A stretch of 62,863 bases of DNA from Clostridia bacterium (GTDB lineage Bacteria; Bacillota; Clostridia; Christensenellales; Aristaeellaceae). Position 1 is the stretch's first letter. Each line of letters starts with the position of its first letter. The position numbers were made by a program, and so were the translations under genes. The notes below the pieces were generated by a model. That model worked only from the letters and a program-made list of their open reading frames with translations. It searched no databases and was not told the origin of the DNA. Below, piece after piece: positions 1 through 62,863 of the stretch. The stretch is from positions 1 to 62,863 of the forward strand of contig JAFQOD010000070.1 of NCBI GenBank assembly GCA_017395685.1, written 5' to 3'.

Positions 1-51
1 GGTGCCGATGTTTACGTGCGGCTTATTGCGTACGAATTTTTCCTTTGCCAT
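1..51 (-). CDS. tuf: Elongation factor Tu, N-terminal fragment (gene continues off the left edge)
   Basis: Only the first 17 codons are in the window. They read MAKEKFVRNKPHVNIGT, the nearly invariant start of bacterial EF-Tu, the GTPase that carries aminoacyl-tRNA to the ribosome. The ATG is preceded by an AGGAGGG ribosome binding site. It lies downstream of tRNA-Gly on the same strand, an arrangement also known for E. coli tufB, so tRNA and tuf may share a transcript. The GTP-binding motifs lie outside the window. Confidence 0.93.
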   Translation of the reverse strand, partial: MAKEKFVRNKPHVNIGT

Positions 52-169
52 GGGGATTTCCCTCCTGTTTCCTGTTTTAACGTAATGATGCCGGGCTAAC
101 AGCCGGGCGAACCAGAGAAAGCCGGCATCCGCCGGTGGTCTTCTATGCTGCTAAAAGCAGGCATAGCAG
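52..169 (-). other. tRNA-Gly to tuf spacer with two inverted repeats
   Basis: No gene is seen here. An 8-bp perfect inverted repeat GATGCCGG/CCGGCATC spans about 88-128, and a second imperfect hairpin CTATGC-TGC/GCA-GCATAG lies about 143-167. These could mark tRNA 3' processing or a tuf leader; neither ends in a T-run on the minus strand, so they are not obvious terminators. Confidence 0.4.
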
Positions 170-243
170 TGGAGCGGGTGATGGGAATCGAACCCACGTG
201 GTCAGCTTGGGAAGCTGGAGTTCTACCATTGAACTACACCCGC
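170..243 (-). tRNA. tRNA-Gly (anticodon UCC), CCA encoded
   Basis: The minus strand folds into a full cloverleaf: acceptor stem GCGGGTG/CACCCGC, D-loop AGTTCAATGGTAGAAC, anticodon loop CTTCCCA giving UCC, T-arm GGGTTCGATTCCC, discriminator U and an encoded CCA at 170-172. Discriminator U is typical for glycine tRNA. It lies upstream of tuf and just downstream of a strong promoter. Confidence 0.96.
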
Positions 244-254
244 ACGCAATTACT

Positions 255-283
255 ATTCTACCTAAATTTCCTTCACTTGTCAA
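255..283 (-). promoter_or_regulatory. Housekeeping promoter for tRNA-Gly/tuf
   Basis: Read on the minus strand: -35 TTGACA (278-283), 17-nt spacer, -10 TAGAAT (255-260). Transcription would start about 5 nt before the tRNA. Confidence 0.85.
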
Positions 284-332
284 CACATACAATAAATTTT
301 TTTGTCCTTGCAGGACTTTTTCTTCCCCGGTT

Positions 333-351
333 GAACATATGAATCATGTTC
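333..351. promoter_or_regulatory. Dyad GAACAT-N7-ATGTTC before the transglutaminase gene
   Basis: A perfect 6-bp inverted repeat separated by 7 nt, lying 8 nt before the AGGAGG ribosome binding site of the next gene. It could be an operator; no known regulator is assigned. It is not a LexA/DinR box, which needs GAAC-N4-GTTC. Confidence 0.35.
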
Positions 352-372
352 ATATTCAAAGGAGGATGCCTG

Positions 373-1731
373 ATGTATTCTGATTTGAAATATTTATCCA
401 CTCCTCTTCCCGAAGATATTCTGAAACTCAAATATTTCGGCGATTTTGATCGGCTGATCAGCGTTATTGATAAGAAGCTTGAAAATCCCTCGCTCCCCAT
501 TGCCATGCGCAATCGGCTTGAATATGAAAAGCTGATCACACCGCTTTGGATCCGTGCCTATCCCCATGATCAGGAAAAGGCGCTCCAGATGCTCCGTGAA
601 TGCTTTGGCGATTTTTCCGAAGCAGAACTGGAACAGCTTCGGGATGACGATGCAGTGGAATGGGCCTACATCAACGGCAAAGTGCATTACAAAAATAATT
701 TCCTCGGCAATCTGATCAAGACCCGGCCCCAGTATGAAGCAAGGGTATTGGATGAAAATCGGCTGACTTACAAACGGGAAAATGCCAAACTGCTTAACAG
801 CATCATGGAGCGTATGAAAAATGAAGGAAAGCTGATCTGCCGGTTCCATATTCGCTCCACTATGACCATCGATGCTCTCCCTGGCCGGGAGGGACAAAAA
901 GTATATGCACATCTGCCGCTGCCCATTGAATATGCCCAAGTCAAAAATTTCAATATTCTTTCCGTCAGCCATCCTGATGCCGTGATCGCCCCTTCTGATT
1001 ATCCCCAGCGCACCATCTGCTTCCATGATGTTCCTGATCGCCCCTTCACCATCGAATATACCTACGAAACCCATATGCATTATGTAAACCCCGATCCGGA
1101 TAAGGTAATTGATCAACAGCCTACTTTTTATACCGAGGAATACGCCCCCCACATTCTTTTCACCCCGTATCTGAAAGCACTGGCAAAAGAAATCATCGGC
1201 GATGAAACCAATCCCCTTCTGAAGGCCCGAAAAATCTATGATTTCATCACCACCAAAATGATCTACTGCTATATGCGCCCGTATTTCACCATGCCCAACG
1301 TTCCCGAATATGGGGCATCCTGCATGAAAGGTGATTGCGGCGTGCAGGCGCTCCTGTTCATCACGCTTTGCCGGATCGCCGGGATTCCTGCCCGCTGGCA
1401 GGCCGGCCTTGAAGTGAGTCCCCTGGATGTGGGCAGCCATGACTGGGCCCAATTCTATGTCGCCCCTTACGGCTGGCTCTTTGCCGATCCTTCTTTCGGT
1501 GGCGCCGCCTGGCGGATGGGGCATATGGATCGGTGGAATTTCTATTTTGGCAATCTGGATCCCTTCCGTATGCCTGCCAATTCCGAATACCAGCATGATT
1601 TTTACGTTCCCTATAAAAACCACCGCTATGATCCTTATGATAACCAGGATGGCGAAGCGGAATACGAGGATGCTTCTGTTCCCGGCCCAGCCTGGCACAG
1701 CCATCACGAAGCATTGAAGATTGAGTATTGA
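373..1731 (+). CDS. Transglutaminase-like cysteine-protease-fold protein
   Basis: A 452-residue protein with a transglutaminase core in its C-terminal half. The expected Cys-His-Asp triad is visible: Cys322 in KGDCGVQALL, His in GSHDWAQFYV about 30 residues on, and Asp in WLFADPSFGG. The N-terminal 250 residues are not recognised and may be an alpha-helical and beta-sandwich extension. There is no signal peptide, so it is predicted cytoplasmic. The start was set at 373 because AGGAGG lies 8 nt upstream; an in-frame ATG at 346 has no binding site. Bacterial members of this fold act as proteases or amidases more often than crosslinking enzymes; the substrate is unknown. It is monocistronic, ended by the hairpin at 1749. 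Confidence 0.8.
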   Translation: MYSDLKYLSTPLPEDILKLKYFGDFDRLISVIDKKLENPSLPIAMRNRLEYEKLITPLWIRAYPHDQEKALQMLRECFGDFSEAELEQLRDDDAVEWAYINGKVHYKNNFLGNLIKTRPQYEARVLDENRLTYKRENAKLLNSIMERMKNEGKLICRFHIRSTMTIDALPGREGQKVYAHLPLPIEYAQVKNFNILSVSHPDAVIAPSDYPQRTICFHDVPDRPFTIEYTYETHMHYVNPDPDKVIDQQPTFYTEEYAPHILFTPYLKALAKEIIGDETNPLLKARKIYDFITTKMIYCYMRPYFTMPNVPEYGASCMKGDCGVQALLFITLCRIAGIPARWQAGLEVSPLDVGSHDWAQFYVAPYGWLFADPSFGGAAWRMGHMDRWNFYFGNLDPFRMPANSEYQHDFYVPYKNHRYDPYDNQDGEAEYEDASVPGPAWHSHHEALKIEY

Positions 1732-1748
1732 CCAAATAGAGATTGAAA

Positions 1749-1776
1749 AAAGGGCGCATGCTATTGCGTCCTTTTT
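1749..1776. terminator. Convergent terminator between transglutaminase and acetyltransferase genes
   Basis: AAAGGGCGCA pairs with TGCGTCCTTT (one G-T pair), six-nt loop, T-run on the plus strand and A-run before it for the minus strand. Confidence 0.8.
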
Positions 1777-1788
1777 ATAAAGTATTTT

Positions 1789-2337
1789 TCAATATTCATC
1801 TTTCAGGACGCCGTACCATACTTCATCTACAACGCCCTGGTTGTTCTTACCAGCGGCACGCAGCGTGCCTTCGTACCGCATGCCGATTTTCTGCATCACA
1901 CGCCCGGAGTTGGGATTATTCTTATCGTGAGTAGCGGCAATTCTGTTAAATCCCGCTTCTTCAAACAAATAGCGGATTACTGCCTTTCCTGCTTCCGGCA
2001 TGATGCCCTTCCCCCACCACTTTCTGCCCATACAGTAACCAAGTGTGGCAGCAGAGATTTCTTCATTTATCTGAACAACAGAAATATTGCCAATCAGCTC
2101 TCCGGTTTCCTTCAGCTCAATCCCCCAGTTATAATAATCCTGCTTTTCATAATTCTTAACCCAATATCCAAGCAGCATCCGGGTCACATCAGCATTTGGA
2201 TGCGTTGGCCAGGTCAGGAACCGGGTCACATGATCGTCACTTGCCCAGTTCTGATACATTGCATCCCCATCCTCCAGCCGGAATTTCCTGAGAATCAGCC
2301 GATTGGTATGTAATTCTTTTGTGCCGCAATGATTCAT
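1789..2337 (-). CDS. GNAT acetyltransferase, RimJ/RimL-like
   Basis: A 182-residue Gcn5-related N-acetyltransferase. Family signs: TNRLILRKFRLEDG near the start, the acetyl-CoA pyrophosphate loop region GRKWWGKGIMPEAGKAVIRYLFEE, and the closing NPNSGRVMQKIGMRYEG segment where Asn packs near CoA. RimJ/RimL-type enzymes acetylate protein N-termini or small amines; the substrate cannot be told. The start at 2337 has GAAGGA upstream, whereas 13 in-frame residues further upstream lack a site. It lies downstream of guaB on the same strand but beyond a guaB terminator. Confidence 0.85.
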   Translation of the reverse strand: MNHCGTKELHTNRLILRKFRLEDGDAMYQNWASDDHVTRFLTWPTHPNADVTRMLLGYWVKNYEKQDYYNWGIELKETGELIGNISVVQINEEISAATLGYCMGRKWWGKGIMPEAGKAVIRYLFEEAGFNRIAATHDKNNPNSGRVMQKIGMRYEGTLRAAGKNNQGVVDEVWYGVLKDEY

Positions 2338-2363
2338 AAATTTCTTCCTTCTGCAAAACAGCA

Positions 2364-2398
2364 CAAGGCGCCGCACCTTTACCGGATGCTGCGCCTTG
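2364..2398 (-). terminator. Probable guaB terminator
   Basis: Stem CAAGGCGC/GCGCCTTG extended by GCA/TGC across one mismatch. The T-run beyond it on the minus strand is weak (TTTT), so some read-through into the acetyltransferase gene is possible. Confidence 0.55.
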
Positions 2399-2417
2399 CT
2401 AATTATCCTAATACCAA

Positions 2418-3941
<1,524 letters not shown>

Positions 3942-4013
3942 TCATTTTCGTGATTTTTCCGAATGAAAAATTCATCTTTGGCTATAATATACGTTTTTTG
4001 TAAGAATAGGTTT

Positions 4014-4172
4014 TTATTCCTCCGGATCAGGGTGCATACGTTTTTCAGCATCTTTTTTCTTGTTTGGAATGATCCGGGAAACAGGCGCAAAATCCCACCG
4101 GATTCTTTTCTCCTTATCGATTTCCTTTTTGGCCTTCTTGGAAAGCTTCTCTTTCTCAACAAATTTCTTCAT
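4014..4172 (-). CDS. Small basic conserved-type protein (52 residues) coupled to the MazG-like gene
   Basis: A 52-residue, very lysine-rich ORF (MKKFVEKEKLSKKAKKE at its start, then a WDFAPVSRIIPNKKK segment). GAGG lies 7 nt before the ATG at 4172; a further ATG at 4178 overlaps the upstream stop codon as ATGA, so translational coupling is likely. From memory, small Clostridia proteins with the same KLSKKA...W.fsPVtR layout are common but unnamed; that was not checked. Its charge suggests nucleic-acid or ribosome binding, an inference only. Confidence 0.65.
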   Translation of the reverse strand: MKKFVEKEKLSKKAKKEIDKEKRIRWDFAPVSRIIPNKKKDAEKRMHPDPEE

Positions 4173-4174
4173 TT

Positions 4175-4480
4175 TCATTCCTCGCTGATCCTTCTGTTGA
4201 CCCCATCCTGCATCTGATACACCCTTCTTCTATTTTTTTCAATTTTCTGCATTAATTCTTTTTCCAGATCCACATTCAGGATTTTGGAAAGGCCCAGCAG
4301 ATAGATCATTACATCCGCCATTTCCTCCCCTACACTGCCCTTTTTCCGGATATAGGCATCCCATATTTCAGAAACCTCTCCATGCAGGTAGCAGATTTCC
4401 ATAGGAATATCCGTCACATTAAAATGCTTTTCCAGTTTATTCATATAAACGATTTCTGATAATTCCTTTAAATCAATCAT
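4175..4480 (-). CDS. MazG-like nucleotide pyrophosphohydrolase
   Basis: A 101-residue all-alpha NTP pyrophosphatase-type protein. Metal-ligand segments are visible: HGEVSEIWDAY about residue 35 and GEEMADVMIYLLGL about residue 51, matching the ExxE...ExxD pattern of the MazG/dUTPase superfamily. Such proteins hydrolyse non-canonical or excess NTPs to NMP and pyrophosphate. The start has GGAGG 7 nt upstream. It forms a tight pair with the small basic gene that follows on the minus strand. Confidence 0.75.
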   Translation of the reverse strand: MIDLKELSEIVYMNKLEKHFNVTDIPMEICYLHGEVSEIWDAYIRKKGSVGEEMADVMIYLLGLSKILNVDLEKELMQKIEKNRRRVYQMQDGVNRRISEE

Positions 4481-4556
4481 AGAAGCCTCCGTTATTTCTT
4501 TTCTTCATTATACTTCCCCATCATTTTCCCGTCAAGAAACGTCCTCAATTCCCCCC

Positions 4557-4585
4557 TTGCATCAATTTCTCAGGCATGATATCAT
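4557..4585 (+). promoter_or_regulatory. Candidate promoter for the alpha-galactosidase gene
   Basis: TTGCAT (4557-4562), 17-nt spacer, TATCAT (4580-4585). The -10 is a 5/6 match, the -35 weaker. Confidence 0.5.
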
Positions 4586-4622
4586 TGAAGCAATTCAAAT
4601 CGCTTATAAGGGAGGTTTATTT

Positions 4623-5753
4623 ATGCTGGTTCATCGTCCGCCCATGGGCTGGAATACCTGGAATACCTTCGGATGGGAAATTTCTGATTCTCTGATCCGT
4701 GAAAGCACCGAAGCTTTTATTGCCCTTGGCCTTAAAGATGCAGGCTATCAATACATCGTCATCGATGATTGCTGGAGCAAAAAGCTGCGTGATCCCGAGA
4801 CTGATTGCCTGGTGCCCGATCCCGATAAATTCCCCCACGGCATGAAATCAGTTTCGGATTTTGTGCACGAAAAAGGGCTGAAATTCGGCATGTATTCCTG
4901 CGCCGGTCAGCGCACCTGCGGGGATCATCCCGGCTCCTTCGATCATGAATTCCTGGATGCAAAAACCTTTGCCTCCTGGGGCGTGGATTTTCTGAAATAT
5001 GATTTCTGCTATAAGCCCCACGGCATTGAAGGGGAATTGCTCTATCGCCGGATGGGTATGGCCTTGCGCGCATCCGGAAGGGATATTCTTTTCTCTGCCT
5101 GCAATTGGGGCAGTGATAACGTATGGCAGTGGATCCGCTCCACCGGCGCCCATATGTATCGCTCCACTGGTGATATTTTTGATAATCCCGAATCCTATCG
5201 CCGCATTGCTGTCAGCCAGCTGGATAAGCTGGGTGCTTCTGCTCCTCAATGCTTCAATGATGTAGATATGCTTACCGTTGGCATGTATGGCAAGGGGCTG
5301 GTCGGTTCCGAAGGCTGCAATGATGCTGATTACCGCAGCCAATTCTCCCTGTGGTGCATGTTCTCCGCCCCCTTGATGTTGGGCTGTGATATCCGCAAAA
5401 TGAATGAAGAAACCCGGAAGCTGGTCACCAATCCCGATCTGATCCGCATCAATCAGGATCAGGAGGCACGGCCGCCCATCATCGGCCATCACCCCTGGAA
5501 TGATAAGCTGCTGATCCTGTTCAAGCACCTGGATGACGGCACATATGCCCTGGGCGTTTTCAACATGGAAGAAAAGGAAGCTGAAGTGGGTGTTACCTTC
5601 TCGGATTACGGCCTGCCCGCTTCCGCCGGATATGATCTTGCGGTCCGTGATATCCTGAACGGCGGCGAAGAAGAAACCCATCGGGAATACATGCGGGTAA
5701 AAGTGGGCAATCATGACTGCCGCATGTTCATCGCCCGGCTGGTGAAAAGATGA
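4623..5753 (+). CDS. Alpha-galactosidase, glycoside hydrolase family 27
   Basis: A 376-residue enzyme that releases terminal alpha-linked galactose from substrates such as raffinose or galactomannan side chains. Family 27 marks: PPMGWNTWNTFG at the start, the DD pair in IVIDDCW, nucleophile Asp127 in LKYDFC, and Arg180...Asp184 in YRSTGDIF as the acid/base region (by alignment with human alpha-galactosidase A). NDVDML follows at about 212-217. There is no signal peptide, so it would act on imported oligosaccharide. The start was chosen by GGGAGG upstream; 22 in-frame residues before it lack a site. It overlaps the next gene by ATGA and lies near a ROK kinase and pgi. Confidence 0.92.
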   Translation: MLVHRPPMGWNTWNTFGWEISDSLIRESTEAFIALGLKDAGYQYIVIDDCWSKKLRDPETDCLVPDPDKFPHGMKSVSDFVHEKGLKFGMYSCAGQRTCGDHPGSFDHEFLDAKTFASWGVDFLKYDFCYKPHGIEGELLYRRMGMALRASGRDILFSACNWGSDNVWQWIRSTGAHMYRSTGDIFDNPESYRRIAVSQLDKLGASAPQCFNDVDMLTVGMYGKGLVGSEGCNDADYRSQFSLWCMFSAPLMLGCDIRKMNEETRKLVTNPDLIRINQDQEARPPIIGHHPWNDKLLILFKHLDDGTYALGVFNMEEKEAEVGVTFSDYGLPASAGYDLAVRDILNGGEEETHREYMRVKVGNHDCRMFIARLVKR

Positions 5754-5938
5754 TCTGTTCCCGTTGCGGCAAGGATTTGACTGCCAATGAAACAGGGCTT
5801 TCCCGGAAGCTGATCAACCGGGGAACAAAAGAATTCTTCTGTCTTCAATGCTTGAGCGCCGATTTCAAGGTATCCGTAGACAGCCTGATCCGCATGATCG
5901 ATGATTTCCGCCGTGCCGGATGCACCCTATTCTTATAA
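5750..5938 (+). CDS. Small double-CXXC zinc-ribbon-like protein
   Basis: A 62-residue protein with CSRCGKDL near the N-terminus and CLQCLSADF about 30 residues later, which could bind one zinc ion. The remainder is a short helix ending in a basic stretch. The start codon overlaps the alpha-galactosidase stop as ATGA, so its translation probably depends on that gene. Small zinc-ribbon proteins of this kind occur as stand-alone genes in Clostridia; no function is known to me. A strong terminator follows immediately. Confidence 0.7.
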   Translation: MICSRCGKDLTANETGLSRKLINRGTKEFFCLQCLSADFKVSVDSLIRMIDDFRRAGCTLFL

Positions 5939-5944
5939 AGAAAC

Positions 5945-5975
5945 GCCGCCCGGAGGCTTCTTTCCTCCAGGCGGC
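5945..5975. terminator. Convergent terminator (GCCGCC-GGAGG hairpin)
   Basis: GCCGCC-C-GGAGG pairs with CCTCC-A-GGCGGC around a 7-nt loop. It serves the plus-strand galactosidase pair and the minus-strand ROK kinase. Confidence 0.85.
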
Positions 5976-5981
5976 TTATCT

Positions 5982-6914
5982 TTACATCATCACTTTATCC
6001 AGCATGGCGGCGCCGATAATGCCGGCGTCATTGCCCAGAATGGCCGGCACAATATCAGGGCATCCCACCAATTCCGGTTCATCCACCATTTTATAAACAG
6101 CCTTTTGCAGCGGGATAAACAATTGGTCCCCGGCAGCGCTCACCCCGCCTCCGATCACCACCCGCTCTGGGCCGAACACGGCAATCAAATTGCTGATGCC
6201 AATGGCCAGATGACGGATATATTCCTCCAAAATCAGGTTGGCTGCCGGATCATTCATGGCAGATGCATCAAAAACCATTTTGGCATTGGGTCTTCCCTGA
6301 TTTTCAGAAATCATCCGTTGGAGCACAGGTGAATTGCTCCTCTCTGCCTCTTCCATCAAAGAAGTGGCTGAGGCATAGGTTTCCAGGCATCCGATTTTCC
6401 CGCAGGAGCAGGGCTTTCCATGATCATGAATCACCATATGCCCCGGCTCCAGGCCGATACCATTGCCCCCAAGAAACAATTTGCCATTATGAATATAGCT
6501 GCCTCCGATACCAGTGCCCAAAGTGAGCATCAGGCAGCTTTTTACTTTCTTTGCCGCGCCATGGATCAATTCCCCGACAGCGGCACAATCGGCGTCATTG
6601 GCAAGATAAACAGGGGTTTCTCCCATATACTTTTTTAGTTCTTTCCGGATATCGCAATGCTTCCATCCCAGGTTATTGGCATGGATGATCACCTGGCTGC
6701 CGGGAATCAGAGTGCTGGGAATGCCAAAGCCCACACTGGCAACCGCCCCCATCGCAAGTACCGCTTCAGCGATTTCCTTTACTGCTTCCTTGAACGGTTT
6801 ATTCCTGTTCATCGGCAGAGTAACCCGCTCCACAATCTGGTTATCCTCACTCACTACGCCGATTTTTACGGACATTCCCCCAAGATCCACACCGATACGT
6901 TTTCCTGCGGCCAT
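5982..6914 (-). CDS. ROK-family sugar kinase (glucokinase-like)
   Basis: A 310-residue ROK protein. It has the phosphate-binding DLGGMSVKIGVV at the N-terminus, the catalytic LANDADCAAVGE, LTLGTGIGGSYI, and a zinc site CSCGKIGCLETYAS (CXCGXXGCXE). No N-terminal helix-turn-helix is present, so it is an enzyme, not a ROK repressor. Glucokinase activity is the most likely role: ATP-dependent phosphorylation of glucose, feeding pgi just upstream. AGGAGG lies 9 nt before the chosen ATG; a 19-residue upstream extension lacks a site. Confidence 0.88.
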   Translation of the reverse strand: MAAGKRIGVDLGGMSVKIGVVSEDNQIVERVTLPMNRNKPFKEAVKEIAEAVLAMGAVASVGFGIPSTLIPGSQVIIHANNLGWKHCDIRKELKKYMGETPVYLANDADCAAVGELIHGAAKKVKSCLMLTLGTGIGGSYIHNGKLFLGGNGIGLEPGHMVIHDHGKPCSCGKIGCLETYASATSLMEEAERSNSPVLQRMISENQGRPNAKMVFDASAMNDPAANLILEEYIRHLAIGISNLIAVFGPERVVIGGGVSAAGDQLFIPLQKAVYKMVDEPELVGCPDIVPAILGNDAGIIGAAMLDKVMM

Positions 6915-7000
6915 TCCATCCGCCTCCTGTAAATCACATATTGCATACGAATGAATCAATACTTCTACCAAGAATCAAAAATTCCTGCATAATATACGCA

Positions 7001-7038
7001 AAGAAGGCTTCCCATAGATTCTATCGGGAAGCCTTCTT
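7001..7038 (-). terminator. pgi terminator
   Basis: A 13-bp perfect stem, AAGAAGGCTTCCC with GGGAAGCCTTCTT, 12-nt loop. The U-run on the minus strand is short and the stem's own A/T end serves it. Confidence 0.8.
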
Positions 7039-7050
7039 TTCATTGGTTAA

Positions 7051-8631
7051 TCAGATATTCAGCAGATCGCTGTATACCTTCAGGGCACCGTCGGTTTCGT
7101 GCGCCAGCACTTTCTTGGCCAGCACCTTACCCAGCTGCACGCCCTCCTGATCGAAGGAATTGAGATTCCACAGGAAGCCCTGGAACATCACCTTGTTTTC
7201 ATAATGGGCAAGCAGCGCACCCAGAGCGCCTGGGGTCAGCTTTTCGCCGATGATAATGCTGGAAGGCCGGCCGCCCTCAAAATTCTTATTGCGGTTTTCA
7301 TCCTGCTTGCCGCATGCAAAGGCAACAATCTGGGCAGCCACGTTGGCGCACAGCTTCTGTTGGCTGGTGCTGCCCTGGATCACCAAATCAGTGCCCATCT
7401 GGCTGTTCTTAAAGCCCATAAACTGCAGGGGGATAATATCCGTTCCCTGATGCAGCAGCTGATAGAAGGAATGCTGGCCGTTGGTGCCGGGTTCGCCAAA
7501 GATGACAGGGCCGGTCACGTAATCAACGGGTTCGCCGTTCCGGTTTACGGATTTGCCATTGGATTCCATATCCAACTGCTGCAGATGGGCAGGGAAGCGG
7601 GAAAGCGCCTGGGAATAAGGCAGCACCGCAGTGGTGGGATAGCCCAGCACATTGCGTTCATAAACGCCGATTACAGCGTCCAGCATGGCAGGGTTCTGCG
7701 TCAATTCCTGATTCTTGGCCGTCGCATCGGCAACAGCTGCCCCATTGAGGAACCGGGCGAATACATCAGCGCCAAAGGCCAGGGAAAGCACCGCGCCGCC
7801 CACGGCAGAGGTGGAAGAATAACGACCGCCAATGTAATCATCCATAAAGAAGGCCGCCAGATAATCGGCGCTCTTGGCCAAGGGAGAGGTTTCACTGGTC
7901 ACGGCGATCATATGCCGGGAAGGATCCAGGCCCGCATTCTTCAGCGCATCCTTCACAAAGGATTCATTGGTCAGGGTTTCCAGGGTAGTGCCGGATTTGG
8001 AAACCAGCACAAAAATGGAATGGGCAAGATCAATCTTGTGGAGCACGCCCGCAGCATCATCAGGATCCACATTACTGATAAATTCAGCCTTCATCTTATG
8101 GGTATTATTGACGATGGCCCAGTTTTCCAGGGCAAGATACATGGCCCGGGGGCCCAGATCGCTGCCGCCGATACCAATCTGCACAACGGTGGTGAATTTT
8201 TCGCCGGCTGCATTGGTGATTTCCCCGGCATGCACTTTATTGGCAAATTCCGCCACCTTCTTTTGCTGTTCCAGATAGAAGGCACGCTTATCCACGCCGT
8301 CAGCCATCACCGCATCCCCCAGCTGACCACGGGTCAGATGATGAAGCACAAGACGCTTTTCACCGGTGTTGATGACCGCGCCATTATAGAGCGCCTCAAA
8401 CTTTTCTGCCAGTTGAGCGTCCTTTGCAAGCGCCGCAAGGGCAGAGAGAATTTTATCATTAACAGGGCGGGCTGCATAATTGAAATCAAGCCCTTCCCCC
8501 ATGGGCACGGTGTAGTTCTTTACACGTTCTGCCCCGTTTTCACCGGCCATCGCTGCAGCCAGATTGATTTTTTCTACCTTCTGCAGTTCCTGATAGGATG
8601 ACAATTGATCCATATTCTTCCACTGAATCAT
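7051..8631 (-). CDS. pgi: Glucose-6-phosphate isomerase
   Basis: A 526-residue enzyme interconverting glucose-6-phosphate and fructose-6-phosphate in glycolysis. Recognised by VVQIGIGGSDLGPRAMYLALE, the SKSGTTLET phosphate-binding loop, and GGRYSSTSAVGGAVLSLAFG, with the catalytic Glu in GEPGTNGQHSFYQLLHQG. The length fits the long bacterial form. The start is set at 8631 where GGGAGG precedes the ATG. It is transcribed on its own and faces away from the T-box operon. With the ROK kinase and alpha-galactosidase nearby it suggests a small sugar-use neighbourhood. Confidence 0.96.
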   Translation of the reverse strand: MIQWKNMDQLSSYQELQKVEKINLAAAMAGENGAERVKNYTVPMGEGLDFNYAARPVNDKILSALAALAKDAQLAEKFEALYNGAVINTGEKRLVLHHLTRGQLGDAVMADGVDKRAFYLEQQKKVAEFANKVHAGEITNAAGEKFTTVVQIGIGGSDLGPRAMYLALENWAIVNNTHKMKAEFISNVDPDDAAGVLHKIDLAHSIFVLVSKSGTTLETLTNESFVKDALKNAGLDPSRHMIAVTSETSPLAKSADYLAAFFMDDYIGGRYSSTSAVGGAVLSLAFGADVFARFLNGAAVADATAKNQELTQNPAMLDAVIGVYERNVLGYPTTAVLPYSQALSRFPAHLQQLDMESNGKSVNRNGEPVDYVTGPVIFGEPGTNGQHSFYQLLHQGTDIIPLQFMGFKNSQMGTDLVIQGSTSQQKLCANVAAQIVAFACGKQDENRNKNFEGGRPSSIIIGEKLTPGALGALLAHYENKVMFQGFLWNLNSFDQEGVQLGKVLAKKVLAHETDGALKVYSDLLNI

Positions 8632-8843
8632 GACAGGCCCTCCCATGCTTAATGAAATCATTTGAAAATCATGCCGGAAATATTATACTACGCCGCTCCC
8701 GCAATTTCAAGAATGTTCTTTGAATCTGAATAATTTCTCTTTGCCTTCCAATTAAGCGATAATGAATAGCAATCATAACGCAATGGATTCTTATCACATG
8801 ATTTTTTATTATGTTTTTCGATTGTTTTTTCCAAAATTTCTGC

Positions 8844-8872
8844 TTGACAAGCATGCGCCGTCGGGATAAAAT
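8844..8872 (+). promoter_or_regulatory. Promoter of the T-box operon
   Basis: TTGACA (8844-8849), 17 nt, TAAAAT (8867-8872). It places the RNA start near 8879, right before the T-box fold. Confidence 0.9.
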
Positions 8873-8878
8873 ATCCAT

Positions 8879-9151
8879 AATTTCATATCACTTGAAAGAC
8901 GATGACGAAGTCGGCCGAAACGGATGCTTTCAGAGAGCCGGTGGTTGGTGTAAACCGGCAGCGGAGGTTTCAAGTGCCCATCCCTTCCGAGTTGAAATCT
9001 TGAAATGTTTTCAAAGTAGAGGTTTACGTGAGGCTGCGTGAATGCACAGGGTTTGTTGGAACCCATTGAGGGGCAGCAACAGCTGCAATTTGAGTGGTAC
9101 CGCGGATGTATTTTCACCCGTCTCAAAGCAAGAACTTTGGGACGGTTTTTT
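8879..9151 (+). promoter_or_regulatory. T-box riboswitch, candidate specifier AUC (isoleucine)
   Basis: A tRNA-sensing leader that allows read-through when the matching tRNA is uncharged. Visible parts: stem I with AGAGAG (8931-8936) and apical hairpin CCGGT...ACCGG containing TTGGTGTAA; the lower 3' side CATCCCTTCCGAG resembling the usual specifier-CCTTTGAG region; the T-box GAGTGGTACCGCGG at 9092-9105; and a terminator at 9118. Aligning with the well-known glyQS leader puts the specifier at 8980-8982, AUC. The acceptor bulge TGGT demands discriminator A, which fits tRNA-Ile and rejects His (C) and Ser (G). A competing 9-bp pairing, 8889-8897 with 8968-8976, makes the specifier call uncertain. 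Confidence 0.88.
9118..9151 (+). terminator. T-box regulated terminator
   Basis: CCGTCTCAAAG pairs with CTTTGGGACGG (one G-T pair), 6-nt loop, six Ts. It overlaps the antiterminator partner region as expected for a T-box. Confidence 0.9.
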
Positions 9152-9172
9152 ATTTGAAGGAGGTTAGCGAGC

Positions 9173-11446
9173 ATGAAACAATTCAACCAGCATGTACAGG
9201 AAGTGGCCCTTCGTATCCGTGAAATGCGGCAGATCATGGGCTTTTCCATTGCTGAAATGGCGCAGCGTACTGAGGTTGGAGAATCCATTTATCTGGAATA
9301 TGAAAGCGGCACGATCGATCTGCCTTTTTCCTTTATTCATAAGTGTGCCCTGGCCTTCGGGATTGAACTTACTGATCTTCTTGAGGGCTATAGCGCCCAC
9401 TTGTCCAATTATGCCGTAACCCGCAAGGGCAAGGGCATCACCACCGCCAAGGAAAACGGCATTACCATCCAGAATCTGGCCCCCATGTTCCGCGGCAAAC
9501 TGGCGGAACCCTATTGGGTTAAATACGAATATAAGCCGGAACTGCAAAACCAGCCCATCCATACCGTCACTCACTCCGGTCAGGAATTCAACCTGGTTGT
9601 CAGCGGCACCCTGATGGTACGTGTCGGCGAAAAGACAGAAATCCTGAATGAAGGCGACAGCATCATCTACAATTCCAGCGCCCCTCACGGCATGATCGCC
9701 GTGGGCGGCCAGGATTGCACCTTCCTTGCTATGGTTCTTCCTGGTGAAGATGTGCCCGAGCAGGAGGTACGCAGGACCCTCGTCCCCACTCCCAAGCCGC
9801 AGCCCCTCTTTGTGGAGCAGTTTGTGGAGTGCGTTGAAGATGAAAATGGGGCGCTCGAATCCCTCTCTTTTAAAAACGAAGATAAATTCAATTTTGCCTT
9901 CGATATTGTGGATGCCATTGCTGATCGATACCCGGAAAAGCTGGCGATGCTGCATCTGGATGTAAATCAGAATGAACGCAGGTTCACCTTCAAGGATATG
10001 AAGGGGCTTTCCGCCCAGGCCGTCAATTATTTCCGTTCGCTGGGCATTGAACGAGGCGATCGTGTGCTTGTGATTCTCAAGCGCCATTGGCAGTTCTGGC
10101 CGGTTATGCTGGCGCTGCATAAGCTGGGCGCCATTCCCATTCCCGCTACCAATCAGCTGGTAGCGCATGATCTGGAATATCGGTTCAATGCTGCCGGAGT
10201 CAGCGCAATCCTGTGCACCGCTGATGGGGATGTTGCCCGTCAGGTGGATCTGGCCCTTCCCAATTCCCCCACCCTGAAGCACCGCATCCTGGTCAATGGT
10301 GATCGGGCAGGCTGGCATAGCTATAATAAGGAAAGCCTGCTCTTCTCCCACAAATACGAACGCCCGGCTGACGCCCCCTGCGGCAATGATCCCATGCTGA
10401 TGCTGTTCACCTCCGGAACTACAGGATATCCGAAGATCGCCACCCATAATTACAAGTATGCCCTTGGCCATTTTATCACTGCGAAATACTGGCACTGTGT
10501 TCAGCGGGACGGCCTGCACCTGACCATCTCCGACACCGGCTGGGGCAAGGCGCTGTGGGGAAAATTCTATGGCCAGTGGATGTGCGAAGGCGGCGTATTT
10601 ACCTATGACTTTGATCGCTTTGACGCCGCACAGATCCTGCCCATGTTCGCCAAATATCGCATTACTACATTCTGTGCGCCGCCTACCATGCTGCGGATGC
10701 TGTGCAAGCAGGATATCAGCAAATATGATCTTTCTTCCATCAAACATATGACCACTGCCGGTGAAGCCCTCAATCCTGAAGTATACCGCTTGTTCGAAGA
10801 AAAAACCGGTCTTCAGATCATGGAAGGCTTCGGCCAGACCGAAACAACCCTCTCCATCGCCAATCTTGCGGGCCGTAACCATAAGGTTGGCAGCATGGGC
10901 CGTCCCACTCCGCTGTACGATGTCTGCCTGATGGATCCGGATGGCAATCCCGTGCCCCCCGGCGCCAACGGCGAAATCTGCATCCGTGCGGGCGAAAAGG
11001 CGCCCTGCGGCCTGTTCATGGGATACTTCAAAGGCAGCGAACTGGATGAAGAAAAGACCCGTGAAGTGCTGCATGACGGCTGGTATCATACCGGTGATGT
11101 GGCCTGGCAGGATGAAAACGGCTTCCTAACCTATGTATCCCGTGTGGATGACGTCATCAAATCCTCCGGTTACCGTATCGGCCCCTTTGAAATCGAATCC
11201 GTTATCATGGAGCTGCCCTATGTTGTAGAATGCGGCGTTTCCGCTGCCCCGGATGAAGTGCGCGGCCAGGTTGTCAAGGCAAGCATCGTGCTGGCCAAGG
11301 GCACTGAACCTACAGAAGAACTGAAAAAAGAGATTCAAACTTACGTCAAGGAGCATACTGCACCTTATAAGTATCCCAGAATCGTGGTCTTCCGTGATGA
11401 GCTGCCCAAAACCATCTCCGGTAAGATCCAGCGCAATAAGCTATAA
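9173..11446 (+). CDS. HTH-cupin-acyl-CoA synthetase fusion (medium-chain ACS type)
   Basis: A 757-residue three-domain protein. Residues about 8-65 form an XRE-type helix-turn-helix (ALRIREMRQIMGFSIAEMAQ), about 120-200 a cupin with HTVTHSGQEFNLVVSG, and about 225-757 an adenylate-forming ligase: P-loop LFTSGTTGYPK at about 411, GFGQTETT, WYHTGD at about 638, and the catalytic lysine in PKTISGKIQRNKL. The ligase would make an acyl-CoA from acid, ATP and CoA; the sequence resembles the medium-chain/branched acyl group more than acetyl-CoA synthetase. GGAGG lies 9 nt before the ATG. The T-box upstream ties it to amino acid supply; the HTH may be a sensor or vestigial. Confidence 0.88.
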   Translation: MKQFNQHVQEVALRIREMRQIMGFSIAEMAQRTEVGESIYLEYESGTIDLPFSFIHKCALAFGIELTDLLEGYSAHLSNYAVTRKGKGITTAKENGITIQNLAPMFRGKLAEPYWVKYEYKPELQNQPIHTVTHSGQEFNLVVSGTLMVRVGEKTEILNEGDSIIYNSSAPHGMIAVGGQDCTFLAMVLPGEDVPEQEVRRTLVPTPKPQPLFVEQFVECVEDENGALESLSFKNEDKFNFAFDIVDAIADRYPEKLAMLHLDVNQNERRFTFKDMKGLSAQAVNYFRSLGIERGDRVLVILKRHWQFWPVMLALHKLGAIPIPATNQLVAHDLEYRFNAAGVSAILCTADGDVARQVDLALPNSPTLKHRILVNGDRAGWHSYNKESLLFSHKYERPADAPCGNDPMLMLFTSGTTGYPKIATHNYKYALGHFITAKYWHCVQRDGLHLTISDTGWGKALWGKFYGQWMCEGGVFTYDFDRFDAAQILPMFAKYRITTFCAPPTMLRMLCKQDISKYDLSSIKHMTTAGEALNPEVYRLFEEKTGLQIMEGFGQTETTLSIANLAGRNHKVGSMGRPTPLYDVCLMDPDGNPVPPGANGEICIRAGEKAPCGLFMGYFKGSELDEEKTREVLHDGWYHTGDVAWQDENGFLTYVSRVDDVIKSSGYRIGPFEIESVIMELPYVVECGVSAAPDEVRGQVVKASIVLAKGTEPTEELKKEIQTYVKEHTAPYKYPRIVVFRDELPKTISGKIQRNKL

Positions 11447-11454
11447 AACACGTA

Positions 11455-11525
11455 AAAAAGGCTTGAAAGACTTTTCAGCGCAGAATGGCACATGCTATTC
11501 GCCCGAGAGTATTTCAGGCCTTTTT
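11455..11525 (+). terminator. Terminator with a long loop after the acyl-CoA synthetase gene
   Basis: AAAAAGGCTTGAAA (11455-11468) pairs with TTTCAGGCCTTTTT (11512-11525), one G-T pair, loop of 43 nt, followed by more Ts. Confidence 0.6.
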
Positions 11526-11564
11526 CCTTTTTTGTTACATAATCATCTTAATAGACAAATACAT

Positions 11565-11600
11565 ATAAAAAACCCAGAAACCATTGCAGTTTCTGGGTTT
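11565..11600 (-). terminator. rplM-rpsI terminator
   Basis: On the minus strand AAACCCAGAAAC pairs perfectly with GTTTCTGGGTTT, 7-nt loop, then TTTTTT. Confidence 0.9.
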
Positions 11601-11617
11601 GAATAATCTCTGAAAGA

Positions 11618-12007
11618 TTAGCGCTTGGAGAACTGGGGAGCGCGACGGGCAGCCTTCAGACCGTACTTCTTGCGTTCCTTCATACGAGGATCGCGGGTGA
11701 GGAAGCCAGCCTTCTTGAGGGCAGGACGCAGCTCGGGATTCACCTTGCACAGGGCACGGCTTACACCGTGACGGATAGCGCCGGCCTGGCCAGAGAGGCC
11801 GCCGCCGCGAACGTTAACCAGAACGTCGAAGCTGCCGCCAACGTTGGTGAGAACGAGGGGCTGACGAACGGTCATCTTCAGGGTTTCCAGACCAAAGTAA
11901 TTATCGATATCGCGCTTGTTGACCAGGATCTTGCCTTCGCCGGGTACGAGACGTACGCGAGCGACCGCAGACTTACGGCGGCCAACGGCATTGAAATCAT
12001 TAGCCAT
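11618..12007 (-). CDS. rpsI: 30S ribosomal protein S9
   Basis: A 129-residue S9 of the small-subunit head. The N-terminal [12 protein letters not shown], the central [14 protein letters not shown] and the basic tail ending RRAPQFSKR, whose last Lys-Arg reaches the P-site tRNA, are all typical. It follows rplM by 23 nt on the same strand, the standard L13-S9 operon. Confidence 0.98.
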
Positions 12008-12030
12008 GATGTTTGCTCCTTCCGCTCAGC

Positions 12031-12465
12031 TTACTTGATGAGTTCCAATACTTCGGGCTTCTGCGCGGCCTGTTCGTGTTCGGGGCCGGCGTAGATGCGC
12101 AGCTTGGTGGCCATCTGACGGCCCAGGGGGCCCTTAGGCAGCATGCCCACGATGGCATGGCGCACCGCGAATTCGGGCTTTTCATCGATCAGCTTGCGGT
12201 ATTTGGTTTCCTTCAGACCGCCAGCATAGCCGGAGTGATGATAATAAATCTTCTGATCCAGCTTCTTGCCGGTCATAACGATTTTGGAAGCATTGATGAT
12301 GATCACGTGATCGCCGGTATCCACATGGGGGGTGTAGGTGGGCTTGTTCTTGCCACGCAGGATATTGGCTACCTGGCTGGCGAGACGACCAAGCACCATG
12401 CCGTCTGCATCAACGACATACCACTTGCGCTCTACATTCTGCGCATTTGCCATAAAGGTCTTCAA
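12031..12465 (-). CDS. rplM: 50S ribosomal protein L13, TTG start
   Basis: A 144-residue L13 ([17 protein letters not shown], then [19 protein letters not shown] and [12 protein letters not shown]). AAGGAGG lies 8 nt before a TTG at 12465, which gives the expected family start (L/M)KTFMANAQ; the first ATG, at 12453, would be 20 nt from the site. So TTG is the likely initiator. L13 binds 23S rRNA early in assembly and in firmicutes represses its own operon through the leader RNA; a structured leader is present here too. Confidence 0.96.
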
Positions 12466-12572
12466 GTGAATTTCCTCCTTGAAACGGTGAACTGTGTGTT
12501 TGCCTTCCTGTGATGGTCGCACATTCTGGCGGTGAACAATAGTTTCCGGGGCTAGCGGAGTCTATTGATGCA
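12466..12572 (-). promoter_or_regulatory. Probable L13 autoregulatory leader RNA
   Basis: A roughly 105-nt untranslated leader between the promoter and rplM. It opens with a hairpin CAATAG...CTATTG (12537-12567) and carries GGTGAAC-type repeats nearer the gene. Firmicute rplM leaders are known to bind L13; assignment rests on position and fold, not on a covariance search. Confidence 0.55.
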
Positions 12573-12578
12573 TCTGGT

Positions 12579-12607
12579 AGTATACTCATTTTCACCCATT
12601 TTGTCAA
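12579..12607 (-). promoter_or_regulatory. rplM-rpsI promoter
   Basis: Minus strand TTGACA (12602-12607), 17 nt, TATACT (12579-12584). Confidence 0.92.
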
Positions 12608-12698
12608 GGGGGAATTCACAATTTTTTAACGTTTTTTGCAAAGAAAAAAGGGAATTTCCGTCATTTCCCGAATAACTTCGTGGAAGGAGGCGTTCGCC

Positions 12699-13478
12699 AT
12701 GGATTTCGGCATGCCCACACTCATGGAATTTCAATCCATCACTGAAAATTGTGCCCTTGCCAGGCGGCTGGGGCTAGATTTTGTGGAATTGAATATGAAT
12801 CTGCCCTACTGCACAATCGATGCCCTCCGGGAGACTGATCTTCCCTCTCTTGCAAAAAAGCATCATCTTTACTTTACAATCCACGCAGATGAGAATCTGT
12901 TCTTCTGTGATTTCAACCGCCATGTTGCAGACGCCCATCTTTCCACCATGCTGGAAACCATCAAACTTTGCAAATCGTCTGATATTCCCCTGGTCAATTT
13001 TCACATGAGTTCCGGGGTTTATTTTTCTCTTCCTGACGGCAAGCATTATCTGTTTGATGCATATCCAGATCACTATAAACAGCGGCTGAACGCCTTCCGG
13101 GATGCATGTGAAAAAGCCGCCGGCAGCCAGGTGGCGCTCTGCATCGAAAACACCGGGCTGAACCAGGGCTTTATCCTGAAAGGAATGGAATTTTTGCTCG
13201 CTTCCCCTGCTTTTCATCTCACCTGGGACATCGGCCATGATTACAGCGCCGGAAATATTGACAGTCCCTTTATCCTTTCCCATCCAGATCGGCTGCTGCA
13301 TATGCATATCCACGGTGCCATGGGGAAAAAGAATCATTTATCATTATCCGGAAGCGAATTGGATTGGCATGAGCAGCTACGGATCGGTGATCCAAAGCGT
13401 GCCGTTATTGAGGTAAAGACCTCTCAATTCCTAAAAGAATCCGTGTCCGTACTCCGCAGATCGATCGGCGGCGCCTGA
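12699..13478 (+). CDS. Sugar-phosphate isomerase/epimerase-like TIM barrel
   Basis: A 259-residue protein of the xylose-isomerase-like/AP-endonuclease-2 superfamily. Candidate metal ligands sit at strand ends: Glu in VELNMN, His in NFHMSSG, Glu in CIENTGL, Asp/His in TWDIGHD and HMHIHGA. Members isomerise or epimerise sugars, process inositol or repair abasic DNA; which one cannot be told here. The start at 12699 has AAGGAGG 8 nt upstream. Its 3' end overlaps the convergent dehydrogenase gene by 55 nt, which is unusual. Confidence 0.75.
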   Translation: MDFGMPTLMEFQSITENCALARRLGLDFVELNMNLPYCTIDALRETDLPSLAKKHHLYFTIHADENLFFCDFNRHVADAHLSTMLETIKLCKSSDIPLVNFHMSSGVYFSLPDGKHYLFDAYPDHYKQRLNAFRDACEKAAGSQVALCIENTGLNQGFILKGMEFLLASPAFHLTWDIGHDYSAGNIDSPFILSHPDRLLHMHIHGAMGKKNHLSLSGSELDWHEQLRIGDPKRAVIEVKTSQFLKESVSVLRRSIGGA

Positions 13479-14518
13479 AAGCAGCGCTCCTTCCGTGTTT
13501 TTCTGCATCCGCCTGCCACTTTCCCGCTGTCACAATGATAGCAGATTTCGTTTTCCAGATCTTCTCCGGCAAAATAGGCATCCAGATTTTTCAGCGTCAC
13601 ATCTGCGATGTTCCGCAGCGCCTCATCCGTCAGAAATGCCTGATGGGATGTGATAATCACATTGGGCCGGGAGGTCAGCAGGGATAATACATCATCCTGA
13701 ATAATCTCCCCGGAATAATCCTCAAAAAAGATATCCGCCTCTTCTTCATATACATCCAGCCCTGCGCCGCCAATACGCTTCAGATTCAGGGCTGCCAATA
13801 ATGCTGCGCTATCAATCAGGGCGCCACGGGAAGTGTTGATAATAAACGCTTCCTTTTTCATTTGCCGGAAAGCATTCACATCCAGAATGTGATGGGTTTG
13901 CTCTGTCAGCGGACAGTGCAGGGAAATAACATCGCTTTCCCGGAGCAGGGTGGGCAGATCCACATATTCAAAGGACGCATCCGGGATAGGATAAGGATCA
14001 TAGGCCAACACCCGCATGCCAAACCCCTTGCAGATATTGATAAAAACCTGACCGATTTTACCTGTGCCGATCACGCCGGCAGTTTTCCCATGCAAATCCG
14101 TCCCAATCAACCCGCTCAGGCTGAAATTAAAATCCCGGGTACGGTTATAGGCTTTGTGCACCTTTCTGTTCAATGTGAGAAGCAGTGCCATAGCATGCTC
14201 TGCAACGGCATACGGGGAATACGCCGGAACGCGCACCACATTGATCTTCCCATACGCTGCCTTAAAATCCACATTGCTGTACCCGGCAGAGCGCATGGCC
14301 AGCACCCGCACCCCATTTTCATATAATCGTTCAATGGTTGCGGCGGAGAGATCGTCATTCACAAAAGCACATACTGCTTCACAGCCTTTTGCCAGGGCTG
14401 CTGTATCAGAATTGCATTTACTTTCCAGATAACGAATATCGTATCGATCATTTACCAATTGATCAAACCAAATTTTATCATAAGGCTTGGCATCAAAAAA
14501 AGCGATGGTCTTTTTCAT
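13424..14518 (-). CDS. ldhA: D-isomer-specific 2-hydroxyacid dehydrogenase (D-lactate dehydrogenase-like)
   Basis: A 364-residue NAD-dependent dehydrogenase. It shows the Rossmann motif GVIGTGKIGQ, the catalytic Arg in INTSRGALID, Glu in LDVYEEEADIFFED, and His in ITSHQAFLT. The segment YEEEADIFFEDYS closely follows E. coli-type D-lactate dehydrogenase, which reduces pyruvate to D-lactate in fermentation. The last 30 or so residues (KVAGGCRKTRKERC...) are an odd basic, cysteine-bearing tail that overlaps the convergent TIM-barrel gene and may have arisen by loss of the original stop. A TATAAT lies just upstream. Confidence 0.88.
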   Translation of the reverse strand: MKKTIAFFDAKPYDKIWFDQLVNDRYDIRYLESKCNSDTAALAKGCEAVCAFVNDDLSAATIERLYENGVRVLAMRSAGYSNVDFKAAYGKINVVRVPAYSPYAVAEHAMALLLTLNRKVHKAYNRTRDFNFSLSGLIGTDLHGKTAGVIGTGKIGQVFINICKGFGMRVLAYDPYPIPDASFEYVDLPTLLRESDVISLHCPLTEQTHHILDVNAFRQMKKEAFIINTSRGALIDSAALLAALNLKRIGGAGLDVYEEEADIFFEDYSGEIIQDDVLSLLTSRPNVIITSHQAFLTDEALRNIADVTLKNLDAYFAGEDLENEICYHCDSGKVAGGCRKTRKERCFQAPPIDLRSTDTDSFRN

Positions 14519-14590
14519 CCTCCATTCCCCCTTTCCCCATGATTATACCCATTCTTTTTCGATTATCTGCAAGAATCCTTCGAATTTTTA

Positions 14591-14621
14591 TTAATATAAT
14601 GCCGGTTTGCTGTGCATACTA
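14591..14621 (+). promoter_or_regulatory. Candidate sigma-G promoter of the spoVA operon
   Basis: CATACTA at 14615-14621 matches the sigma-G -10 consensus (CATNNTA). TTAATA 18 nt upstream is a weak -35. B. subtilis spoVA is sigma-G dependent, which supports the call. Confidence 0.6.
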
Positions 14622-14640
14622 CCCATCGATCAGGGAGGCG

Positions 14641-15204
14641 ATGCATCTGCTTTATCTGCAATTAAAAAAGAGGGCCACCATCGCACCGGGTGAACAGCTT
14701 TTTGTGCATCATGTGGCCGACGCGTTGGACACCGGAGGAACGGACGTAATGAATTTACCGGTGGATTGCCCGAAAACGCCCGGTGTATGGCGATTGCCTG
14801 CCATGGCTGTCATCCAGGCCGTATCCTCCGCCTGCCGTCAGGTGGAATTCATTGGGCCATCCGAATGCTTTATACATATCATTCCGCCGTCCAAACGGAA
14901 CCGAACCCACATCTTCCGCACAATTCTGGCTTTTTTGCTTCTGATGATTGGAAGCGCCCTTGCCATCACCTGGTTTCATGCGGATGTGAACATGATCGAC
15001 GCTCAACGGGGTCTGTATCGCCTCATTACCGGTAAGGACGTGGATAACATGTGGTTGATCACCATTCCCTATGCAATCGGGGTATTTCTTGGGGTGGCGC
15101 TTTTTTATTCCCTGCTTGGGAAAAAGCATACCGTATCTCCCCTGGAAATCAAATTGGAGGATTACCGTCAGTCCGCCGAGGAAGCCATGGGGAAAACGCC
15201 ATGA
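14641..15204 (+). CDS. spoVAA: Stage V sporulation protein AA
   Basis: A 187-residue membrane protein, first of the operon that moves dipicolinic acid into the forespore and out at germination. An N-terminal soluble part (LYLQLKKRATIAPGEQLFVHHVADA) is followed by two membrane segments near residues 95-118 and 138-160. The start is uncertain: GGGAGG lies only 2 nt before the ATG at 14641, while a CTG at 14647 has 8-nt spacing. The gene overlaps spoVAB by ATGA. Length is close to the 206 residues of the B. subtilis protein. Confidence 0.85.
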   Translation: MHLLYLQLKKRATIAPGEQLFVHHVADALDTGGTDVMNLPVDCPKTPGVWRLPAMAVIQAVSSACRQVEFIGPSECFIHIIPPSKRNRTHIFRTILAFLLLMIGSALAITWFHADVNMIDAQRGLYRLITGKDVDNMWLITIPYAIGVFLGVALFYSLLGKKHTVSPLEIKLEDYRQSAEEAMGKTP

Positions 15205-15587
15205 AAGAGATTGCTTTCGGTCTTGCCAGCGGCGCCACCCTGGGCTTGTGTGCTGCACCGCTTTGGATGATGCTGCAATTGCCCATGCGGGTTACCGATA
15301 TCTTTGACTGTGGAAACATGCGCATTGCGGCTTTTGCATTGCTGATCGGCGCCACCATAGGCGCACTCGGTATCAGCGGTTTTCTTCCGCTGATCTTTGG
15401 GGTATTTTCCATGCTGCTTGGCGGAATTTTTGTTGGAATGCTGGCATCCGCATTGGTAGAAGCGGTGGAAGTAATCCCGGTTTTATTTGACAGATTGAGC
15501 ATTACCACCGATATGCGCTATGCCGCAGCCGCACTTGCTATCGGCAAGGGAATCGGCGCCTTGATCGGCGGACTGATGGGAGCATGA
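15201..15587 (+). CDS. spoVAB: Stage V sporulation protein AB
   Basis: A 128-residue, very hydrophobic protein with about four membrane segments, rich in Gly-Ala (GLASGATLGLCAAPLWMM; GALGISGFLPLIFGVFSMLLGG). Position between spoVAA and spoVAC and size fit SpoVAB of the inner forespore membrane dipicolinate channel complex. It starts inside the spoVAA stop (ATGA), so the two are translationally coupled. spoVAA and spoVAB are absent from many Clostridia, which often keep only AC, AD and AE. Confidence 0.88.
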   Translation: MKEIAFGLASGATLGLCAAPLWMMLQLPMRVTDIFDCGNMRIAAFALLIGATIGALGISGFLPLIFGVFSMLLGGIFVGMLASALVEAVEVIPVLFDRLSITTDMRYAAAALAIGKGIGALIGGLMGA

Positions 15588-15591
15588 TGAT

Positions 15592-15723
15592 ATGAGCAAA
15601 ACCGTTTTTCCTCATCCATTGGATCATCTTCCCCGCCCCGGTAATCGTGAAATCCGGCTTTCCCCCATTCCGGATCTTCCCCGGATCCGCAATCAGAAGG
15701 AGAATGAACATGCAGCACCATAA
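15592..15723 (+). CDS. Unrecognised 43-residue ORF inside the spoVA operon
   Basis: Fills the only gap between spoVAB and spoVAC. It begins 5 nt after the spoVAB stop, with GGGAG 9 nt before its ATG, and ends 14 nt inside spoVAC, so it looks coupled on both sides. The peptide is proline-rich and polar (HPLDHLPRPGNREIRLSP, then PIPDLPRIRNQKENEH) with no membrane segment. I recognise no family. It may be a real small spore protein or only a leader that delivers ribosomes to spoVAC. Confidence 0.45.
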   Translation: MSKTVFPHPLDHLPRPGNREIRLSPIPDLPRIRNQKENEHAAP

Positions 15724-16177
15724 GAAATCCGCAAAGCAAGCCGTAATCGAAAATTATGCCGCCCTTGTCCGCCGGGTGACCCCTAAGTCCAAAGTCGGCC
15801 AGGGATGTCTTCGCTCTTTCTGGGTAGGGGGGGCAATCTGCGTCTTAGGCCAGGCAATTGCGGATTTCGGAATCAATTATCTGGGATTAACCGCCTCTTC
15901 TGCTTCCACTTTTGCTTCCATGTCGCTGGTCTTTATCACTGCTTTGCTCACAGGGATCGGTATATTTGACCGCATCGCCCGCTATGCCGGCGCAGGCACT
16001 GTGGTTCCTATTTCTGGATTTGCCAATGCCATGGTTTCCCCGGCCATGGAATTCAAGCCGGAAGGCTGGGTGCTGGGCACAGGCGCCAGAATGTTTACCA
16101 TCGCCGGGCCTGTTCTGGTTTATGGCATTGCCAGCAGCGTAATTGTGGGCATTCTTTACTATTTTATCCAATGGTGA
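15710..16177 (+). CDS. spoVAC: Stage V sporulation protein AC
   Basis: A 155-residue inner forespore membrane protein; in B. subtilis SpoVAC behaves as a mechanosensitive channel releasing dipicolinate. Family marks: an N-terminal YAALVRRVTPKS, then FWVGGAICVLGQAI, FDRIARYAGAGTVVPISGFANAMVSPAMEFKPEGWVLG and a final hydrophobic helix. AAGGAG lies 8 nt before the ATG at 15710; the ATG at 15704 is too close to it. Confidence 0.97.
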   Translation: MQHHKKSAKQAVIENYAALVRRVTPKSKVGQGCLRSFWVGGAICVLGQAIADFGINYLGLTASSASTFASMSLVFITALLTGIGIFDRIARYAGAGTVVPISGFANAMVSPAMEFKPEGWVLGTGARMFTIAGPVLVYGIASSVIVGILYYFIQW

Positions 16178-16193
16178 GGGAGGATGAAACGCC

Positions 16194-17210
16194 ATGCCTC
16201 AGCATCGTCAGGGAAAGCAAACGATTATTTTTCAGAATGCGCCGTCCATCATCTCCTCAGCGGCGGTTGTAGGGCCCAAGGAAGGAAGAGGCCCTCATGG
16301 GAATGGATTTGATCTGGTATTGGATGATCCTCTTTTCCAGCAGGAAAGCTATGAACAGGCAGAGCATACTATTTTTCAGGAAGCCTGCACCCGATGTATT
16401 GAAAAAACCGGTATGCAAAAAGAAGCCGTTCAGGCCATGCTTGGGGGCGATCTTCTCAATCAGATCATGGCAGCTTCCCTTTCCGCCAGAGAACTCTCCA
16501 TTCCCTTTTTAGGGCTTTACGGGGCCTGCTCCACCATGGCCGAATCCCTACTGTTGGGATCCATTCTTGTAGACGGCGGATATGCCTCCCCTGTTATATG
16601 CGCCGCAGGCAGCCATTTCTGCACAGCGGAGCGGCAATACCGCTTTCCTCTGGAATACGGCAATCAGCGAACCCCCGCCGCCCAATGGACCGTAACAGGG
16701 GCAGGTGCTTGCCTGCTGGCAGAAAATACAAAAGGAATTGCCCATATTACTTCTGCCACCATCGGACGGGTTGTTGATCTTGGCATCAGGGATCCCAACA
16801 ATATGGGGGCCGCCATGGCCCCAGCCGCTGCCGATACCTTAATCGCCCATTTCAAGGATACCAATACTGCCCCGAAGGATTATGACAAGATCATCACAGG
16901 TGATCTTGGGTTGGTCGGCAGCGGTATTCTGAAGGAACTGATGGATAAGAATCATTTGTCGCTCTTTGAACAGAAATATATGGATTGCGGACTTTGCATT
17001 TTTGATCCTGCTGATGATGTGCATGCCGGCGGCAGCGGATGCGGGTGCTCCGCTTCCCTGCTTAGCGCCTATATCCTGCCGCAGCTCAGCTCTGGAAAAT
17101 GGAAGAAGGTGCTCTTTATGGCCACCGGTGCCTTACTCAGCACCACCACCTCTCAGCAAGGGGAAACCATCCCCGGCGTTGCACATGCCGTTATCCTTGA
17201 AGGAGGCTGA
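16194..17210 (+). CDS. spoVAD: Stage V sporulation protein AD
   Basis: A 338-residue thiolase-fold protein without the thiolase reaction; SpoVAD binds dipicolinate directly in B. subtilis. Seen here: GPKEGRGPHGNGFDLVLDD near the start, LGGDLLNQIMAAS, GLYGACSTMAESL where thiolases carry the nucleophilic cysteine, and GSGCGCSASLL near the end. Full length for the family. GGAGG precedes the ATG by 9 nt, and 16 nt separate it from spoVAC. Confidence 0.97.
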   Translation: MPQHRQGKQTIIFQNAPSIISSAAVVGPKEGRGPHGNGFDLVLDDPLFQQESYEQAEHTIFQEACTRCIEKTGMQKEAVQAMLGGDLLNQIMAASLSARELSIPFLGLYGACSTMAESLLLGSILVDGGYASPVICAAGSHFCTAERQYRFPLEYGNQRTPAAQWTVTGAGACLLAENTKGIAHITSATIGRVVDLGIRDPNNMGAAMAPAAADTLIAHFKDTNTAPKDYDKIITGDLGLVGSGILKELMDKNHLSLFEQKYMDCGLCIFDPADDVHAGGSGCGCSASLLSAYILPQLSSGKWKKVLFMATGALLSTTTSQQGETIPGVAHAVILEGG

Positions 17211-17214
17211 AATC

Positions 17215-17577
17215 ATGCTGCTATACTTGAAAGTATTTTTGGTAGGCGGCCTTTTCTGTGCAATCGGCGAATTGCTGATCCTGAAAACCAAGCTGACAGC
17301 CGCCCGGATTCTGGTGGTATATATTACTGCCGGGGTTTTGCTGAGTGCCCTTGGGCTTTACGGGCCCGTTGTGCGTTTCGCCAGTGCCGGAGCAACTGTG
17401 CCGCTGACCGGGTTCGGCCATGCATTGGCCCAGGGCGCCATTTCCGGCGTCCAGGAGAATGGATTGCTGGGCGCTTTTACAGGTGGAATATCCGCCACCG
17501 CAGGCGGCATTGCCGCAGCCGTATTCTTTGGATTCTTAGCGGCCATTTGCTTCAAACCCCGGCCAAAAGATTTTTGA
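17215..17577 (+). CDS. spoVAE: Stage V sporulation protein AE (AEb type)
   Basis: A 120-residue membrane protein with about four helices. It shares the GATVPLTGFGHALAQGAISG motif with SpoVAC (GTVVPISGFANAM), a sign of common ancestry within the channel complex. GGAGG overlaps the end of spoVAD, and only 4 nt separate the genes. No spoVAEa or spoVAF follows; a strong terminator closes the operon. Confidence 0.95.
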   Translation: MLLYLKVFLVGGLFCAIGELLILKTKLTAARILVVYITAGVLLSALGLYGPVVRFASAGATVPLTGFGHALAQGAISGVQENGLLGAFTGGISATAGGIAAAVFFGFLAAICFKPRPKDF

Positions 17578-17589
17578 GTGCACAAAAAA

Positions 17590-17618
17590 GCCTTCCGGAT
17601 TGTTCATTTCCGGAAGGC
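17590..17618. terminator. Convergent spoVA/atp terminator
   Basis: Perfect stem GCCTTCCGGA/TCCGGAAGGC with 9-nt loop, A-run on the left and TTTTCTT on the right; serves spoVAE and atpC. Confidence 0.9.
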
Positions 17619-17625
17619 AATTTTC

Positions 17626-18027
17626 TTATTCAGTTACCTGGAGACGGATCAGCGCACGCTTCAGCTTGGCTGAAAGCCGTGCATACTCCATTTCTTTATG
17701 ATCCAGTTTTTCCATTGCATTGGATACATGATCCCGGGCAGCTTCTGCACGGGCCACATCAATTTCATCCGCCCATTCAAAGGTGGTGGCCATCAGGCGC
17801 ACATCATTCCCCGATACACTGAGCATACCGCCGCTGCATGCAGCCCTGCGGGTATTGCCCTCGCCATCGGTTACCCTTGCCTCTCCGATGCCAAGCGGAG
17901 TAGCGTAATCGATATGATGGGCCAGGATGCATACATCCCCATTGACCGTACGGGCAATCAGCCGTTCGGCCTCCCCATCATATACCATTTTATCAGGGGT
18001 TACAATCTGCAAATGAAAATTTGCCAT
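17626..18027 (-). CDS. atpC: ATP synthase epsilon subunit
   Basis: A 133-residue central-stalk subunit with the N-terminal beta-sandwich (FHLQIVTPDKMVYDGEAE) and a C-terminal helical hairpin that can inhibit hydrolysis. Last gene of the operon, 2 nt from atpD. Confidence 0.96.
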   Translation of the reverse strand: MANFHLQIVTPDKMVYDGEAERLIARTVNGDVCILAHHIDYATPLGIGEARVTDGEGNTRRAACSGGMLSVSGNDVRLMATTFEWADEIDVARAEAARDHVSNAMEKLDHKEMEYARLSAKLKRALIRLQVTE

Positions 18028-18029
18028 GC

Positions 18030-20299
<2,270 letters not shown>

Positions 20300-20315
20300 G
20301 GCAACCCCTCCTTAC

Positions 20316-21881
<1,566 letters not shown>

Positions 21882-22418
21882 TTAGCCTTCGCCGGTCATG
21901 GCCTGATAGATCTTCTGCAGACGATGGCGGATAGTATCATCATACCGCTGACCGTTCATTTCCAGCAATACGCCGCCGATCACCTTGGGATCCACCTTTT
22001 CAATCAGCGCGATCTTCTTTCCGCTCATGGCGCCCAGCTTTTCGATCATGCGCGCACGCTGATCTTCATTCAGGGGAACGCCTGTGGTCACATGAGCCTC
22101 CACTACGCCGTAATCCTGATAATACAGGGCGCGGAAAGCCTCTTCGCAGCCGTAAATCTCCCCCAGCGCCCCTCTTTCACAAAGGATCTTGAGGAAATTG
22201 AGCAGATAGGGATGAACCTGCCCCCGAAAGGCATGATCCAGAATGCCCACACGTTCTTCCTTGCTCAGGGACATATTGGATAACAGCCTCAGAAAATCCG
22301 GCTGGGCGCGAAAGCACTGGCACAGCAATTGCATCTCTTCCAGCACAGCAGGAGAGATTTTTTCCTCTTCCGTAAGTGCATACAGGCCGCTGCCGTATTC
22401 ACGTGCCAGTTCCGTCAC
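21882..22418 (-). CDS. atpH: ATP synthase delta subunit
   Basis: A 178-residue stator subunit linking F1 to the b subunits. LAREYGSGLYALTEEEK at the N-terminus and EKVDPKVIGGVLLEMNGQRYDDTIRHRLQK at the C-terminus are the conserved parts. It overlaps atpF by 4 nt (ATGA). Confidence 0.96.
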   Translation of the reverse strand: MTELAREYGSGLYALTEEEKISPAVLEEMQLLCQCFRAQPDFLRLLSNMSLSKEERVGILDHAFRGQVHPYLLNFLKILCERGALGEIYGCEEAFRALYYQDYGVVEAHVTTGVPLNEDQRARMIEKLGAMSGKKIALIEKVDPKVIGGVLLEMNGQRYDDTIRHRLQKIYQAMTGEG

Positions 22419-22918
22419 GATTTTTCACCCACGTTCTTGATGAATTCATCTACAAAAGCATCATGATCCTGTTGCTTTACCTCACGCTCAACCACTTTGG
22501 CAGCAATGCTGACCGCCATATCGGAAAGCTCGGATTGCACGCTCTGCAGCATCTGCTTTTTCTCCATGGCGATTTCCTGTTCAGCCTTCTGCTTCAGGTG
22601 GCTTGCCTGGCTGGCAGCATCGGCCATGATGGCGTCGCTTCTGCGCTGCGCAGTCTGCACGGCAGAACGAACCAGACTATCCACCTCATCACGGGCGGCA
22701 GCCAAACGGGCCTCATATTCCTGTTTCATTTCACCGGCAGCGGCGCGGTCTTCATTCGCATCGCTGTAGATTTTATCCACCTGCTCCTGCCGTGCGTTCA
22801 TTACCTTAACAACAGGCTTGAAAAGAAATTTTTTCACGATCAGAAACATAACCAGTAAATTGGCAAGGGAAATGAGAATATCCCACAGATTGATTGAAAT
22901 AATATCCAGTGTCTGCAC
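22415..22918 (-). CDS. atpF: ATP synthase b subunit
   Basis: A 167-residue peripheral stalk protein: one N-terminal membrane helix (LWDILISLANLLVMFLIVKKFLF) and a long charged coiled coil rich in Ala, Glu and Gln. Standard length and position between atpE and atpH. Confidence 0.97.
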   Translation of the reverse strand: MQTLDIISINLWDILISLANLLVMFLIVKKFLFKPVVKVMNARQEQVDKIYSDANEDRAAAGEMKQEYEARLAAARDEVDSLVRSAVQTAQRRSDAIMADAASQASHLKQKAEQEIAMEKKQMLQSVQSELSDMAVSIAAKVVEREVKQQDHDAFVDEFIKNVGEKS

Positions 22919-22947
22919 GTTATTTCAGCCTTTCTATGCCTGCCGCC

Positions 22948-23250
<303 letters not shown>

Positions 23251-23278
23251 TTACCTCCTCAAAATAATTAGGTTTGAT

Positions 23279-24175
23279 TTATGCACGATGCAAAGCTTTT
23301 TCTCTCCGCTTTGCCATACGCCGCTCATAATCCTCCTCCGGGAATCCGTTGGAGATATTCAGCATGGTCAGCATGGCGAAAATGAAGGCCTGCAGACATC
23401 CACTGAACACATCGAAATACATAGAAAGAATGGCAGGGATACCGATCCGGAGGAAGGGAATTTCACCGAGAATACCGGGAAGCCAGCCCAGCAGCATCCT
23501 GGACAGCCCCTGCAGCGCCGCTGCAATAAGGGTTGAGATGACCGCGCCGGAAAGCACATTGCCATAGTGACGGAAACTCATGGAAATGGGCGTTGCAATT
23601 TCACCGATCACATTCAGCGGAGCAAAAAACGGAATGGGCTGGAAAAAACCTTTAACGTAATTCCAAAGGCCGCCTTTAAGCTTGTAATAAGTGATCAGGA
23701 TAAATACCAGAATGGCCCAGCCCAGCAGAATATTCACATCCGATGTGGGCGGATACAAGCCCAGCAAACTGGACAGACTGGAAAAAACAGAAAGGCCCAT
23801 GATCGCTGTTACAAAAGGAGCAAATACATGGAAGCGATCCCCCATGTTATTATCCACCAGACCCTTTACCTTTTCCACAATCCATTCAGCAGCCAGCTGG
23901 CGTTTGGAATTGGGGATAACGGCAATCCCATGAGTCAGGAACAGGCACAGCCCTAGCAATGCAATCATCACAGCACAGGAGACCACCTGAGATTCCGAAA
24001 TAATCAGATCCATCAGCGGCATAGGAACAGTGAAATATACCTGGGCGCCGGTAATGGAGATCCCTTCAGAAGCTCCCCTTGTCAGAATGCGGAGCACCAT
24101 ACAGGCAACAAAAGGCAAAATGATCATCGCCAGCAAAAGAATATCAATAACTTTTGCGCGCAGTTTTTTATTCAC
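23279..24175 (-). CDS. atpB: ATP synthase a subunit, GTG start
   Basis: A 298-residue membrane stator subunit forming the ion half-channels. The essential Arg is in SMSFRHYGNVLSG, and the C-terminal QAFIFAMLTMLNI is typical. The GTG at 24175 lies 7 nt after the atpI stop, with AAGGAG in the end of atpI; a TTG at 24205 would overlap atpI and has no site. A cytoplasmic basic tail (EDYERRMAKRREK) ends the protein. Confidence 0.95.
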   Translation of the reverse strand: MNKKLRAKVIDILLLAMIILPFVACMVLRILTRGASEGISITGAQVYFTVPMPLMDLIISESQVVSCAVMIALLGLCLFLTHGIAVIPNSKRQLAAEWIVEKVKGLVDNNMGDRFHVFAPFVTAIMGLSVFSSLSSLLGLYPPTSDVNILLGWAILVFILITYYKLKGGLWNYVKGFFQPIPFFAPLNVIGEIATPISMSFRHYGNVLSGAVISTLIAAALQGLSRMLLGWLPGILGEIPFLRIGIPAILSMYFDVFSGCLQAFIFAMLTMLNISNGFPEEDYERRMAKRREKALHRA

Positions 24176-24182
24176 TTGCCTC

Positions 24183-24698
24183 TCACACTCCTTTTCTTTT
24201 TTCAATAAATGAATTGATCAGAATCACAATCCTGGGAAAGAGGAAAGGAACCATAACTGCAACCGGATGGAAACAGGATATCTTCAGCCCGATTATGGCG
24301 ATAACGACCATCATCACCATTCTCAGCGCATGGGACCGCTGCATTTTTTTCTTTGCCCATAGGGTTTGTTCACGCAGGTCGGCCTGTTCTTCTGCAGTCA
24401 GGGGGTCTTCTTCCGTTTCATCATTCCCTGTGGCTTCCGGCTTATTTTCTTTCTGCTCATCAACATCTGCCGGCCGATTCCTTTTTACGCCATGGATCTG
24501 CTGTGTGATTTGCTGAACAGTCAATGCCATCAAAAAGAAATTTCCAACAGCGCCGACAGTGCCCAGCAGTGCCCCAAGAGGCACGGTATAATCAAAATAA
24601 CCCAATCCGATAAAGCCCAGAATCATCAAACAAGAAAGCAATAATACGCCAATGGCAATTTTTCTTGTTTCCTTCCATACCGCCTGCTGAATTTTCAT
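24183..24698 (-). CDS. atpI: ATP synthase I-like assembly protein with acidic insert
   Basis: A 171-residue protein with four predicted membrane helices, first in the atp operon, matching the place and fold of AtpI, a factor for c-ring assembly or magnesium supply. Between the two helical hairpins (about residues 72-120) is a strongly charged, acidic insert (DVDEQKENKPEATGNDETEE), making it longer than most AtpI proteins of about 125 residues. The start was chosen from GGAG 9 nt upstream; 13 residues before it have no site. Confidence 0.8.
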   Translation of the reverse strand: MKIQQAVWKETRKIAIGVLLLSCLMILGFIGLGYFDYTVPLGALLGTVGAVGNFFLMALTVQQITQQIHGVKRNRPADVDEQKENKPEATGNDETEEDPLTAEEQADLREQTLWAKKKMQRSHALRMVMMVVIAIIGLKISCFHPVAVMVPFLFPRIVILINSFIEKRKGV

Positions 24699-24794
24699 AA
24701 ACCTACACTCCGGCAACAAAAGATTTGGATATGGCATCCATTCAATCCATCTGTCGCTATATTAATATGATATAACAAATACTTCCGATTGTAA

Positions 24795-24823
24795 ATTATA
24801 CACGTGTATTCAAAAAAAATCAA
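24795..24823 (-). promoter_or_regulatory. Promoter of the atp operon, with overlapping palindrome
   Basis: Minus strand TTGATT (24818-24823), 17 nt, TATAAT (24795-24800). The 12-bp palindrome ATACACGTGTAT lies between and over the -10, which could be an operator. Confidence 0.8.
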
Positions 24824-24869
24824 CTGTATCTTATCGTTTTCTGATAAGAAATTAAGGAAAAAACAAAAG

Positions 24870-24894
24870 AGCGTTGGTAATTGCTACCAACGCT
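24870..24894 (-). terminator. upp terminator
   Basis: Perfect 10-bp stem AGCGTTGGTA/TACCAACGCT with short loop; on the minus strand it is followed by a T-rich stretch (CTTTTGTTTTTT). Confidence 0.9.
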
Positions 24895-24901
24895 TCGAAT
24901 T

Positions 24902-25616
<715 letters not shown>

Positions 25617-25646
25617 GTTTTTTCCCATACTCCTGCAAAAAGTTCC

Positions 25647-25675
25647 TTGCATTGATCGTGGTTTTATTGTATGAT
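25647..25675 (+). promoter_or_regulatory. Promoter of the ABC-F gene
   Basis: TTGCAT (25647-25652), 17 nt, TATGAT (25670-25675). It gives a leader of about 210 nt. Confidence 0.6.
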
Positions 25676-25704
25676 GTTATTAAAGAATGGAAAGGGGTGG
25701 AAGG

Positions 25705-25719
25705 ATGCGCAATAATTGA
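25705..25719 (+). CDS. Possible four-residue leader peptide (MRNN)
   Basis: ATG CGC AAT AAT TGA, with GGGGTGGAAGG just upstream. It lies about 30 nt after the predicted RNA start in the ABC-F leader. Ribosome stalling on it could control the downstream structure. It is far too short to support on sequence alone. Confidence 0.25.
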   Translation: MRNN

Positions 25720-25804
25720 CCTGCTGCAATGATTGCAAAAAAGGCGCATAGAGCACGGGGCCGTTGCCCTTTGTTTTAATATGCCCTTTGGCAGGCCGGT
25801 GAAA

Positions 25805-25837
25805 GCGCATCTCCAGCGGTTTTTGCGCCCCTTTTTT
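25805..25837 (+). terminator. Possible conditional terminator in the ABC-F leader
   Basis: GCGCA/TGCGC hairpin with a 14-nt loop, then CCC and TTTTTT. The stem is short, and a longer alternative pairing exists with 25737-25748. Confidence 0.35.
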
Positions 25838-25894
25838 GTTTTGTTTTTCATAAAGGGATTCCTGTGCCTGCGTACCCAGATACGGAGGATTTTT

Positions 25895-27388
25895 ATGGCA
25901 CGCATACAGATATCGCATCTAACCTTTGCTTATGAAGGCAGCCCCGATCTGATTTTTGACGATGTTTCTTTCCAGATCGATACCGATTGGAAGCTGGGCT
26001 TCGTCGGCCGCAACGGCAGGGGAAAAACAACTCTCCTGCGCATTCTTACAGGCGAGTTACCCGATCACGGCGCTGTCAGCACCCCTGTGCAATTCGATTA
26101 TTTTCCCTTCCCTATTTCCGATCCTGGTCAGACTCCCCTGGAGCTGGCAGAATCCATGGATGAAGAAGGCCAGGTATGGCGCTTTCTCAAGGAAATTTCC
26201 TGCCTGGATGTGGCAGATGAAATTTTGACCCAGCCTCTTTCCACCTTATCCGGCGGCGAACAGGCGAAAGTACTTCTGGCCTGCCTCTTTGCCAGGGAGC
26301 ATCACTTTCTCCTGATCGACGAACCTACCAACCACCTGGATATGGCAGGACGCGAAACCATCAGCCGGTATCTGAACAGCAAAAAGGGTTTTATTCTGGT
26401 ATCCCATGACCGGGCATTTCTTGATGGCTGCGTGGATCATATTTTATCCATCAACCGGGCCAATATTGAAGTACAAAAAGGGAATTTTTCCTCTTGGGAG
26501 GAAAATAAACGCCGTCAGGATCAATTCGAGATGGATGAAAATGCACGGCTGAAAAAGGAGATTTCCTCCCTTCAGTCAGCAGCCCGGCAGGCGCGCACCT
26601 GGGCGGATCAGGTTGAGGCCACAAAAATCGGCATCAAGCCCGGCGGCAGGGAAAAAAGCCTGGATGCCAGGGCATTTATCGGCGAAAAATCCAGACGGAT
26701 GCAGCAGCGCCGAAAAAATCTGGAATCCCGGATGGAGAAAAATATTGAAGAAAAACAGGGGTTAATGAAAAATATTGATCGGGCCGAGGATCTGAAGCTG
26801 TTTCCCCTTTCCCATCCTGCCCGGCGAATTATTGAATGCAGGGATGTTTCCATCGCATACGGCGACAGAATCATTCTGAAAGATCTTTCCTTTTCTTTGG
26901 AATCCGGGGAAATTCTGGCCCTGACCGGAAAAAACGGCTGCGGAAAATCCAGCATCTTCCGTATGATCACCGGGGATATAGCCCCGGCCTGCGGGCAGCT
27001 GCGCCTGGCCAGCAATCTGATTCTTTCCATCGTTCCCCAGCAGGCGAATCTCACCGGTTCGCTGCGCAATTTCATCCAGGAAAGCGGGATTGACGAAACG
27101 CTGTTCAAAACCATCCTCAGAAAGCTGGATTTTTCCCGGGAGCAATTCGAAAAGCCTATGGAATCCTTCAGCGCAGGGCAAAAGAAAAAGGCCCTCATCG
27201 CCAGAAGCCTGTGCCAGCAGGCCCATCTGTATCTATGGGATGAACCGCTGAATTTTATCGATGTGCTTTCCCGTATGCAGGTGGAACGCCTGATCGCTCA
27301 ATTTCGCCCCACCATGATCCTGGTGGAACATGATAAAGCCTTCATCGAGCATCTGGCCACAAAAACCATCATGCTTTCTTCGAAATAA
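25895..27388 (+). CDS. ABC-F ATPase, Lsa-type ribosome protection family
   Basis: A 497-residue protein with two ABC domains and no membrane part. Walker A motifs are GRNGRGKTT (about residue 40) and GKNGCGKSS (about 350); signatures are LSGGEQAK and FSAGQKKK; Walker B segments end in DEPTNHLD and DEPLNFID. The opening MARIQISHLTFAYEGS and the linker with WADQVEATKIG and GEKSRRMQQRRKNLE closely follow Lsa-type proteins, which displace lincosamides, streptogramin A and pleuromutilins from the ribosome. In this organism it may give intrinsic tolerance. GGAGG lies 8 nt upstream of the ATG; the in-frame upstream stretch is the leader. Confidence 0.88.
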   Translation: MARIQISHLTFAYEGSPDLIFDDVSFQIDTDWKLGFVGRNGRGKTTLLRILTGELPDHGAVSTPVQFDYFPFPISDPGQTPLELAESMDEEGQVWRFLKEISCLDVADEILTQPLSTLSGGEQAKVLLACLFAREHHFLLIDEPTNHLDMAGRETISRYLNSKKGFILVSHDRAFLDGCVDHILSINRANIEVQKGNFSSWEENKRRQDQFEMDENARLKKEISSLQSAARQARTWADQVEATKIGIKPGGREKSLDARAFIGEKSRRMQQRRKNLESRMEKNIEEKQGLMKNIDRAEDLKLFPLSHPARRIIECRDVSIAYGDRIILKDLSFSLESGEILALTGKNGCGKSSIFRMITGDIAPACGQLRLASNLILSIVPQQANLTGSLRNFIQESGIDETLFKTILRKLDFSREQFEKPMESFSAGQKKKALIARSLCQQAHLYLWDEPLNFIDVLSRMQVERLIAQFRPTMILVEHDKAFIEHLATKTIMLSSK

Positions 27389-27399
27389 TCAAATTTCAA

Positions 27400-27428
27400 T
27401 AGACGAAAAGGGAAAATTGGCCTATAAT
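27400..27428 (+). promoter_or_regulatory. Promoter of the nucleotidyltransferase-kinase operon
   Basis: TAGACG (27400-27405), 17 nt, TATAAT (27423-27428). Confidence 0.65.
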
Positions 27429-27473
27429 AAGATTGATCAATGCCCCATCCGGGCATATTGCGGAGGAAATAAA

Positions 27474-28394
27474 ATGAATAAGCCTCAATTGGTGATTATG
27501 GCAGCCGGTCTGGGCAGCCGTTACGGCGGCCTGAAGCAGATGGATCCCGTGGATCCCCAGGGCCAGTGGATTATCGATTATTCGATTTTTGATGCGGTCC
27601 GGGCTGGTTTTGGCCAGGTGGTGCTGATTGTAAAGCCCGAAAATGAGCAGCTTTTCCGGGATACGCTGGGCAAGCGCATCGGTAAAAAAGCAGATATCAT
27701 CTTTGCGCATCAGACGCCGGATGTGCTGCCGGATGGCTTTTCCATCCCCGAAGGCCGGGTGAAGCCCTGGGGCACCGCCCACGCCGTGCTGTGCGCCAAG
27801 GATAAGATCCATGCCCCCTTCGCCGTCATCAATGCCGATGATTTCTACGGCGCACAGGCCTATCAGGTAATGTATGATTTCCTGACCGGCGATCATCCCC
27901 AATACGAATCTGCCATGGTGGGCTACCAGGTGGAAAATACCCTGACTGAAAACGGCAGCGTCGCCCGGGGCGTATGCGCCATGGATGAAAAGGGCGAATA
28001 TCTCACCGGCGTTGTGGAGCGCACCCGAATCGAGCCCCGGGACGGCGGCGCCGCCTACACCGAAGATGAGGGAAAAACCTATACCTTCCTGCCTGCCGGT
28101 ACGGTGGTATCCATGAATTTCTGGGGGTTCAAGCCGGTGATTCTTACCGAAATCGAAAATCGCTTTGCCCCCTTCCTGGCGGAAAACCTGCCCCAAAATC
28201 CCCTGAAATGCGAATATTTCCTGCCCTTGATTCCCAACCAGCTGATCAATGAGGGAAAGGGCAGCGTGCGGGTGCTGCCCACCGGTGAAAAATGGCATGG
28301 CGTTACCTATCATGATGATATGCCCGGCGTCAAGGCCTCCATCCAGCGCATGAAGGATGAGGGAAAGTATCCCGCCTGTCTGTGGGAGGATTGA
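27474..28394 (+). CDS. Sugar-1-phosphate nucleotidyltransferase
   Basis: A 306-residue NTP transferase. The nucleotide-binding loop MAAGLGSRYGGLKQMDPV, the metal-site INADDFYG and the sugar-site VVERTRIEPRDGG are seen. Such enzymes join a sugar-1-phosphate to UTP or another NTP. It is followed after 3 nt by an N-acetylhexosamine 1-kinase-like gene, so the pair probably turns free GlcNAc, GalNAc or similar sugars into nucleotide sugars. GGAGG precedes the ATG. It differs from GalU in length and motif detail, so the gene symbol is left blank. Confidence 0.85.
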   Translation: MNKPQLVIMAAGLGSRYGGLKQMDPVDPQGQWIIDYSIFDAVRAGFGQVVLIVKPENEQLFRDTLGKRIGKKADIIFAHQTPDVLPDGFSIPEGRVKPWGTAHAVLCAKDKIHAPFAVINADDFYGAQAYQVMYDFLTGDHPQYESAMVGYQVENTLTENGSVARGVCAMDEKGEYLTGVVERTRIEPRDGGAAYTEDEGKTYTFLPAGTVVSMNFWGFKPVILTEIENRFAPFLAENLPQNPLKCEYFLPLIPNQLINEGKGSVRVLPTGEKWHGVTYHDDMPGVKASIQRMKDEGKYPACLWED

Positions 28395-28397
28395 GCC

Positions 28398-29462
28398 ATG
28401 CTGCCCATTGCACAAAAATTCCGCCTTCAGGGAACGCCCCTTTCCTGTGAGCGCTACGGCAGCGGCCACATCAATGAAACTTATCTGGTAAAGACTGATG
28501 CCCCCCGTGAATACATCCTGCAGAAGATCAACAACAGGATTTTCAAAGATGTACACGGCCTGATGGAAAATATCTCCGCCGTCACTGCCTTCCTGTATGA
28601 AAAAACCCCCGATCCCCGCCGGGTGCTGACGCTGGTCAAAACAACCCAGGGTGAAAATTATCTGCATACCAAAGACGACGAATACTTCCGTATGTATGAA
28701 TTTGTCACCGACAGCATCTGCCTGGATATGGTGGAAACAGAAGAAGATTTTTATCAGAGCGCTGTGGCCTTCGGCCAGTTTCAGGAGCAATTATCCGCTT
28801 TTCCCGCCGATACCCTCCACGAAACCATTCCCAACTTTCATAATACCATTGATCGCTATCGCCAGTTCCATGAGGCCCTGGAGAAGGATATCCTGGGCAG
28901 GGCGGCCGCATGCAGGGCAGAGATTGATTTTGTTCTTGCCCGGGAAGAGGAAGCCGGCACCATGGTCAACATGCTGAAAGAGGGAAAGCTGCCGCTCCGG
29001 GTTACCCATAATGATACCAAGCTGAATAACGTAATGCTGGATGCGAAAGAGCGTACTCCCCTTTGCGTCATCGATCTGGATACGGTGATGCCCGGTCTTG
29101 CAGCCAATGATTTCGGGGATTCCATTCGCTTTGGCGCCAGCACCGCAGCGGAGGATGAAACCGATCTTTCCAAAGTGCAGTTCTCTCTGCCCCTGTATAC
29201 CGCCTATGCCAAGGGCTTCCTTTCCGCCTGCGGTGATCAATTGACCCCATTGGAGAAGGACACCCTGCCCCTTGGCGCCAAGCTGATGACGCTGGAATGC
29301 GGCGTGCGGTTCCTCACCGATTATCTCTCCGGCGATACCTATTTCCGCATCCATAGGGAGCATCATAATCTGGATCGCTGCCGTACCCAATTCAAGCTAG
29401 TAGCCGAAATGGAAAAATGCTGGGATGAGATGGCAAAGATCATCGCAGACCTGAGCAAATAA
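28398..29462 (+). CDS. N-acetylhexosamine 1-kinase-like phosphotransferase (NahK family)
   Basis: A 354-residue kinase with the aminoglycoside-phosphotransferase fold: GSGHINETYLVKT near the start, catalytic loop VTHNDTKLNNVML and metal-binding CVIDLDTVMPG. The layout and length fit NahK of bifidobacteria (about 359 residues), which phosphorylates the anomeric carbon of GlcNAc and GalNAc from mucin and milk glycans. Its ribosome binding site GGGAGG lies in the end of the upstream gene, so both are one operon ended by a strong terminator. Confidence 0.85.
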   Translation: MLPIAQKFRLQGTPLSCERYGSGHINETYLVKTDAPREYILQKINNRIFKDVHGLMENISAVTAFLYEKTPDPRRVLTLVKTTQGENYLHTKDDEYFRMYEFVTDSICLDMVETEEDFYQSAVAFGQFQEQLSAFPADTLHETIPNFHNTIDRYRQFHEALEKDILGRAAACRAEIDFVLAREEEAGTMVNMLKEGKLPLRVTHNDTKLNNVMLDAKERTPLCVIDLDTVMPGLAANDFGDSIRFGASTAAEDETDLSKVQFSLPLYTAYAKGFLSACGDQLTPLEKDTLPLGAKLMTLECGVRFLTDYLSGDTYFRIHREHHNLDRCRTQFKLVAEMEKCWDEMAKIIADLSK

Positions 29463-29472
29463 TCCCACATGG

Positions 29473-29507
29473 AAAAAGGGAAGCGTTCATAAAACGCCTC
29501 CCTTTTT
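29473..29507. terminator. Convergent terminator after the NahK-like gene
   Basis: AAAAAGGGA-A-GCGTT pairs with AACGC-C-TCCCTTTTT, one internal mismatch, T-run on both strands. Confidence 0.88.
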
Positions 29508-29510
29508 TGT

Positions 29511-31646
29511 TTACATCAGATCGATCATGGGCATTCCCACCCACCGTTCATAACAGGCCTCAACTTTCCCTGAATATGCGTGTATGCTGACAAAATATCC
29601 CCACGCCTCATCAGGGCCGGTCTCATCGGTGGTGGTATTGAAGAAAAACTTCCATAAAGGCTTTTCAGGATCTGTTACATCGTAATACACATTGACAGCC
29701 CAGGCCTGATCCAGTTTTTCTTTGGGCGCATTCAGTCTATCCAGAATGGCCTGGTAGCCGAGTTCCCGGGCTTTTTCCTGAGAAATGGATTTTTCATCCG
29801 GCAGACCGTATGCATGGCGGGTGGTCTCGTAGTAGACCGGGAATCCGCTCTCCCCATTATCATAGCGTTTCTGTAGCATTTCTGCATATTCGGGATTTTC
29901 CAACAGGAATTGATCGATCAGCGGCTTATTTTTCCGGCTGTACGCCGCCTTTTCCTCCAGCGACCAATGATAAAAATACTCCCCTTTCTCATTCCAATTA
30001 AAGTGCCAGCCGTTCCCGCTGTCATCTCCCATCGCCCTGCGCAGAGCATCCTGCATATCATGCGCCCAGAGAAGCTTTTCCATCTCCGGTGATGCATCCG
30101 CCACAAGCTTCCGGCCGGTAAGCTGGTTCCAGTCATCCCGCTTGACAGCCGCCAACACCTCCCCCGTCTCCGGATTTACCCGGGCGGCATAGCTCCAAAT
30201 TCTTGCCAGCTGCTCGGAATACTCATAGCCGATGAATTCAATATAGTATTCCATGCTGCCGTCCATTTCCTGATAAAGGGTGGTGCTGGCCCGCAATTCC
30301 TCCAGTTCGGCAAGGGTGATTGGATATTTTTCATCCAAGGCTTTCCGTGCCGCATCCTCCGCCTGACTGGAGGTTACGGGGGGCACATAATTCGCCCGCT
30401 TCTCCCTGGGTTTCCCCACATCCTCATTGAAAACGATGCGGTCAAAGGAATCGTAATAGCAATAGAAGGTGTAGCTCTCCTTCTTTCCTTCCTGCCTTGC
30501 CATGTATTCCAACATGGTAATCTGGGGCTCGCCGTAAGAAATTTCATCCATGGTACGGCCGGCAATGCCAGGATTCTCCTCCGTGATGGTATAGGATGCC
30601 ACCCACAGCTGCAATTCCTCATCAAACCAAACCTTGAACAGGGAAGGATCAAAGCTGCCATATTCAAAATTTTCGATTTCGGTCAGGCGGCTGCTCAAAT
30701 TCCGGATCATTTCCCTTTCCATACTCCAGGGCAGGAAGGATTGCTCATTCCCCGAAAGATCCGTAACCCACATGAAGGTATAGCTGTCGGTCGCCTCCTG
30801 CAGGATCGCCATCCGCTCCAGCATGGTCATGGGGATAGGCGTATCCTCTGTCAGATCGCCGCCGATATTCCGGGGCTGGCTGTAATAAGCAGGCTTAGTA
30901 TGAAGTGAAGGATTGTATTTTCCCGGATTCTCCTGGTTGACGGTATAGGTAAGCATGTATACTTCATCTTCCTGGAAGCATTTCAGCGCAATCTGATCGG
31001 GCAGAATGCTTTCCTTTTCCACCCCATATTCCGTTTCCAGCTTATCCAGGAACAGCTGCATCAGTTCTTCTTCCGTGATCGGCCCTTCCCGGACTACTAC
31101 CTTGTAGGGATTCACTTCGTCCCAGGCGTCATTCACCTGATCAGACCACATATCATATTCCCGCATGGTCTCTTCCGATTGACGGCGCAGTTCCTCCGGC
31201 CATTCAAAATCCTCGATATTGCCGTAATACTGCCAATCCTTTCCATACCGGGCTTCAATGATGGTATCACAGATCTTTTCTTTCTCTTCAGCGGACAAAT
31301 CCGGATTCCCCAGGCTGTTGTAGGCGCTTTCATCCTCAATCAGTTCGGCCTTATGCATGGCCTCTACCAGTTCCAGTTTATCTTCCAGTTCCCATTCAAT
31401 CACTTCATAGGTCAGGAACCGGACGGTTTTCAGATATTCCTTGATGGCCTCCCAATTGCTCACTGCCAGGGCAGTTACTGAAATCAGAACCAGGATCAGT
31501 GCAAATGCAATGGCCACAGGCAATTTTCTTTTCATTTTTTCTCCTTCCCGGGTTCTTTCCCGGATAGCAGCTTTATGGGCGTTCGTCACCTGCAGGCCGG
31601 AGAGATTGGATGCCATTGCTCTTTGAATATCTGCATCATGCTTCAA
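29511..31646 (-). CDS. Large membrane-anchored partner of an ECF sigma factor, PepSY-like repeats, TTG start
   Basis: A 711-residue protein with a 37-residue cytoplasmic start, one membrane helix (LPVAIAFALILVLISVTALAV, about 41-61) and a large outer part. That part seems to repeat a module of helix plus strands seen in EEELMQLFLDKLETEYG, SQAEDAARKALDEKYPITLAEL and QEKARELGYQAILDRLNA, each followed by Trp/Tyr-rich strands, reminiscent of PepSY domains. It starts inside the sigma gene (11-nt overlap) at a TTG with GGGAGGG 7 nt upstream, so it is coupled to it. The short cytoplasmic part could hold the sigma factor; a role as anti-sigma or sensor is inference. Confidence 0.7.
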   Translation of the reverse strand: MKHDADIQRAMASNLSGLQVTNAHKAAIRERTREGEKMKRKLPVAIAFALILVLISVTALAVSNWEAIKEYLKTVRFLTYEVIEWELEDKLELVEAMHKAELIEDESAYNSLGNPDLSAEEKEKICDTIIEARYGKDWQYYGNIEDFEWPEELRRQSEETMREYDMWSDQVNDAWDEVNPYKVVVREGPITEEELMQLFLDKLETEYGVEKESILPDQIALKCFQEDEVYMLTYTVNQENPGKYNPSLHTKPAYYSQPRNIGGDLTEDTPIPMTMLERMAILQEATDSYTFMWVTDLSGNEQSFLPWSMEREMIRNLSSRLTEIENFEYGSFDPSLFKVWFDEELQLWVASYTITEENPGIAGRTMDEISYGEPQITMLEYMARQEGKKESYTFYCYYDSFDRIVFNEDVGKPREKRANYVPPVTSSQAEDAARKALDEKYPITLAELEELRASTTLYQEMDGSMEYYIEFIGYEYSEQLARIWSYAARVNPETGEVLAAVKRDDWNQLTGRKLVADASPEMEKLLWAHDMQDALRRAMGDDSGNGWHFNWNEKGEYFYHWSLEEKAAYSRKNKPLIDQFLLENPEYAEMLQKRYDNGESGFPVYYETTRHAYGLPDEKSISQEKARELGYQAILDRLNAPKEKLDQAWAVNVYYDVTDPEKPLWKFFFNTTTDETGPDEAWGYFVSIHAYSGKVEACYERWVGMPMIDLM

Positions 31647-32175
31647 CGTTATCCCTCCCTTCCAGTTCCCGGCGGATAATCTCTTCCGCCTTTTTCAGGC
31701 GATGATGGATGGTGGATGGGGCGATGCCCAGCACCTCGCTCATTTCCTGCAATGTCAGATTTTGATAATAGCGAAGGAGGATCACCTGCTTGAATTTCCC
31801 AGGCAAGGCCATAATATCCAGAAACAGATCCCTTTCCTTGGGAGATACGGAAATCAGTGCCGGGGGCAGCTTATCCAGTTCCCCTGGCAGATCGATTCTT
31901 CTGAACCACATTCCCCGCCGGTAATCATTGCAGGTATTGATGGCGATACGAAGCAGCCATGCTTTTTCAGATCCTTCATAGCGGTTTTCAAAGGATTGCA
32001 TATTCCGCCAGGCCTTCACAAATGCATCCTGCATGGCGTCCTCCGCCAATTGCACATCAGAAAGGCAGACGAAGCAGGCATGCAGAATGGCATTGCCATA
32101 TTGATCCATCCAGCGCTCCAGCCGTTCCTCGGCCGTTTCCTGCTGTCTTACGCCCGGTACCACAGCGTTGTCCAT
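31636..32175 (-). CDS. ECF-type RNA polymerase sigma factor
   Basis: A 179-residue group 4 sigma factor. Region 2: DAMQDAFVKAWRNMQSFENRYEGSEKAWLLRIAINTCNDYRR; region 4: GKFKQVILLRYYQNLTLQEMSEVLGIAPSTIHHRLKKAEEIIR. The linker between them is standard in length. The start at 32175 is fixed by a near-complete Shine-Dalgarno, GAGGAGGTGATC. It is followed, overlapping, by the large membrane protein and preceded by an SH3 lipoprotein gene on the same strand. Its own upstream region carries an ECF-type promoter, so it is probably autoregulated. Confidence 0.93.
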   Translation of the reverse strand: MDNAVVPGVRQQETAEERLERWMDQYGNAILHACFVCLSDVQLAEDAMQDAFVKAWRNMQSFENRYEGSEKAWLLRIAINTCNDYRRGMWFRRIDLPGELDKLPPALISVSPKERDLFLDIMALPGKFKQVILLRYYQNLTLQEMSEVLGIAPSTIHHRLKKAEEIIRRELEGRDNVEA

Positions 32176-32202
32176 CCTTCTGATCACCTCCTCACCCTTA
32201 AA

Positions 32203-32228
32203 GACGAAACGGACAAGGGATTTTTTCA
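32203..32228 (-). promoter_or_regulatory. Candidate autoregulatory ECF promoter
   Basis: Minus strand TGAAAA (32223-32228), 16 nt, CGTC (32203-32206). This matches the spacing and core of SigW/SigM-type promoters (TGAAAC-N16-CGTC). Confidence 0.6.
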
Positions 32229-32255
32229 ATATTTCAAAATTTTTTCCATATCTAA

Positions 32256-32281
32256 AAATGCCCCGCCTTAACGGGGCATTT
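32256..32281 (-). terminator. Terminator between SH3 lipoprotein and sigma genes
   Basis: Perfect stem AAATGCCCCG/CGGGGCATTT with 6-nt loop; on the minus strand the T-run is TTT. Confidence 0.85.
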
Positions 32282-32289
32282 ATTTTGCA

Positions 32290-33552
32290 TTATCCCAATG
32301 TCATAATTTCCGGGTATTCCAGCGCCTCATCATAATCAATGCATTCAATGGGCGCATAGGCCTCTATCCCGCCGCCGGTGGAAAATTCCACCCCGATGAA
32401 CAAATATTCGGCTTCCGGATAAATATATTCATCCTCCCCTTCGCCAGGATAGCGGGCGGCCGAGAAAATCTGCACTTTTGTTCCCTTTGGCAGGATACGC
32501 TTTTCTGTAAGCCCGCTTTCTCTGGTTCCCCAATAAAGGGGCGTTTCCCGGTTGGTAACGGCTTGGGTACTGGCACAGCGGGTGATCTTATTCTTTACAT
32601 CCGCCGTGCTGATAAAGCCATACCGATCCGCTTCCCCAAACAATCCCGGAACCTTTACCTGATAATACTTTCCGAAGATTCCCAGTACCTGATAAGGATC
32701 ATAACAGATCAGGCTTTGCTGTTTTTCTTTTCCAGTGGCATCGGTATAGACCGGAATGCTCTCTCCCCTGATTTCCGTCATGGCAGGACGGAACGGCGGA
32801 TCCTCAGCAAGGATGGAGTCCAGATATCGATCCATGATATAGCCCACTTCATTTCCAATCCGTACCTTCTGCCAGCCATCTTCCGCCACATGATCATCAT
32901 AAAGCAGATATGCCTGAACCCCGCTGAAATATTTACCCAGAATTTTTCCATCAGTGCTTGGTTCTGCGCGGAAATTCACGGTTTCGTTTGCTTTCCCGGT
33001 ATTGATGATCGCTTCATCGTAAGGATCGGGCTTGCGGATACAGCTGGAGGAAATGTAACCATAATAGGTTCCCTGTTGGCTTTCTTTATGATACAAACGC
33101 ACATGCAGCCATTCATCGCCAACAGTGCCCAGCACCAGGCAATTATCAAAATACCCAAAGCGCAGCAATACCCGGCTATCCTTATCAGGTTTCTGATACA
33201 ATGGCTGCTTTCCATCTTCTTCAGCCGCAATCAGCTGACCCCATTCCCCCTCTTCTCCAGGCCCTGCCCATTCGGTATCATGCAGGATAAATTCCCGCAT
33301 CATATATCCTTCTCTATCGCCGATTCTTACCCTGGCCCAATCCCCGGAAAAGGAGATCACTTCCAGAGGCGTTCCGGGAAAATACTGGCCAAGCACATCC
33401 GCCTTCTGGGATGCCCTTGCCCGCAGCTTTACCCTGCCCTCCTTCTGCTTTACCTGATCCACGGTATATTCATAGCCGCCCCAGCCGGCAGCACAGGCAG
33501 AAACAGGGATCAGGCATGCAAGCGTCAGCAGTATTGCCATCCATTTTTTCAT
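32290..33552 (-). CDS. SH3-domain lipoprotein
   Basis: A 420-residue secreted protein. The N-terminus MKKWMAILLTLACLIPVSAC has a lipobox VSAC, so Cys20 is the probable lipid anchor. At least two bacterial SH3-like modules are clear: VKLRARASQKADVLGQYFPG...REGYM and VNFRAEPSTDGKILGKYFSG...VGYIM, with a third weaker one after GKQPLYQKPDKDS. Such modules bind cell wall peptides. The start at 33552 has AAGGA about 10 nt upstream; an ATG 6 nt earlier is possible. Its position next to the ECF sigma gene suggests a target of that sigma factor. Confidence 0.82.
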   Translation of the reverse strand: MKKWMAILLTLACLIPVSACAAGWGGYEYTVDQVKQKEGRVKLRARASQKADVLGQYFPGTPLEVISFSGDWARVRIGDREGYMMREFILHDTEWAGPGEEGEWGQLIAAEEDGKQPLYQKPDKDSRVLLRFGYFDNCLVLGTVGDEWLHVRLYHKESQQGTYYGYISSSCIRKPDPYDEAIINTGKANETVNFRAEPSTDGKILGKYFSGVQAYLLYDDHVAEDGWQKVRIGNEVGYIMDRYLDSILAEDPPFRPAMTEIRGESIPVYTDATGKEKQQSLICYDPYQVLGIFGKYYQVKVPGLFGEADRYGFISTADVKNKITRCASTQAVTNRETPLYWGTRESGLTEKRILPKGTKVQIFSAARYPGEGEDEYIYPEAEYLFIGVEFSTGGGIEAYAPIECIDYDEALEYPEIMTLG

Positions 33553-33587
33553 TTCCATCAGTTCCTTTCCGGATTCTTCATAAGATA

Positions 33588-33614
33588 GACCATTCCGGCT
33601 TACCTTTTGTTACA
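33588..33614 (-). promoter_or_regulatory. Possible ECF promoter of the SH3 lipoprotein gene
   Basis: Minus strand TGTAAC (33609-33614), 17 nt, GGTC (33588-33591) followed by TAT. Similar to, but one nt wider than, the ECF gene's own promoter. Confidence 0.35.
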
Positions 33615-33628
33615 TACATTTGAAAAAA

Positions 33629-33655
33629 ACCGATGGAAATTCGTCTCCATCGGTT
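33629..33655 (-). terminator. vanW operon terminator
   Basis: On the minus strand AACCGATGGA pairs with TCCATCGGTT, followed by a run of seven Ts. Confidence 0.9.
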
Positions 33656-33662
33656 CTTTTCA

Positions 33663-35282
33663 TTATCTGTATTGTGTGCCCACATAATAGATAGCAGCAC
33701 GGGGCTCACAGGTATCACGGCTCACCAGTGTTTCTTCCACCAGGGTTCCGCCTTCCCAGCGCTGCAGGTACGTTTCGTTGATATAGCCATCCCGCGCCTT
33801 GCGAACCAGCTTTTCCTGATCGGTATATTTTACATAGGTCTGATCGGTATCCTTGCGATAGATGGGAATGAGGGGCGCAATCAGGGTTTCCACGGTTTCG
33901 GTGCGCAATGTATAGGATACGTCATTGCCCTGTGCCGGGCCGTAAATGGCCACTACGCACTGATATTTACCCTTGCTGTATTCTTCCACCTTGGCAGTGA
34001 TATAGATCGTCCCTTCAGTATTATTCTTGAAGGCAAAATCGATCTTGCGATCCCTGGAATAGAATACAGTGGCATCCTGTCCAAAGGTAGTATAGCTCAC
34101 GGGATCGGAATGGGGCGTGCGCTTGGTGATTTCAAGCCCGGATTGCAATGCGGCCAGATATACGCTGGTACTGGCCTGGCATACGCCGCCGCCAATGCCC
34201 ATTTCTTCTTCGCCGTTTACATATTCAATGGCATATTTGAAGCCATTTTCAAATGTACGGGCGCCCACCCTGCCGTTAAAGCTGAAGGTTTCCCCCGGTT
34301 CCAGCTTCATACCGTTAATTTTATCAAAAGCTACACGGATATTGCTGGTACGTTCATAGGTGGAATCCTTGGAAATGGGGGTAATTGATTTATTGAGCAG
34401 GGATACCTGTTTGCGAACATCCGCTTCGGTAATGGCAGGCGCAGTCAGCGTCGGCTGGATTTCCAGGCTGACGGATTGGCCGTTCTCGAGCAGTGAAATA
34501 ATCTGGCGTTTTAAGGCATCAGTATCCAGGGAAGAGCCATTAACCTCCGGCTGGATGATAAACGGATCTTCCTGATTGGGGCTGAAATAGACCAGGGATG
34601 CCTCCACGGGATCATAGGTAAACTGCGCCTTGAGCTGAGCGAGAATGTTATCCAGCATCTGTTCATTCAGGCTGGTCTGAGTGGTATACAGCTTATAGGG
34701 GGTAATCTTCTGATTATCCAGCACCAGCTTGCGTTCCTGCAGAGTGCCGGTTTTCCCAAGGCTAAATGCCTTCCTCACCTGTTCATAGGCTTCCTGCTGG
34801 CTGGCAGTAATGCCCAGGCTGGCATAATTGAGCATACCCAGCGTCTGCCCCTGATAGGTCAACTGCAGCATCCAGCTGTTCTGCCGGGCCGCCTGCTGAT
34901 TATATACGGCATTCAGGCCCTCTTCCGCCGTCATGCCCCCCAGATTGATATCATCCACATAGACATTGGGCAGGAATACATTGGCTACTGCCATCACTTC
35001 ATTTTGCAGCTGCTGCAGTTCCTGGGCCTCTTTTTCCGCCTTAATATTTCCGGAAATAATCACGCCGATCACTGCAATTGCAGCAAGGGCGAGAAAAATC
35101 AGGATTTTTTTCCCATTTCCACCTTTTTTCCCAGGGGAAGGGGCAGGGGGCGGCATCTGCTGGGGCGGCGGAAAAAAGGGCGGCTGCTGGAGCGGCATCT
35201 GCTGATACATCTGCTGCTGCGGCTGCCCCTGAGGCTGCGGAGGCTGCGACTGATTTGGCGGCCTGTATTCCTGATACTGCAT
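33663..35282 (-). CDS. VanW-family membrane protein with proline-glutamine-rich N-terminus
   Basis: A 539-residue protein. Residues 1-52 are almost only Pro, Gln, Met and Gly, followed by a basic stop (KKGGNGKK) and one membrane helix (about 59-78). The outer part has a peptidoglycan-binding-4-like domain (about 100-300) and the VanW domain with GETFSFNGRVGARTFENGFKYA and GIGGGVCQASTSVYLAAL. VanW proteins occur widely in firmicutes with unknown function, some linked to vancomycin clusters; nothing here suggests resistance. It is the last gene of the tilS-hpt-ftsH-PHP set, 12 nt from its neighbour. Confidence 0.88.
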   Translation of the reverse strand: MQYQEYRPPNQSQPPQPQGQPQQQMYQQMPLQQPPFFPPPQQMPPPAPSPGKKGGNGKKILIFLALAAIAVIGVIISGNIKAEKEAQELQQLQNEVMAVANVFLPNVYVDDINLGGMTAEEGLNAVYNQQAARQNSWMLQLTYQGQTLGMLNYASLGITASQQEAYEQVRKAFSLGKTGTLQERKLVLDNQKITPYKLYTTQTSLNEQMLDNILAQLKAQFTYDPVEASLVYFSPNQEDPFIIQPEVNGSSLDTDALKRQIISLLENGQSVSLEIQPTLTAPAITEADVRKQVSLLNKSITPISKDSTYERTSNIRVAFDKINGMKLEPGETFSFNGRVGARTFENGFKYAIEYVNGEEEMGIGGGVCQASTSVYLAALQSGLEITKRTPHSDPVSYTTFGQDATVFYSRDRKIDFAFKNNTEGTIYITAKVEEYSKGKYQCVVAIYGPAQGNDVSYTLRTETVETLIAPLIPIYRKDTDQTYVKYTDQEKLVRKARDGYINETYLQRWEGGTLVEETLVSRDTCEPRAAIYYVGTQYR

Positions 35283-35294
35283 GACAATAACTCC

Positions 35295-36131
35295 TTAGCG
35301 ATGAGCAATCCGATAAAGCGCCCAGGCGTCTTCACAGGCACTTTCCCAGGCCTGGACGGTTTCCCCAAGCTGGCCGTGCCGCGGATCCTCATCATGAAAA
35401 TCACTTCCGCCCGTTACCAGCAGCCCCTGCTGCCGTGCCAGGCGATCCCATTTGGCATAATCCCCCCGGTTGCTGGGGTGATATACCTCCAGGCCCATCA
35501 GGCCCGCCTCCTGCCACGCCTTCAGAAGGGGCAGGATACGCTCCATAGGCCATTGAATCAATCCGGGATGGGCAAGCACAGGCACCGCCCCCCGGCTTTT
35601 GAGTAATGAAATAGCATAAGACGCCGCCATCTTTTCCCTGGGGACATAGGCAGGCTTGCCATCCCCCAGATAGCGGTCAAATGCTTCACTGACGGTCTTC
35701 ACATAGCCGCCGGCTACCAGGGCGCGGGCCAGATGGGGCCGGCCGATACTGCCGCCGGCAGAGGCCATGATTCTTTCCAGATCAAGGGAAAAGCCCATTC
35801 TTTTCAGCTTATCCCCCATAGCCAGAATGCGGCCGATACGATCCTTGGCCATCTGTTCAAAAAAGGAAAGCAAAACCGCATCATCCCTGGCAACACCATA
35901 GCCAAGGATATGCACTTCAGCCTCCCCTTCCGTGCTGATCTCCACCCCCGGCAAAAAGGCCAGCCCACGGAGCAGGGCCGCCTCCTCTGCCGCTTCCAGT
36001 CCGCCCATGGTATCATGATCGGTGATGGAAAACAAAGTAACATCTGCACGCTGAAGCCGCTGTACCAATTGTGCAGGGGAAAAAATGCCGTCAGATGCGG
36101 TGGTATGCAAATGAAGATCCGGTCGCCTCAT
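35295..36131 (-). CDS. PHP-domain phosphoesterase (3',5'-nucleoside bisphosphate phosphatase-like)
   Basis: A 278-residue PHP enzyme. Metal ligands: DLHLHTTASDG, SITDHDTMGG, GVEIST, AHPG and GSDFHDED. This is the YciV/RNase AM subgroup, which dephosphorylates 3',5'-nucleoside bisphosphates or trims short RNA. Start overlaps the ftsH stop by ATGA, so it is translated with the protease. No signal peptide. Confidence 0.88.
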   Translation of the reverse strand: MRRPDLHLHTTASDGIFSPAQLVQRLQRADVTLFSITDHDTMGGLEAAEEAALLRGLAFLPGVEISTEGEAEVHILGYGVARDDAVLLSFFEQMAKDRIGRILAMGDKLKRMGFSLDLERIMASAGGSIGRPHLARALVAGGYVKTVSEAFDRYLGDGKPAYVPREKMAASYAISLLKSRGAVPVLAHPGLIQWPMERILPLLKAWQEAGLMGLEVYHPSNRGDYAKWDRLARQQGLLVTGGSDFHDEDPRHGQLGETVQAWESACEDAWALYRIAHR

Positions 36132-38023
36132 TCCACGTCACCCTCGGCTTCCACCGCAGGGGCGCCATCCATAAAGGCGATGAATTCATCCCGGGTAACC
36201 GTTTCTTTTGCGATCAGCATTTCGGCAAGCCCCTTGAGCTGATCCAGATGGTCTTTCAGGATGCTGAGGGCCTGGGCATAGGCAGAATCCAAAATGGCAC
36301 GCACTTCACTGTCGATGAGGGCGGCGGTTTCTTCGCTGTATTCACGGCTCTGGCCAAATTCCATGCCTACGAAAATTTCCTGATCACTGCCCAGATAAAC
36401 AGTGCCCAGCTTTTCGCTCATACCAAAGCGGGTGACCATGCTGCGGGCCACTTCGGTAGCACGCTTGAGATCGCTGACAGCGCCGGTGCAGATATCATCC
36501 TGGGTCAGGCTTTCAGCAGCGCGGCCGCCAAGGGCCATGGAGATGGTCTGCAGCAGCTTCTGCTTGCCCATATGATCCACTTCTTTTTCAGGCAGGGAAA
36601 GGGTGAGACCGGCGGCCTGGCCACGGGGCACCACAGTGATCATATGCACTTCATCGCAGAGGGGCAGGATATGGCCCACAATGGCATGGCCTGCTTCGTG
36701 ATAGGCAGTGATCCTGCGATCCTCTTCCAATACCTTATGGCTGCGCTTTTCGGGGCCCATCTGGATGCGTTCCACAGCCTCGATCAGGTGGGCCTGGGTG
36801 ATGGTCTTCTGCTTTTCACGGGCAGCCTGGATAGCGCCTTCATTCATTACATTTTCCAGATCGGCGCCAGTAGCATAGGGGGTGCGCTTGGCGATATTTT
36901 CCAGATCCACATCTTCGCCCAGGGGCTTGCCCTTGGCGTGCACCTTCAGAATTTCCACACGCCCGTTCATATCCGGATAGTTTACGGTGACCTGACGGTC
37001 AAACCGGCCAGGACGCAGCAATGCAGGATCCAGAATATCCCTGCGGTTGGTGGCGGCCATTACGATCACGCCTTCATTGGTGGCAAAGCCATCCATTTCC
37101 ACCAGCAGCTGATTGAGGGTCTGTTCACGTTCATCATGGCCGCCGCCAAGGCCGGCGCCGCGATGACGGCCCACAGCGTCAATTTCATCGATGAAGACGA
37201 TGCTGGGGGCATTGCGCTTCGCCTGCTCAAACAGATCGCGTACACGGCTTGCGCCCACGCCAACAAACATCTCCACGAAATCGGAGCCGGAAATGGAGAA
37301 GAAGGGCACATTGGCTTCCCCTGCTACCGCTTTGGCAAGCAGGGTCTTACCAGTGCCGGGAGGGCCCACCAGCAGCACGCCCTTGGGAATCCGGGCACCC
37401 ACATCCACATAATGCTTGGGATTTTTCAGGAAATCCACGATTTCCTTCAGTTCTTCCTTTTCTTCATCGGCACCGGCCACATTGGCAAAGGTGATCTTGT
37501 TCTTGGAAGGATCCACCATGGCGGCACGGCTCTTGCCAAAGTTCATCACTTTGCCGCCGCCACCGCCCTGCTGGCGCATCAGATAGGTCATCATGATGAA
37601 TACCAGCACGATGGGAATCAGATACGGCAGAATTTCCAGATACCAGGGAGTGGTTACAGGTTCAGGATACTGGATTTCAAAAGAGAGATCCTTTACGCTG
37701 ATGGTATCGGGATCCACACCCAGCTCCTTTGCGCGCATGGTGAGCACGGTGGAATAAAAATCAGCGCCGATGGTGGTTTTGAAATCATAGCCCCGGCCGG
37801 GATAATCCGCCTCGGAAATTTTGCTGTCCTTGAGACGGCCCACCAGGTTGACCCCCTGGATGGTCACCTTATCCACTTTGCCTTCTTCAATGAGCTGAAG
37901 CAGCCTGGGATATTCAATCCGCTTGTTATCCCCGTTCAGGCCGCCGGAGAGGATGACAATCAGAAAGATGAACGCAGCGATCATCGCCACATAGCCCATC
38001 AATCCACGAGATACTTTTCGCAA
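36128..38023 (-). CDS. ftsH: ATP-dependent zinc metalloprotease FtsH, TTG start
   Basis: A 631-residue membrane protease that removes damaged membrane proteins and regulators. Two membrane helices (about 10-27 and 130-147), Walker A GPPGTGKT at about 220-227, second region of homology with RPGRFDRQ, and the zinc site HEAGH at 442-446. The initiator is TTG at 38023, with AGGAGG 9 nt upstream; no ATG is suitably placed. It has its own promoter overlapping the end of hpt. Confidence 0.97.
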
Positions 38024-38062
38024 GGTTTTTATCCTCCTAAATTACAATTAGAACAAAGAATA

Positions 38063-38091
38063 ATTATAGCACGCTTGTGCCTGCTTTGCAA
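38063..38091 (-). promoter_or_regulatory. ftsH promoter
   Basis: Minus strand TTGCAA (38086-38091), 17 nt, TATAAT (38063-38068), in the gap after hpt. ftsH can thus be expressed apart from tilS-hpt. Confidence 0.8.
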
Positions 38092-38096
38092 TCATC

Positions 38097-38660
38097 TCAA
38101 TCTTCCTGGGTATAAATCCGGGGATGGAGCACCCCGATGTCGGGCAGATTGCGATATTTTTCATCATAATCCAGCCCATAGCCAACCACGAATGCATCCG
38201 GAATATTGAAGCAGGAATATTCTACTTCCAGGGGCACCTTCCGCCGGGCCGGCTTATCCAGCAACGTTACGATAGATACGGAAGCAGCTTTGCGGGTTGC
38301 CAGCACCTGCTTGAGATGGGAAAGGGTAAGGCCGCTGTCCACGATATCTTCCACCACCAGCACATCCTTGCCGGAAATATCCCGATCCAGATCCTTGATA
38401 ATGCGGACCACGCCGGATGATTTGGTGCTGCTGCCGTAGCTGGAAATGGCCATGAATTCCATGGTAAGGGGCAGATCAATCTCTCGGACCAGATCAGCAA
38501 AGAATACCACAGCGCCACGGAGAATACCGATCAGTACAGGTTCCTTTCCGGCATAGTCCTCGGTAATCCGCTTGCCCATTTTTCTGATAGCTTCCTGAAT
38601 CTGATCCCGGGTGATCAAAATGCGATCCAGATCTTCATACAGCTTAGCATTCGTATCCAT
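38097..38660 (-). CDS. hpt: Hypoxanthine phosphoribosyltransferase
   Basis: A 187-residue purine salvage enzyme making IMP or GMP from hypoxanthine or guanine and PRPP. PRPP loop VLVVEDIVDSGLTLS, the flexible loop SSYGSSTKSSG and the base-site DFVVGYGLDYDEKYRNLP-like C-terminal stretch are present. Position between tilS and ftsH is the classical firmicute order. Confidence 0.96.
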   Translation of the reverse strand: MDTNAKLYEDLDRILITRDQIQEAIRKMGKRITEDYAGKEPVLIGILRGAVVFFADLVREIDLPLTMEFMAISSYGSSTKSSGVVRIIKDLDRDISGKDVLVVEDIVDSGLTLSHLKQVLATRKAASVSIVTLLDKPARRKVPLEVEYSCFNIPDAFVVGYGLDYDEKYRNLPDIGVLHPRIYTQED

Positions 38661-38675
38661 TTCGTTTCTCCTTTA

Positions 38676-39998
38676 TTACTTGTTGCTTCCGGGCAATTCC
38701 CCGGGCAGATACCCTTCATACTGAAGTAATACTGTTTCCCCGCCCGGGGTCACTCTAGCCTCTTCCCCGGGGCCGACGCCAATGGACCAGATTACCTGGC
38801 TGCCGATGCATAACAAGGGCAAATACGGCCGGAAAGGGCGATCCACCTTCTTATCCACCCAGTAATCCTGCAGCGATTTATTTCCGGGGCCGCCAAAGGG
38901 ATGAATTCTTTCCCCCTGCCGGCGATAAGTGAGACAGGCCTGTTCCCATATCTTCCGCGGCATGGCCTGACATCGGATGCCATCCCCTGTATTTCCCGTA
39001 TAGGGAAGCACAGTGACAGCACCCAGCGGGATTTTCTCCGGTTCCGGCGGGATAAAATGCAGCCACGTTTCTGTAGCAGCCGCCCTGTAGCCTCCGGGCA
39101 GATTCATCTGCTGCCCTTTAGACAGCTGCATCAGCTTTTCGGATGTATCAAAATCCAGATGCCCGGGAAACGCCCTTCGCACGACTCTGCTGCGCAGCGC
39201 AGGATGCAAATCCGCAAGCTTCTGCATCAGAATGCACTTACAGGGCCCTTCCAGACATGCAAACCGATCCAGAAACTCCGCAGCGGCCAGTGCCATATAC
39301 TCATCTTCCCTGCGGAGGATGGCGGCCGCCCTGGCAAGGGCCGTTTCCGCTTCCGGCACCCGTTCTTCAAGAGCCGGTAACACCCTGTGGCGGATATAAT
39401 TGCGCAGATACTGATCCCCCGCATTGGTTTCATCCTCACGCCACGGAATACCTCGATCCGTCAGCATGATGCGGATATCCGTCGGGGATACGGAAAGCAA
39501 GGGCCGCCAAAGCTTGATTTCAGCGCCTGCCTCTGCCATAACCACTCTGCACTCCGCCATCCCGCCAAGGCCGGTAACACCGCTGCCCCGAACCAGATGG
39601 AGCATGATTGTTTCCGCCTGATCCCGTCTGTGATGGGCAAGGGCGATACAGGGAACACCAAAGGCGCATGCCGCATCATAAAGCGCCTGATACCGGGCGT
39701 TTCTGGCGTCATTTTCACTGCTGCTCTCCAGATGCACCTGATGCACCTGGCAGGGAATGCCCAAAGAATCGCATTGCGCCTTTGCAAAGGCCGCATCGGC
39801 CGCAGAGGAAAGGCGGATTCCGTGATCCACGTGGGCGGCGCACAGCGCAATGCCCTCTTCCTGCGCCAAAGCATTCAGAAGATGCAGCAGCGCCATTGAA
39901 TCTGCGCCTCCGGAAACGGCAGCCAGAATCCCTCTGGGTTTTCCGCATACACGCCAGGATTTCCTGACGCTTTCCAATAAAAGAGTCCACTTATCCAT
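38676..39998 (-). CDS. tilS: tRNA(Ile)-lysidine synthase
   Basis: A 440-residue enzyme that converts C34 of the tRNA-Ile with CAU anticodon to lysidine, allowing AUA reading. The PP-loop AAVSGGADSMALLHLL, the CAAHVDHGIR stretch, ALAHHRRDQAET and the C-terminal TilS domain are present. The ATG has only a distant GCGAGG, and one candidate promoter lies so close that its RNA would be almost leaderless; another upstream would give about 35 nt of leader. Confidence 0.94.
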   Translation of the reverse strand: MDKWTLLLESVRKSWRVCGKPRGILAAVSGGADSMALLHLLNALAQEEGIALCAAHVDHGIRLSSAADAAFAKAQCDSLGIPCQVHQVHLESSSENDARNARYQALYDAACAFGVPCIALAHHRRDQAETIMLHLVRGSGVTGLGGMAECRVVMAEAGAEIKLWRPLLSVSPTDIRIMLTDRGIPWREDETNAGDQYLRNYIRHRVLPALEERVPEAETALARAAAILRREDEYMALAAAEFLDRFACLEGPCKCILMQKLADLHPALRSRVVRRAFPGHLDFDTSEKLMQLSKGQQMNLPGGYRAAATETWLHFIPPEPEKIPLGAVTVLPYTGNTGDGIRCQAMPRKIWEQACLTYRRQGERIHPFGGPGNKSLQDYWVDKKVDRPFRPYLPLLCIGSQVIWSIGVGPGEEARVTPGGETVLLQYEGYLPGELPGSNK

Positions 39999-40006
39999 AC
40001 TGATCT

Positions 40007-40068
40007 ATTGTACCTCGCAATGATAACAAACGCAAGGGATTCATAGTAATTTAACATAAATTTGTCAT
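40007..40068 (-). promoter_or_regulatory. Two overlapping candidate promoters of tilS
   Basis: Proximal: TTGCGT (40030-40035), 17 nt, TACAAT (40007-40012), RNA start near 40000. Distal: ATGACA (40063-40068), 17 nt, TATGAA (40040-40045). Confidence 0.5.
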
Positions 40069-40129
40069 TTGGTTTTCTTTATTTTCGGTCATACCTGAAA
40101 ATCCGCACCAAACCCTCCTGATCTCTGGC

Positions 40130-40157
40130 ACCCACGCCCGCTTTTCTTCATAAAATA
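40130..40157 (+). promoter_or_regulatory. Sigma-K promoter of dpaA-dpaB
   Basis: ACC (40130-40132), exactly 16 nt, CATAAAATA (40149-40157): a full match to mACm-N16-CATANNNTA. B. subtilis spoVF is made under sigma-K in the mother cell. Confidence 0.8.
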
Positions 40158-40191
40158 CAACGTAAAGATGCTGTGAAAAAGGGGGCAAATC

Positions 40192-40932
40192 ATGCAAATT
40201 TATATGGAAGGCCAGGATACCAAGGCCGCCTATCTCACTGAATTGCTGCAAAATACCGGTCATGAGATCGTCCAGGAGCTGCCAGCTGATCTGATCATCC
40301 TTTCGCTTCCCCGCTCTGCCATTCCGCTGGAACAATTGAGCGCCCTGCCCAAAGGACAAAAATTGCTGTGCGGCCTGACCAATCCTGCATTCGATCAAAT
40401 GGCAAAAGAGAAAGAATGGCAGCTTTTCCGTATTCTTTCTGACGAATTATACATCCGGGAAAACGCACTGCTTTCTGCAGAAGGGGCGCTTTTCTATGCC
40501 ATGCGGGCGTCTGACCGCGCGATCCGGGATCTCCATTGCCTGGTGGTAGGCTACGGAAGAATCGGAAAAGCCCTGACGCAATTTCTGCGCTCCCTTGGCG
40601 CTGAAGTGACGGTGGCGGCAAGGCGAAAAGAAAGCCGGGAAGAGGCAGGTGCAAACAGCATATCCATTGACGACATCAAAGATTTACTGCCTGCCATCCC
40701 TTTGATTTTCAATACCGTGCCTGCCCCTGTAATTGATAAGAACATGCTTTCTTTGGTTCCGGAGGATGGGCTGCTGATGGAATTGGCTAGCCTGCCCTAC
40801 GGCATTGATCTTGCTGCAGCCCATGAAATGGGCCTGCGTGCCTGGGGAGAATGGGGCATTCCAGGTAGATACTGCCCCGGAAGCGCCGCACATATCCAAT
40901 TTGATTATCTGAAAAGGGAGGTATTCAAGTGA
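40192..40932 (+). CDS. dpaA: Dipicolinate synthase subunit A, short form
   Basis: A 246-residue protein (B. subtilis SpoVFA has 297) with an N-terminal substrate domain and a Rossmann domain, LHCLVVGYGRIGKALTQFLRSLGAEVTVAARR. It oxidises dihydroxytetrahydrodipicolinate to dipicolinic acid, the calcium chelator of the spore core. GGGGGC precedes the ATG. Its stop overlaps the GTG start of dpaB. The shortening is mostly in the N-terminal domain, so activity should be confirmed. Confidence 0.9.
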   Translation: MQIYMEGQDTKAAYLTELLQNTGHEIVQELPADLIILSLPRSAIPLEQLSALPKGQKLLCGLTNPAFDQMAKEKEWQLFRILSDELYIRENALLSAEGALFYAMRASDRAIRDLHCLVVGYGRIGKALTQFLRSLGAEVTVAARRKESREEAGANSISIDDIKDLLPAIPLIFNTVPAPVIDKNMLSLVPEDGLLMELASLPYGIDLAAAHEMGLRAWGEWGIPGRYCPGSAAHIQFDYLKREVFK

Positions 40933-41525
40933 GCAAAACCCGCATCGGATTTGCCCTGACCGGATCCTTTTGCACTTTCCGTGCCGTTTTTGATGTCATG
41001 AGAAAGCTGCAGGCCGCAGGCTATGATATTACACCCATTCTCTCCTTTGCTTCCGCAAGAGAAGATACCCGCTTTTTTTCCCGAGATCAGGTGTGGCATA
41101 CCCTGGAAGAAATCACCGGAAAAAAGCCCCTTGCCACCCTGCCGGAGGTGGAGCCCATCGGTCCGAAAAAACTGCTGGATGGCTACATCATCGCCCCCAT
41201 GACCGGGGCATCCATGGGGAAATTCGCCCACGGCATTTACGATACCCCGGCGCTGCTGGGGGCCAAATCTCATCTGCGCAACGGCAGGCCTGTGCTCATC
41301 GCCCCCTCCACCAATGACGGCCTGGGAAATTCCGCTGAAAATATCGGGAAGATTTTGGCGATGAAATCCGTTTATATGGTGCCCTACGGCCAGGATGATT
41401 ATATCCAGAAGCCCCGATCCCTGGTGGCGGATTTTGAAAAAATCCCGGAGGCACTGGCCGCTGCCCTGGCCGGCGCACAATTGCAGCCCCTTCTCCTTGG
41501 AAGCTTGAAAAAAGAAGGAGAATAA
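40929..41525 (+). CDS. dpaB: Dipicolinate synthase subunit B, GTG start
   Basis: A 198-residue flavoprotein-fold subunit. IGFALTGSFCTFRAVFDVMRKL at the start and IIAPMTGASMGKFAHGIYDTPALLGAKSHLRNGRPVLIAPSTNDGLG are characteristic. GGGAGG lies 8 nt before a GTG overlapping the dpaA stop. Together with spoVA it completes making and loading of dipicolinate in this window. Confidence 0.96.
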   Translation: MSKTRIGFALTGSFCTFRAVFDVMRKLQAAGYDITPILSFASAREDTRFFSRDQVWHTLEEITGKKPLATLPEVEPIGPKKLLDGYIIAPMTGASMGKFAHGIYDTPALLGAKSHLRNGRPVLIAPSTNDGLGNSAENIGKILAMKSVYMVPYGQDDYIQKPRSLVADFEKIPEALAAALAGAQLQPLLLGSLKKEGE

Positions 41526-41533
41526 GGTATAAT
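41505..41533 (+). promoter_or_regulatory. Vegetative-type promoter at the end of dpaB
   Basis: TTGAAA (41505-41510), 17 nt, TATAAT (41528-41533). It would drive the next gene independently of the sigma-K operon. Confidence 0.8.
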
Positions 41534-41555
41534 GTTAATACAGGAGGATAAATCC

Positions 41556-42794
41556 ATGAAGCACTCATTCCGAAACCTGGTATGTTTTGTTTTCATCCTC
41601 TGTCTTTTCCCATTTTCTGCGCTGGCTACCCCTGCCGCTGACCTTACAACGGACAAAGTGGAAAAATGGGTGGATGGAAATCGCTATATCGTCTATCCGA
41701 AATTCGTGGCCAATGATCCTGCCCGTAAAGAAACGGCTGATCGCCTGAATCGGTATATCTATAATACTGCCCATATCGGTGAATATCTGCAGCTGCTTCC
41801 TTCTGTGCAGGCCGGCGGCACCGGGCTGGTTGTATCCTACAATCAATCCAAGAGTCATCAGTTTTACCAGGGGGATCAGCGTATTTATTCTCTTCTGATC
41901 ACCGCTACAGGAAAAATGCTCCAGGGCCGCCCGGGTACCGTCTATTACCCCATGGTGCTGGATTGCAATACAGGGGATCCAATCACCTTTGATCAACTGT
42001 TCACCGATCCTGATGGGGCGAAGGCCTTCATTGAGCAATACATGCTGGATGTGGTGGAGCCCACCCTTTCCACATACCTGGAAAACAATCAATTGCTGCC
42101 TGTGCCCTGGGATCGGTTTTATCTTCCTGGTGAAGGCATGATCACCTTCTATTACGACAAGGATCAGCTTTCCTTCCTCAGCGGCCACCCCGGGGCGGTT
42201 ACCTTCCGCTTCAGTGAGCTGTGGGATTATCTGGATACCTCCGCCGACGGCATTCCCATGCAGTTTATCGGCAGGGGCAATCAATTTGATCAATATTCTT
42301 CTCCTTCGGATCTTTCTTACTGGAAGGAAGATGTGCAGCAAAAATTGCTGCTGGGTCATATTCCCGGCCTGGATAATTTCCCCTTTGGCCCTCCTTCCAT
42401 CGAATGGACGGTGGAACAGCTTAAAAGAGATTACCGGGTCACGGTGGATTCGTCCTTCTATCCCGGCGGCGCCTGCATTGAAGTGGAAAATCCCGAATGC
42501 CGGGGCACGCTGCTGCTGACAGATGCGGATGAATTGAACATCACCGGCGTTCTTGCCAGCCGGGTGGATATGTACGGCATCATCACAGGAAAAACCACCC
42601 TGCAGGAAGCAAAAGCGCTGCTGGGTATTCCCAGCGCAGAGCTGCCCTTCTCCCAGGCTGCTGCGGATCTGTATCTGGTCTGCCCCGGTACCGCCGCCAT
42701 CTATTCCTATCAGAATGAATTCGCCAGCGTATCCCTGACCCTGTACGCCGATGAAAGCAATGTGGTCCAATACATCAAACTATCGCAAAACTAA
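41556..42794 (+). CDS. Secreted DUF3298-like protein
   Basis: A 412-residue protein with a signal peptide (MKHSFRNLVCFVFILCLFPFSALATPA). The centre looks like the DUF3298/RsiV C-terminal fold: YNQSKSHQFYQGDQRIYSLLITATGKMLQGRPGTVYYPMVLDCNTGDPITFDQLFTDP is interrupted here only for reading. Such domains occur in polysaccharide deacetylases and anti-sigma factors that bind lysozyme. No catalytic domain is seen. AGGAGG lies upstream of the ATG. It is followed after 18 nt by ftsK. Confidence 0.7.
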   Translation: MKHSFRNLVCFVFILCLFPFSALATPAADLTTDKVEKWVDGNRYIVYPKFVANDPARKETADRLNRYIYNTAHIGEYLQLLPSVQAGGTGLVVSYNQSKSHQFYQGDQRIYSLLITATGKMLQGRPGTVYYPMVLDCNTGDPITFDQLFTDPDGAKAFIEQYMLDVVEPTLSTYLENNQLLPVPWDRFYLPGEGMITFYYDKDQLSFLSGHPGAVTFRFSELWDYLDTSADGIPMQFIGRGNQFDQYSSPSDLSYWKEDVQQKLLLGHIPGLDNFPFGPPSIEWTVEQLKRDYRVTVDSSFYPGGACIEVENPECRGTLLLTDADELNITGVLASRVDMYGIITGKTTLQEAKALLGIPSAELPFSQAAADLYLVCPGTAAIYSYQNEFASVSLTLYADESNVVQYIKLSQN

Positions 42795-42812
42795 TCAATC
42801 GGAGAGAATTGC

Positions 42813-45773
42813 ATGAGCACTGCCACCGCAAAAAAGAAAAAGGCATCTGCGCCCGCCCTTGCCACCACCGGCCGGGGCGCGGCTTTTTCCATTACTCTGG
42901 GCACCGTGCTGCTGACACTGGGGCTGGCATTTATTCTGGCCCTTTCCACGGGAAGCGGCAGCTATGTGCTGCAGGCGCTTGCCAAGGCCGCTCAGGGCCT
43001 CAGCGGCATCTTCTGTCCCCTTTTGCCCCTGCTGATCTGCTGGGGCGGATTGAAGATGCTGGTTTCTGCCCGGCATAAGGTGGCATTCCGGGATATTTTG
43101 CTGGTTACCTGCATCTATCTGCTCATTCTTTCCGCCTTTACCCTGATCGCCAGGGTGCCGGAAGGCAGCGGCACCATCCCCTATCTGGATTATATCAGCA
43201 AACAGAATTACCGCTATTTCAATGCCAACCAGGATCGGTATTCTGATTTTCTCCGCCAGGCCTTTTCCCAGCGTACCAGCGGTGCGGGGGGATTGCTAGG
43301 CATGCTGATTGCCTATCCCCTGTGGAAAGTGGCCACCCGTATCGGCGGTTTCCTGCTGGCCGTCCTGCTGATCATTCTGCTGATCCTGCTTTTATTCCGC
43401 ATCAATCCCGGCGAAGTTTTCCGCAAGGCATCTGATTTCAATGAACGGCGCAGAATCGCCAGCGCCCAGAAACGCCAGCAGCAGGAAATGGAAGCAAATG
43501 CTGCCCAGCCCCAGCCCGATCCTGCCTGTCCCCCCCAGGGCAACAACATTCCCATGGAGGAAATGCAGCCGGGCCAAACCATCCAGCGTCAGGAAAGCAC
43601 CTATATGCCCCCGGCCTATTATCAGCCCGCCCCCATTTATCAGGCTGCGCCCCGGGTAAATCATCCAGACAACGGCTTTTATGCCATGCAGCCCGATCTG
43701 CGTGATGAGCGTTATCCCCTCCATCCCCATCAGGATGACGGCGCCCATTCTGTGGCATGGGAGCCCCGTCAGCTGGATGAACAAATCCGGACAGATGATC
43801 CCATTCCCGATATCTATCCCGAACCGCAGAGCGAAATTCCCGCCTATCCTGCCGAAACGGGGATAAACTCCCCCTGGGAAGAAGATACGTATATCCCGCC
43901 TCTTCCGGAGGATATTCCCAGCCCTGAGGATGAAGATACTGTAATCCCGAAGGATGATCCCGATCCCCTGCCCTGGGAGGAGCCGGCCATCCCTGTATCC
44001 AGGCCCATTGCAAAAGAAAGCAAAAAGACGGCTGCCAGGAAAGAAACGGCGCCCGTTCCGCCTGCTCCCGTCCCGGAAAAGCCTACTGCCTCCAGCTGGG
44101 CCACTCAGGTGCGGCAAAAGCAGGCAGAAATTCAGGATTTCCCTGAGCATACCACTGCCAAGGGCGATCCCAAGCCCGTCTATACCGATCCTGTCATGCC
44201 CATCACCGGGGAGCGCATTGCCATCCAGCCCCGGAAGGAAATAAAAGATGATCCCAACACCAGGCTTGACGGTACCGCCCGCCCGAAAATCCATCAGACA
44301 TCCATGAATCTTCCCATCGTCTATCAGGCGCCGCCCATGCGGCTGCTCAATGAATCCAAAGTTGTATCCCATTCAGATGCGGCAAAGGAAGACGAGCGGA
44401 AAGCCCAGATCATCGAACAGACCTTAACCAATTTCAAGGTGGATTGCCAGGTAAAGCATATCACCCACGGCCCCTCCATCACCCGCTTTGCCATCCAGAT
44501 CGCCCCCGGCATTCTGGTTAGCAAGGTCACCAGCGTATCGGATAACCTGGCCCTGGAGCTGAAGGCGCCGAATGTACGCATGGAAACCCCCATTCAGGGC
44601 ACCAGCTATATCGGCATCGAAGTGCCCAACACCCTGGTCAGCACTGTTTCCCTCCGGGAAGTGCTGGACAGCCCTGAAATGAAAAACAGCACCTCTCCCC
44701 TGACCGTGGCCCTGGGCAAGGATATCGCCGGTACCCCTGTGCTCTGCGATCTTTCCAAGATGCCCCATCTGCTGATTGCAGGCGCCACCGGCAGCGGTAA
44801 ATCCGTGTGCATCAACTCCATCGTCTGCAGCCTGCTTTACCGCACTTCGCCCGATCAGGTACGCCTGATCATGATCGATCCCAAGCAGGTGGAATTGAAT
44901 GTTTATAATTCCATTCCCCATCTGCTGCTTCCCGTCATCAGTGATCCCCGCAAGGCATCCGGTGCCCTGGCCTGGGTTGTGCAGGAAATGACAGAGCGTT
45001 ACGGCAAATTCAGCGCCCAGAATGTGCGCAATCTGGCCGGCTATAACAAAGTAAACCAGGGAACGGATAAGGTGCTTCCCAACATCGTGGTCATCATCGA
45101 CGAAATGGCCGACCTGATGGAGGTTTGCCGAAAGGACGTGGAAGAATCCATCCGCCGCCTGGCTGCTCTGGCCCGTGCCGCCGGTATTTATATGGTGCTT
45201 GCCACCCAGCGTCCCTCTGTGGATGTAATTACCGGCGTGGTAAAGAATAATATTCCCAGCCGCATTGCATTTGCCGTATCTTCAGGCACGGACAGCCGCA
45301 CCATCATCGACGTCAACGGCGCTGAAAATCTGATGGGCAAGGGCGATATGCTCTATAAACCCACCGGCTCCCTGCCCCGGCGCGTTCAGGGCTGCCTGGT
45401 TACCGATGATGAGGTTACCGCCATCACCGATTATATCGCCAGCCGGTACGAAACCAATTACGATCCCAATATTGCCGAGCATCTGGAAGCCGCCGGCAAA
45501 GAAAATGATGCAGATGAGCTGACCGCAGAGGAAAACGAGCACAGCGGCAGTGATCTGGATGATCTTTTGATCCAGGCCATCGAAATGGCCGTCGAGGATG
45601 GACAGGCCTCCACCAGCATGCTGCAGCGCAGGCTGAGGGTGGGCTATGCCCGGGCCGGCCGGCTTATCGACGAAATGGAAAAGCGGGGAATCATCAGCCA
45701 TTCCGAAGGCTCAAAGCCCCGCAAAACCCTGATTACCCGGGAACAATATTATGAAATGTTCAACGACGATTGA
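42813..45773 (+). CDS. ftsK: DNA translocase FtsK/SpoIIIE with long proline-rich linker
   Basis: A 986-residue septal DNA pump. Four N-terminal membrane helices (to about residue 200), a linker of about 280 residues rich in Pro, Glu, Asp and Gln, then the motor: Walker A GATGSGKSVCIN at about 656, NIVVIIDEMADLM, and ATQRPSVDVITGVVKNNIPSR. The C-terminal gamma winged helix (STSMLQRRLRVGYARAGRLIDEMEKRGI) reads the skewed DNA motifs that set direction. In a spore former this protein can also serve as SpoIIIE, moving the chromosome into the forespore; only one copy is in the window. Confidence 0.96.
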   Translation: MSTATAKKKKASAPALATTGRGAAFSITLGTVLLTLGLAFILALSTGSGSYVLQALAKAAQGLSGIFCPLLPLLICWGGLKMLVSARHKVAFRDILLVTCIYLLILSAFTLIARVPEGSGTIPYLDYISKQNYRYFNANQDRYSDFLRQAFSQRTSGAGGLLGMLIAYPLWKVATRIGGFLLAVLLIILLILLLFRINPGEVFRKASDFNERRRIASAQKRQQQEMEANAAQPQPDPACPPQGNNIPMEEMQPGQTIQRQESTYMPPAYYQPAPIYQAAPRVNHPDNGFYAMQPDLRDERYPLHPHQDDGAHSVAWEPRQLDEQIRTDDPIPDIYPEPQSEIPAYPAETGINSPWEEDTYIPPLPEDIPSPEDEDTVIPKDDPDPLPWEEPAIPVSRPIAKESKKTAARKETAPVPPAPVPEKPTASSWATQVRQKQAEIQDFPEHTTAKGDPKPVYTDPVMPITGERIAIQPRKEIKDDPNTRLDGTARPKIHQTSMNLPIVYQAPPMRLLNESKVVSHSDAAKEDERKAQIIEQTLTNFKVDCQVKHITHGPSITRFAIQIAPGILVSKVTSVSDNLALELKAPNVRMETPIQGTSYIGIEVPNTLVSTVSLREVLDSPEMKNSTSPLTVALGKDIAGTPVLCDLSKMPHLLIAGATGSGKSVCINSIVCSLLYRTSPDQVRLIMIDPKQVELNVYNSIPHLLLPVISDPRKASGALAWVVQEMTERYGKFSAQNVRNLAGYNKVNQGTDKVLPNIVVIIDEMADLMEVCRKDVEESIRRLAALARAAGIYMVLATQRPSVDVITGVVKNNIPSRIAFAVSSGTDSRTIIDVNGAENLMGKGDMLYKPTGSLPRRVQGCLVTDDEVTAITDYIASRYETNYDPNIAEHLEAAGKENDADELTAEENEHSGSDLDDLLIQAIEMAVEDGQASTSMLQRRLRVGYARAGRLIDEMEKRGIISHSEGSKPRKTLITREQYYEMFNDD

Positions 45774-45786
45774 AAGAAGGTATTCC

Positions 45787-46320
45787 ATGAAATTTCCCCT
45801 CCCCGATCTGCTTTGCAAAAATGATCAGTTGGTAATCCGGCGCTTTCTTCCCGCTGACGCCCCTTTGATTTTCGCCTACAGCCAGGAGGAATGCACTCGC
45901 CGTGAACTGCCCGATGAGGTATTTGATTCCCTGGAAGAGACTGCCGAAATCATTGACGGACTCAATCAGAACAGTAAAACCGGCGAATGGCCCATCGTCT
46001 ATTGTGTCGCCCTTTCCGGCAATGATACCCCCATCGGCCATGTAAGCCTGAGCCCCATCGGTGAAGAGGCCATTGAAATCGGTTATTCCATCGGTGAAGC
46101 ATGGCAGGGAAAGGGCTATGGATGCCAGGCAACCGCCCTCTTTACCCAATGGGCGCTCACCGATGGGGAAATCAAAAAGCTGTACGGCATTGTAAAGGAA
46201 AGCAATCCCGCCTCCATCCGCTGCCTGGAAAAGGCAGGATACCGCATGACCGCAGCGGAAGAAAGGGATTGCTTCGGCAGTCGTTATCTCATTCGGGAAT
46301 ATGTACGGGAGGCTGAATAA
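45787..46320 (+). CDS. GNAT acetyltransferase, RimJ/RimL-like
   Basis: A 177-residue acetyltransferase. NDQLVIRRFLPADAPLIF begins the fold; GYSIGEAWQGKGYGCQATALF is the acetyl-CoA loop; VKESNPASIRCLEKAGYRM is motif B. It is unlike the family member at 1789 in sequence. GAAGG lies 9 nt before the ATG. Its last 32 nt overlap the convergent membrane protein gene. Confidence 0.88.
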   Translation: MKFPLPDLLCKNDQLVIRRFLPADAPLIFAYSQEECTRRELPDEVFDSLEETAEIIDGLNQNSKTGEWPIVYCVALSGNDTPIGHVSLSPIGEEAIEIGYSIGEAWQGKGYGCQATALFTQWALTDGEIKKLYGIVKESNPASIRCLEKAGYRMTAAEERDCFGSRYLIREYVREAE

Positions 46321-47290
46321 GCCCCCCTCCTTTTTTCTTTGGCAGCAGAAAGATGGCAATGCAGATCAATCCCAGCCCCGGATAGGCCATGCCCACAATT
46401 CTTTCAAATCCTGCCAGTGCCATCATTGCCGAAAGCAGGCCCGCAATGATCCTGGGAAAGGATAACCTCTCCCCAAGCATTGCCGTTAATCCCTGAAGCG
46501 CCGCAATCAGCGTGGTGACAACCGCCAGATAAAGTACCCCGGCCGATAAGTAGTAGCCCGGCTTTCCAAAATGCTGCAGTAAAATCACCATAGGAAGCGG
46601 TGCATCCTGCAATTCACGATGATGCACAAGCACCCCGTTACCAAGAAAAAGCACCGCAATCATCGCCCCTGCAGCCCATGCAGCTTTCCTGCATATCCCC
46701 CGGGGCTCGCATGCCGCTCCCGCTTCGCATAAAATCCCGGCGGATAGCATACCATTCATCCCTGCATACCCTATGGCTTTTACGGATGCCAGAAGCATTT
46801 CACAGGCCGATAATTCCGTATTTATCTCTTCTCCCGGAATCCGCATGCACAGCAAGAATGCACCGATCAGCAGCGGCAGCAGTATTTTTCCCAAATGCCC
46901 CATGATTCCCAACGGATATCGGGATCCTGCCAGGCATCCAATCAGTGTGCACGTCATTCCCATCCACCTGGCAGCATGAATGGGAAGGGTAAGGGCAGCC
47001 AGTTCTCCTGCTGCTGCCGTCATGCTGCCTGCCGCCGCAATCAGCAAAAGGCAGATCACTCCCCTGCAGAAAATGCCCGTCCGGCCGGATGGAATCAATC
47101 CCTGCATCCCATTTTTTCCATTCTTCATCATCTGAAGCATCAAGATCTGGATCGTTATCCCGCTGATCAGAATCAACACCCACGAAAAACCCCCATAACG
47201 GCTGAAAAACTGCATCAATTCCCTGCCGGAGGCAAAACCAGCCCCGATCATCGCCCCCATAATGCAAAAAATCATCCCCATTTCCCCCAT
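46289..47290 (-). CDS. YkvI-like membrane protein
   Basis: A 333-residue protein with about ten membrane helices. The start FCIMGAMIGAGFASGRELMQFFSRYGG is typical of the uncharacterised YkvI family, an APC-type transporter relative. No substrate is known. The start is uncertain; GAGAGG fits the ATG at 47290, while ATGs at 47311 and 47281 are alternatives. Mild sequence composition bias to Met and Gly reflects the helices. Confidence 0.72.
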   Translation of the reverse strand: MGEMGMIFCIMGAMIGAGFASGRELMQFFSRYGGFSWVLILISGITIQILMLQMMKNGKNGMQGLIPSGRTGIFCRGVICLLLIAAAGSMTAAAGELAALTLPIHAARWMGMTCTLIGCLAGSRYPLGIMGHLGKILLPLLIGAFLLCMRIPGEEINTELSACEMLLASVKAIGYAGMNGMLSAGILCEAGAACEPRGICRKAAWAAGAMIAVLFLGNGVLVHHRELQDAPLPMVILLQHFGKPGYYLSAGVLYLAVVTTLIAALQGLTAMLGERLSFPRIIAGLLSAMMALAGFERIVGMAYPGLGLICIAIFLLPKKKGGGLIQPPVHIPE

Positions 47291-47383
47291 TCCTTCCCTC
47301 TCAGGATTCATTCTATGCGTAGGAAAGATGGGCCCATGCGTAAAATATCGATGAGTAAAGCGGCATTTCCACTTCTTTTTCAC

Positions 47384-47412
47384 TTGACAGCGAATTGAAA
47401 AGATGATATATT
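47384..47412 (+). promoter_or_regulatory. tRNA-Leu promoter
   Basis: TTGACA (47384-47389), 17 nt, TATATT (47407-47412). Confidence 0.88.
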
Positions 47413-47443
47413 ATCTCCTGCAGCAAATCGCTGTTGATATTAC

Positions 47444-47530
47444 GCCGATGTGATGGAATTGGCAGACGTGACGGACTCAAAATCCGTTGATGGCGACATC
47501 GTGTGGGTTCGAGTCCCACCATCGGCACCA
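47444..47530 (+). tRNA. tRNA-Leu (anticodon CAA), CCA encoded
   Basis: An 87-nt class II tRNA: acceptor GCCGATG/CATCGGC, anticodon arm ACGGA-CTCAAAA-TCCGT giving CAA, a variable arm TGATGGCGACATCG, T-arm GTGGGTTCGAGTCCCAC, discriminator A and encoded CCA. It reads UUG codons, which fits the many leucine TTG codons of this genome. Confidence 0.97.
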
Positions 47531-47534
47531 AAAG

Positions 47535-47570
47535 CCCCTGTAGATTGTGATATAATCTGCAGGGGTCTTT
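47535..47570 (+). terminator. tRNA-Leu terminator
   Basis: CCCCTGTAGATT pairs with AATCTGCAGGGG (one G-T pair), 7-nt loop, then TCTTT. Confidence 0.85.
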
Positions 47571-47672
47571 CCTTTTATCAAACAGAAGCCCGGAGCGCTT
47601 TGAAAAGGCTTTCGGAGAATGTAACCCTTATCAACGCTTCCGGACTATTGCATCAAAACGATATATGACAAA

Positions 47673-47702
47673 AAAGGCAAGTTCTAATGCGAACTTGCCT
47701 TT
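47673..47702 (-). terminator. Na/Pi transporter terminator
   Basis: On the minus strand AAAGGCAAGTTC pairs perfectly with GAACTTGCCTTT, then TTTTTGTC. The 100 nt between this and the tRNA terminator holds no gene that I can see. Confidence 0.9.
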
Positions 47703-47717
47703 CATTTTTTATACTTT

Positions 47718-49370
47718 TTACTGGGGCAGTGCGTGAACGCTGCGGTTATGGAAGCTTTCTTCCCGGGCGGAAACAGCGATGTTGATGGCATGGTCGGCCA
47801 CCCGTTCCAGATTATTGATCGCTTCCAGGAAGATTACGCCGGATTTGGGCGTACACTTATGTTCCTTCAGGCGTTCGATGTGCTTGCGGCGCAGGGCCTC
47901 TGTCATGTCGTCAACCAGCTGTTCTTCATTTTCCAGCAGCTGCATAATCCCATCGGTAACGCCCCATTCCTCCAGCCCCTCCAGGGAAGAATTGAGCACC
48001 CGCGTCACGCGCTGGAACAGCATTTCAATTTCATCAATGGCTTTATCCGAAAGCTTGGCCTGCCGGGCGATTCTTTCCTTGGCCAGATCATAGATATTAT
48101 CCGCATGATCGCTGATGCGCTCAATATCCGTGACTACATGGAAAAGGGCGGCAATCCGTTTGCTTTCATTTTCACTCAGTTCCAGGTGCATTACCGTAAC
48201 CAGGCCTTCCGTGATGGCCTCTTCCAGATAATCCGACAATTCTTCATGGCGAAGAATATCCTCTTCCCTGGATAAATCCATATTTTTCAGCGCATCCACT
48301 GCAAGGCCGATATGGGCATGGGCTTCCCGGCCCATGCGGCATACTTCCTGATACAATTGCTCCGCCGCAAGCGCAGGCGTTTTATTGAGGCGCTGATCAT
48401 AATACTGCATTTTCAGGGCCTTGTCATCGCCTTCTTCGCCCCGCACCAGCAGTCTGGACAGACGGACCAGCAATTCGCTGCCGGGCAGCAGCAGGATGGT
48501 GCAAACCACATTGAAGCTGATATGCATCACAGAAATACACAGCTTGGGATTGCCGGGCACCAGCTGTTCCGCCCACTGGGCCAGGGGCAAGAACTGGGTA
48601 ACAATCATGATAAACACGGAGCCCACAATATTGAACAGCAGGTGAATCAGGGCCGTGCGCTTTGCCGTAACGCTGGAATTGGCCATGGCAAGAAGGGAAG
48701 GCACACAAGAGCCGATATTGGCACCCAGCAGCAGATACAGCGCCCCATCCATGGAAATCAAGCCGGCAGCGGCCAGCACCTGCACGATACCTACGGATAC
48801 GGAAGAACTCTGCATCAGTGCGGTAATCGCAGCGCCGACAATGACGCCCAGAATGGGATTGCGCACGCTCTGCATCAATTCCTGGAAAATAGGCATGCCC
48901 TGCAGGGGGGTCATGGAATTTTTCATCAGATTCATGCCGATAAACAGGATCCCCAGGCCCATGAATACATTGCCCGTCTGCTTGAGGGTTTCCCGCTTAC
49001 TGAACACCATGATCATCAGGATGCCAAGGAAAATAAATACCGCACCCGGATCAAAGGGAATGGAGAGCAAAAGGGATGTGACGGTAGTGCCAATGTTGGC
49101 GCCCATAATCACACCGATGGCCTGGGCCATGGTGAGCAGCTGGGCATTCACAAAACCCACTACCATAACGGTGGTAGCACCGGAGGACTGGATGACAGCC
49201 GTGACAAAGAAACCGGTAGCCATGGCAATCAGCTTATTCTTCGTCATCAGCGTCAGCACATGCTTCAGCTTGGGGCCGGCCGCCCGTTCCAGGCCATCCC
49301 CCATCAGCCGCATACCAAAGAGAAACAGGCCAAGGCCGCCAAAGAGTGAAATCACATCATTTAAGCTCAC
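47718..49370 (-). CDS. Na+/phosphate cotransporter with PhoU-like tail, GTG start
   Basis: A 550-residue protein of the NptA/YjbB type. Two inverted repeats carry the substrate motifs TAVIQSSGATTVMVVGFVN and TALMQSSSVSVGIVQVLA, each followed by GANIGTTVTS or GANIGSCVPS. The last 200 residues form a PhoU-like helical bundle. It moves phosphate with sodium, in or out. The GTG at 49370 follows GAGGAGG by 6 nt and lies inside the end of the lipase gene (14-nt overlap), so they are coupled. Sodium use suits the sodium-type ATP synthase. Confidence 0.94.
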   Translation of the reverse strand: MSLNDVISLFGGLGLFLFGMRLMGDGLERAAGPKLKHVLTLMTKNKLIAMATGFFVTAVIQSSGATTVMVVGFVNAQLLTMAQAIGVIMGANIGTTVTSLLLSIPFDPGAVFIFLGILMIMVFSKRETLKQTGNVFMGLGILFIGMNLMKNSMTPLQGMPIFQELMQSVRNPILGVIVGAAITALMQSSSVSVGIVQVLAAAGLISMDGALYLLLGANIGSCVPSLLAMANSSVTAKRTALIHLLFNIVGSVFIMIVTQFLPLAQWAEQLVPGNPKLCISVMHISFNVVCTILLLPGSELLVRLSRLLVRGEEGDDKALKMQYYDQRLNKTPALAAEQLYQEVCRMGREAHAHIGLAVDALKNMDLSREEDILRHEELSDYLEEAITEGLVTVMHLELSENESKRIAALFHVVTDIERISDHADNIYDLAKERIARQAKLSDKAIDEIEMLFQRVTRVLNSSLEGLEEWGVTDGIMQLLENEEQLVDDMTEALRRKHIERLKEHKCTPKSGVIFLEAINNLERVADHAINIAVSAREESFHNRSVHALPQ

Positions 49371-50901
49371 GGTGAACCTCCTCTTTTGTAAGGAATCTCA
49401 TTGCATTTTTTTGACCGGAAGACAGATGCTTGCTTCGCACGGCAGAATAGCTGCGTCCGCATGCATGAGGTGCATTCCTGGTTTTTCCGGTTTTTGCTGC
49501 CGGCAGATAAGGGGCAGGCCAGCACCAGATCCGCCGGATCAGTTTCCTGTATTCCCGAAGGACGATATATTGATAAGAGGCCGTTCCATTTTCCCGAACT
49601 GCCCCTCGCAATTTATGGGGAAGAGAAAAAATCATGATCAACGTTTTGATAAACTTCCGTGTTCCCTGCTGGTCCAGCATTCTGCTAATCTGCTGGCGGT
49701 GCAAATCCACCAGGAAAGCAGGCACCTCTTCTTCATATGCATCCTGATATGCCTTTTCCATATGCCGGATGCTGAAGCGCAGCAGCTGATCCATTTTCCC
49801 GCCAAGCAGGCCGATCAATCTTTCAGGCAGCATTCGGCCCATGATCCCGGATAATGCCATCACAGATTCCTGATCAGGCAGTGCCTCAAGGGCATGGAAA
49901 AATCCCAGCGCCCATTGCATGGCCCCCCTGCTTTCCCGGATTCCCCGGAAGCTGACCAGCATTTCCCGGAAAAAGGGATCTTTCCAGGCATCCTGATAGC
50001 AATGCTTCCGCATTTTTTCATCCGGATGATAGATCATGCATTTTCCCACATGCTGCCGGGCGCCCAGCCGCGGGGTAATATCATCCTCATTGATGATATG
50101 AAACAAAGGAATACCCGCAGGATCGCATTTAGGATTCACATACAGCACGCTGGGGGAAGCAAATCCATAGCCAATCAGATTCTGCCGGAGCAGGCCGCGC
50201 CGTATTTCCCGGAAGGCAAACATCTGCATCACGGCGCCCCCCTGGCTGTGCCCTGACAGCCAGATCCTGAACGGGCTGCCCGGCCTGCGGCATCGATCCA
50301 GAATATCCTTCAGGCTCAGCTTTTCCACGCCCAGGGCGTCCGCCGTATCCGGAAACTGAATCTTTTCCAGATTTTCTTCAAATTCCCGGGTCAACTGCAG
50401 GAAGCCCTGATGGGCCCCTTCCTCCGCATCCAGCCGGAAATTGGAAAACCAATCATAGATCCGTTTGCCGGTTCCCATAAACCCGATCGCCACTACAAAC
50501 CGGCCCCCGGACGCCTGATGAATCATGATCAGGGCCTTGCAGGTATCGCTTCCTTCCCGCTGGCGCAATGCGCCCCGAAGCTGGCTTATGGGATTGTTCC
50601 GCTGAATGCGGGCATGGGCAAGGCTGCGGAAATAATCACCGATGACCCCCATCCTGCCTTTTCCGTTCAGGGCAGGGCCGGTGAGCAGCGTATTATCCAC
50701 CTGATAGGAAAAATCATACCATCCTGCCTCCCGCCAGGGATCGGTATCCAGATCATAGGCGGCAGAGGATAATTCCAGGGATAGCTGCATGGCCGAAGGG
50801 GAAAAGATAGGCTGCAGCATGCCGTCCATTTCCTGCCAGGGCATGAAAAGCGGGGTAAGATTGGATAAATCGCAGCCGGTATACTTGCCAGTGCCGGGCA
50901 T
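49357..50901 (-). CDS. Class 3 lipase-like alpha/beta hydrolase
   Basis: A 514-residue protein with the nucleophile elbow SGHSQGG (Ser219), followed by the Asp/His region typical of lipase class 3 (NEDDITPRLG, PLFHIINEDD). An N-terminal part with LSLELSSAAYDLDTDPW is also typical. No signal peptide or membrane helix is clear, so a cytoplasmic esterase or phospholipase is likely. The C-terminal 170 residues are basic and not recognised. GGGAGGG precedes the ATG. It is the first gene of a two-gene operon with the phosphate transporter. Confidence 0.78.
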   Translation of the reverse strand: MPGTGKYTGCDLSNLTPLFMPWQEMDGMLQPIFSPSAMQLSLELSSAAYDLDTDPWREAGWYDFSYQVDNTLLTGPALNGKGRMGVIGDYFRSLAHARIQRNNPISQLRGALRQREGSDTCKALIMIHQASGGRFVVAIGFMGTGKRIYDWFSNFRLDAEEGAHQGFLQLTREFEENLEKIQFPDTADALGVEKLSLKDILDRCRRPGSPFRIWLSGHSQGGAVMQMFAFREIRRGLLRQNLIGYGFASPSVLYVNPKCDPAGIPLFHIINEDDITPRLGARQHVGKCMIYHPDEKMRKHCYQDAWKDPFFREMLVSFRGIRESRGAMQWALGFFHALEALPDQESVMALSGIMGRMLPERLIGLLGGKMDQLLRFSIRHMEKAYQDAYEEEVPAFLVDLHRQQISRMLDQQGTRKFIKTLIMIFSLPHKLRGAVRENGTASYQYIVLREYRKLIRRIWCWPAPYLPAAKTGKTRNAPHACGRSYSAVRSKHLSSGQKNAMRFLTKEEVHRELK

Positions 50902-50937
50902 AATCCTATCCCTCCCCAGTTTATCATATACATTTTC

Positions 50938-50967
50938 ATGATATCATATTTCCATGGAATTGATCAA
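50938..50967 (-). promoter_or_regulatory. Lipase-transporter operon promoter
   Basis: Minus strand TTGATC (50962-50967), 18 nt, TATCAT (50938-50943). Confidence 0.6.
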
Positions 50968-51065
50968 GCTTTTTTTCTGTTCTTCTATCCTCTATTGGAG
51001 AAAGTTTCTCATTTTGACTTAATCGCACAGTATTCATTACATAATTCTATCAACATTATTAAACT

Positions 51066-51082
51066 TGTAACATTTTTGTAAC
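51066..51082 (+). promoter_or_regulatory. WalR-type box TGTAAC-N5-TGTAAC
   Basis: Two identical TGTAAC hexamers, 51066-51071 and 51077-51082, separated by 5 nt and ending 5 nt before the -35 box. This is an exact match to the WalR (YycF) consensus TGTWAH-N5-TGTWAH, and the placement suits activation. The target gene is a cell wall protein, as in known WalR regulons. Confidence 0.6.
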
Positions 51083-51087
51083 ATCCG

Positions 51088-51116
51088 TTTACTTTAACGG
51101 TATCTTGTGGTATACT
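51088..51116 (+). promoter_or_regulatory. Promoter of the giant SH3-repeat gene
   Basis: TTTACT (51088-51093), 17 nt, TATACT (51111-51116). The dyad CCGTT-N6-AACGG (51085-51100) overlaps the -35. Confidence 0.75.
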
Positions 51117-51157
51117 GATTTCGTCCATTTGATTTGTACACAAGGAGGATCTTTCCT

Positions 51158-54100
51158 TTGAAGCACCTTGTCAAAAGATTTTTATGCATATTGGCTGCGC
51201 TGATGATGGTAATGTCATCCGCATTGGCCTATACCAAGCTGCAAAAAGGGGATAAGAACAGCGAAGTGCTTGCCATGCAGAAAGCGCTGAAAACGCTGGG
51301 CTATTCCATTGCCACCGACGGCAGCTTCGGCGCATCCACGGAAAATGTGGTAAAAAGCTTCCAGCGTTCCAACGGTCTGGCCGCTGACGGCGTAGCAGGC
51401 AATGCCACGCTGACGCTTTTGTATTCCCTGGCGGCTACCAAGGAGAATTCCTCCAATCAGAATAACGGGGGAAACAACAATTCTTCAGGCAATTCCTCCG
51501 GAAACTCCTCTGCGCCTTCCATTTCCGGCACCCCTCAAACTGCTACCGTAATCACCCCCAGCGGATCACTGAATATGCGGCTTTCTGCCGACGGCTCCTC
51601 CAAGACCATCGGCTCCATCCCCAGAGGTGCTGTCATTACCGTCTATCAATATAGTTCCGCCTGGTACTACACCTTCTATAACGGCGTAGGCGGATATGTG
51701 AATAAGGATTATCTTTCTTTCTCATCTTCCCCCACTCCTACGCCTACCCCTACCCAAGCCCCCATCTCCGGAGGCAGCTCCTCCAGCGGCATGACTGCCG
51801 TCGTTACCACCCCCAAGGGTTCGCTGAATGTAAGAAGCACTGCATCTGATGGCAACAATATTATCGGTACTGTTCCATACAGCGCCAAGGTCACCGTTCT
51901 TTCCAAAGGCACTCATTGGAGTAAGATTTATTACAACGGCCTCACCGGTTATGTAATGACCCAATACCTTACCTTCGATCCGATCCCGGCTATCACCGCT
52001 ACGCCCTCCCCCTCTCCCGCCCCGGTTCAGCAGCCAAGCGGCGTTTCCGCTGTCGTCATTACCTCCGGCGGATCGCTGAATATGCGGAGCACCCCTTCTA
52101 CCGGAACAAATATTATTTCCACCATTCCCAATGGCGCTACCATAACCGTAACCGCTCGCGGCACCACCTGGTCCGCCGTTTACTTTAACGGTAAATCCGG
52201 CTATGTGCAAAGCAAATTCCTTGCATTCAATGCAGTAACTGCCACACCCACCGCTTCCCCCACGCCCACCCCTACGCCTACTTCTGCCCCTCAGATTAAC
52301 CAGGGCACTTCCGGCGGCGGGATGAACGCCACCATTTATACGGGGAATGGTTCTCTGAATCTGCGCAGAACCCCTTCCCTGGGCACCAATATTATCGATA
52401 CCATTCCCGATGGCTCTCAGGTACTGGTGCTGGATAAAGGCACGGTTTGGTCTGCCGTCGTATACGGCAATCAATCCGGCTATGTGATGACCTCCTATCT
52501 GCGTTTTGCTACCGCTGCCACCCCCACCCCCACGCCCTCTGCCGCCCCCATCGTTTCTTCTGCCCCCAGCAGCGGCATCACGGCATACGTCAATACCGGC
52601 GGCGGATCGCTGAATCTTCGTGCACAGGCCAATACTGATGGAACCATTTTGCATACCATTCCCAACGGCACGAAGATTCTGGTTGTTCAGCAGGGCCCCA
52701 CCTGGTGCGCTGTTTATTACAACGGAATCTACGGCCATGTAATGTCTTCCTTCCTTATGCTGATGCTGCCCACGGCCACGCCCACAACAGCCCCTGTGCC
52801 CACTGTTCCCCCTGCTTCCGGGCAGCTGACTGCCTGCGTTACCACGGCCGGCGGATCCCTCAATCTGCGGGACATGCCCAGCACCAGCGGCACAGTGATC
52901 GATTATATTCCCAACGGTGCCGGCATTACTGTTACCCAGCGGGGTGAATCCTGGTGCGCTGTAATCTATAACGGCACCTCCGGGTATGTAATGACCTCAT
53001 TCCTTACTTTCCTGACCACCAATACCAATCCCCCCACCCCCACTCCCATCCCTGAATCCTCCGGAACCCAAACCGCTTCCTACGCTATCGTTACCACTTC
53101 CGGCGGAACTTTGAATCTGCGTGCCGAGAAATCCACTACTTCCAAGGTTCTGGACGCTATTGATAACGGAGAAACGCTTCTGGTCACGCTCCGGGGTGAT
53201 ACCTGGTGCGGCGTCACCTATGCAGGCACCTCCGGCTACGTGATGACCAAGTATCTCACCTTCACTGCCACCGCCCCTGCCCCGGATGAGGAAGAAGAAA
53301 ATTCCGATCCTTCCCAGTATAAGCGCACGCTGAAGAAGGGCATGGTCGGCACTGACGTGGATTGGGTGCAATCCCGGCTCAAGGCATTGGATTATGATCT
53401 TGCCCTTACCGGCACCTATGACGATCAGACCATCAACGCCGTGAAATTCTTCCAGAGCCAGAACGCCCTGAGCACCGACGGCCTGGCCGGCTCCCTCACC
53501 TTCGCCATGCTGCGCAGTGAAAATGCCAGAAAGGCCGGAGATGCGCCCCTGAATTATACGACCCTGCGGGTGGATGATCAGGGCCCTGCCGTCACCTCCA
53601 TGCAGAAGGCGCTGAAGGAACTGGGCTACAATGTCACCGTCAACGGGGATTTCGACGCCGCCACCCATAACGCCGTGGTTGCTTTCCAGCAGCGCAATGA
53701 TCTGGTCATCAGCGGCATCGCCGATTCCCTCACCCGGCAGATCATCCACAGTGATAATGCCAAGCCCTATTCTACCCCTGTGGAAGTGCTTCCTGCCGAT
53801 GCAGGCGTCATTGCCGGCCCCACCCTTTCTGAAATGCAGCTGCTGCATTGGCAGAATGAGATCAAGCCCAATGTAAAATCCGGCCAGACCTTCCTGATTT
53901 TTGATCCCAACACCAATATCAGCTGGAATCTGAAATTCTATTCTCTGGGCCGTCATGCGGATAGTCAGCCTGCCTCCTGGCGCGATACCCAGCTGATGAA
54001 CCGTTCCTTCGGCACCACTTCCTGGACCATTCATCCCGTTTATGTGCTGCTGCCCACCGGCCAGTGGACCATTGCCACCATGCATAACATGCCCCACCTG

Positions 54101-54262
54101 TACGGCAGCATCAATGACAACGGCTTCGGCGGCCATCTGTGTGTTCATTTCCTCCGGGATATGTCAGAAGCCCAGCGGAACGATCCCGACTACGGCGTGA
54201 ACAATCAGAAATCCCTGAGAAACGCCTGGAAAGCACTGACCGGTGAAACCATTGATTACTGA
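51158..54262 (+). CDS. Secreted cell-wall protein: PG-binding, seven SH3 repeats, two PG-binding, YkuD-like end; TTG start
   Basis: A 1034-residue exported protein (signal peptide MKHLVKRFLCILAALMMVMSSALA). Order: peptidoglycan-binding-1 domain (about 25-85), an Asn/Ser linker, seven SH3b repeats (about 128-706) joined by Thr-Pro linkers, two more peptidoglycan-binding-1 domains (about 721-790 and 800-870), and a last domain (about 888-1034) with an H-X16-GHLCVHF pattern (His993, Cys995) like a degenerate L,D-transpeptidase. The TTG at 51158 follows AGGAGG by 9 nt. A role in wall remodelling or in binding wall fragments is inference. It lies behind a WalR-type box. Confidence 0.88.
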   Translation: MKHLVKRFLCILAALMMVMSSALAYTKLQKGDKNSEVLAMQKALKTLGYSIATDGSFGASTENVVKSFQRSNGLAADGVAGNATLTLLYSLAATKENSSNQNNGGNNNSSGNSSGNSSAPSISGTPQTATVITPSGSLNMRLSADGSSKTIGSIPRGAVITVYQYSSAWYYTFYNGVGGYVNKDYLSFSSSPTPTPTPTQAPISGGSSSSGMTAVVTTPKGSLNVRSTASDGNNIIGTVPYSAKVTVLSKGTHWSKIYYNGLTGYVMTQYLTFDPIPAITATPSPSPAPVQQPSGVSAVVITSGGSLNMRSTPSTGTNIISTIPNGATITVTARGTTWSAVYFNGKSGYVQSKFLAFNAVTATPTASPTPTPTPTSAPQINQGTSGGGMNATIYTGNGSLNLRRTPSLGTNIIDTIPDGSQVLVLDKGTVWSAVVYGNQSGYVMTSYLRFATAATPTPTPSAAPIVSSAPSSGITAYVNTGGGSLNLRAQANTDGTILHTIPNGTKILVVQQGPTWCAVYYNGIYGHVMSSFLMLMLPTATPTTAPVPTVPPASGQLTACVTTAGGSLNLRDMPSTSGTVIDYIPNGAGITVTQRGESWCAVIYNGTSGYVMTSFLTFLTTNTNPPTPTPIPESSGTQTASYAIVTTSGGTLNLRAEKSTTSKVLDAIDNGETLLVTLRGDTWCGVTYAGTSGYVMTKYLTFTATAPAPDEEEENSDPSQYKRTLKKGMVGTDVDWVQSRLKALDYDLALTGTYDDQTINAVKFFQSQNALSTDGLAGSLTFAMLRSENARKAGDAPLNYTTLRVDDQGPAVTSMQKALKELGYNVTVNGDFDAATHNAVVAFQQRNDLVISGIADSLTRQIIHSDNAKPYSTPVEVLPADAGVIAGPTLSEMQLLHWQNEIKPNVKSGQTFLIFDPNTNISWNLKFYSLGRHADSQPASWRDTQLMNRSFGTTSWTIHPVYVLLPTGQWTIATMHNMPHLYGSINDNGFGGHLCVHFLRDMSEAQRNDPDYGVNNQKSLRNAWKALTGETIDY
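51539..53275 (+). repeat. Seven tandem SH3b-coding repeats with Thr-Pro linkers
   Basis: Units begin near 51539, 51791, 52040, 52321, 52575, 52824 and 53077, each 190-200 nt of domain plus a variable linker. Each has the core G(G)SLN(M/L)R and ends G(Y/H)VM..(Y/F)L. The copies differ at the DNA level, so recent duplication is unlikely. Confidence 0.85.
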
Positions 54263-54287
54263 TTTCAATGCAAAGGAGCATCCTGTC

Positions 54288-54671
54288 ATGAGCAAACAGA
54301 TTATCCATACCGAAAACGCCCCCAAGGCTATCGGCCCCTATTCCCAGGCCGTGAAGGCCAACGGTTTCCTTTATACTTCCGGTCAGCTGGGCATCAATCC
54401 CGAAACCGGCAAGCTGGGCGCCTGCGTGGAATGCCAGGCCCATGCCGCCATGAAAAATATCGGCGCCATTCTGCAGGAAGCCGGCCTCGGCTATGCCGAT
54501 ATTATTAAAACCACCATTTTCGTGGCGGATCTGAAGGATTTTTCCACCGTCAACACCGTATATGCCAGCTATTTTGAAGGCGCTTATCCTGCCCGCAGCT
54601 GCGTACAGGTGGCGGCCCTTCCCCTTGGCGGTCTGGTGGAAATTGAGTGCATTGCCGCTCTTAACAAATAA
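54288..54671 (+). CDS. ridA: RidA family enamine/imine deaminase
   Basis: A 127-residue protein that hydrolyses reactive enamines such as 2-aminoacrylate released by amino acid metabolism. APKAIGPYSQAVKANGFLYTSGQLG at the start and the active-site arginine in YPARSCVQVAALPLGGLVEIECIA near the end are diagnostic. AAAGGAG precedes the ATG. It is 25 nt after the SH3 gene and closed by a terminator. Confidence 0.97.
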   Translation: MSKQIIHTENAPKAIGPYSQAVKANGFLYTSGQLGINPETGKLGACVECQAHAAMKNIGAILQEAGLGYADIIKTTIFVADLKDFSTVNTVYASYFEGAYPARSCVQVAALPLGGLVEIECIAALNK

Positions 54672-54685
54672 AACACTTGGAAATC

Positions 54686-54711
54686 AATCCCGTTCCAATC
54701 GGAGCGGGATT
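54686..54711 (+). terminator. ridA terminator
   Basis: AATCCCGTTCC pairs with GGAGCGGGATT (one G-T pair), four-nt loop, then TTTTCTTTTT. Confidence 0.9.
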
Positions 54712-54801
54712 TTTCTTTTTCGGGCATAAAGAAAACTGAATTCGCCATTTACATCCTTTTTCATCCGTGATATAACTAAATTGAAATGGAGGAAGGAAAC
54801 A

Positions 54802-55740
54802 ATGAACGAACTTCTGTTTGCCGGCAATACGGTTCTGCCCCTCTTGCTGCTGATGAGCTGCGGCTTCCTCAGCCGCCAGTTAAAGCTGCTGAACGATTCC
54901 CTGGTAAAGGGCATCAATCAGCTGATCTTCAATTTATTTCTTCCAGTCAACCTGTTTTACAGCGTATTGACCACACCTTACGATACCCCCGTATCCGGGA
55001 CGGTTTTCTGGTTTATTCCCGTTGGGCTCATCGTGCTGTTCCTGCTGCTGTATCTGATCATTCCCATGATCGAAAAGGATAAGAAAAAAGTAGGCGTGAT
55101 GATCCAGGGGATGGCCCGGGCCAATTATGCCTTTTTCGGCATTCCATTGGTTGCCATGCTCTTCCCCGGCCAGGATACCTCCATCGCCGCTTTGCTGGTG
55201 GTGGTTTCCGTGCCGGTTTACAATGTAATGTCCGTCATTGCCCTTTCCATCCATTGCGGCGGTGAAGTAAGAATTTCAAAGATTCTGCTGAAAATTCTGA
55301 AAAATCCCCTGATTATTGGTACGGTGGCAGGCTATATCCTGTGGATGCTGCATTTCCAGCCCCCGTCTTTCCTGAAAACCACCCTTTCTGATCTATCCAA
55401 GATTTCCACTCCTCTTGCCCTGTTCACCCTGGGCGGCGCCATCAAATTTTCCAGCGCCCGGAAGCATATCCGGCAACTGATCATCAGCATTTCCGGTAAA
55501 TTGATTTTTGCTCCTCTGATTTTCGTTTCCCTGGCCGTACTGCTTGGCATCCGTGGTGTTGCCCTGGCCTGTGTCATGATCGCTTTCGGCGCACCTGCTG
55601 CGGTCAGTTCCTTCCCCATGGCCCAGCAAATGGGCGGGGATGGCGAATTGGCGGCGGAGCATGTGGCCCTGTCCAGTGTTTTTGCCATCCTGACCACCTT
55701 CCTGTTTATCTTTGCTCTTAAATCCCTTGGCCTGATCTGA
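54802..55740 (+). CDS. Auxin efflux carrier (AEC) family transporter
   Basis: A 312-residue membrane protein with about ten helices, the two halves alike. GFLSRQLKLLNDSLVKGINQLIFNLFLPVNLFYS opens the first half and GAPAAVSSFPMAQQMGGDGELAAEHVALSS closes the second, both typical of AEC proteins. Bacterial members move malate, lactate or other organic acids. GGAGGAAGG precedes the ATG. The substrate is unknown and no metabolic partner lies next to it. Confidence 0.9.
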   Translation: MNELLFAGNTVLPLLLLMSCGFLSRQLKLLNDSLVKGINQLIFNLFLPVNLFYSVLTTPYDTPVSGTVFWFIPVGLIVLFLLLYLIIPMIEKDKKKVGVMIQGMARANYAFFGIPLVAMLFPGQDTSIAALLVVVSVPVYNVMSVIALSIHCGGEVRISKILLKILKNPLIIGTVAGYILWMLHFQPPSFLKTTLSDLSKISTPLALFTLGGAIKFSSARKHIRQLIISISGKLIFAPLIFVSLAVLLGIRGVALACVMIAFGAPAAVSSFPMAQQMGGDGELAAEHVALSSVFAILTTFLFIFALKSLGLI

Positions 55741-55795
55741 TACATCATTTTCCGGAAGATTTTCCATCTTTTTTGCAAAATATTCGTTTTTGGGC

Positions 55796-55825
55796 TTGAA
55801 GAATCGCTATCTCTCATGCTATAAT
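55796..55825 (+). promoter_or_regulatory. phnD promoter
   Basis: TTGAAG (55796-55801), 18 nt, TATAAT (55820-55825). Confidence 0.65.
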
Positions 55826-55872
55826 AAAACGTGTGTGGCTTCACACAAATAAACTTTATCAGGAGGATCCCC

Positions 55873-56913
55873 ATGAAGAAGCTGATCGCCCTGGTTCTCG
55901 TTCTCATCATGAGCCTGTCCCTGACCGCTGCTGTGGCCGAAACCGTGAAGATGGACAAGCTGACCCTGCAGTTCGTTCCCTCCAAGGATGCCGACGTCAT
56001 CATCACCGGCACCAAGAACCTGCCCGCTCTGCTGAAGGCTGAAATGCTCAATCAGGGCTATGACATCGGTTCCGTGGAAATCTCCGTTGGCACTGACTAC
56101 AATGCCACCGGCGAAGCCATGGCTGCTGGCTCCATCGATCTGGGCTGGCTGCCCGGCGGCACCTACGCTCTCTACAGCGACGAAGTTGACGTTATCCTGA
56201 CCGCTACCCGTGATGGCCTGTCCAACGACAGCGAAGATCCCGCCACCTGGAACGGCGACGCCAACAAGACCCTGCCCACCGACCAGCAGGTTACCTTCTA
56301 TCGCTCCCTGATCTACGCCGCTCCCACCGCTTACGGTAAGGAACTGGCCGCCAAGGTTAATGCCGGCGAAAAGCTGACCTGGGAAGAACTGAACAAGGCT
56401 ACCTGGGCCGTTGGCAAGAACTCCTCTTCCGCTGGTTACATCTATCCCACCCTGTGGCTGATGGAAAACTATGACGGCAAAAAGATCACCGATCTGGAAA
56501 ATAAGGTGCAGCTGGGCTATGCCGATGCTTTCGCTCAGGCCGCCGCTGAACAGGTTGACATCATCGTTTGCTACGCCGATGGCCGTCGTGACTACGAAAT
56601 CGCCTGGAATACCCCCGTTACCTCTGCCGATGAAACCGGCAAGGCCGGCATGGGCCGTAAAGATTCCATCTGGAACGAACTGAATGTTATCGGCGTTACC
56701 GATGGTATCTACAACGACACCGTTTCCATCACCAAGGCCAAGGCCGAAGTTTACAACCCCGAATTCATCAAGGCCATCCAGAATGCCCTGATCAACATCA
56801 TCAACACCCCCGAAGGCCAGGAAATCTTCTTCGTTTACAGCCACACCGGCTATGCCCTGGCTACCGATGCTGATTACGACGGCGCCCGCGCTGCCCTGCA
56901 GTTCGCCAACTAA
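55873..56913 (+). CDS. phnD: PhnD-type substrate-binding protein of an ABC importer
   Basis: A 346-residue binding protein with signal peptide MKKLIALVLVLIMSLSLTAAVAE. The fold of two lobes is marked by LTLQFVPSKDADVI, GSIDLGWLPGGTYAL and GKNSSSAGYIYPTLWLMENYDG, the region that holds the phosph(on)ate group in PhnD. No lipobox is visible, so anchoring is unclear. Codon use is strongly biased (AAG for Lys, GTT and GCT), unlike neighbours, suggesting very high expression. It has its own promoter and terminator, separating it from phnC. AGGAGG precedes the ATG. Confidence 0.92.
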   Translation: MKKLIALVLVLIMSLSLTAAVAETVKMDKLTLQFVPSKDADVIITGTKNLPALLKAEMLNQGYDIGSVEISVGTDYNATGEAMAAGSIDLGWLPGGTYALYSDEVDVILTATRDGLSNDSEDPATWNGDANKTLPTDQQVTFYRSLIYAAPTAYGKELAAKVNAGEKLTWEELNKATWAVGKNSSSAGYIYPTLWLMENYDGKKITDLENKVQLGYADAFAQAAAEQVDIIVCYADGRRDYEIAWNTPVTSADETGKAGMGRKDSIWNELNVIGVTDGIYNDTVSITKAKAEVYNPEFIKAIQNALINIINTPEGQEIFFVYSHTGYALATDADYDGARAALQFAN

Positions 56914-56928
56914 TCAATTCATCCATCT

Positions 56929-56954
56929 GCGGTCCCGCAAGGGGCCGCTTTTTT
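56929..56954 (+). terminator. phnD terminator
   Basis: GCGGTCCC pairs with GGGGCCGC, GCAA tetraloop, then TTTTTT. It limits read-through from phnD into phnC. Confidence 0.92.
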
Positions 56955-57009
56955 ATTGTTACAGAATCCTAACATTCCTTCTCAATGCCTGGATTTTCCG
57001 TTTGCTTCC

Positions 57010-57038
57010 TTGAAAAGAATTATTAAAGATGATATAAT
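57010..57038 (+). promoter_or_regulatory. phnC promoter
   Basis: TTGAAA (57010-57015), 17 nt, TATAAT (57033-57038). Confidence 0.85.
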
Positions 57039-57080
57039 AAAGTGATTTTTTGTGGCATTATGCCGGAAAAGGGGATTAAC

Positions 57081-57839
57081 TTGATCAAGTTTGAAAATGT
57101 AAGCAAAATCTATCCCAATGGCGTCAAAGGTCTTTCCAATGTGAATCTCTCCATCGAACAGGGCGAATTCGTGGCGATCATCGGTCTTTCCGGCGCCGGC
57201 AAATCCACCCTGATCCGCACCATCAACCGCATGATCGATGTGACCGAAGGTCAGCTGACGGTGGATGATGTGGATGTGATGACCCTGCATGGCAAATCCC
57301 TTCGCCGCTTCCGCAGGAAAGTGGGCATGATTTTCCAATCCTTCAACCTGGTCACCCGTTCCACTGCGCTCAAGAATGTACTGAGCAGCATGGTGCCCGA
57401 TATGAATTTCTTCCGGGTGTTGCTTGGCATCTTCTCCAAAGAGCAGAAGATGAAGGCCCTGGAGGCCCTGGATAAGGTGGGCATTCTGGATAAAGCATAT
57501 ACCCGCTGCGATCAGCTCTCCGGCGGTCAGCAGCAGCGCGTTGCCCTTGCCCGCACCCTGAATCAGTCCCCTACCATCATCCTTGCTGACGAGCCCGTCG
57601 CCGCTCTGGACCCGGTCACCGCCCATCAGGTTATGAGCGACTTCAAGCGCATCAATGAGGAAATGAATATTTCCATTCTGATCAATATTCACCATGTGGA
57701 TCTGGCGCTGAAGTATGCCTCCCGCGTCATCGGCATCCGTTCCGGTGAAATCGTCTATGACGGCCCCACCACCCAGGTCACCCAGGAAATCCTGGATGAA
57801 ATCTACAACGGTGCTGCCGTTCCCCAGGCCGGCGAGTGA
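57081..57839 (+). CDS. phnC: PhnC-type ABC importer ATPase, TTG start
   Basis: A 252-residue ATPase. Walker A GLSGAGKST, signature LSGGQQQRVALARTL, Walker B IILADEPVAALDP, switch His in INIHHVDLA. The TTG at 57081 gives the family start LIKFENVSKIYPNG and follows AAGGGG by 7 nt; the upstream ATG at 57060 lacks a site. It drives phnE1/E2. Confidence 0.94.
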   Translation: MIKFENVSKIYPNGVKGLSNVNLSIEQGEFVAIIGLSGAGKSTLIRTINRMIDVTEGQLTVDDVDVMTLHGKSLRRFRRKVGMIFQSFNLVTRSTALKNVLSSMVPDMNFFRVLLGIFSKEQKMKALEALDKVGILDKAYTRCDQLSGGQQQRVALARTLNQSPTIILADEPVAALDPVTAHQVMSDFKRINEEMNISILINIHHVDLALKYASRVIGIRSGEIVYDGPTTQVTQEILDEIYNGAAVPQAGE

Positions 57840-57849
57840 GGGTGGAATC

Positions 57850-58800
57850 ATGAGAAAAAGAAATACGCTTCCGGAATATAATATTCCGCTGTATGATCGC
57901 ATTTTTCCGCCGACAAAAATCACCCTGCCCAACGGGCATACTGTGCTCAAGCCCCGTTCCCGTCAGCCCCTGATCTGGGCCATCCTGGTCATCGTCATCT
58001 TCCTCTCCATCAAGCTAACCGGCTTTGATCTGGGGATCATTTTCGCCCGCGGCAATCAGCTGACCAAGATTCTGGGCAGGATATTCAATCCCGATATTTT
58101 CCATTTCAATTTTTCCACCCTGCCTCCCTTCTTTGATAATCCCATTCAGTGGTTCGGCGCTTTCTTTGATGTCATCGGCCAGACCTATAAGGCTTCCTAT
58201 GCCCCCAAGGCCATTGAGCCGCTGCTGGATACCATCAAGATGTCCATCGTCGGTTCTGCGCTGGGTGCCACGCTGGCGCTTCCCTTTGCCGTGGTCGCTT
58301 CCACCAACATCAACCGCAACGGCATTTCGGTTGCTATTCTGCGCTTCCTGCTGAATATCATCCGCACCCTACCCACCCTGGTCATCGCCAAGTTCTGCGC
58401 ATTGATCTTCGGCCTGGGCACCTTCGCTGGTACGGTGGCCATCACTGTATTTACCTTCGGCGTCATTTCCAAGATGATGTACGAATCCATTGAAACCATT
58501 GATATGGGCGCCTACGAAGCCATGCAGGCCCTGGGCGCAAATAAATTCCAGTCCTTCTGGACGGGCTGCATCAAGCAGATCGCCCCCACCTATTTTTCCT
58601 ATTGCCTGTACAGCCTGGAAATGAATATCCGCGCCGCGGCCATTCTGGGCTTTGTAGGCGCCGGCGGCCTGGGCCTGATCATCGACGAACGCATCGGCTG
58701 GCGTTCCTATGAGGATCTGGGTACCATCCTGCTGATGCTGTTCATCGTGGTATTGATCATTGAAAATACCAGCCAGTATCTGCGCAAAAAGCTGAGCTGA
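57850..58800 (+). CDS. phnE: PhnE-type ABC permease, first copy
   Basis: A 316-residue permease. A 40-residue cytoplasmic start, a first helix (PLIWAILVIVIFLSIKLTGF), then the core with the ATPase-coupling loop YEAMQALGANKFQSFWTGCIKQIAPTYFSYC. GAGGGTGG overlaps the phnC end. It probably pairs with the second permease as a heterodimer. Confidence 0.93.
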   Translation: MRKRNTLPEYNIPLYDRIFPPTKITLPNGHTVLKPRSRQPLIWAILVIVIFLSIKLTGFDLGIIFARGNQLTKILGRIFNPDIFHFNFSTLPPFFDNPIQWFGAFFDVIGQTYKASYAPKAIEPLLDTIKMSIVGSALGATLALPFAVVASTNINRNGISVAILRFLLNIIRTLPTLVIAKFCALIFGLGTFAGTVAITVFTFGVISKMMYESIETIDMGAYEAMQALGANKFQSFWTGCIKQIAPTYFSYCLYSLEMNIRAAAILGFVGAGGLGLIIDERIGWRSYEDLGTILLMLFIVVLIIENTSQYLRKKLS

Positions 58801-58811
58801 GGAGGATCGAA

Positions 58812-59714
58812 ATGGAAAAGAAAATGAAAAAAGCATTGCCTCAGCCCCTCACCATTGATTCCATGTATGAGCATCGCCCCCGTCTCTGGTGGCTGTATAC
58901 CCTGATCATTCTGCTGATCGTGCTGATCATGGGCTGGTCCGCCTCCAGCATCGAATTCAAGGGCCTGGCCACCAAGGGCATTGAAGTGGCCAAGGGCGTA
59001 GGCTGGGGTCTGATTCATCCTGATACTGATTTGCTGCTGGGCAAAATCGGCGAAGATACCACCATCGAAGTAATCGATCTGGCTCTTTTCGAACTGCATA
59101 TTTCCACCGAAGGTGTGCCCTATCTTCTGTTCCAGACGGTGGCCATTGCTATCCTGGGCACCCTGATTGGCGGCATTCTGGCCATTCCCTTCAGTTTCCT
59201 GGCCTCCGATAAGATCATGCCCAAGTGGATCGCCTTCATTTTCCGCAGCGTGATCCTGCTCATTCGCACCATCCCCAGCTTCGTCTGGGCCCTGGTCTGG
59301 ATCCGTGTGACGGGCCCCAATGCCTTCTGCGGCGTCGTCACTCAGGCGGTATGCTCCATCGGTATGATCAGCAAGATGTATATTACCGCCATCGAGGATC
59401 TGGATACCCGCATTCTGGAATCCCTGGATGCCGCAGGCTGCTCTGCCTTCCAGAAAATCCGCTATGGCATTCTGCCCCAGATCATTCCCAATTTCATCTC
59501 CACCGTCATTTACCGCTTCGATATCAACCTGAAGGACGCCACCACCCTGGGTATTGTTGGCGCCGGCGGTATTGGTGCCCCCCTCATCCAGTGCATCAAT
59601 TCCAGCCGTTGGAGCATGGTTGGTTCCTATCTGTGCGGTATGATCCTGCTGATGCTGATCATCGAATTCTTCTCTACCCGCATCCGTAATCGTCTTGCTC
59701 AAGGGAGCCGCTGA
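58812..59714 (+). CDS. phnE: PhnE-type ABC permease, second copy
   Basis: A 300-residue permease homologous to the first, with the coupling loop LDTRILESLDAAGCSAFQKIRYGILPQIIPNFIS. A longer periplasm-side segment (about 55-95) separates helix 1 from the core. GGAGG precedes the ATG. Its stop overlaps the nucleotidase start (TGATG). Confidence 0.93.
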   Translation: MEKKMKKALPQPLTIDSMYEHRPRLWWLYTLIILLIVLIMGWSASSIEFKGLATKGIEVAKGVGWGLIHPDTDLLLGKIGEDTTIEVIDLALFELHISTEGVPYLLFQTVAIAILGTLIGGILAIPFSFLASDKIMPKWIAFIFRSVILLIRTIPSFVWALVWIRVTGPNAFCGVVTQAVCSIGMISKMYITAIEDLDTRILESLDAAGCSAFQKIRYGILPQIIPNFISTVIYRFDINLKDATTLGIVGAGGIGAPLIQCINSSRWSMVGSYLCGMILLMLIIEFFSTRIRNRLAQGSR

Positions 59715-61234
59715 TGATGAAAAAGGATTTCCACATCTGTTTTACCTCAGATACCCATGGCTATCTCTTCCCTACCGATTATACCGGCGGGGAAGAGAAG
59801 CCCATGGGGCTTTTTAAACTGGGCGCTGCTTTTCATAAAGACGGAAACACCCTGATCCTGGATGGAGGCGATACCATTCAGGGATCCCCCTTCACCAATT
59901 TCACCCATCGCATGGAAGCAGATTGCCATCCCATCGCCCGGGCCATGAATATGATTGGCTATGACTATGTAACCCTGGGCAATCATGATTTCAATTACGG
60001 CCTTTCCCATCTGCACCAGTATCTTTCTGAGCTGGATGCCGTGTGCCTCTGCGCCAATATCCGGGATAAGGCAGGGAAGCTGCCTATCCTCCCCTACGCC
60101 ATTCATACGCTGGAAAACGGCCTGCGCATTGGCATCACCGGCATCTGCACCCATTACATCACCATCTGGGAAAAGAAAGAAACCCTGGATCAGCTGATCG
60201 TGGAAGAGCCCATCCCTGCCGCCAAACGTGCCCTGGACGCCATGAAAGGGCAGATCGATATTTCCGTCTGCCTGTATCATGGCGGCTTTGAATGCGATCT
60301 GAAGACCGGCAAACGGTTAACGGACAGCCAGGAAAACCAGGCATGGCAGCTCTGTCAGGAAGGCGGATTTGATATCGTCCTTACCGGGCATCAGCATATG
60401 CCGGTGGATCAGCTTCGGATTGGCGGTACCCTGGCCCTTCAGCCGGCTTATCGGGCCGTGCATTACGGCCGGGTGGACTGCGCATGGGAGAATGGCGTAA
60501 TAACCGCCTCCTCCCGTCTCTGCCCCCCGGCTGATCATCCCCTGCCAGAACCCGCTGCCGCCCTTGCCGCATTTGAAGCGGCTGTGCAGCAATGGCTGGA
60601 TACCCCAAAGGGGCATCTGGATCGGCCGCTGCCCGCCGAAGATCATCTGAAAATGGCCTCCCAGGGCTGCCTGCTGGCCAATTTCATCAATACCGTCCAG
60701 TTGGACGCATCCGGCGCTATGCTTTCTGCCACCTCCATGGGCAATGAAATCAAAGGCATGAACCGGGATGTGACCATCCGGGACGTAGTATCCTCCTATA
60801 TTTACAGCAACACATTGGTTTTACTGGAAATGACCGGGGAGCAGCTGAAACGCTATACGGAGCGTACCGCATCCTATTTTACCCTGAAGGATGGCATGCT
60901 TTCCGTCAGCGATGATTTCCTCAAGCCCAAAGTGGAGCATTATAATTACGATTATTTTCTGGGCATGGATTATACCATTGATGTGCGCCGCCCAGTGGGC
61001 AACAGGGTCACATCCATGAAAATTGACGGAAAAGAGATTGCCCCTGAAGATAAGATCACCATCTGCGTAAATAATTACCGCGCTTCCGGCACCGGCGGCT
61101 ATGAAATGGTAAGGCAAGCCCGGGTCATCCGTGAAATTCAGACCGATGTAAGCGAACTGATCATCGCCTATATTGAAAATCATCCTGATATTCAGGTAAA
61201 TCCCCATCGTTCGCTGCATCTGATTACAGCATAG
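59714..61234 (+). CDS. Cytoplasmic 5'-nucleotidase/cyclic phosphodiesterase-like metallophosphatase
   Basis: A 506-residue enzyme of the UshA/CpdB family. Metallophosphatase residues: FTSDTHGYL, LDGGDTIQGSP, TLGNHDFNYG, VLTGHQHMP. The C-terminal nucleotidase domain has YIYSNTLVLLEMTGEQLKRYTE and NNYRASGTGGYEM, which would hold the base. Unlike secreted relatives there is no signal peptide, so it acts inside the cell. Coupled to phnE2, it probably removes phosphate from what the importer brings in. Confidence 0.9.
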   Translation: MMKKDFHICFTSDTHGYLFPTDYTGGEEKPMGLFKLGAAFHKDGNTLILDGGDTIQGSPFTNFTHRMEADCHPIARAMNMIGYDYVTLGNHDFNYGLSHLHQYLSELDAVCLCANIRDKAGKLPILPYAIHTLENGLRIGITGICTHYITIWEKKETLDQLIVEEPIPAAKRALDAMKGQIDISVCLYHGGFECDLKTGKRLTDSQENQAWQLCQEGGFDIVLTGHQHMPVDQLRIGGTLALQPAYRAVHYGRVDCAWENGVITASSRLCPPADHPLPEPAAALAAFEAAVQQWLDTPKGHLDRPLPAEDHLKMASQGCLLANFINTVQLDASGAMLSATSMGNEIKGMNRDVTIRDVVSSYIYSNTLVLLEMTGEQLKRYTERTASYFTLKDGMLSVSDDFLKPKVEHYNYDYFLGMDYTIDVRRPVGNRVTSMKIDGKEIAPEDKITICVNNYRASGTGGYEMVRQARVIREIQTDVSELIIAYIENHPDIQVNPHRSLHLITA

Positions 61235-61260
61235 TTTTCCTTGAAAGGCGGCAAGTAATT

Positions 61261-62697
61261 GTGGCTAAACAAAAGCTGGATCTGACCAATGATAAGCAAT
61301 CGCCGGTAAAGGCGATTCTCTGGCTGGCATGGCCCCTTTTTCTGGAGCAGATTTTATCCACGTTGGTCAGCTTTGCCGATACGTCCATGGTGGGCGGGCT
61401 GGGAAAAACGGCTACAGCTGCCGTATCCATCTCCAATTCCTTTGTATTTCTGATCAACGGCGTGGTAATGGCCCTGGGCGTTGGGCTTACGGCCTATGTG
61501 GCACGAAGCGTAGGCGCAAAGGATTATGAAGCAGCCAAGGGCTATATCCGCCATGCCCTCCTGCTCCTCGGCCTGGTCGGTTTGCCCCTTGCTCTGATTC
61601 CAACGATGCTGCACCGGCTGATCCCCGTCTGGATGGGTGCTGAAACAGATTATCTTGGGCTTGCCCAGGAATATCTTCTGATCACATCCGTCTTCCGCAT
61701 TTTCTCCATGGCCATGATGGTGCTGGGATCGGTCTTCAGAGGAAGAGGCGATACAAAAACCCCTTTCCGCATCAATGTATGCGTCAATATTCTGAATATT
61801 GTTGGCAATTATCTGCTGATTCACGGCAATCACATCATTCCCGTTCACATTGATTTCCTCAATATCCATTGGGATATTCCCATGTTCGGTGCAGGGCTGG
61901 GCGTTGCAGGCGCTGCCCTTTCTACAGGATTTTCCTGGTTGATTGGCGGTGCCACCCTTGCCATCATGCTCTTTGTGAAAAAGGATCCCACCCGTATTTC
62001 CCTGCGGGATTCCTTCAAACCTGATTTCCAGGTGATCAAGCGCGTCTTCTCCCTTTCCATTCCCGCCATGCTGGAAAGATTTTGTATGTCCGCATCGGGT
62101 ATCGTGGTAACCAAAGCCATTGCCACTTTGGGCACCACCGCCGTAGCCGCCAATGCGGTTTACGGCACCGCAGAATCCCTTTCCTTTATGCCGGGCTTTG
62201 CCTTCGCTACCGCTGCCACCACGCTGGTAGGCCAATCCCTGGGCGCTAAAAAGCCTGAATTGGCCAAACGGTATGTAAAATATACCGTTTTCATCGGTGC
62301 ATTTGTGATGCTGATTGCAGGGATTTGCCTGCATGTTTTCTCCCTGCCGTTGGTTACCATCATCAATCCCGATCCAGACGTAGTGGCGATCGCCCAATCC
62401 TGCCTGAAAACGGTGGCCTATGTGCAGCCCATTCAGGTGATTGCCTGGATTATTGCCGGCGCTCTCCGCGGCGCCGGAGATACCCGCTGGCCCTTCTATA
62501 TCACGGCAACCGGCAACTGGCTGATCCGCGCGCTGGGCTCCTGCCTGTGTATCTATGTTTTCAAGCAGGGACTGGAGATTGCGGTTATCTGCATGTGCGC
62601 CGATCAGGCCCTGCGTGCCGTTGCCATGTATTTCCGCTACCGTACCGGAAAGTGGGCCCATGCCATCAAGGATAAGGCCCCATCTCCATCCGCCTGA
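61261..62697 (+). CDS. MATE-family multidrug/cation antiporter, GTG start
   Basis: A 478-residue exporter with twelve helices in two halves (WLAWPLFLEQILSTLVSFADTSMVGGLG opens the first, SIPAMLERFCMSASGIVVTKAIATLG the second). MATE proteins expel drugs or organic cations with Na+ or H+. The initiator is GTG at 61261 with AAAGGCGG upstream. It follows the nucleotidase after 26 nt. Sodium coupling would fit the window's sodium-type ATP synthase but is not shown by sequence. Confidence 0.92.
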   Translation: MAKQKLDLTNDKQSPVKAILWLAWPLFLEQILSTLVSFADTSMVGGLGKTATAAVSISNSFVFLINGVVMALGVGLTAYVARSVGAKDYEAAKGYIRHALLLLGLVGLPLALIPTMLHRLIPVWMGAETDYLGLAQEYLLITSVFRIFSMAMMVLGSVFRGRGDTKTPFRINVCVNILNIVGNYLLIHGNHIIPVHIDFLNIHWDIPMFGAGLGVAGAALSTGFSWLIGGATLAIMLFVKKDPTRISLRDSFKPDFQVIKRVFSLSIPAMLERFCMSASGIVVTKAIATLGTTAVAANAVYGTAESLSFMPGFAFATAATTLVGQSLGAKKPELAKRYVKYTVFIGAFVMLIAGICLHVFSLPLVTIINPDPDVVAIAQSCLKTVAYVQPIQVIAWIIAGALRGAGDTRWPFYITATGNWLIRALGSCLCIYVFKQGLEIAVICMCADQALRAVAMYFRYRTGKWAHAIKDKAPSPSA

Positions 62698-62702
62698 TCA
62701 AA

Positions 62703-62726
62703 AAAATAAGCCGCTCTTCCTGAAAA
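62703..62726 (+). terminator. Left half of an interrupted terminator
   Basis: AAATAAGCCGCTCTTCC followed by TGAAAA looks like the left arm and loop of a terminator for the MATE gene, but the complementary arm is missing. The IS-like sequence begins right there. Confidence 0.4.
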
Positions 62727-62863
62727 TGGACTGTTCCCAGGACAGAGGACAGAGAAAAGAAACACCCTGTTGTAGATAAACAAAGTTTACATGGCCTTGC
62801 ACCGAATTTCAACTGGTGTGAGGCCATTTTTAAGAGAAATGCGCTCGAAATTGTAGAAATCGA
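62727..62863 (-). mobile_element. End of an IS3-family insertion sequence (continues off the right edge)
   Basis: A terminal sequence TGGACTGTTCCCAGGACAG resembles IS3-type inverted repeats, which begin with TG; it lies 60 nt from the transposase stop codon. The other end is outside the window, so the repeat pair cannot be checked. Confidence 0.7.
62787..62863 (-). CDS. IS3-family transposase OrfB, C-terminal fragment
   Basis: The last 25 codons read DFYNFERISLKNGLTPVEIR then CKAM and stop. The pattern YN.ERI..K.GLTPVE.R is the classic end of IS3-group DDE transposases (OrfB). The catalytic residues lie outside the window. A short hairpin in the coding end (62791-62828) may act in termination. 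Confidence 0.85.
   Translation of the reverse strand, partial: DFYNFERISLKNGLTPVEIRCKAM

Follow-up and report, generated by a model that had tools for sequence, protein, structure and literature searches.

An isoleucine-type T-box leader precedes a candidate branched-acid ligase, one of three in a clostridial genome

Analysis of a 62,863-nucleotide stretch of DNA from a Clostridia bacterium of the family Aristaeellaceae (contig JAFQOD010000070.1, hereafter the window), an organism that probably comes from an animal gut, revealed a gene for an HTH-cupin-acyl-CoA synthetase behind an isoleucine-type T-box leader. Judged by the leaders and genes of its own genome, this gene has two counterparts, and the three ligases are encoded in parallel behind T-boxes of Ile, Val and Leu type, respectively: a paralogous HTH-cupin-ligase lies behind a GUA T-box and adjoins vorBAC, and a TIM-barrel-ligase fusion lies behind a CUC T-box in an operon with ilvE. 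We consider it very likely that these enzymes serve a route that activates branched acids when they are needed and continues with reductive carboxylation and transamination, that every branch is switched on by its own tRNA, and that this route takes the place of the missing IlvC/IlvD pathway. In the isoleucine branch, accumulation of uncharged tRNA-Ile would cause the leader to read through its terminator and the ligase to be made. The enzyme would convert 2-methylbutyrate, ATP and CoA into 2-methylbutyryl-CoA, the ferredoxin-dependent 2-oxoacid oxidoreductase VorBAC would carboxylate this product to 3-methyl-2-oxopentanoate, and IlvE would aminate the latter to isoleucine. The valine-type paralogue would activate isobutyrate and the TIM-barrel fusion isovalerate, both delivering their products to the shared VorBAC and IlvE.

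All features described here lie on the forward strand. The leader (8893-9128) matches the T-box family RF00230 over the full length of the model (1-219 of 219) with 95.5 bits, compared with a gathering score of 93 (E 1.1e-19). Only two other Rfam matches in the window, both tRNAs, exceed the gathering score, and the leader ranks seventh by score among the 17 T-boxes of its genome. The helix below the specifier loop, recognized by sequence and by a parser, is formed by GAAG (8907-8910), which GATGA precedes, and CTTC (8984-8987). An antiterminator bulge, TGGT (9095-9098), fits the tRNA end ACCA with discriminator A; all 150 leaders that were parsed automatically have the same bulge, TGG having been a requirement of the search. 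An intrinsic terminator hairpin (-16.6 kcal/mol, z -4.1) occupies positions 9118-9145 and is followed by a T6 tract, none of 200 shuffled sequences being equally stable. The leader is complete and the bulge is of the kind that the initial annotation had described. As stem I on its own folds no better than shuffled sequences (z 0.25) and is uninformative in this respect, the leader call relies on the match to the covariance model and on comparative evidence. Read-through of this leader in the cell is predicted to proceed by tRNA-dependent antitermination.

The specifier codon is AUC (Ile), at 8980-8982. Its register was calibrated with three other T-boxes from this genome, those before valS, pheS and ileS (genes named by NCBIfam), for which the parser returned GUC, UUC and AUC, respectively. 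The Rfam alignment agrees with the parser for valS and pheS and is gapped at the specifier for ileS; the ileS piece is truncated where the locus ends and scores 512 of 621 bits, under the cut-off, with ileS still its best match. Applied to the window leader, the same register falls on AUC between the GAAG and CTTC strands. A C directly after a T-box specifier is unusual, and the window leader carries one; the posterior probability of the Rfam alignment at the specifier is, moreover, only moderate. These two points would favour a misread specifier and a leader that senses another amino acid, for instance alanine, whose codon GCC lies a few bases upstream. However, GCC is absent from the register position, the register that fits valS, pheS and ileS is shared by the Val and Leu leader classes, and AUC is constant across orthologous leaders whose flanking bases vary: the three preceding bases read CCC, CTC, CCT or CTT in other leaders, and the following base in 78 automatically parsed AUC leaders is C in 46, A in 31 and G in one. 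A misreading is on these grounds scarcely credible, and alanine or other registers were rejected on the register controls and on the conservation of AUC amid varying flanks. Covariance model and comparison agree on AUC, as first proposed. The draft genome yields 43 tRNA matches, 42 of them typed by ARAGORN, with tRNA-Ile(GAU) not among these; the remaining one is the window's own tRNA at 47444, with anticodon CAA by eye. tRNA-Val(UAC) and tRNA-Leu(GAG) are present and fit the other two leaders.

The gene (9173-11446) is an open reading frame of 757 codons for amino acids, and its Ile-type product contains four domains above Pfam cut-offs: HTH_19 (residues 14-73, positions 9212-9391; 39.4 bits, cut-off 30.2), Cupin_2 (residues 130-187, 9560-9733; 46.1 bits, cut-off 27.2), AMP-binding (residues 249-619, 9917-11029; 216 bits) and AMP-binding_C (residues 673-751, 11189-11425; 76.9 bits). 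This bears out the HTH-cupin-acyl-CoA synthetase architecture that had been read from the letters. The best solved match is Macs of Methanosarcina acetivorans (3etc), with 580 bits by sequence and, by Foldseek, an E-value of 1.2e-66 at 48% identity to the ligase. Both proteins have the stretches SGT(T/A)G and GY(R/K)(I/V)GPFE, and by domains and motifs the window ligase is an AMP-forming, Macs-like medium/short-chain acyl-CoA synthetase. In contrast to the window protein, 3etc is without an HTH-cupin part and aligns only from residue 228 onwards. Macs is described as preferring 2-methylbutyrate, with Trp259 as a residue of its acyl pocket (PMC10455477). Trp462 of the window protein (codon 10556-10558) aligns with Trp259 under a numbering offset of 23 that we set from Gly459-Tyr460-Lys461, and Gly458 (codon 10544-10546) lies one helical turn from it. 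A Macs-like preference for 2-methylbutyrate is a prediction in which only these two residues, Trp462 and Gly458, agree by alignment. A structure model from 62 rows (mean pLDDT 84.3; 68.0 in a weak first model from 10 rows) places residues 457-464 in a helix, the block 451-460 reaching only 69.

The HTH and the cupin follow each other in the order typical of XRE-cupin repressors, which are reported to repress neighbouring metabolic genes and whose cupin is believed to respond to metabolites of the pathway (PMC7901475). In the window protein, unlike in those repressors, the pair is fused to an enzyme; its DNA binding is putative, and it may add a second, ligand-sensing control. In 15 fetched loci the HTH-cupin is a separate gene adjoining the ligase gene. 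Sequence search for solved relatives of the HTH-cupin part returned no matches.

The two further enzymes of the proposed route are encoded in the genome: VorB (NF005507; G000:C46) scores 455 bits against a cut-off of 399, supplying the 2-oxoacid:ferredoxin oxidoreductase that the scheme of the initial annotation calls for, and IlvE scores 482 bits, above its cut-off. No match for ilvC or ilvD was found in the draft, which is 96% complete, so that an assembly gap can account for such an absence; among the same-genus genomes searched, ilvC is above cut-off in only one of 28. Across a wider set, ilvC is above cut-off in 2/36 genomes with the fused gene and in 10/15 genomes lacking both it and a near relative, and ilvD in 2/36 and 11/15, respectively (Fisher p 1.2e-5 and 1.8e-6, uncorrected for kinship among the genomes). 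The separation has exceptions: both routes coexist in two genomes (G024, G047), ilvC is also missing from five of the 15 ligase-free genomes (G017, G023, G042, G053, G054), and IlvD-like matches below cut-off occur in nine genomes, of which six carry the fused gene. VorB is above cut-off in three ligase-free genomes as well (G038, G055, G059) and so is not special to the route. As ilvC and ilvD were not found, the branched-acid route is probably the main or only isoleucine route of the cell, an amendment to the original view of an occasional scavenging pathway. A second amendment is that the ligase is one of three in parallel.

A survey of relatives yielded 157 distinct leaders, 150 by parser and seven corrected by eye. 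The 137 that belong to HTH-cupin-ligase genes comprise 81 Ile and 56 Val types, and the 20 from Leu operons are all Leu. Val leaders use GUA, GUC and GUG; since only the third specifier base changes, the Val meaning is kept. Vor and/or IlvE genes are found in 44 of 80 named loci, and two or more ligase genes of the window's kind in 38. A T-box was not found in the 520 nt before the gene at four of the 80 (L116, L122, L132, L145), nor by motif search at the fused genes L063 and L064. The window gene itself stands by itself between pgi and rpsI-rplM, with no vor or ilvE nearby.

This isolated position would favour a rival reading in which the ligase makes 2-methylbutyryl-CoA as a primer for anteiso branched-chain fatty acids, the Ile T-box signalling only that isoleucine, the usual source of the primer, is short. 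MbcS of Staphylococcus, the best NCBIfam match of the window ligase, serves fatty acid synthesis in this way and activates 2-methylbutyrate and isobutyrate according to PMC10026030. The window protein scores 390.8 bits against the MbcS cut-off of 850 (NF047394) and falls outside the family, though it may work like MbcS; MbcS serves lipids, whereas the window ligase is proposed to serve isoleucine. The lipid function is rendered improbable by the clustering of relatives with vor and/or ilvE, by the failure to find ilvC and ilvD in the genome, by the correspondence of three specifier classes to three amino acids, and by the report that isovalerate is a poor MbcS substrate (PMC10026030). A second possibility is a catabolic cluster in which branched amino acids are oxidized by IlvE and VOR, with the ligases acting on the acyl-CoAs. 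Both VOR and IlvE can run in either direction, and amino acid fermentation is common among gut clostridia, but T-boxes turn genes on when uncharged tRNA reports a scarce amino acid, AMP-forming ligases spend ATP in the direction of activation, and no ilvC/ilvD route was found that would make the amino acids; catabolism is even less probable than lipid priming. The biosynthetic route, with VOR predicted to run towards carboxylation, is the reading followed below.

The specifier follows the phylogeny of the enzyme, with two changes over 127 rows compared with a shuffled mean of 37.6, and the Ile/Val label still requires two changes over 128 rows after the separating columns are dropped. For the ligase part alone, five changes (segment tree) or six (IQ-TREE) are needed. 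Segment trees without the separating columns give 2 (HTH-cupin), 8, 5, 11 and 5 (whole ligase part), and starred branches force two Ile/Val changes in each whole-ligase tree. Because the ligase-part trees need five or six changes and the starred branches force two, the comparison supports the statement that Val-type enzymes arose at least twice; a count of exactly two would follow from the full-length tree only. For L049 and L059, the two rows tested, a chimeric origin of the second Val clade was rejected: in all five segments their closest neighbours beyond that clade are Ile types of their own genus.

Residue 458, a column chosen post hoc from 757, separates the types completely: all 81 Ile-type enzymes have Gly there, and all 47 Val-type enzymes have Ala. 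Five of five later-fetched fused genes with a T-box obey this rule, which fails in L207, the single split ligase behind an Ile T-box, where the residue is Met. At the same position, 17 ligases without a T-box have Ala in 11 cases, Gly in four and Met in two; Ala being common there, Ala458 by itself does not identify a Val type. Three fixed residues (70, 187, 458) are common to the second and the main Val clade. In a control comparing 74 Ile-only clades with the main Val clade, 67 share none, three share one, one shares two, and a single deep Ile clade, counted in three nested versions, shares four. Since that clade exceeds the second Val clade, a count of shared columns does not decide the matter, and the telling point on convergence would be the perfect separation at 458. 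A more ambitious reading holds that a group of gut and rumen clostridia gave up IlvC/IlvD and forms Ile, Val and Leu from branched volatile fatty acids with three tRNA-gated ligases. The Ile and Val ligases would also be regulators by virtue of their HTH-cupin part, the Leu branch would have a catalytically dead, leucine-sensing LeuA, and substrate and codon would have switched together between Ile and Val at least twice through Gly/Ala458. This reading is tentative, somewhat short of an even chance; it is less probable because ligase-only trees need more changes and Ala458 is common without a T-box.

The chemistry itself goes back to rumen studies of the 1960s. In the rumen, branched volatile fatty acids are described as long-known growth factors of ruminococci and as compounds from which Ile, Val and Leu are formed, and work by Allison, Robinson and others (1962-1971) is cited for the carboxylation of isovalerate to Leu, isobutyrate to Val and 2-methylbutyrate to Ile (PMC7356843). 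The titles of those studies concern whole bacteria, whereas dedicated ligase genes with amino-acid-specific switches are proposed here. In the main text of two surveys of T-boxes and regulatory RNAs (PMC2494555, PMC3766115) the term 'acyl-CoA' does not occur, and no paper on a T-box-controlled branched-acid ligase, its genes or its tRNA gating was found in the open-licence literature. The window leader resembles the T-box family RF00230 in its full-length covariance match, specifier loop, TGGT bulge and terminator alternative, and differs in the C after the specifier and in preceding an acyl-CoA ligase, not a tRNA synthetase, transporter or known biosynthesis gene.

The initial interpretation is supported overall, the substrate and the direction of the route being its predicted elements. 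The locus and its relatives are candidate genes for a branched-acid route to Ile, Val and Leu, and the data suggest that, in the genus of the window, this route has taken over from the textbook pathway. The specifier would provide an RNA read-out of the acid that each ligase should use, and a nutritional observation becomes a testable, gene-level model that predicts substrate choice from a single residue. Judged by ilvC/ilvD alone, these organisms would be classed as auxotrophs.

Upstream of the leader, a promoter-like TTGACA-17-TAAAAT (8844-8872) agrees with 11 of 12 consensus positions; it is a consensus match only, five sites of this stringency being found where 3.6 are expected by chance. 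With region and looser patterns picked post hoc, and with the commonest 7-mer of shuffled sets averaging 7.9 (maximum 12), AATTGAA, a putative promoter-side operator word, occurs in 12 of 63 non-redundant Ile leaders (0.9 expected for this word); an A+T-rich element recurs close to where Ile-type leaders begin.

A full-length T-box leader occupies positions 8893–9128 of the forward strand and is recognized by Rfam at 95.5 bits (gathering score 93). The only other Rfam matches over gathering score in the 62,863-base window are two tRNAs. The leader ends with a terminator hairpin of 11 pairs followed by a T tract, and directly downstream on the same strand lies the ligase open reading frame (9173–11446), whose HTH_19, Cupin_2, AMP-binding and AMP-binding_C domains each score above the Pfam cut-off. 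The gene is flanked by pgi and, at its other end, by rpsI-rplM. These three neighbours lie on the minus strand, and on this layout the ligase gene is monocistronic.

T-boxes respond to uncharged tRNA. The register of the specifier codon was calibrated on the T-boxes that precede valS, pheS and ileS (gene names from NCBIfam) in the draft genome to which the window belongs. This genome contains 17 T-boxes, 11 of which are readable by a parser that requires AGAGA and a helix of four pairs followed by GAG. The calibrating leaders read GUC for valS, UUC for pheS and AUC for ileS; Rfam alignments agree for the first two, and the ileS alignment is gapped at the specifier. In this register the window leader carries the isoleucine codon AUC at 8980–8982 of the forward strand. 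Among other leaders AUC is constant while its neighbours vary, with C or A on the 3' side of the codon and CCC, CTC, CCT, CTT and others on the 5' side. For additional Ile, Val and Leu leaders the codons in Rfam alignments are identical to the parser readings.

The closest solved structure to the window ligase is 3etc, the Macs enzyme of Methanosarcina acetivorans, which is matched at 580 bits by sequence and ranks first in Foldseek with 48% identity. The preferred acyl substrate of Macs is described as 2-methylbutyrate, and its Trp259 as critical in substrate binding (PMC10455477, 2023). MbcS is the top NCBIfam match of the window protein, but lies far below the family cut-off; this enzyme is reported to activate 2-methylbutyrate and isobutyrate, and isovalerate hardly (PMC10026030).

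A paralogue with 60% identity to the window ligase is encoded on contig C46 of the same genome (53118–55352) behind its own T-box, which has the specifier GUA and scores 90.3 bits, below the gathering score. Divergent from it are a P-loop NTPase-like gene, vorB, vorA and vorC. On contig C76 a T-box with specifier CUC is followed on a single strand by a LeuA-like gene, a TIM-barrel-ligase fusion and ilvE. Beside the window leader, these two loci thus provide isoleucine, valine and leucine each with a T-box and a ligase gene. The genome harbours one VorB (454.7 bits) and one IlvE (482.5 bits), both above cut-off. The T-boxes of valS (L009, GUC) and of the Val ligase (L003, GUA) differ in codon and may respond to separate tRNA-Val isoacceptors; the tRNA-Val anticodons UAC, GAC and CAC are present, and GUA accounts for 46 of the 53 automatically parsed Val-ligase leaders. 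Elsewhere in this genome, a T-box with parsed specifier UAC (L008) is followed by a PdxR-like gene of the PLP fold (250 bits, below the 320 cut-off), and a weak T-box of 40.9 bits (L017) precedes cysE (237 bits, above cut-off).

A scan of named genomes revealed at least 592 confirmed relatives, of which the best 80 loci were kept; their sources are MAGs or uncultured bacteria, many from gut or rumen. The leader set draws on these loci and further relatives, and counts a T-box only where the parser could read it and the next gene was an HTH-cupin-ligase or LeuA-like one. Removal of 28 exact duplicates from 185 rows left 157. By automatic parse, the 137 HTH-cupin-ligase leaders gave AUC (78), GUA (46), GUC (5), GUG (2) and other codons (6), and the 20 LeuA-like leaders CUC (15), CUG (4) and one other. 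Inspection by eye traced six of the seven odd readings to a wrong helix ranked above one giving AUC, GUA or CUC, and gave GUC for the remaining one (L103); the corrected totals are 81 Ile and 56 Val for HTH-cupin-ligase leaders and 20 Leu for LeuA-like leaders. A parsed, non-duplicate leader precedes the ligase gene in 70 of the 80 named loci (the best 80 of at least 592). The leaders of L109 and L113 duplicate parsed ones, AUC was read by eye in L092 and L111, the L093 leader is truncated by the contig end, and the L090 ligase gene lies directly downstream of another ligase gene; no T-box was found before the ligase gene in four named loci (L116, L122, L132 and L145).

Codon and enzyme change together. 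A full-length tree was built from 129 proteins, 127 with a specifier, after 10 of the 137 leaders had been dropped because the protein was partial or identical. The Ile/Val label needs only 2 changes on this tree versus 37.6 in shuffles: the main Val clade contains 43 rows, and a second, of 3 rows from the window's genus, is nested inside the Ile-type part. The count remains 2 when the paralogue from the window's genome joins the tree and the columns that separate the types are taken out. Trees of the ligase part alone need 5 changes (FastTree) or 6 (IQ-TREE), and 2 of these are forced by well-supported branches. As judged from these counts, the Val and Ile types have interchanged at least twice. 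Column 458, picked after the fact, splits the types perfectly, with Gly in 81/81 Ile-type and Ala in 43/43 and 4/4 Val-type proteins. Trp462 is aligned with Trp259 of Macs, which places residue 458 four residues before the pocket Trp, and a structure model puts it inside a predicted helix (457–464). Ala458, with one additional methyl, would be expected to fit isobutyrate, which has one carbon fewer than 2-methylbutyrate. Five of five later T-box-bearing fused genes obey the pattern, four Ile with Gly (among them L204, whose specifier was read by eye) and one Val with Ala. Counter-examples to a general rule are L207, the sole split ligase with an Ile T-box, where the residue is Met, and a group of 17 ligases that lack a T-box, in which Ala occurs 11 times, Gly 4 times and Met twice. 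In a convergence control, shared columns were not rare for a deep clade.

Of the textbook route, ilvC and ilvD were searched for in 60 genomes: the fused gene occurs in 36 of these, a lone or split ligase in 9, and neither in 15. The genome of the window, included here, has no match to ilvC or ilvD. Above cut-off, ilvC is present in 12 genomes (2/36, 0/9 and 10/15, respectively) and ilvD in 13 (2/36, 0/9 and 11/15); Fisher tests of fused versus neither, which ignore kinship, give 1.2e-5 and 1.8e-6. Both routes coexist in G024 and G047, and ilvC is also absent from five of the 15 genomes without the ligase (G017, G023, G042, G053 and G054). Sub-cut-off IlvD-like matches occur in nine genomes, six of which carry the fused gene (G001, G018, G019, G021, G027 and G031); these proteins may be genuine dehydratases that act on other acids. 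VorB exceeds its cut-off in 45 of the 60 genomes, including three of the 15 with neither ligase form.

VOR-type enzymes can carboxylate acyl-CoAs using reduced ferredoxin. We consider it highly probable that these T-boxes gate the activation of branched acids for isoleucine, valine and leucine synthesis. The leader, its codon, the gene clusters, the lack of ilvC and ilvD matches and the linked change of codon and enzyme are features read from sequence; each ligase would act on its own branched acid, and the pathway would run in the biosynthetic direction. The carboxylation chemistry is old and the T-box RNA family already known. In the rumen, branched acids are described as precursors of the three amino acids (PMC7356843). 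The term 'acyl-CoA' does not occur in the main text of surveys of T-boxes, regulatory RNAs and gut amino-acid pathways (PMC2494555, PMC3766115, PMC9026213), and no T-box-controlled branched-acid ligase system was found in searches of an open-licence library; subscription papers may hold an earlier report.

XRE-cupin proteins are described as repressors of neighbouring metabolic genes, the cupin being thought to sense pathway metabolites (PMC7901475). At 15 loci (L192–L200, L205–L210) an HTH-cupin frame immediately adjoins a separate ligase frame, and a T-box was parsed before only one of these split pairs (L207, AUC). From this distribution, the DNA-level switch would be the oldest element, its fusion with the enzyme the next step and T-box control a later addition. 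An A+T-rich element at 8879–8889 of the window (AATTTCATATC) recurs at the equivalent stretch of other Ile-type leaders, just 3' of the -10 box, in variants such as AATTGAA and AATTTGAATATC. AATTGAA occurs in 12 of 63 non-redundant Ile-type leaders versus 0.9 expected, and some 7-mer reached 12 in at least 1 of 60 shuffled sets; the element may be an operator of the HTH part, or reflect kinship or chance.

In the Leu operon, the LeuA-like protein (L048:7066-8484, minus strand) keeps its HMGL-like and allosteric LeuA_dimer domains. TLRDGEQ and the HxH metal motif, which we take to be LeuA-type markers, are both absent from the 28 distinct LeuA-like members, the latter within the aligned stretch. 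The protein is probably a dead enzyme and perhaps a leucine sensor. The adjacent Leu-type ligase (L048:4592-7069, minus strand) is joined to an AP_endonuc_2 (xylose-isomerase-like) TIM barrel, a fusion partner whose part in activating acids is not obvious.

Of 398 genomes sampled evenly across the phylum, 72 show a match with E 1e-150 or better, in most cases over the ligase part only. A whole-length match without stop codons occurs in five of the 398, own genome counted, so only a minority of the phylum has the fused form. Among the 80 named loci (the best 80 of at least 592, many shortened by contig ends), VorB is found in 42, VorA in 38, VorC in 31, IlvE in 13 and at least one Vor or IlvE gene in 44; 38 loci have two or more HTH-cupin-ligases, and a LeuA-like gene and a TIM-ligase fusion are present in 23 each. 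The genes frequently run Ile ligase, Val ligase, NTPase, vorB, vorA, vorC, and the Leu pair, on one strand or the other, often lies upstream of them; L050 has the full array including the Leu pair, with ilvE in between. The small P-loop NTPase-like gene is present in 44 of the 80 named loci, often immediately before vorB. Its CbiA match is below cut-off in the L049 copy (5933–6691, minus strand) and above it in the L052 copy (12557–13258, plus strand).
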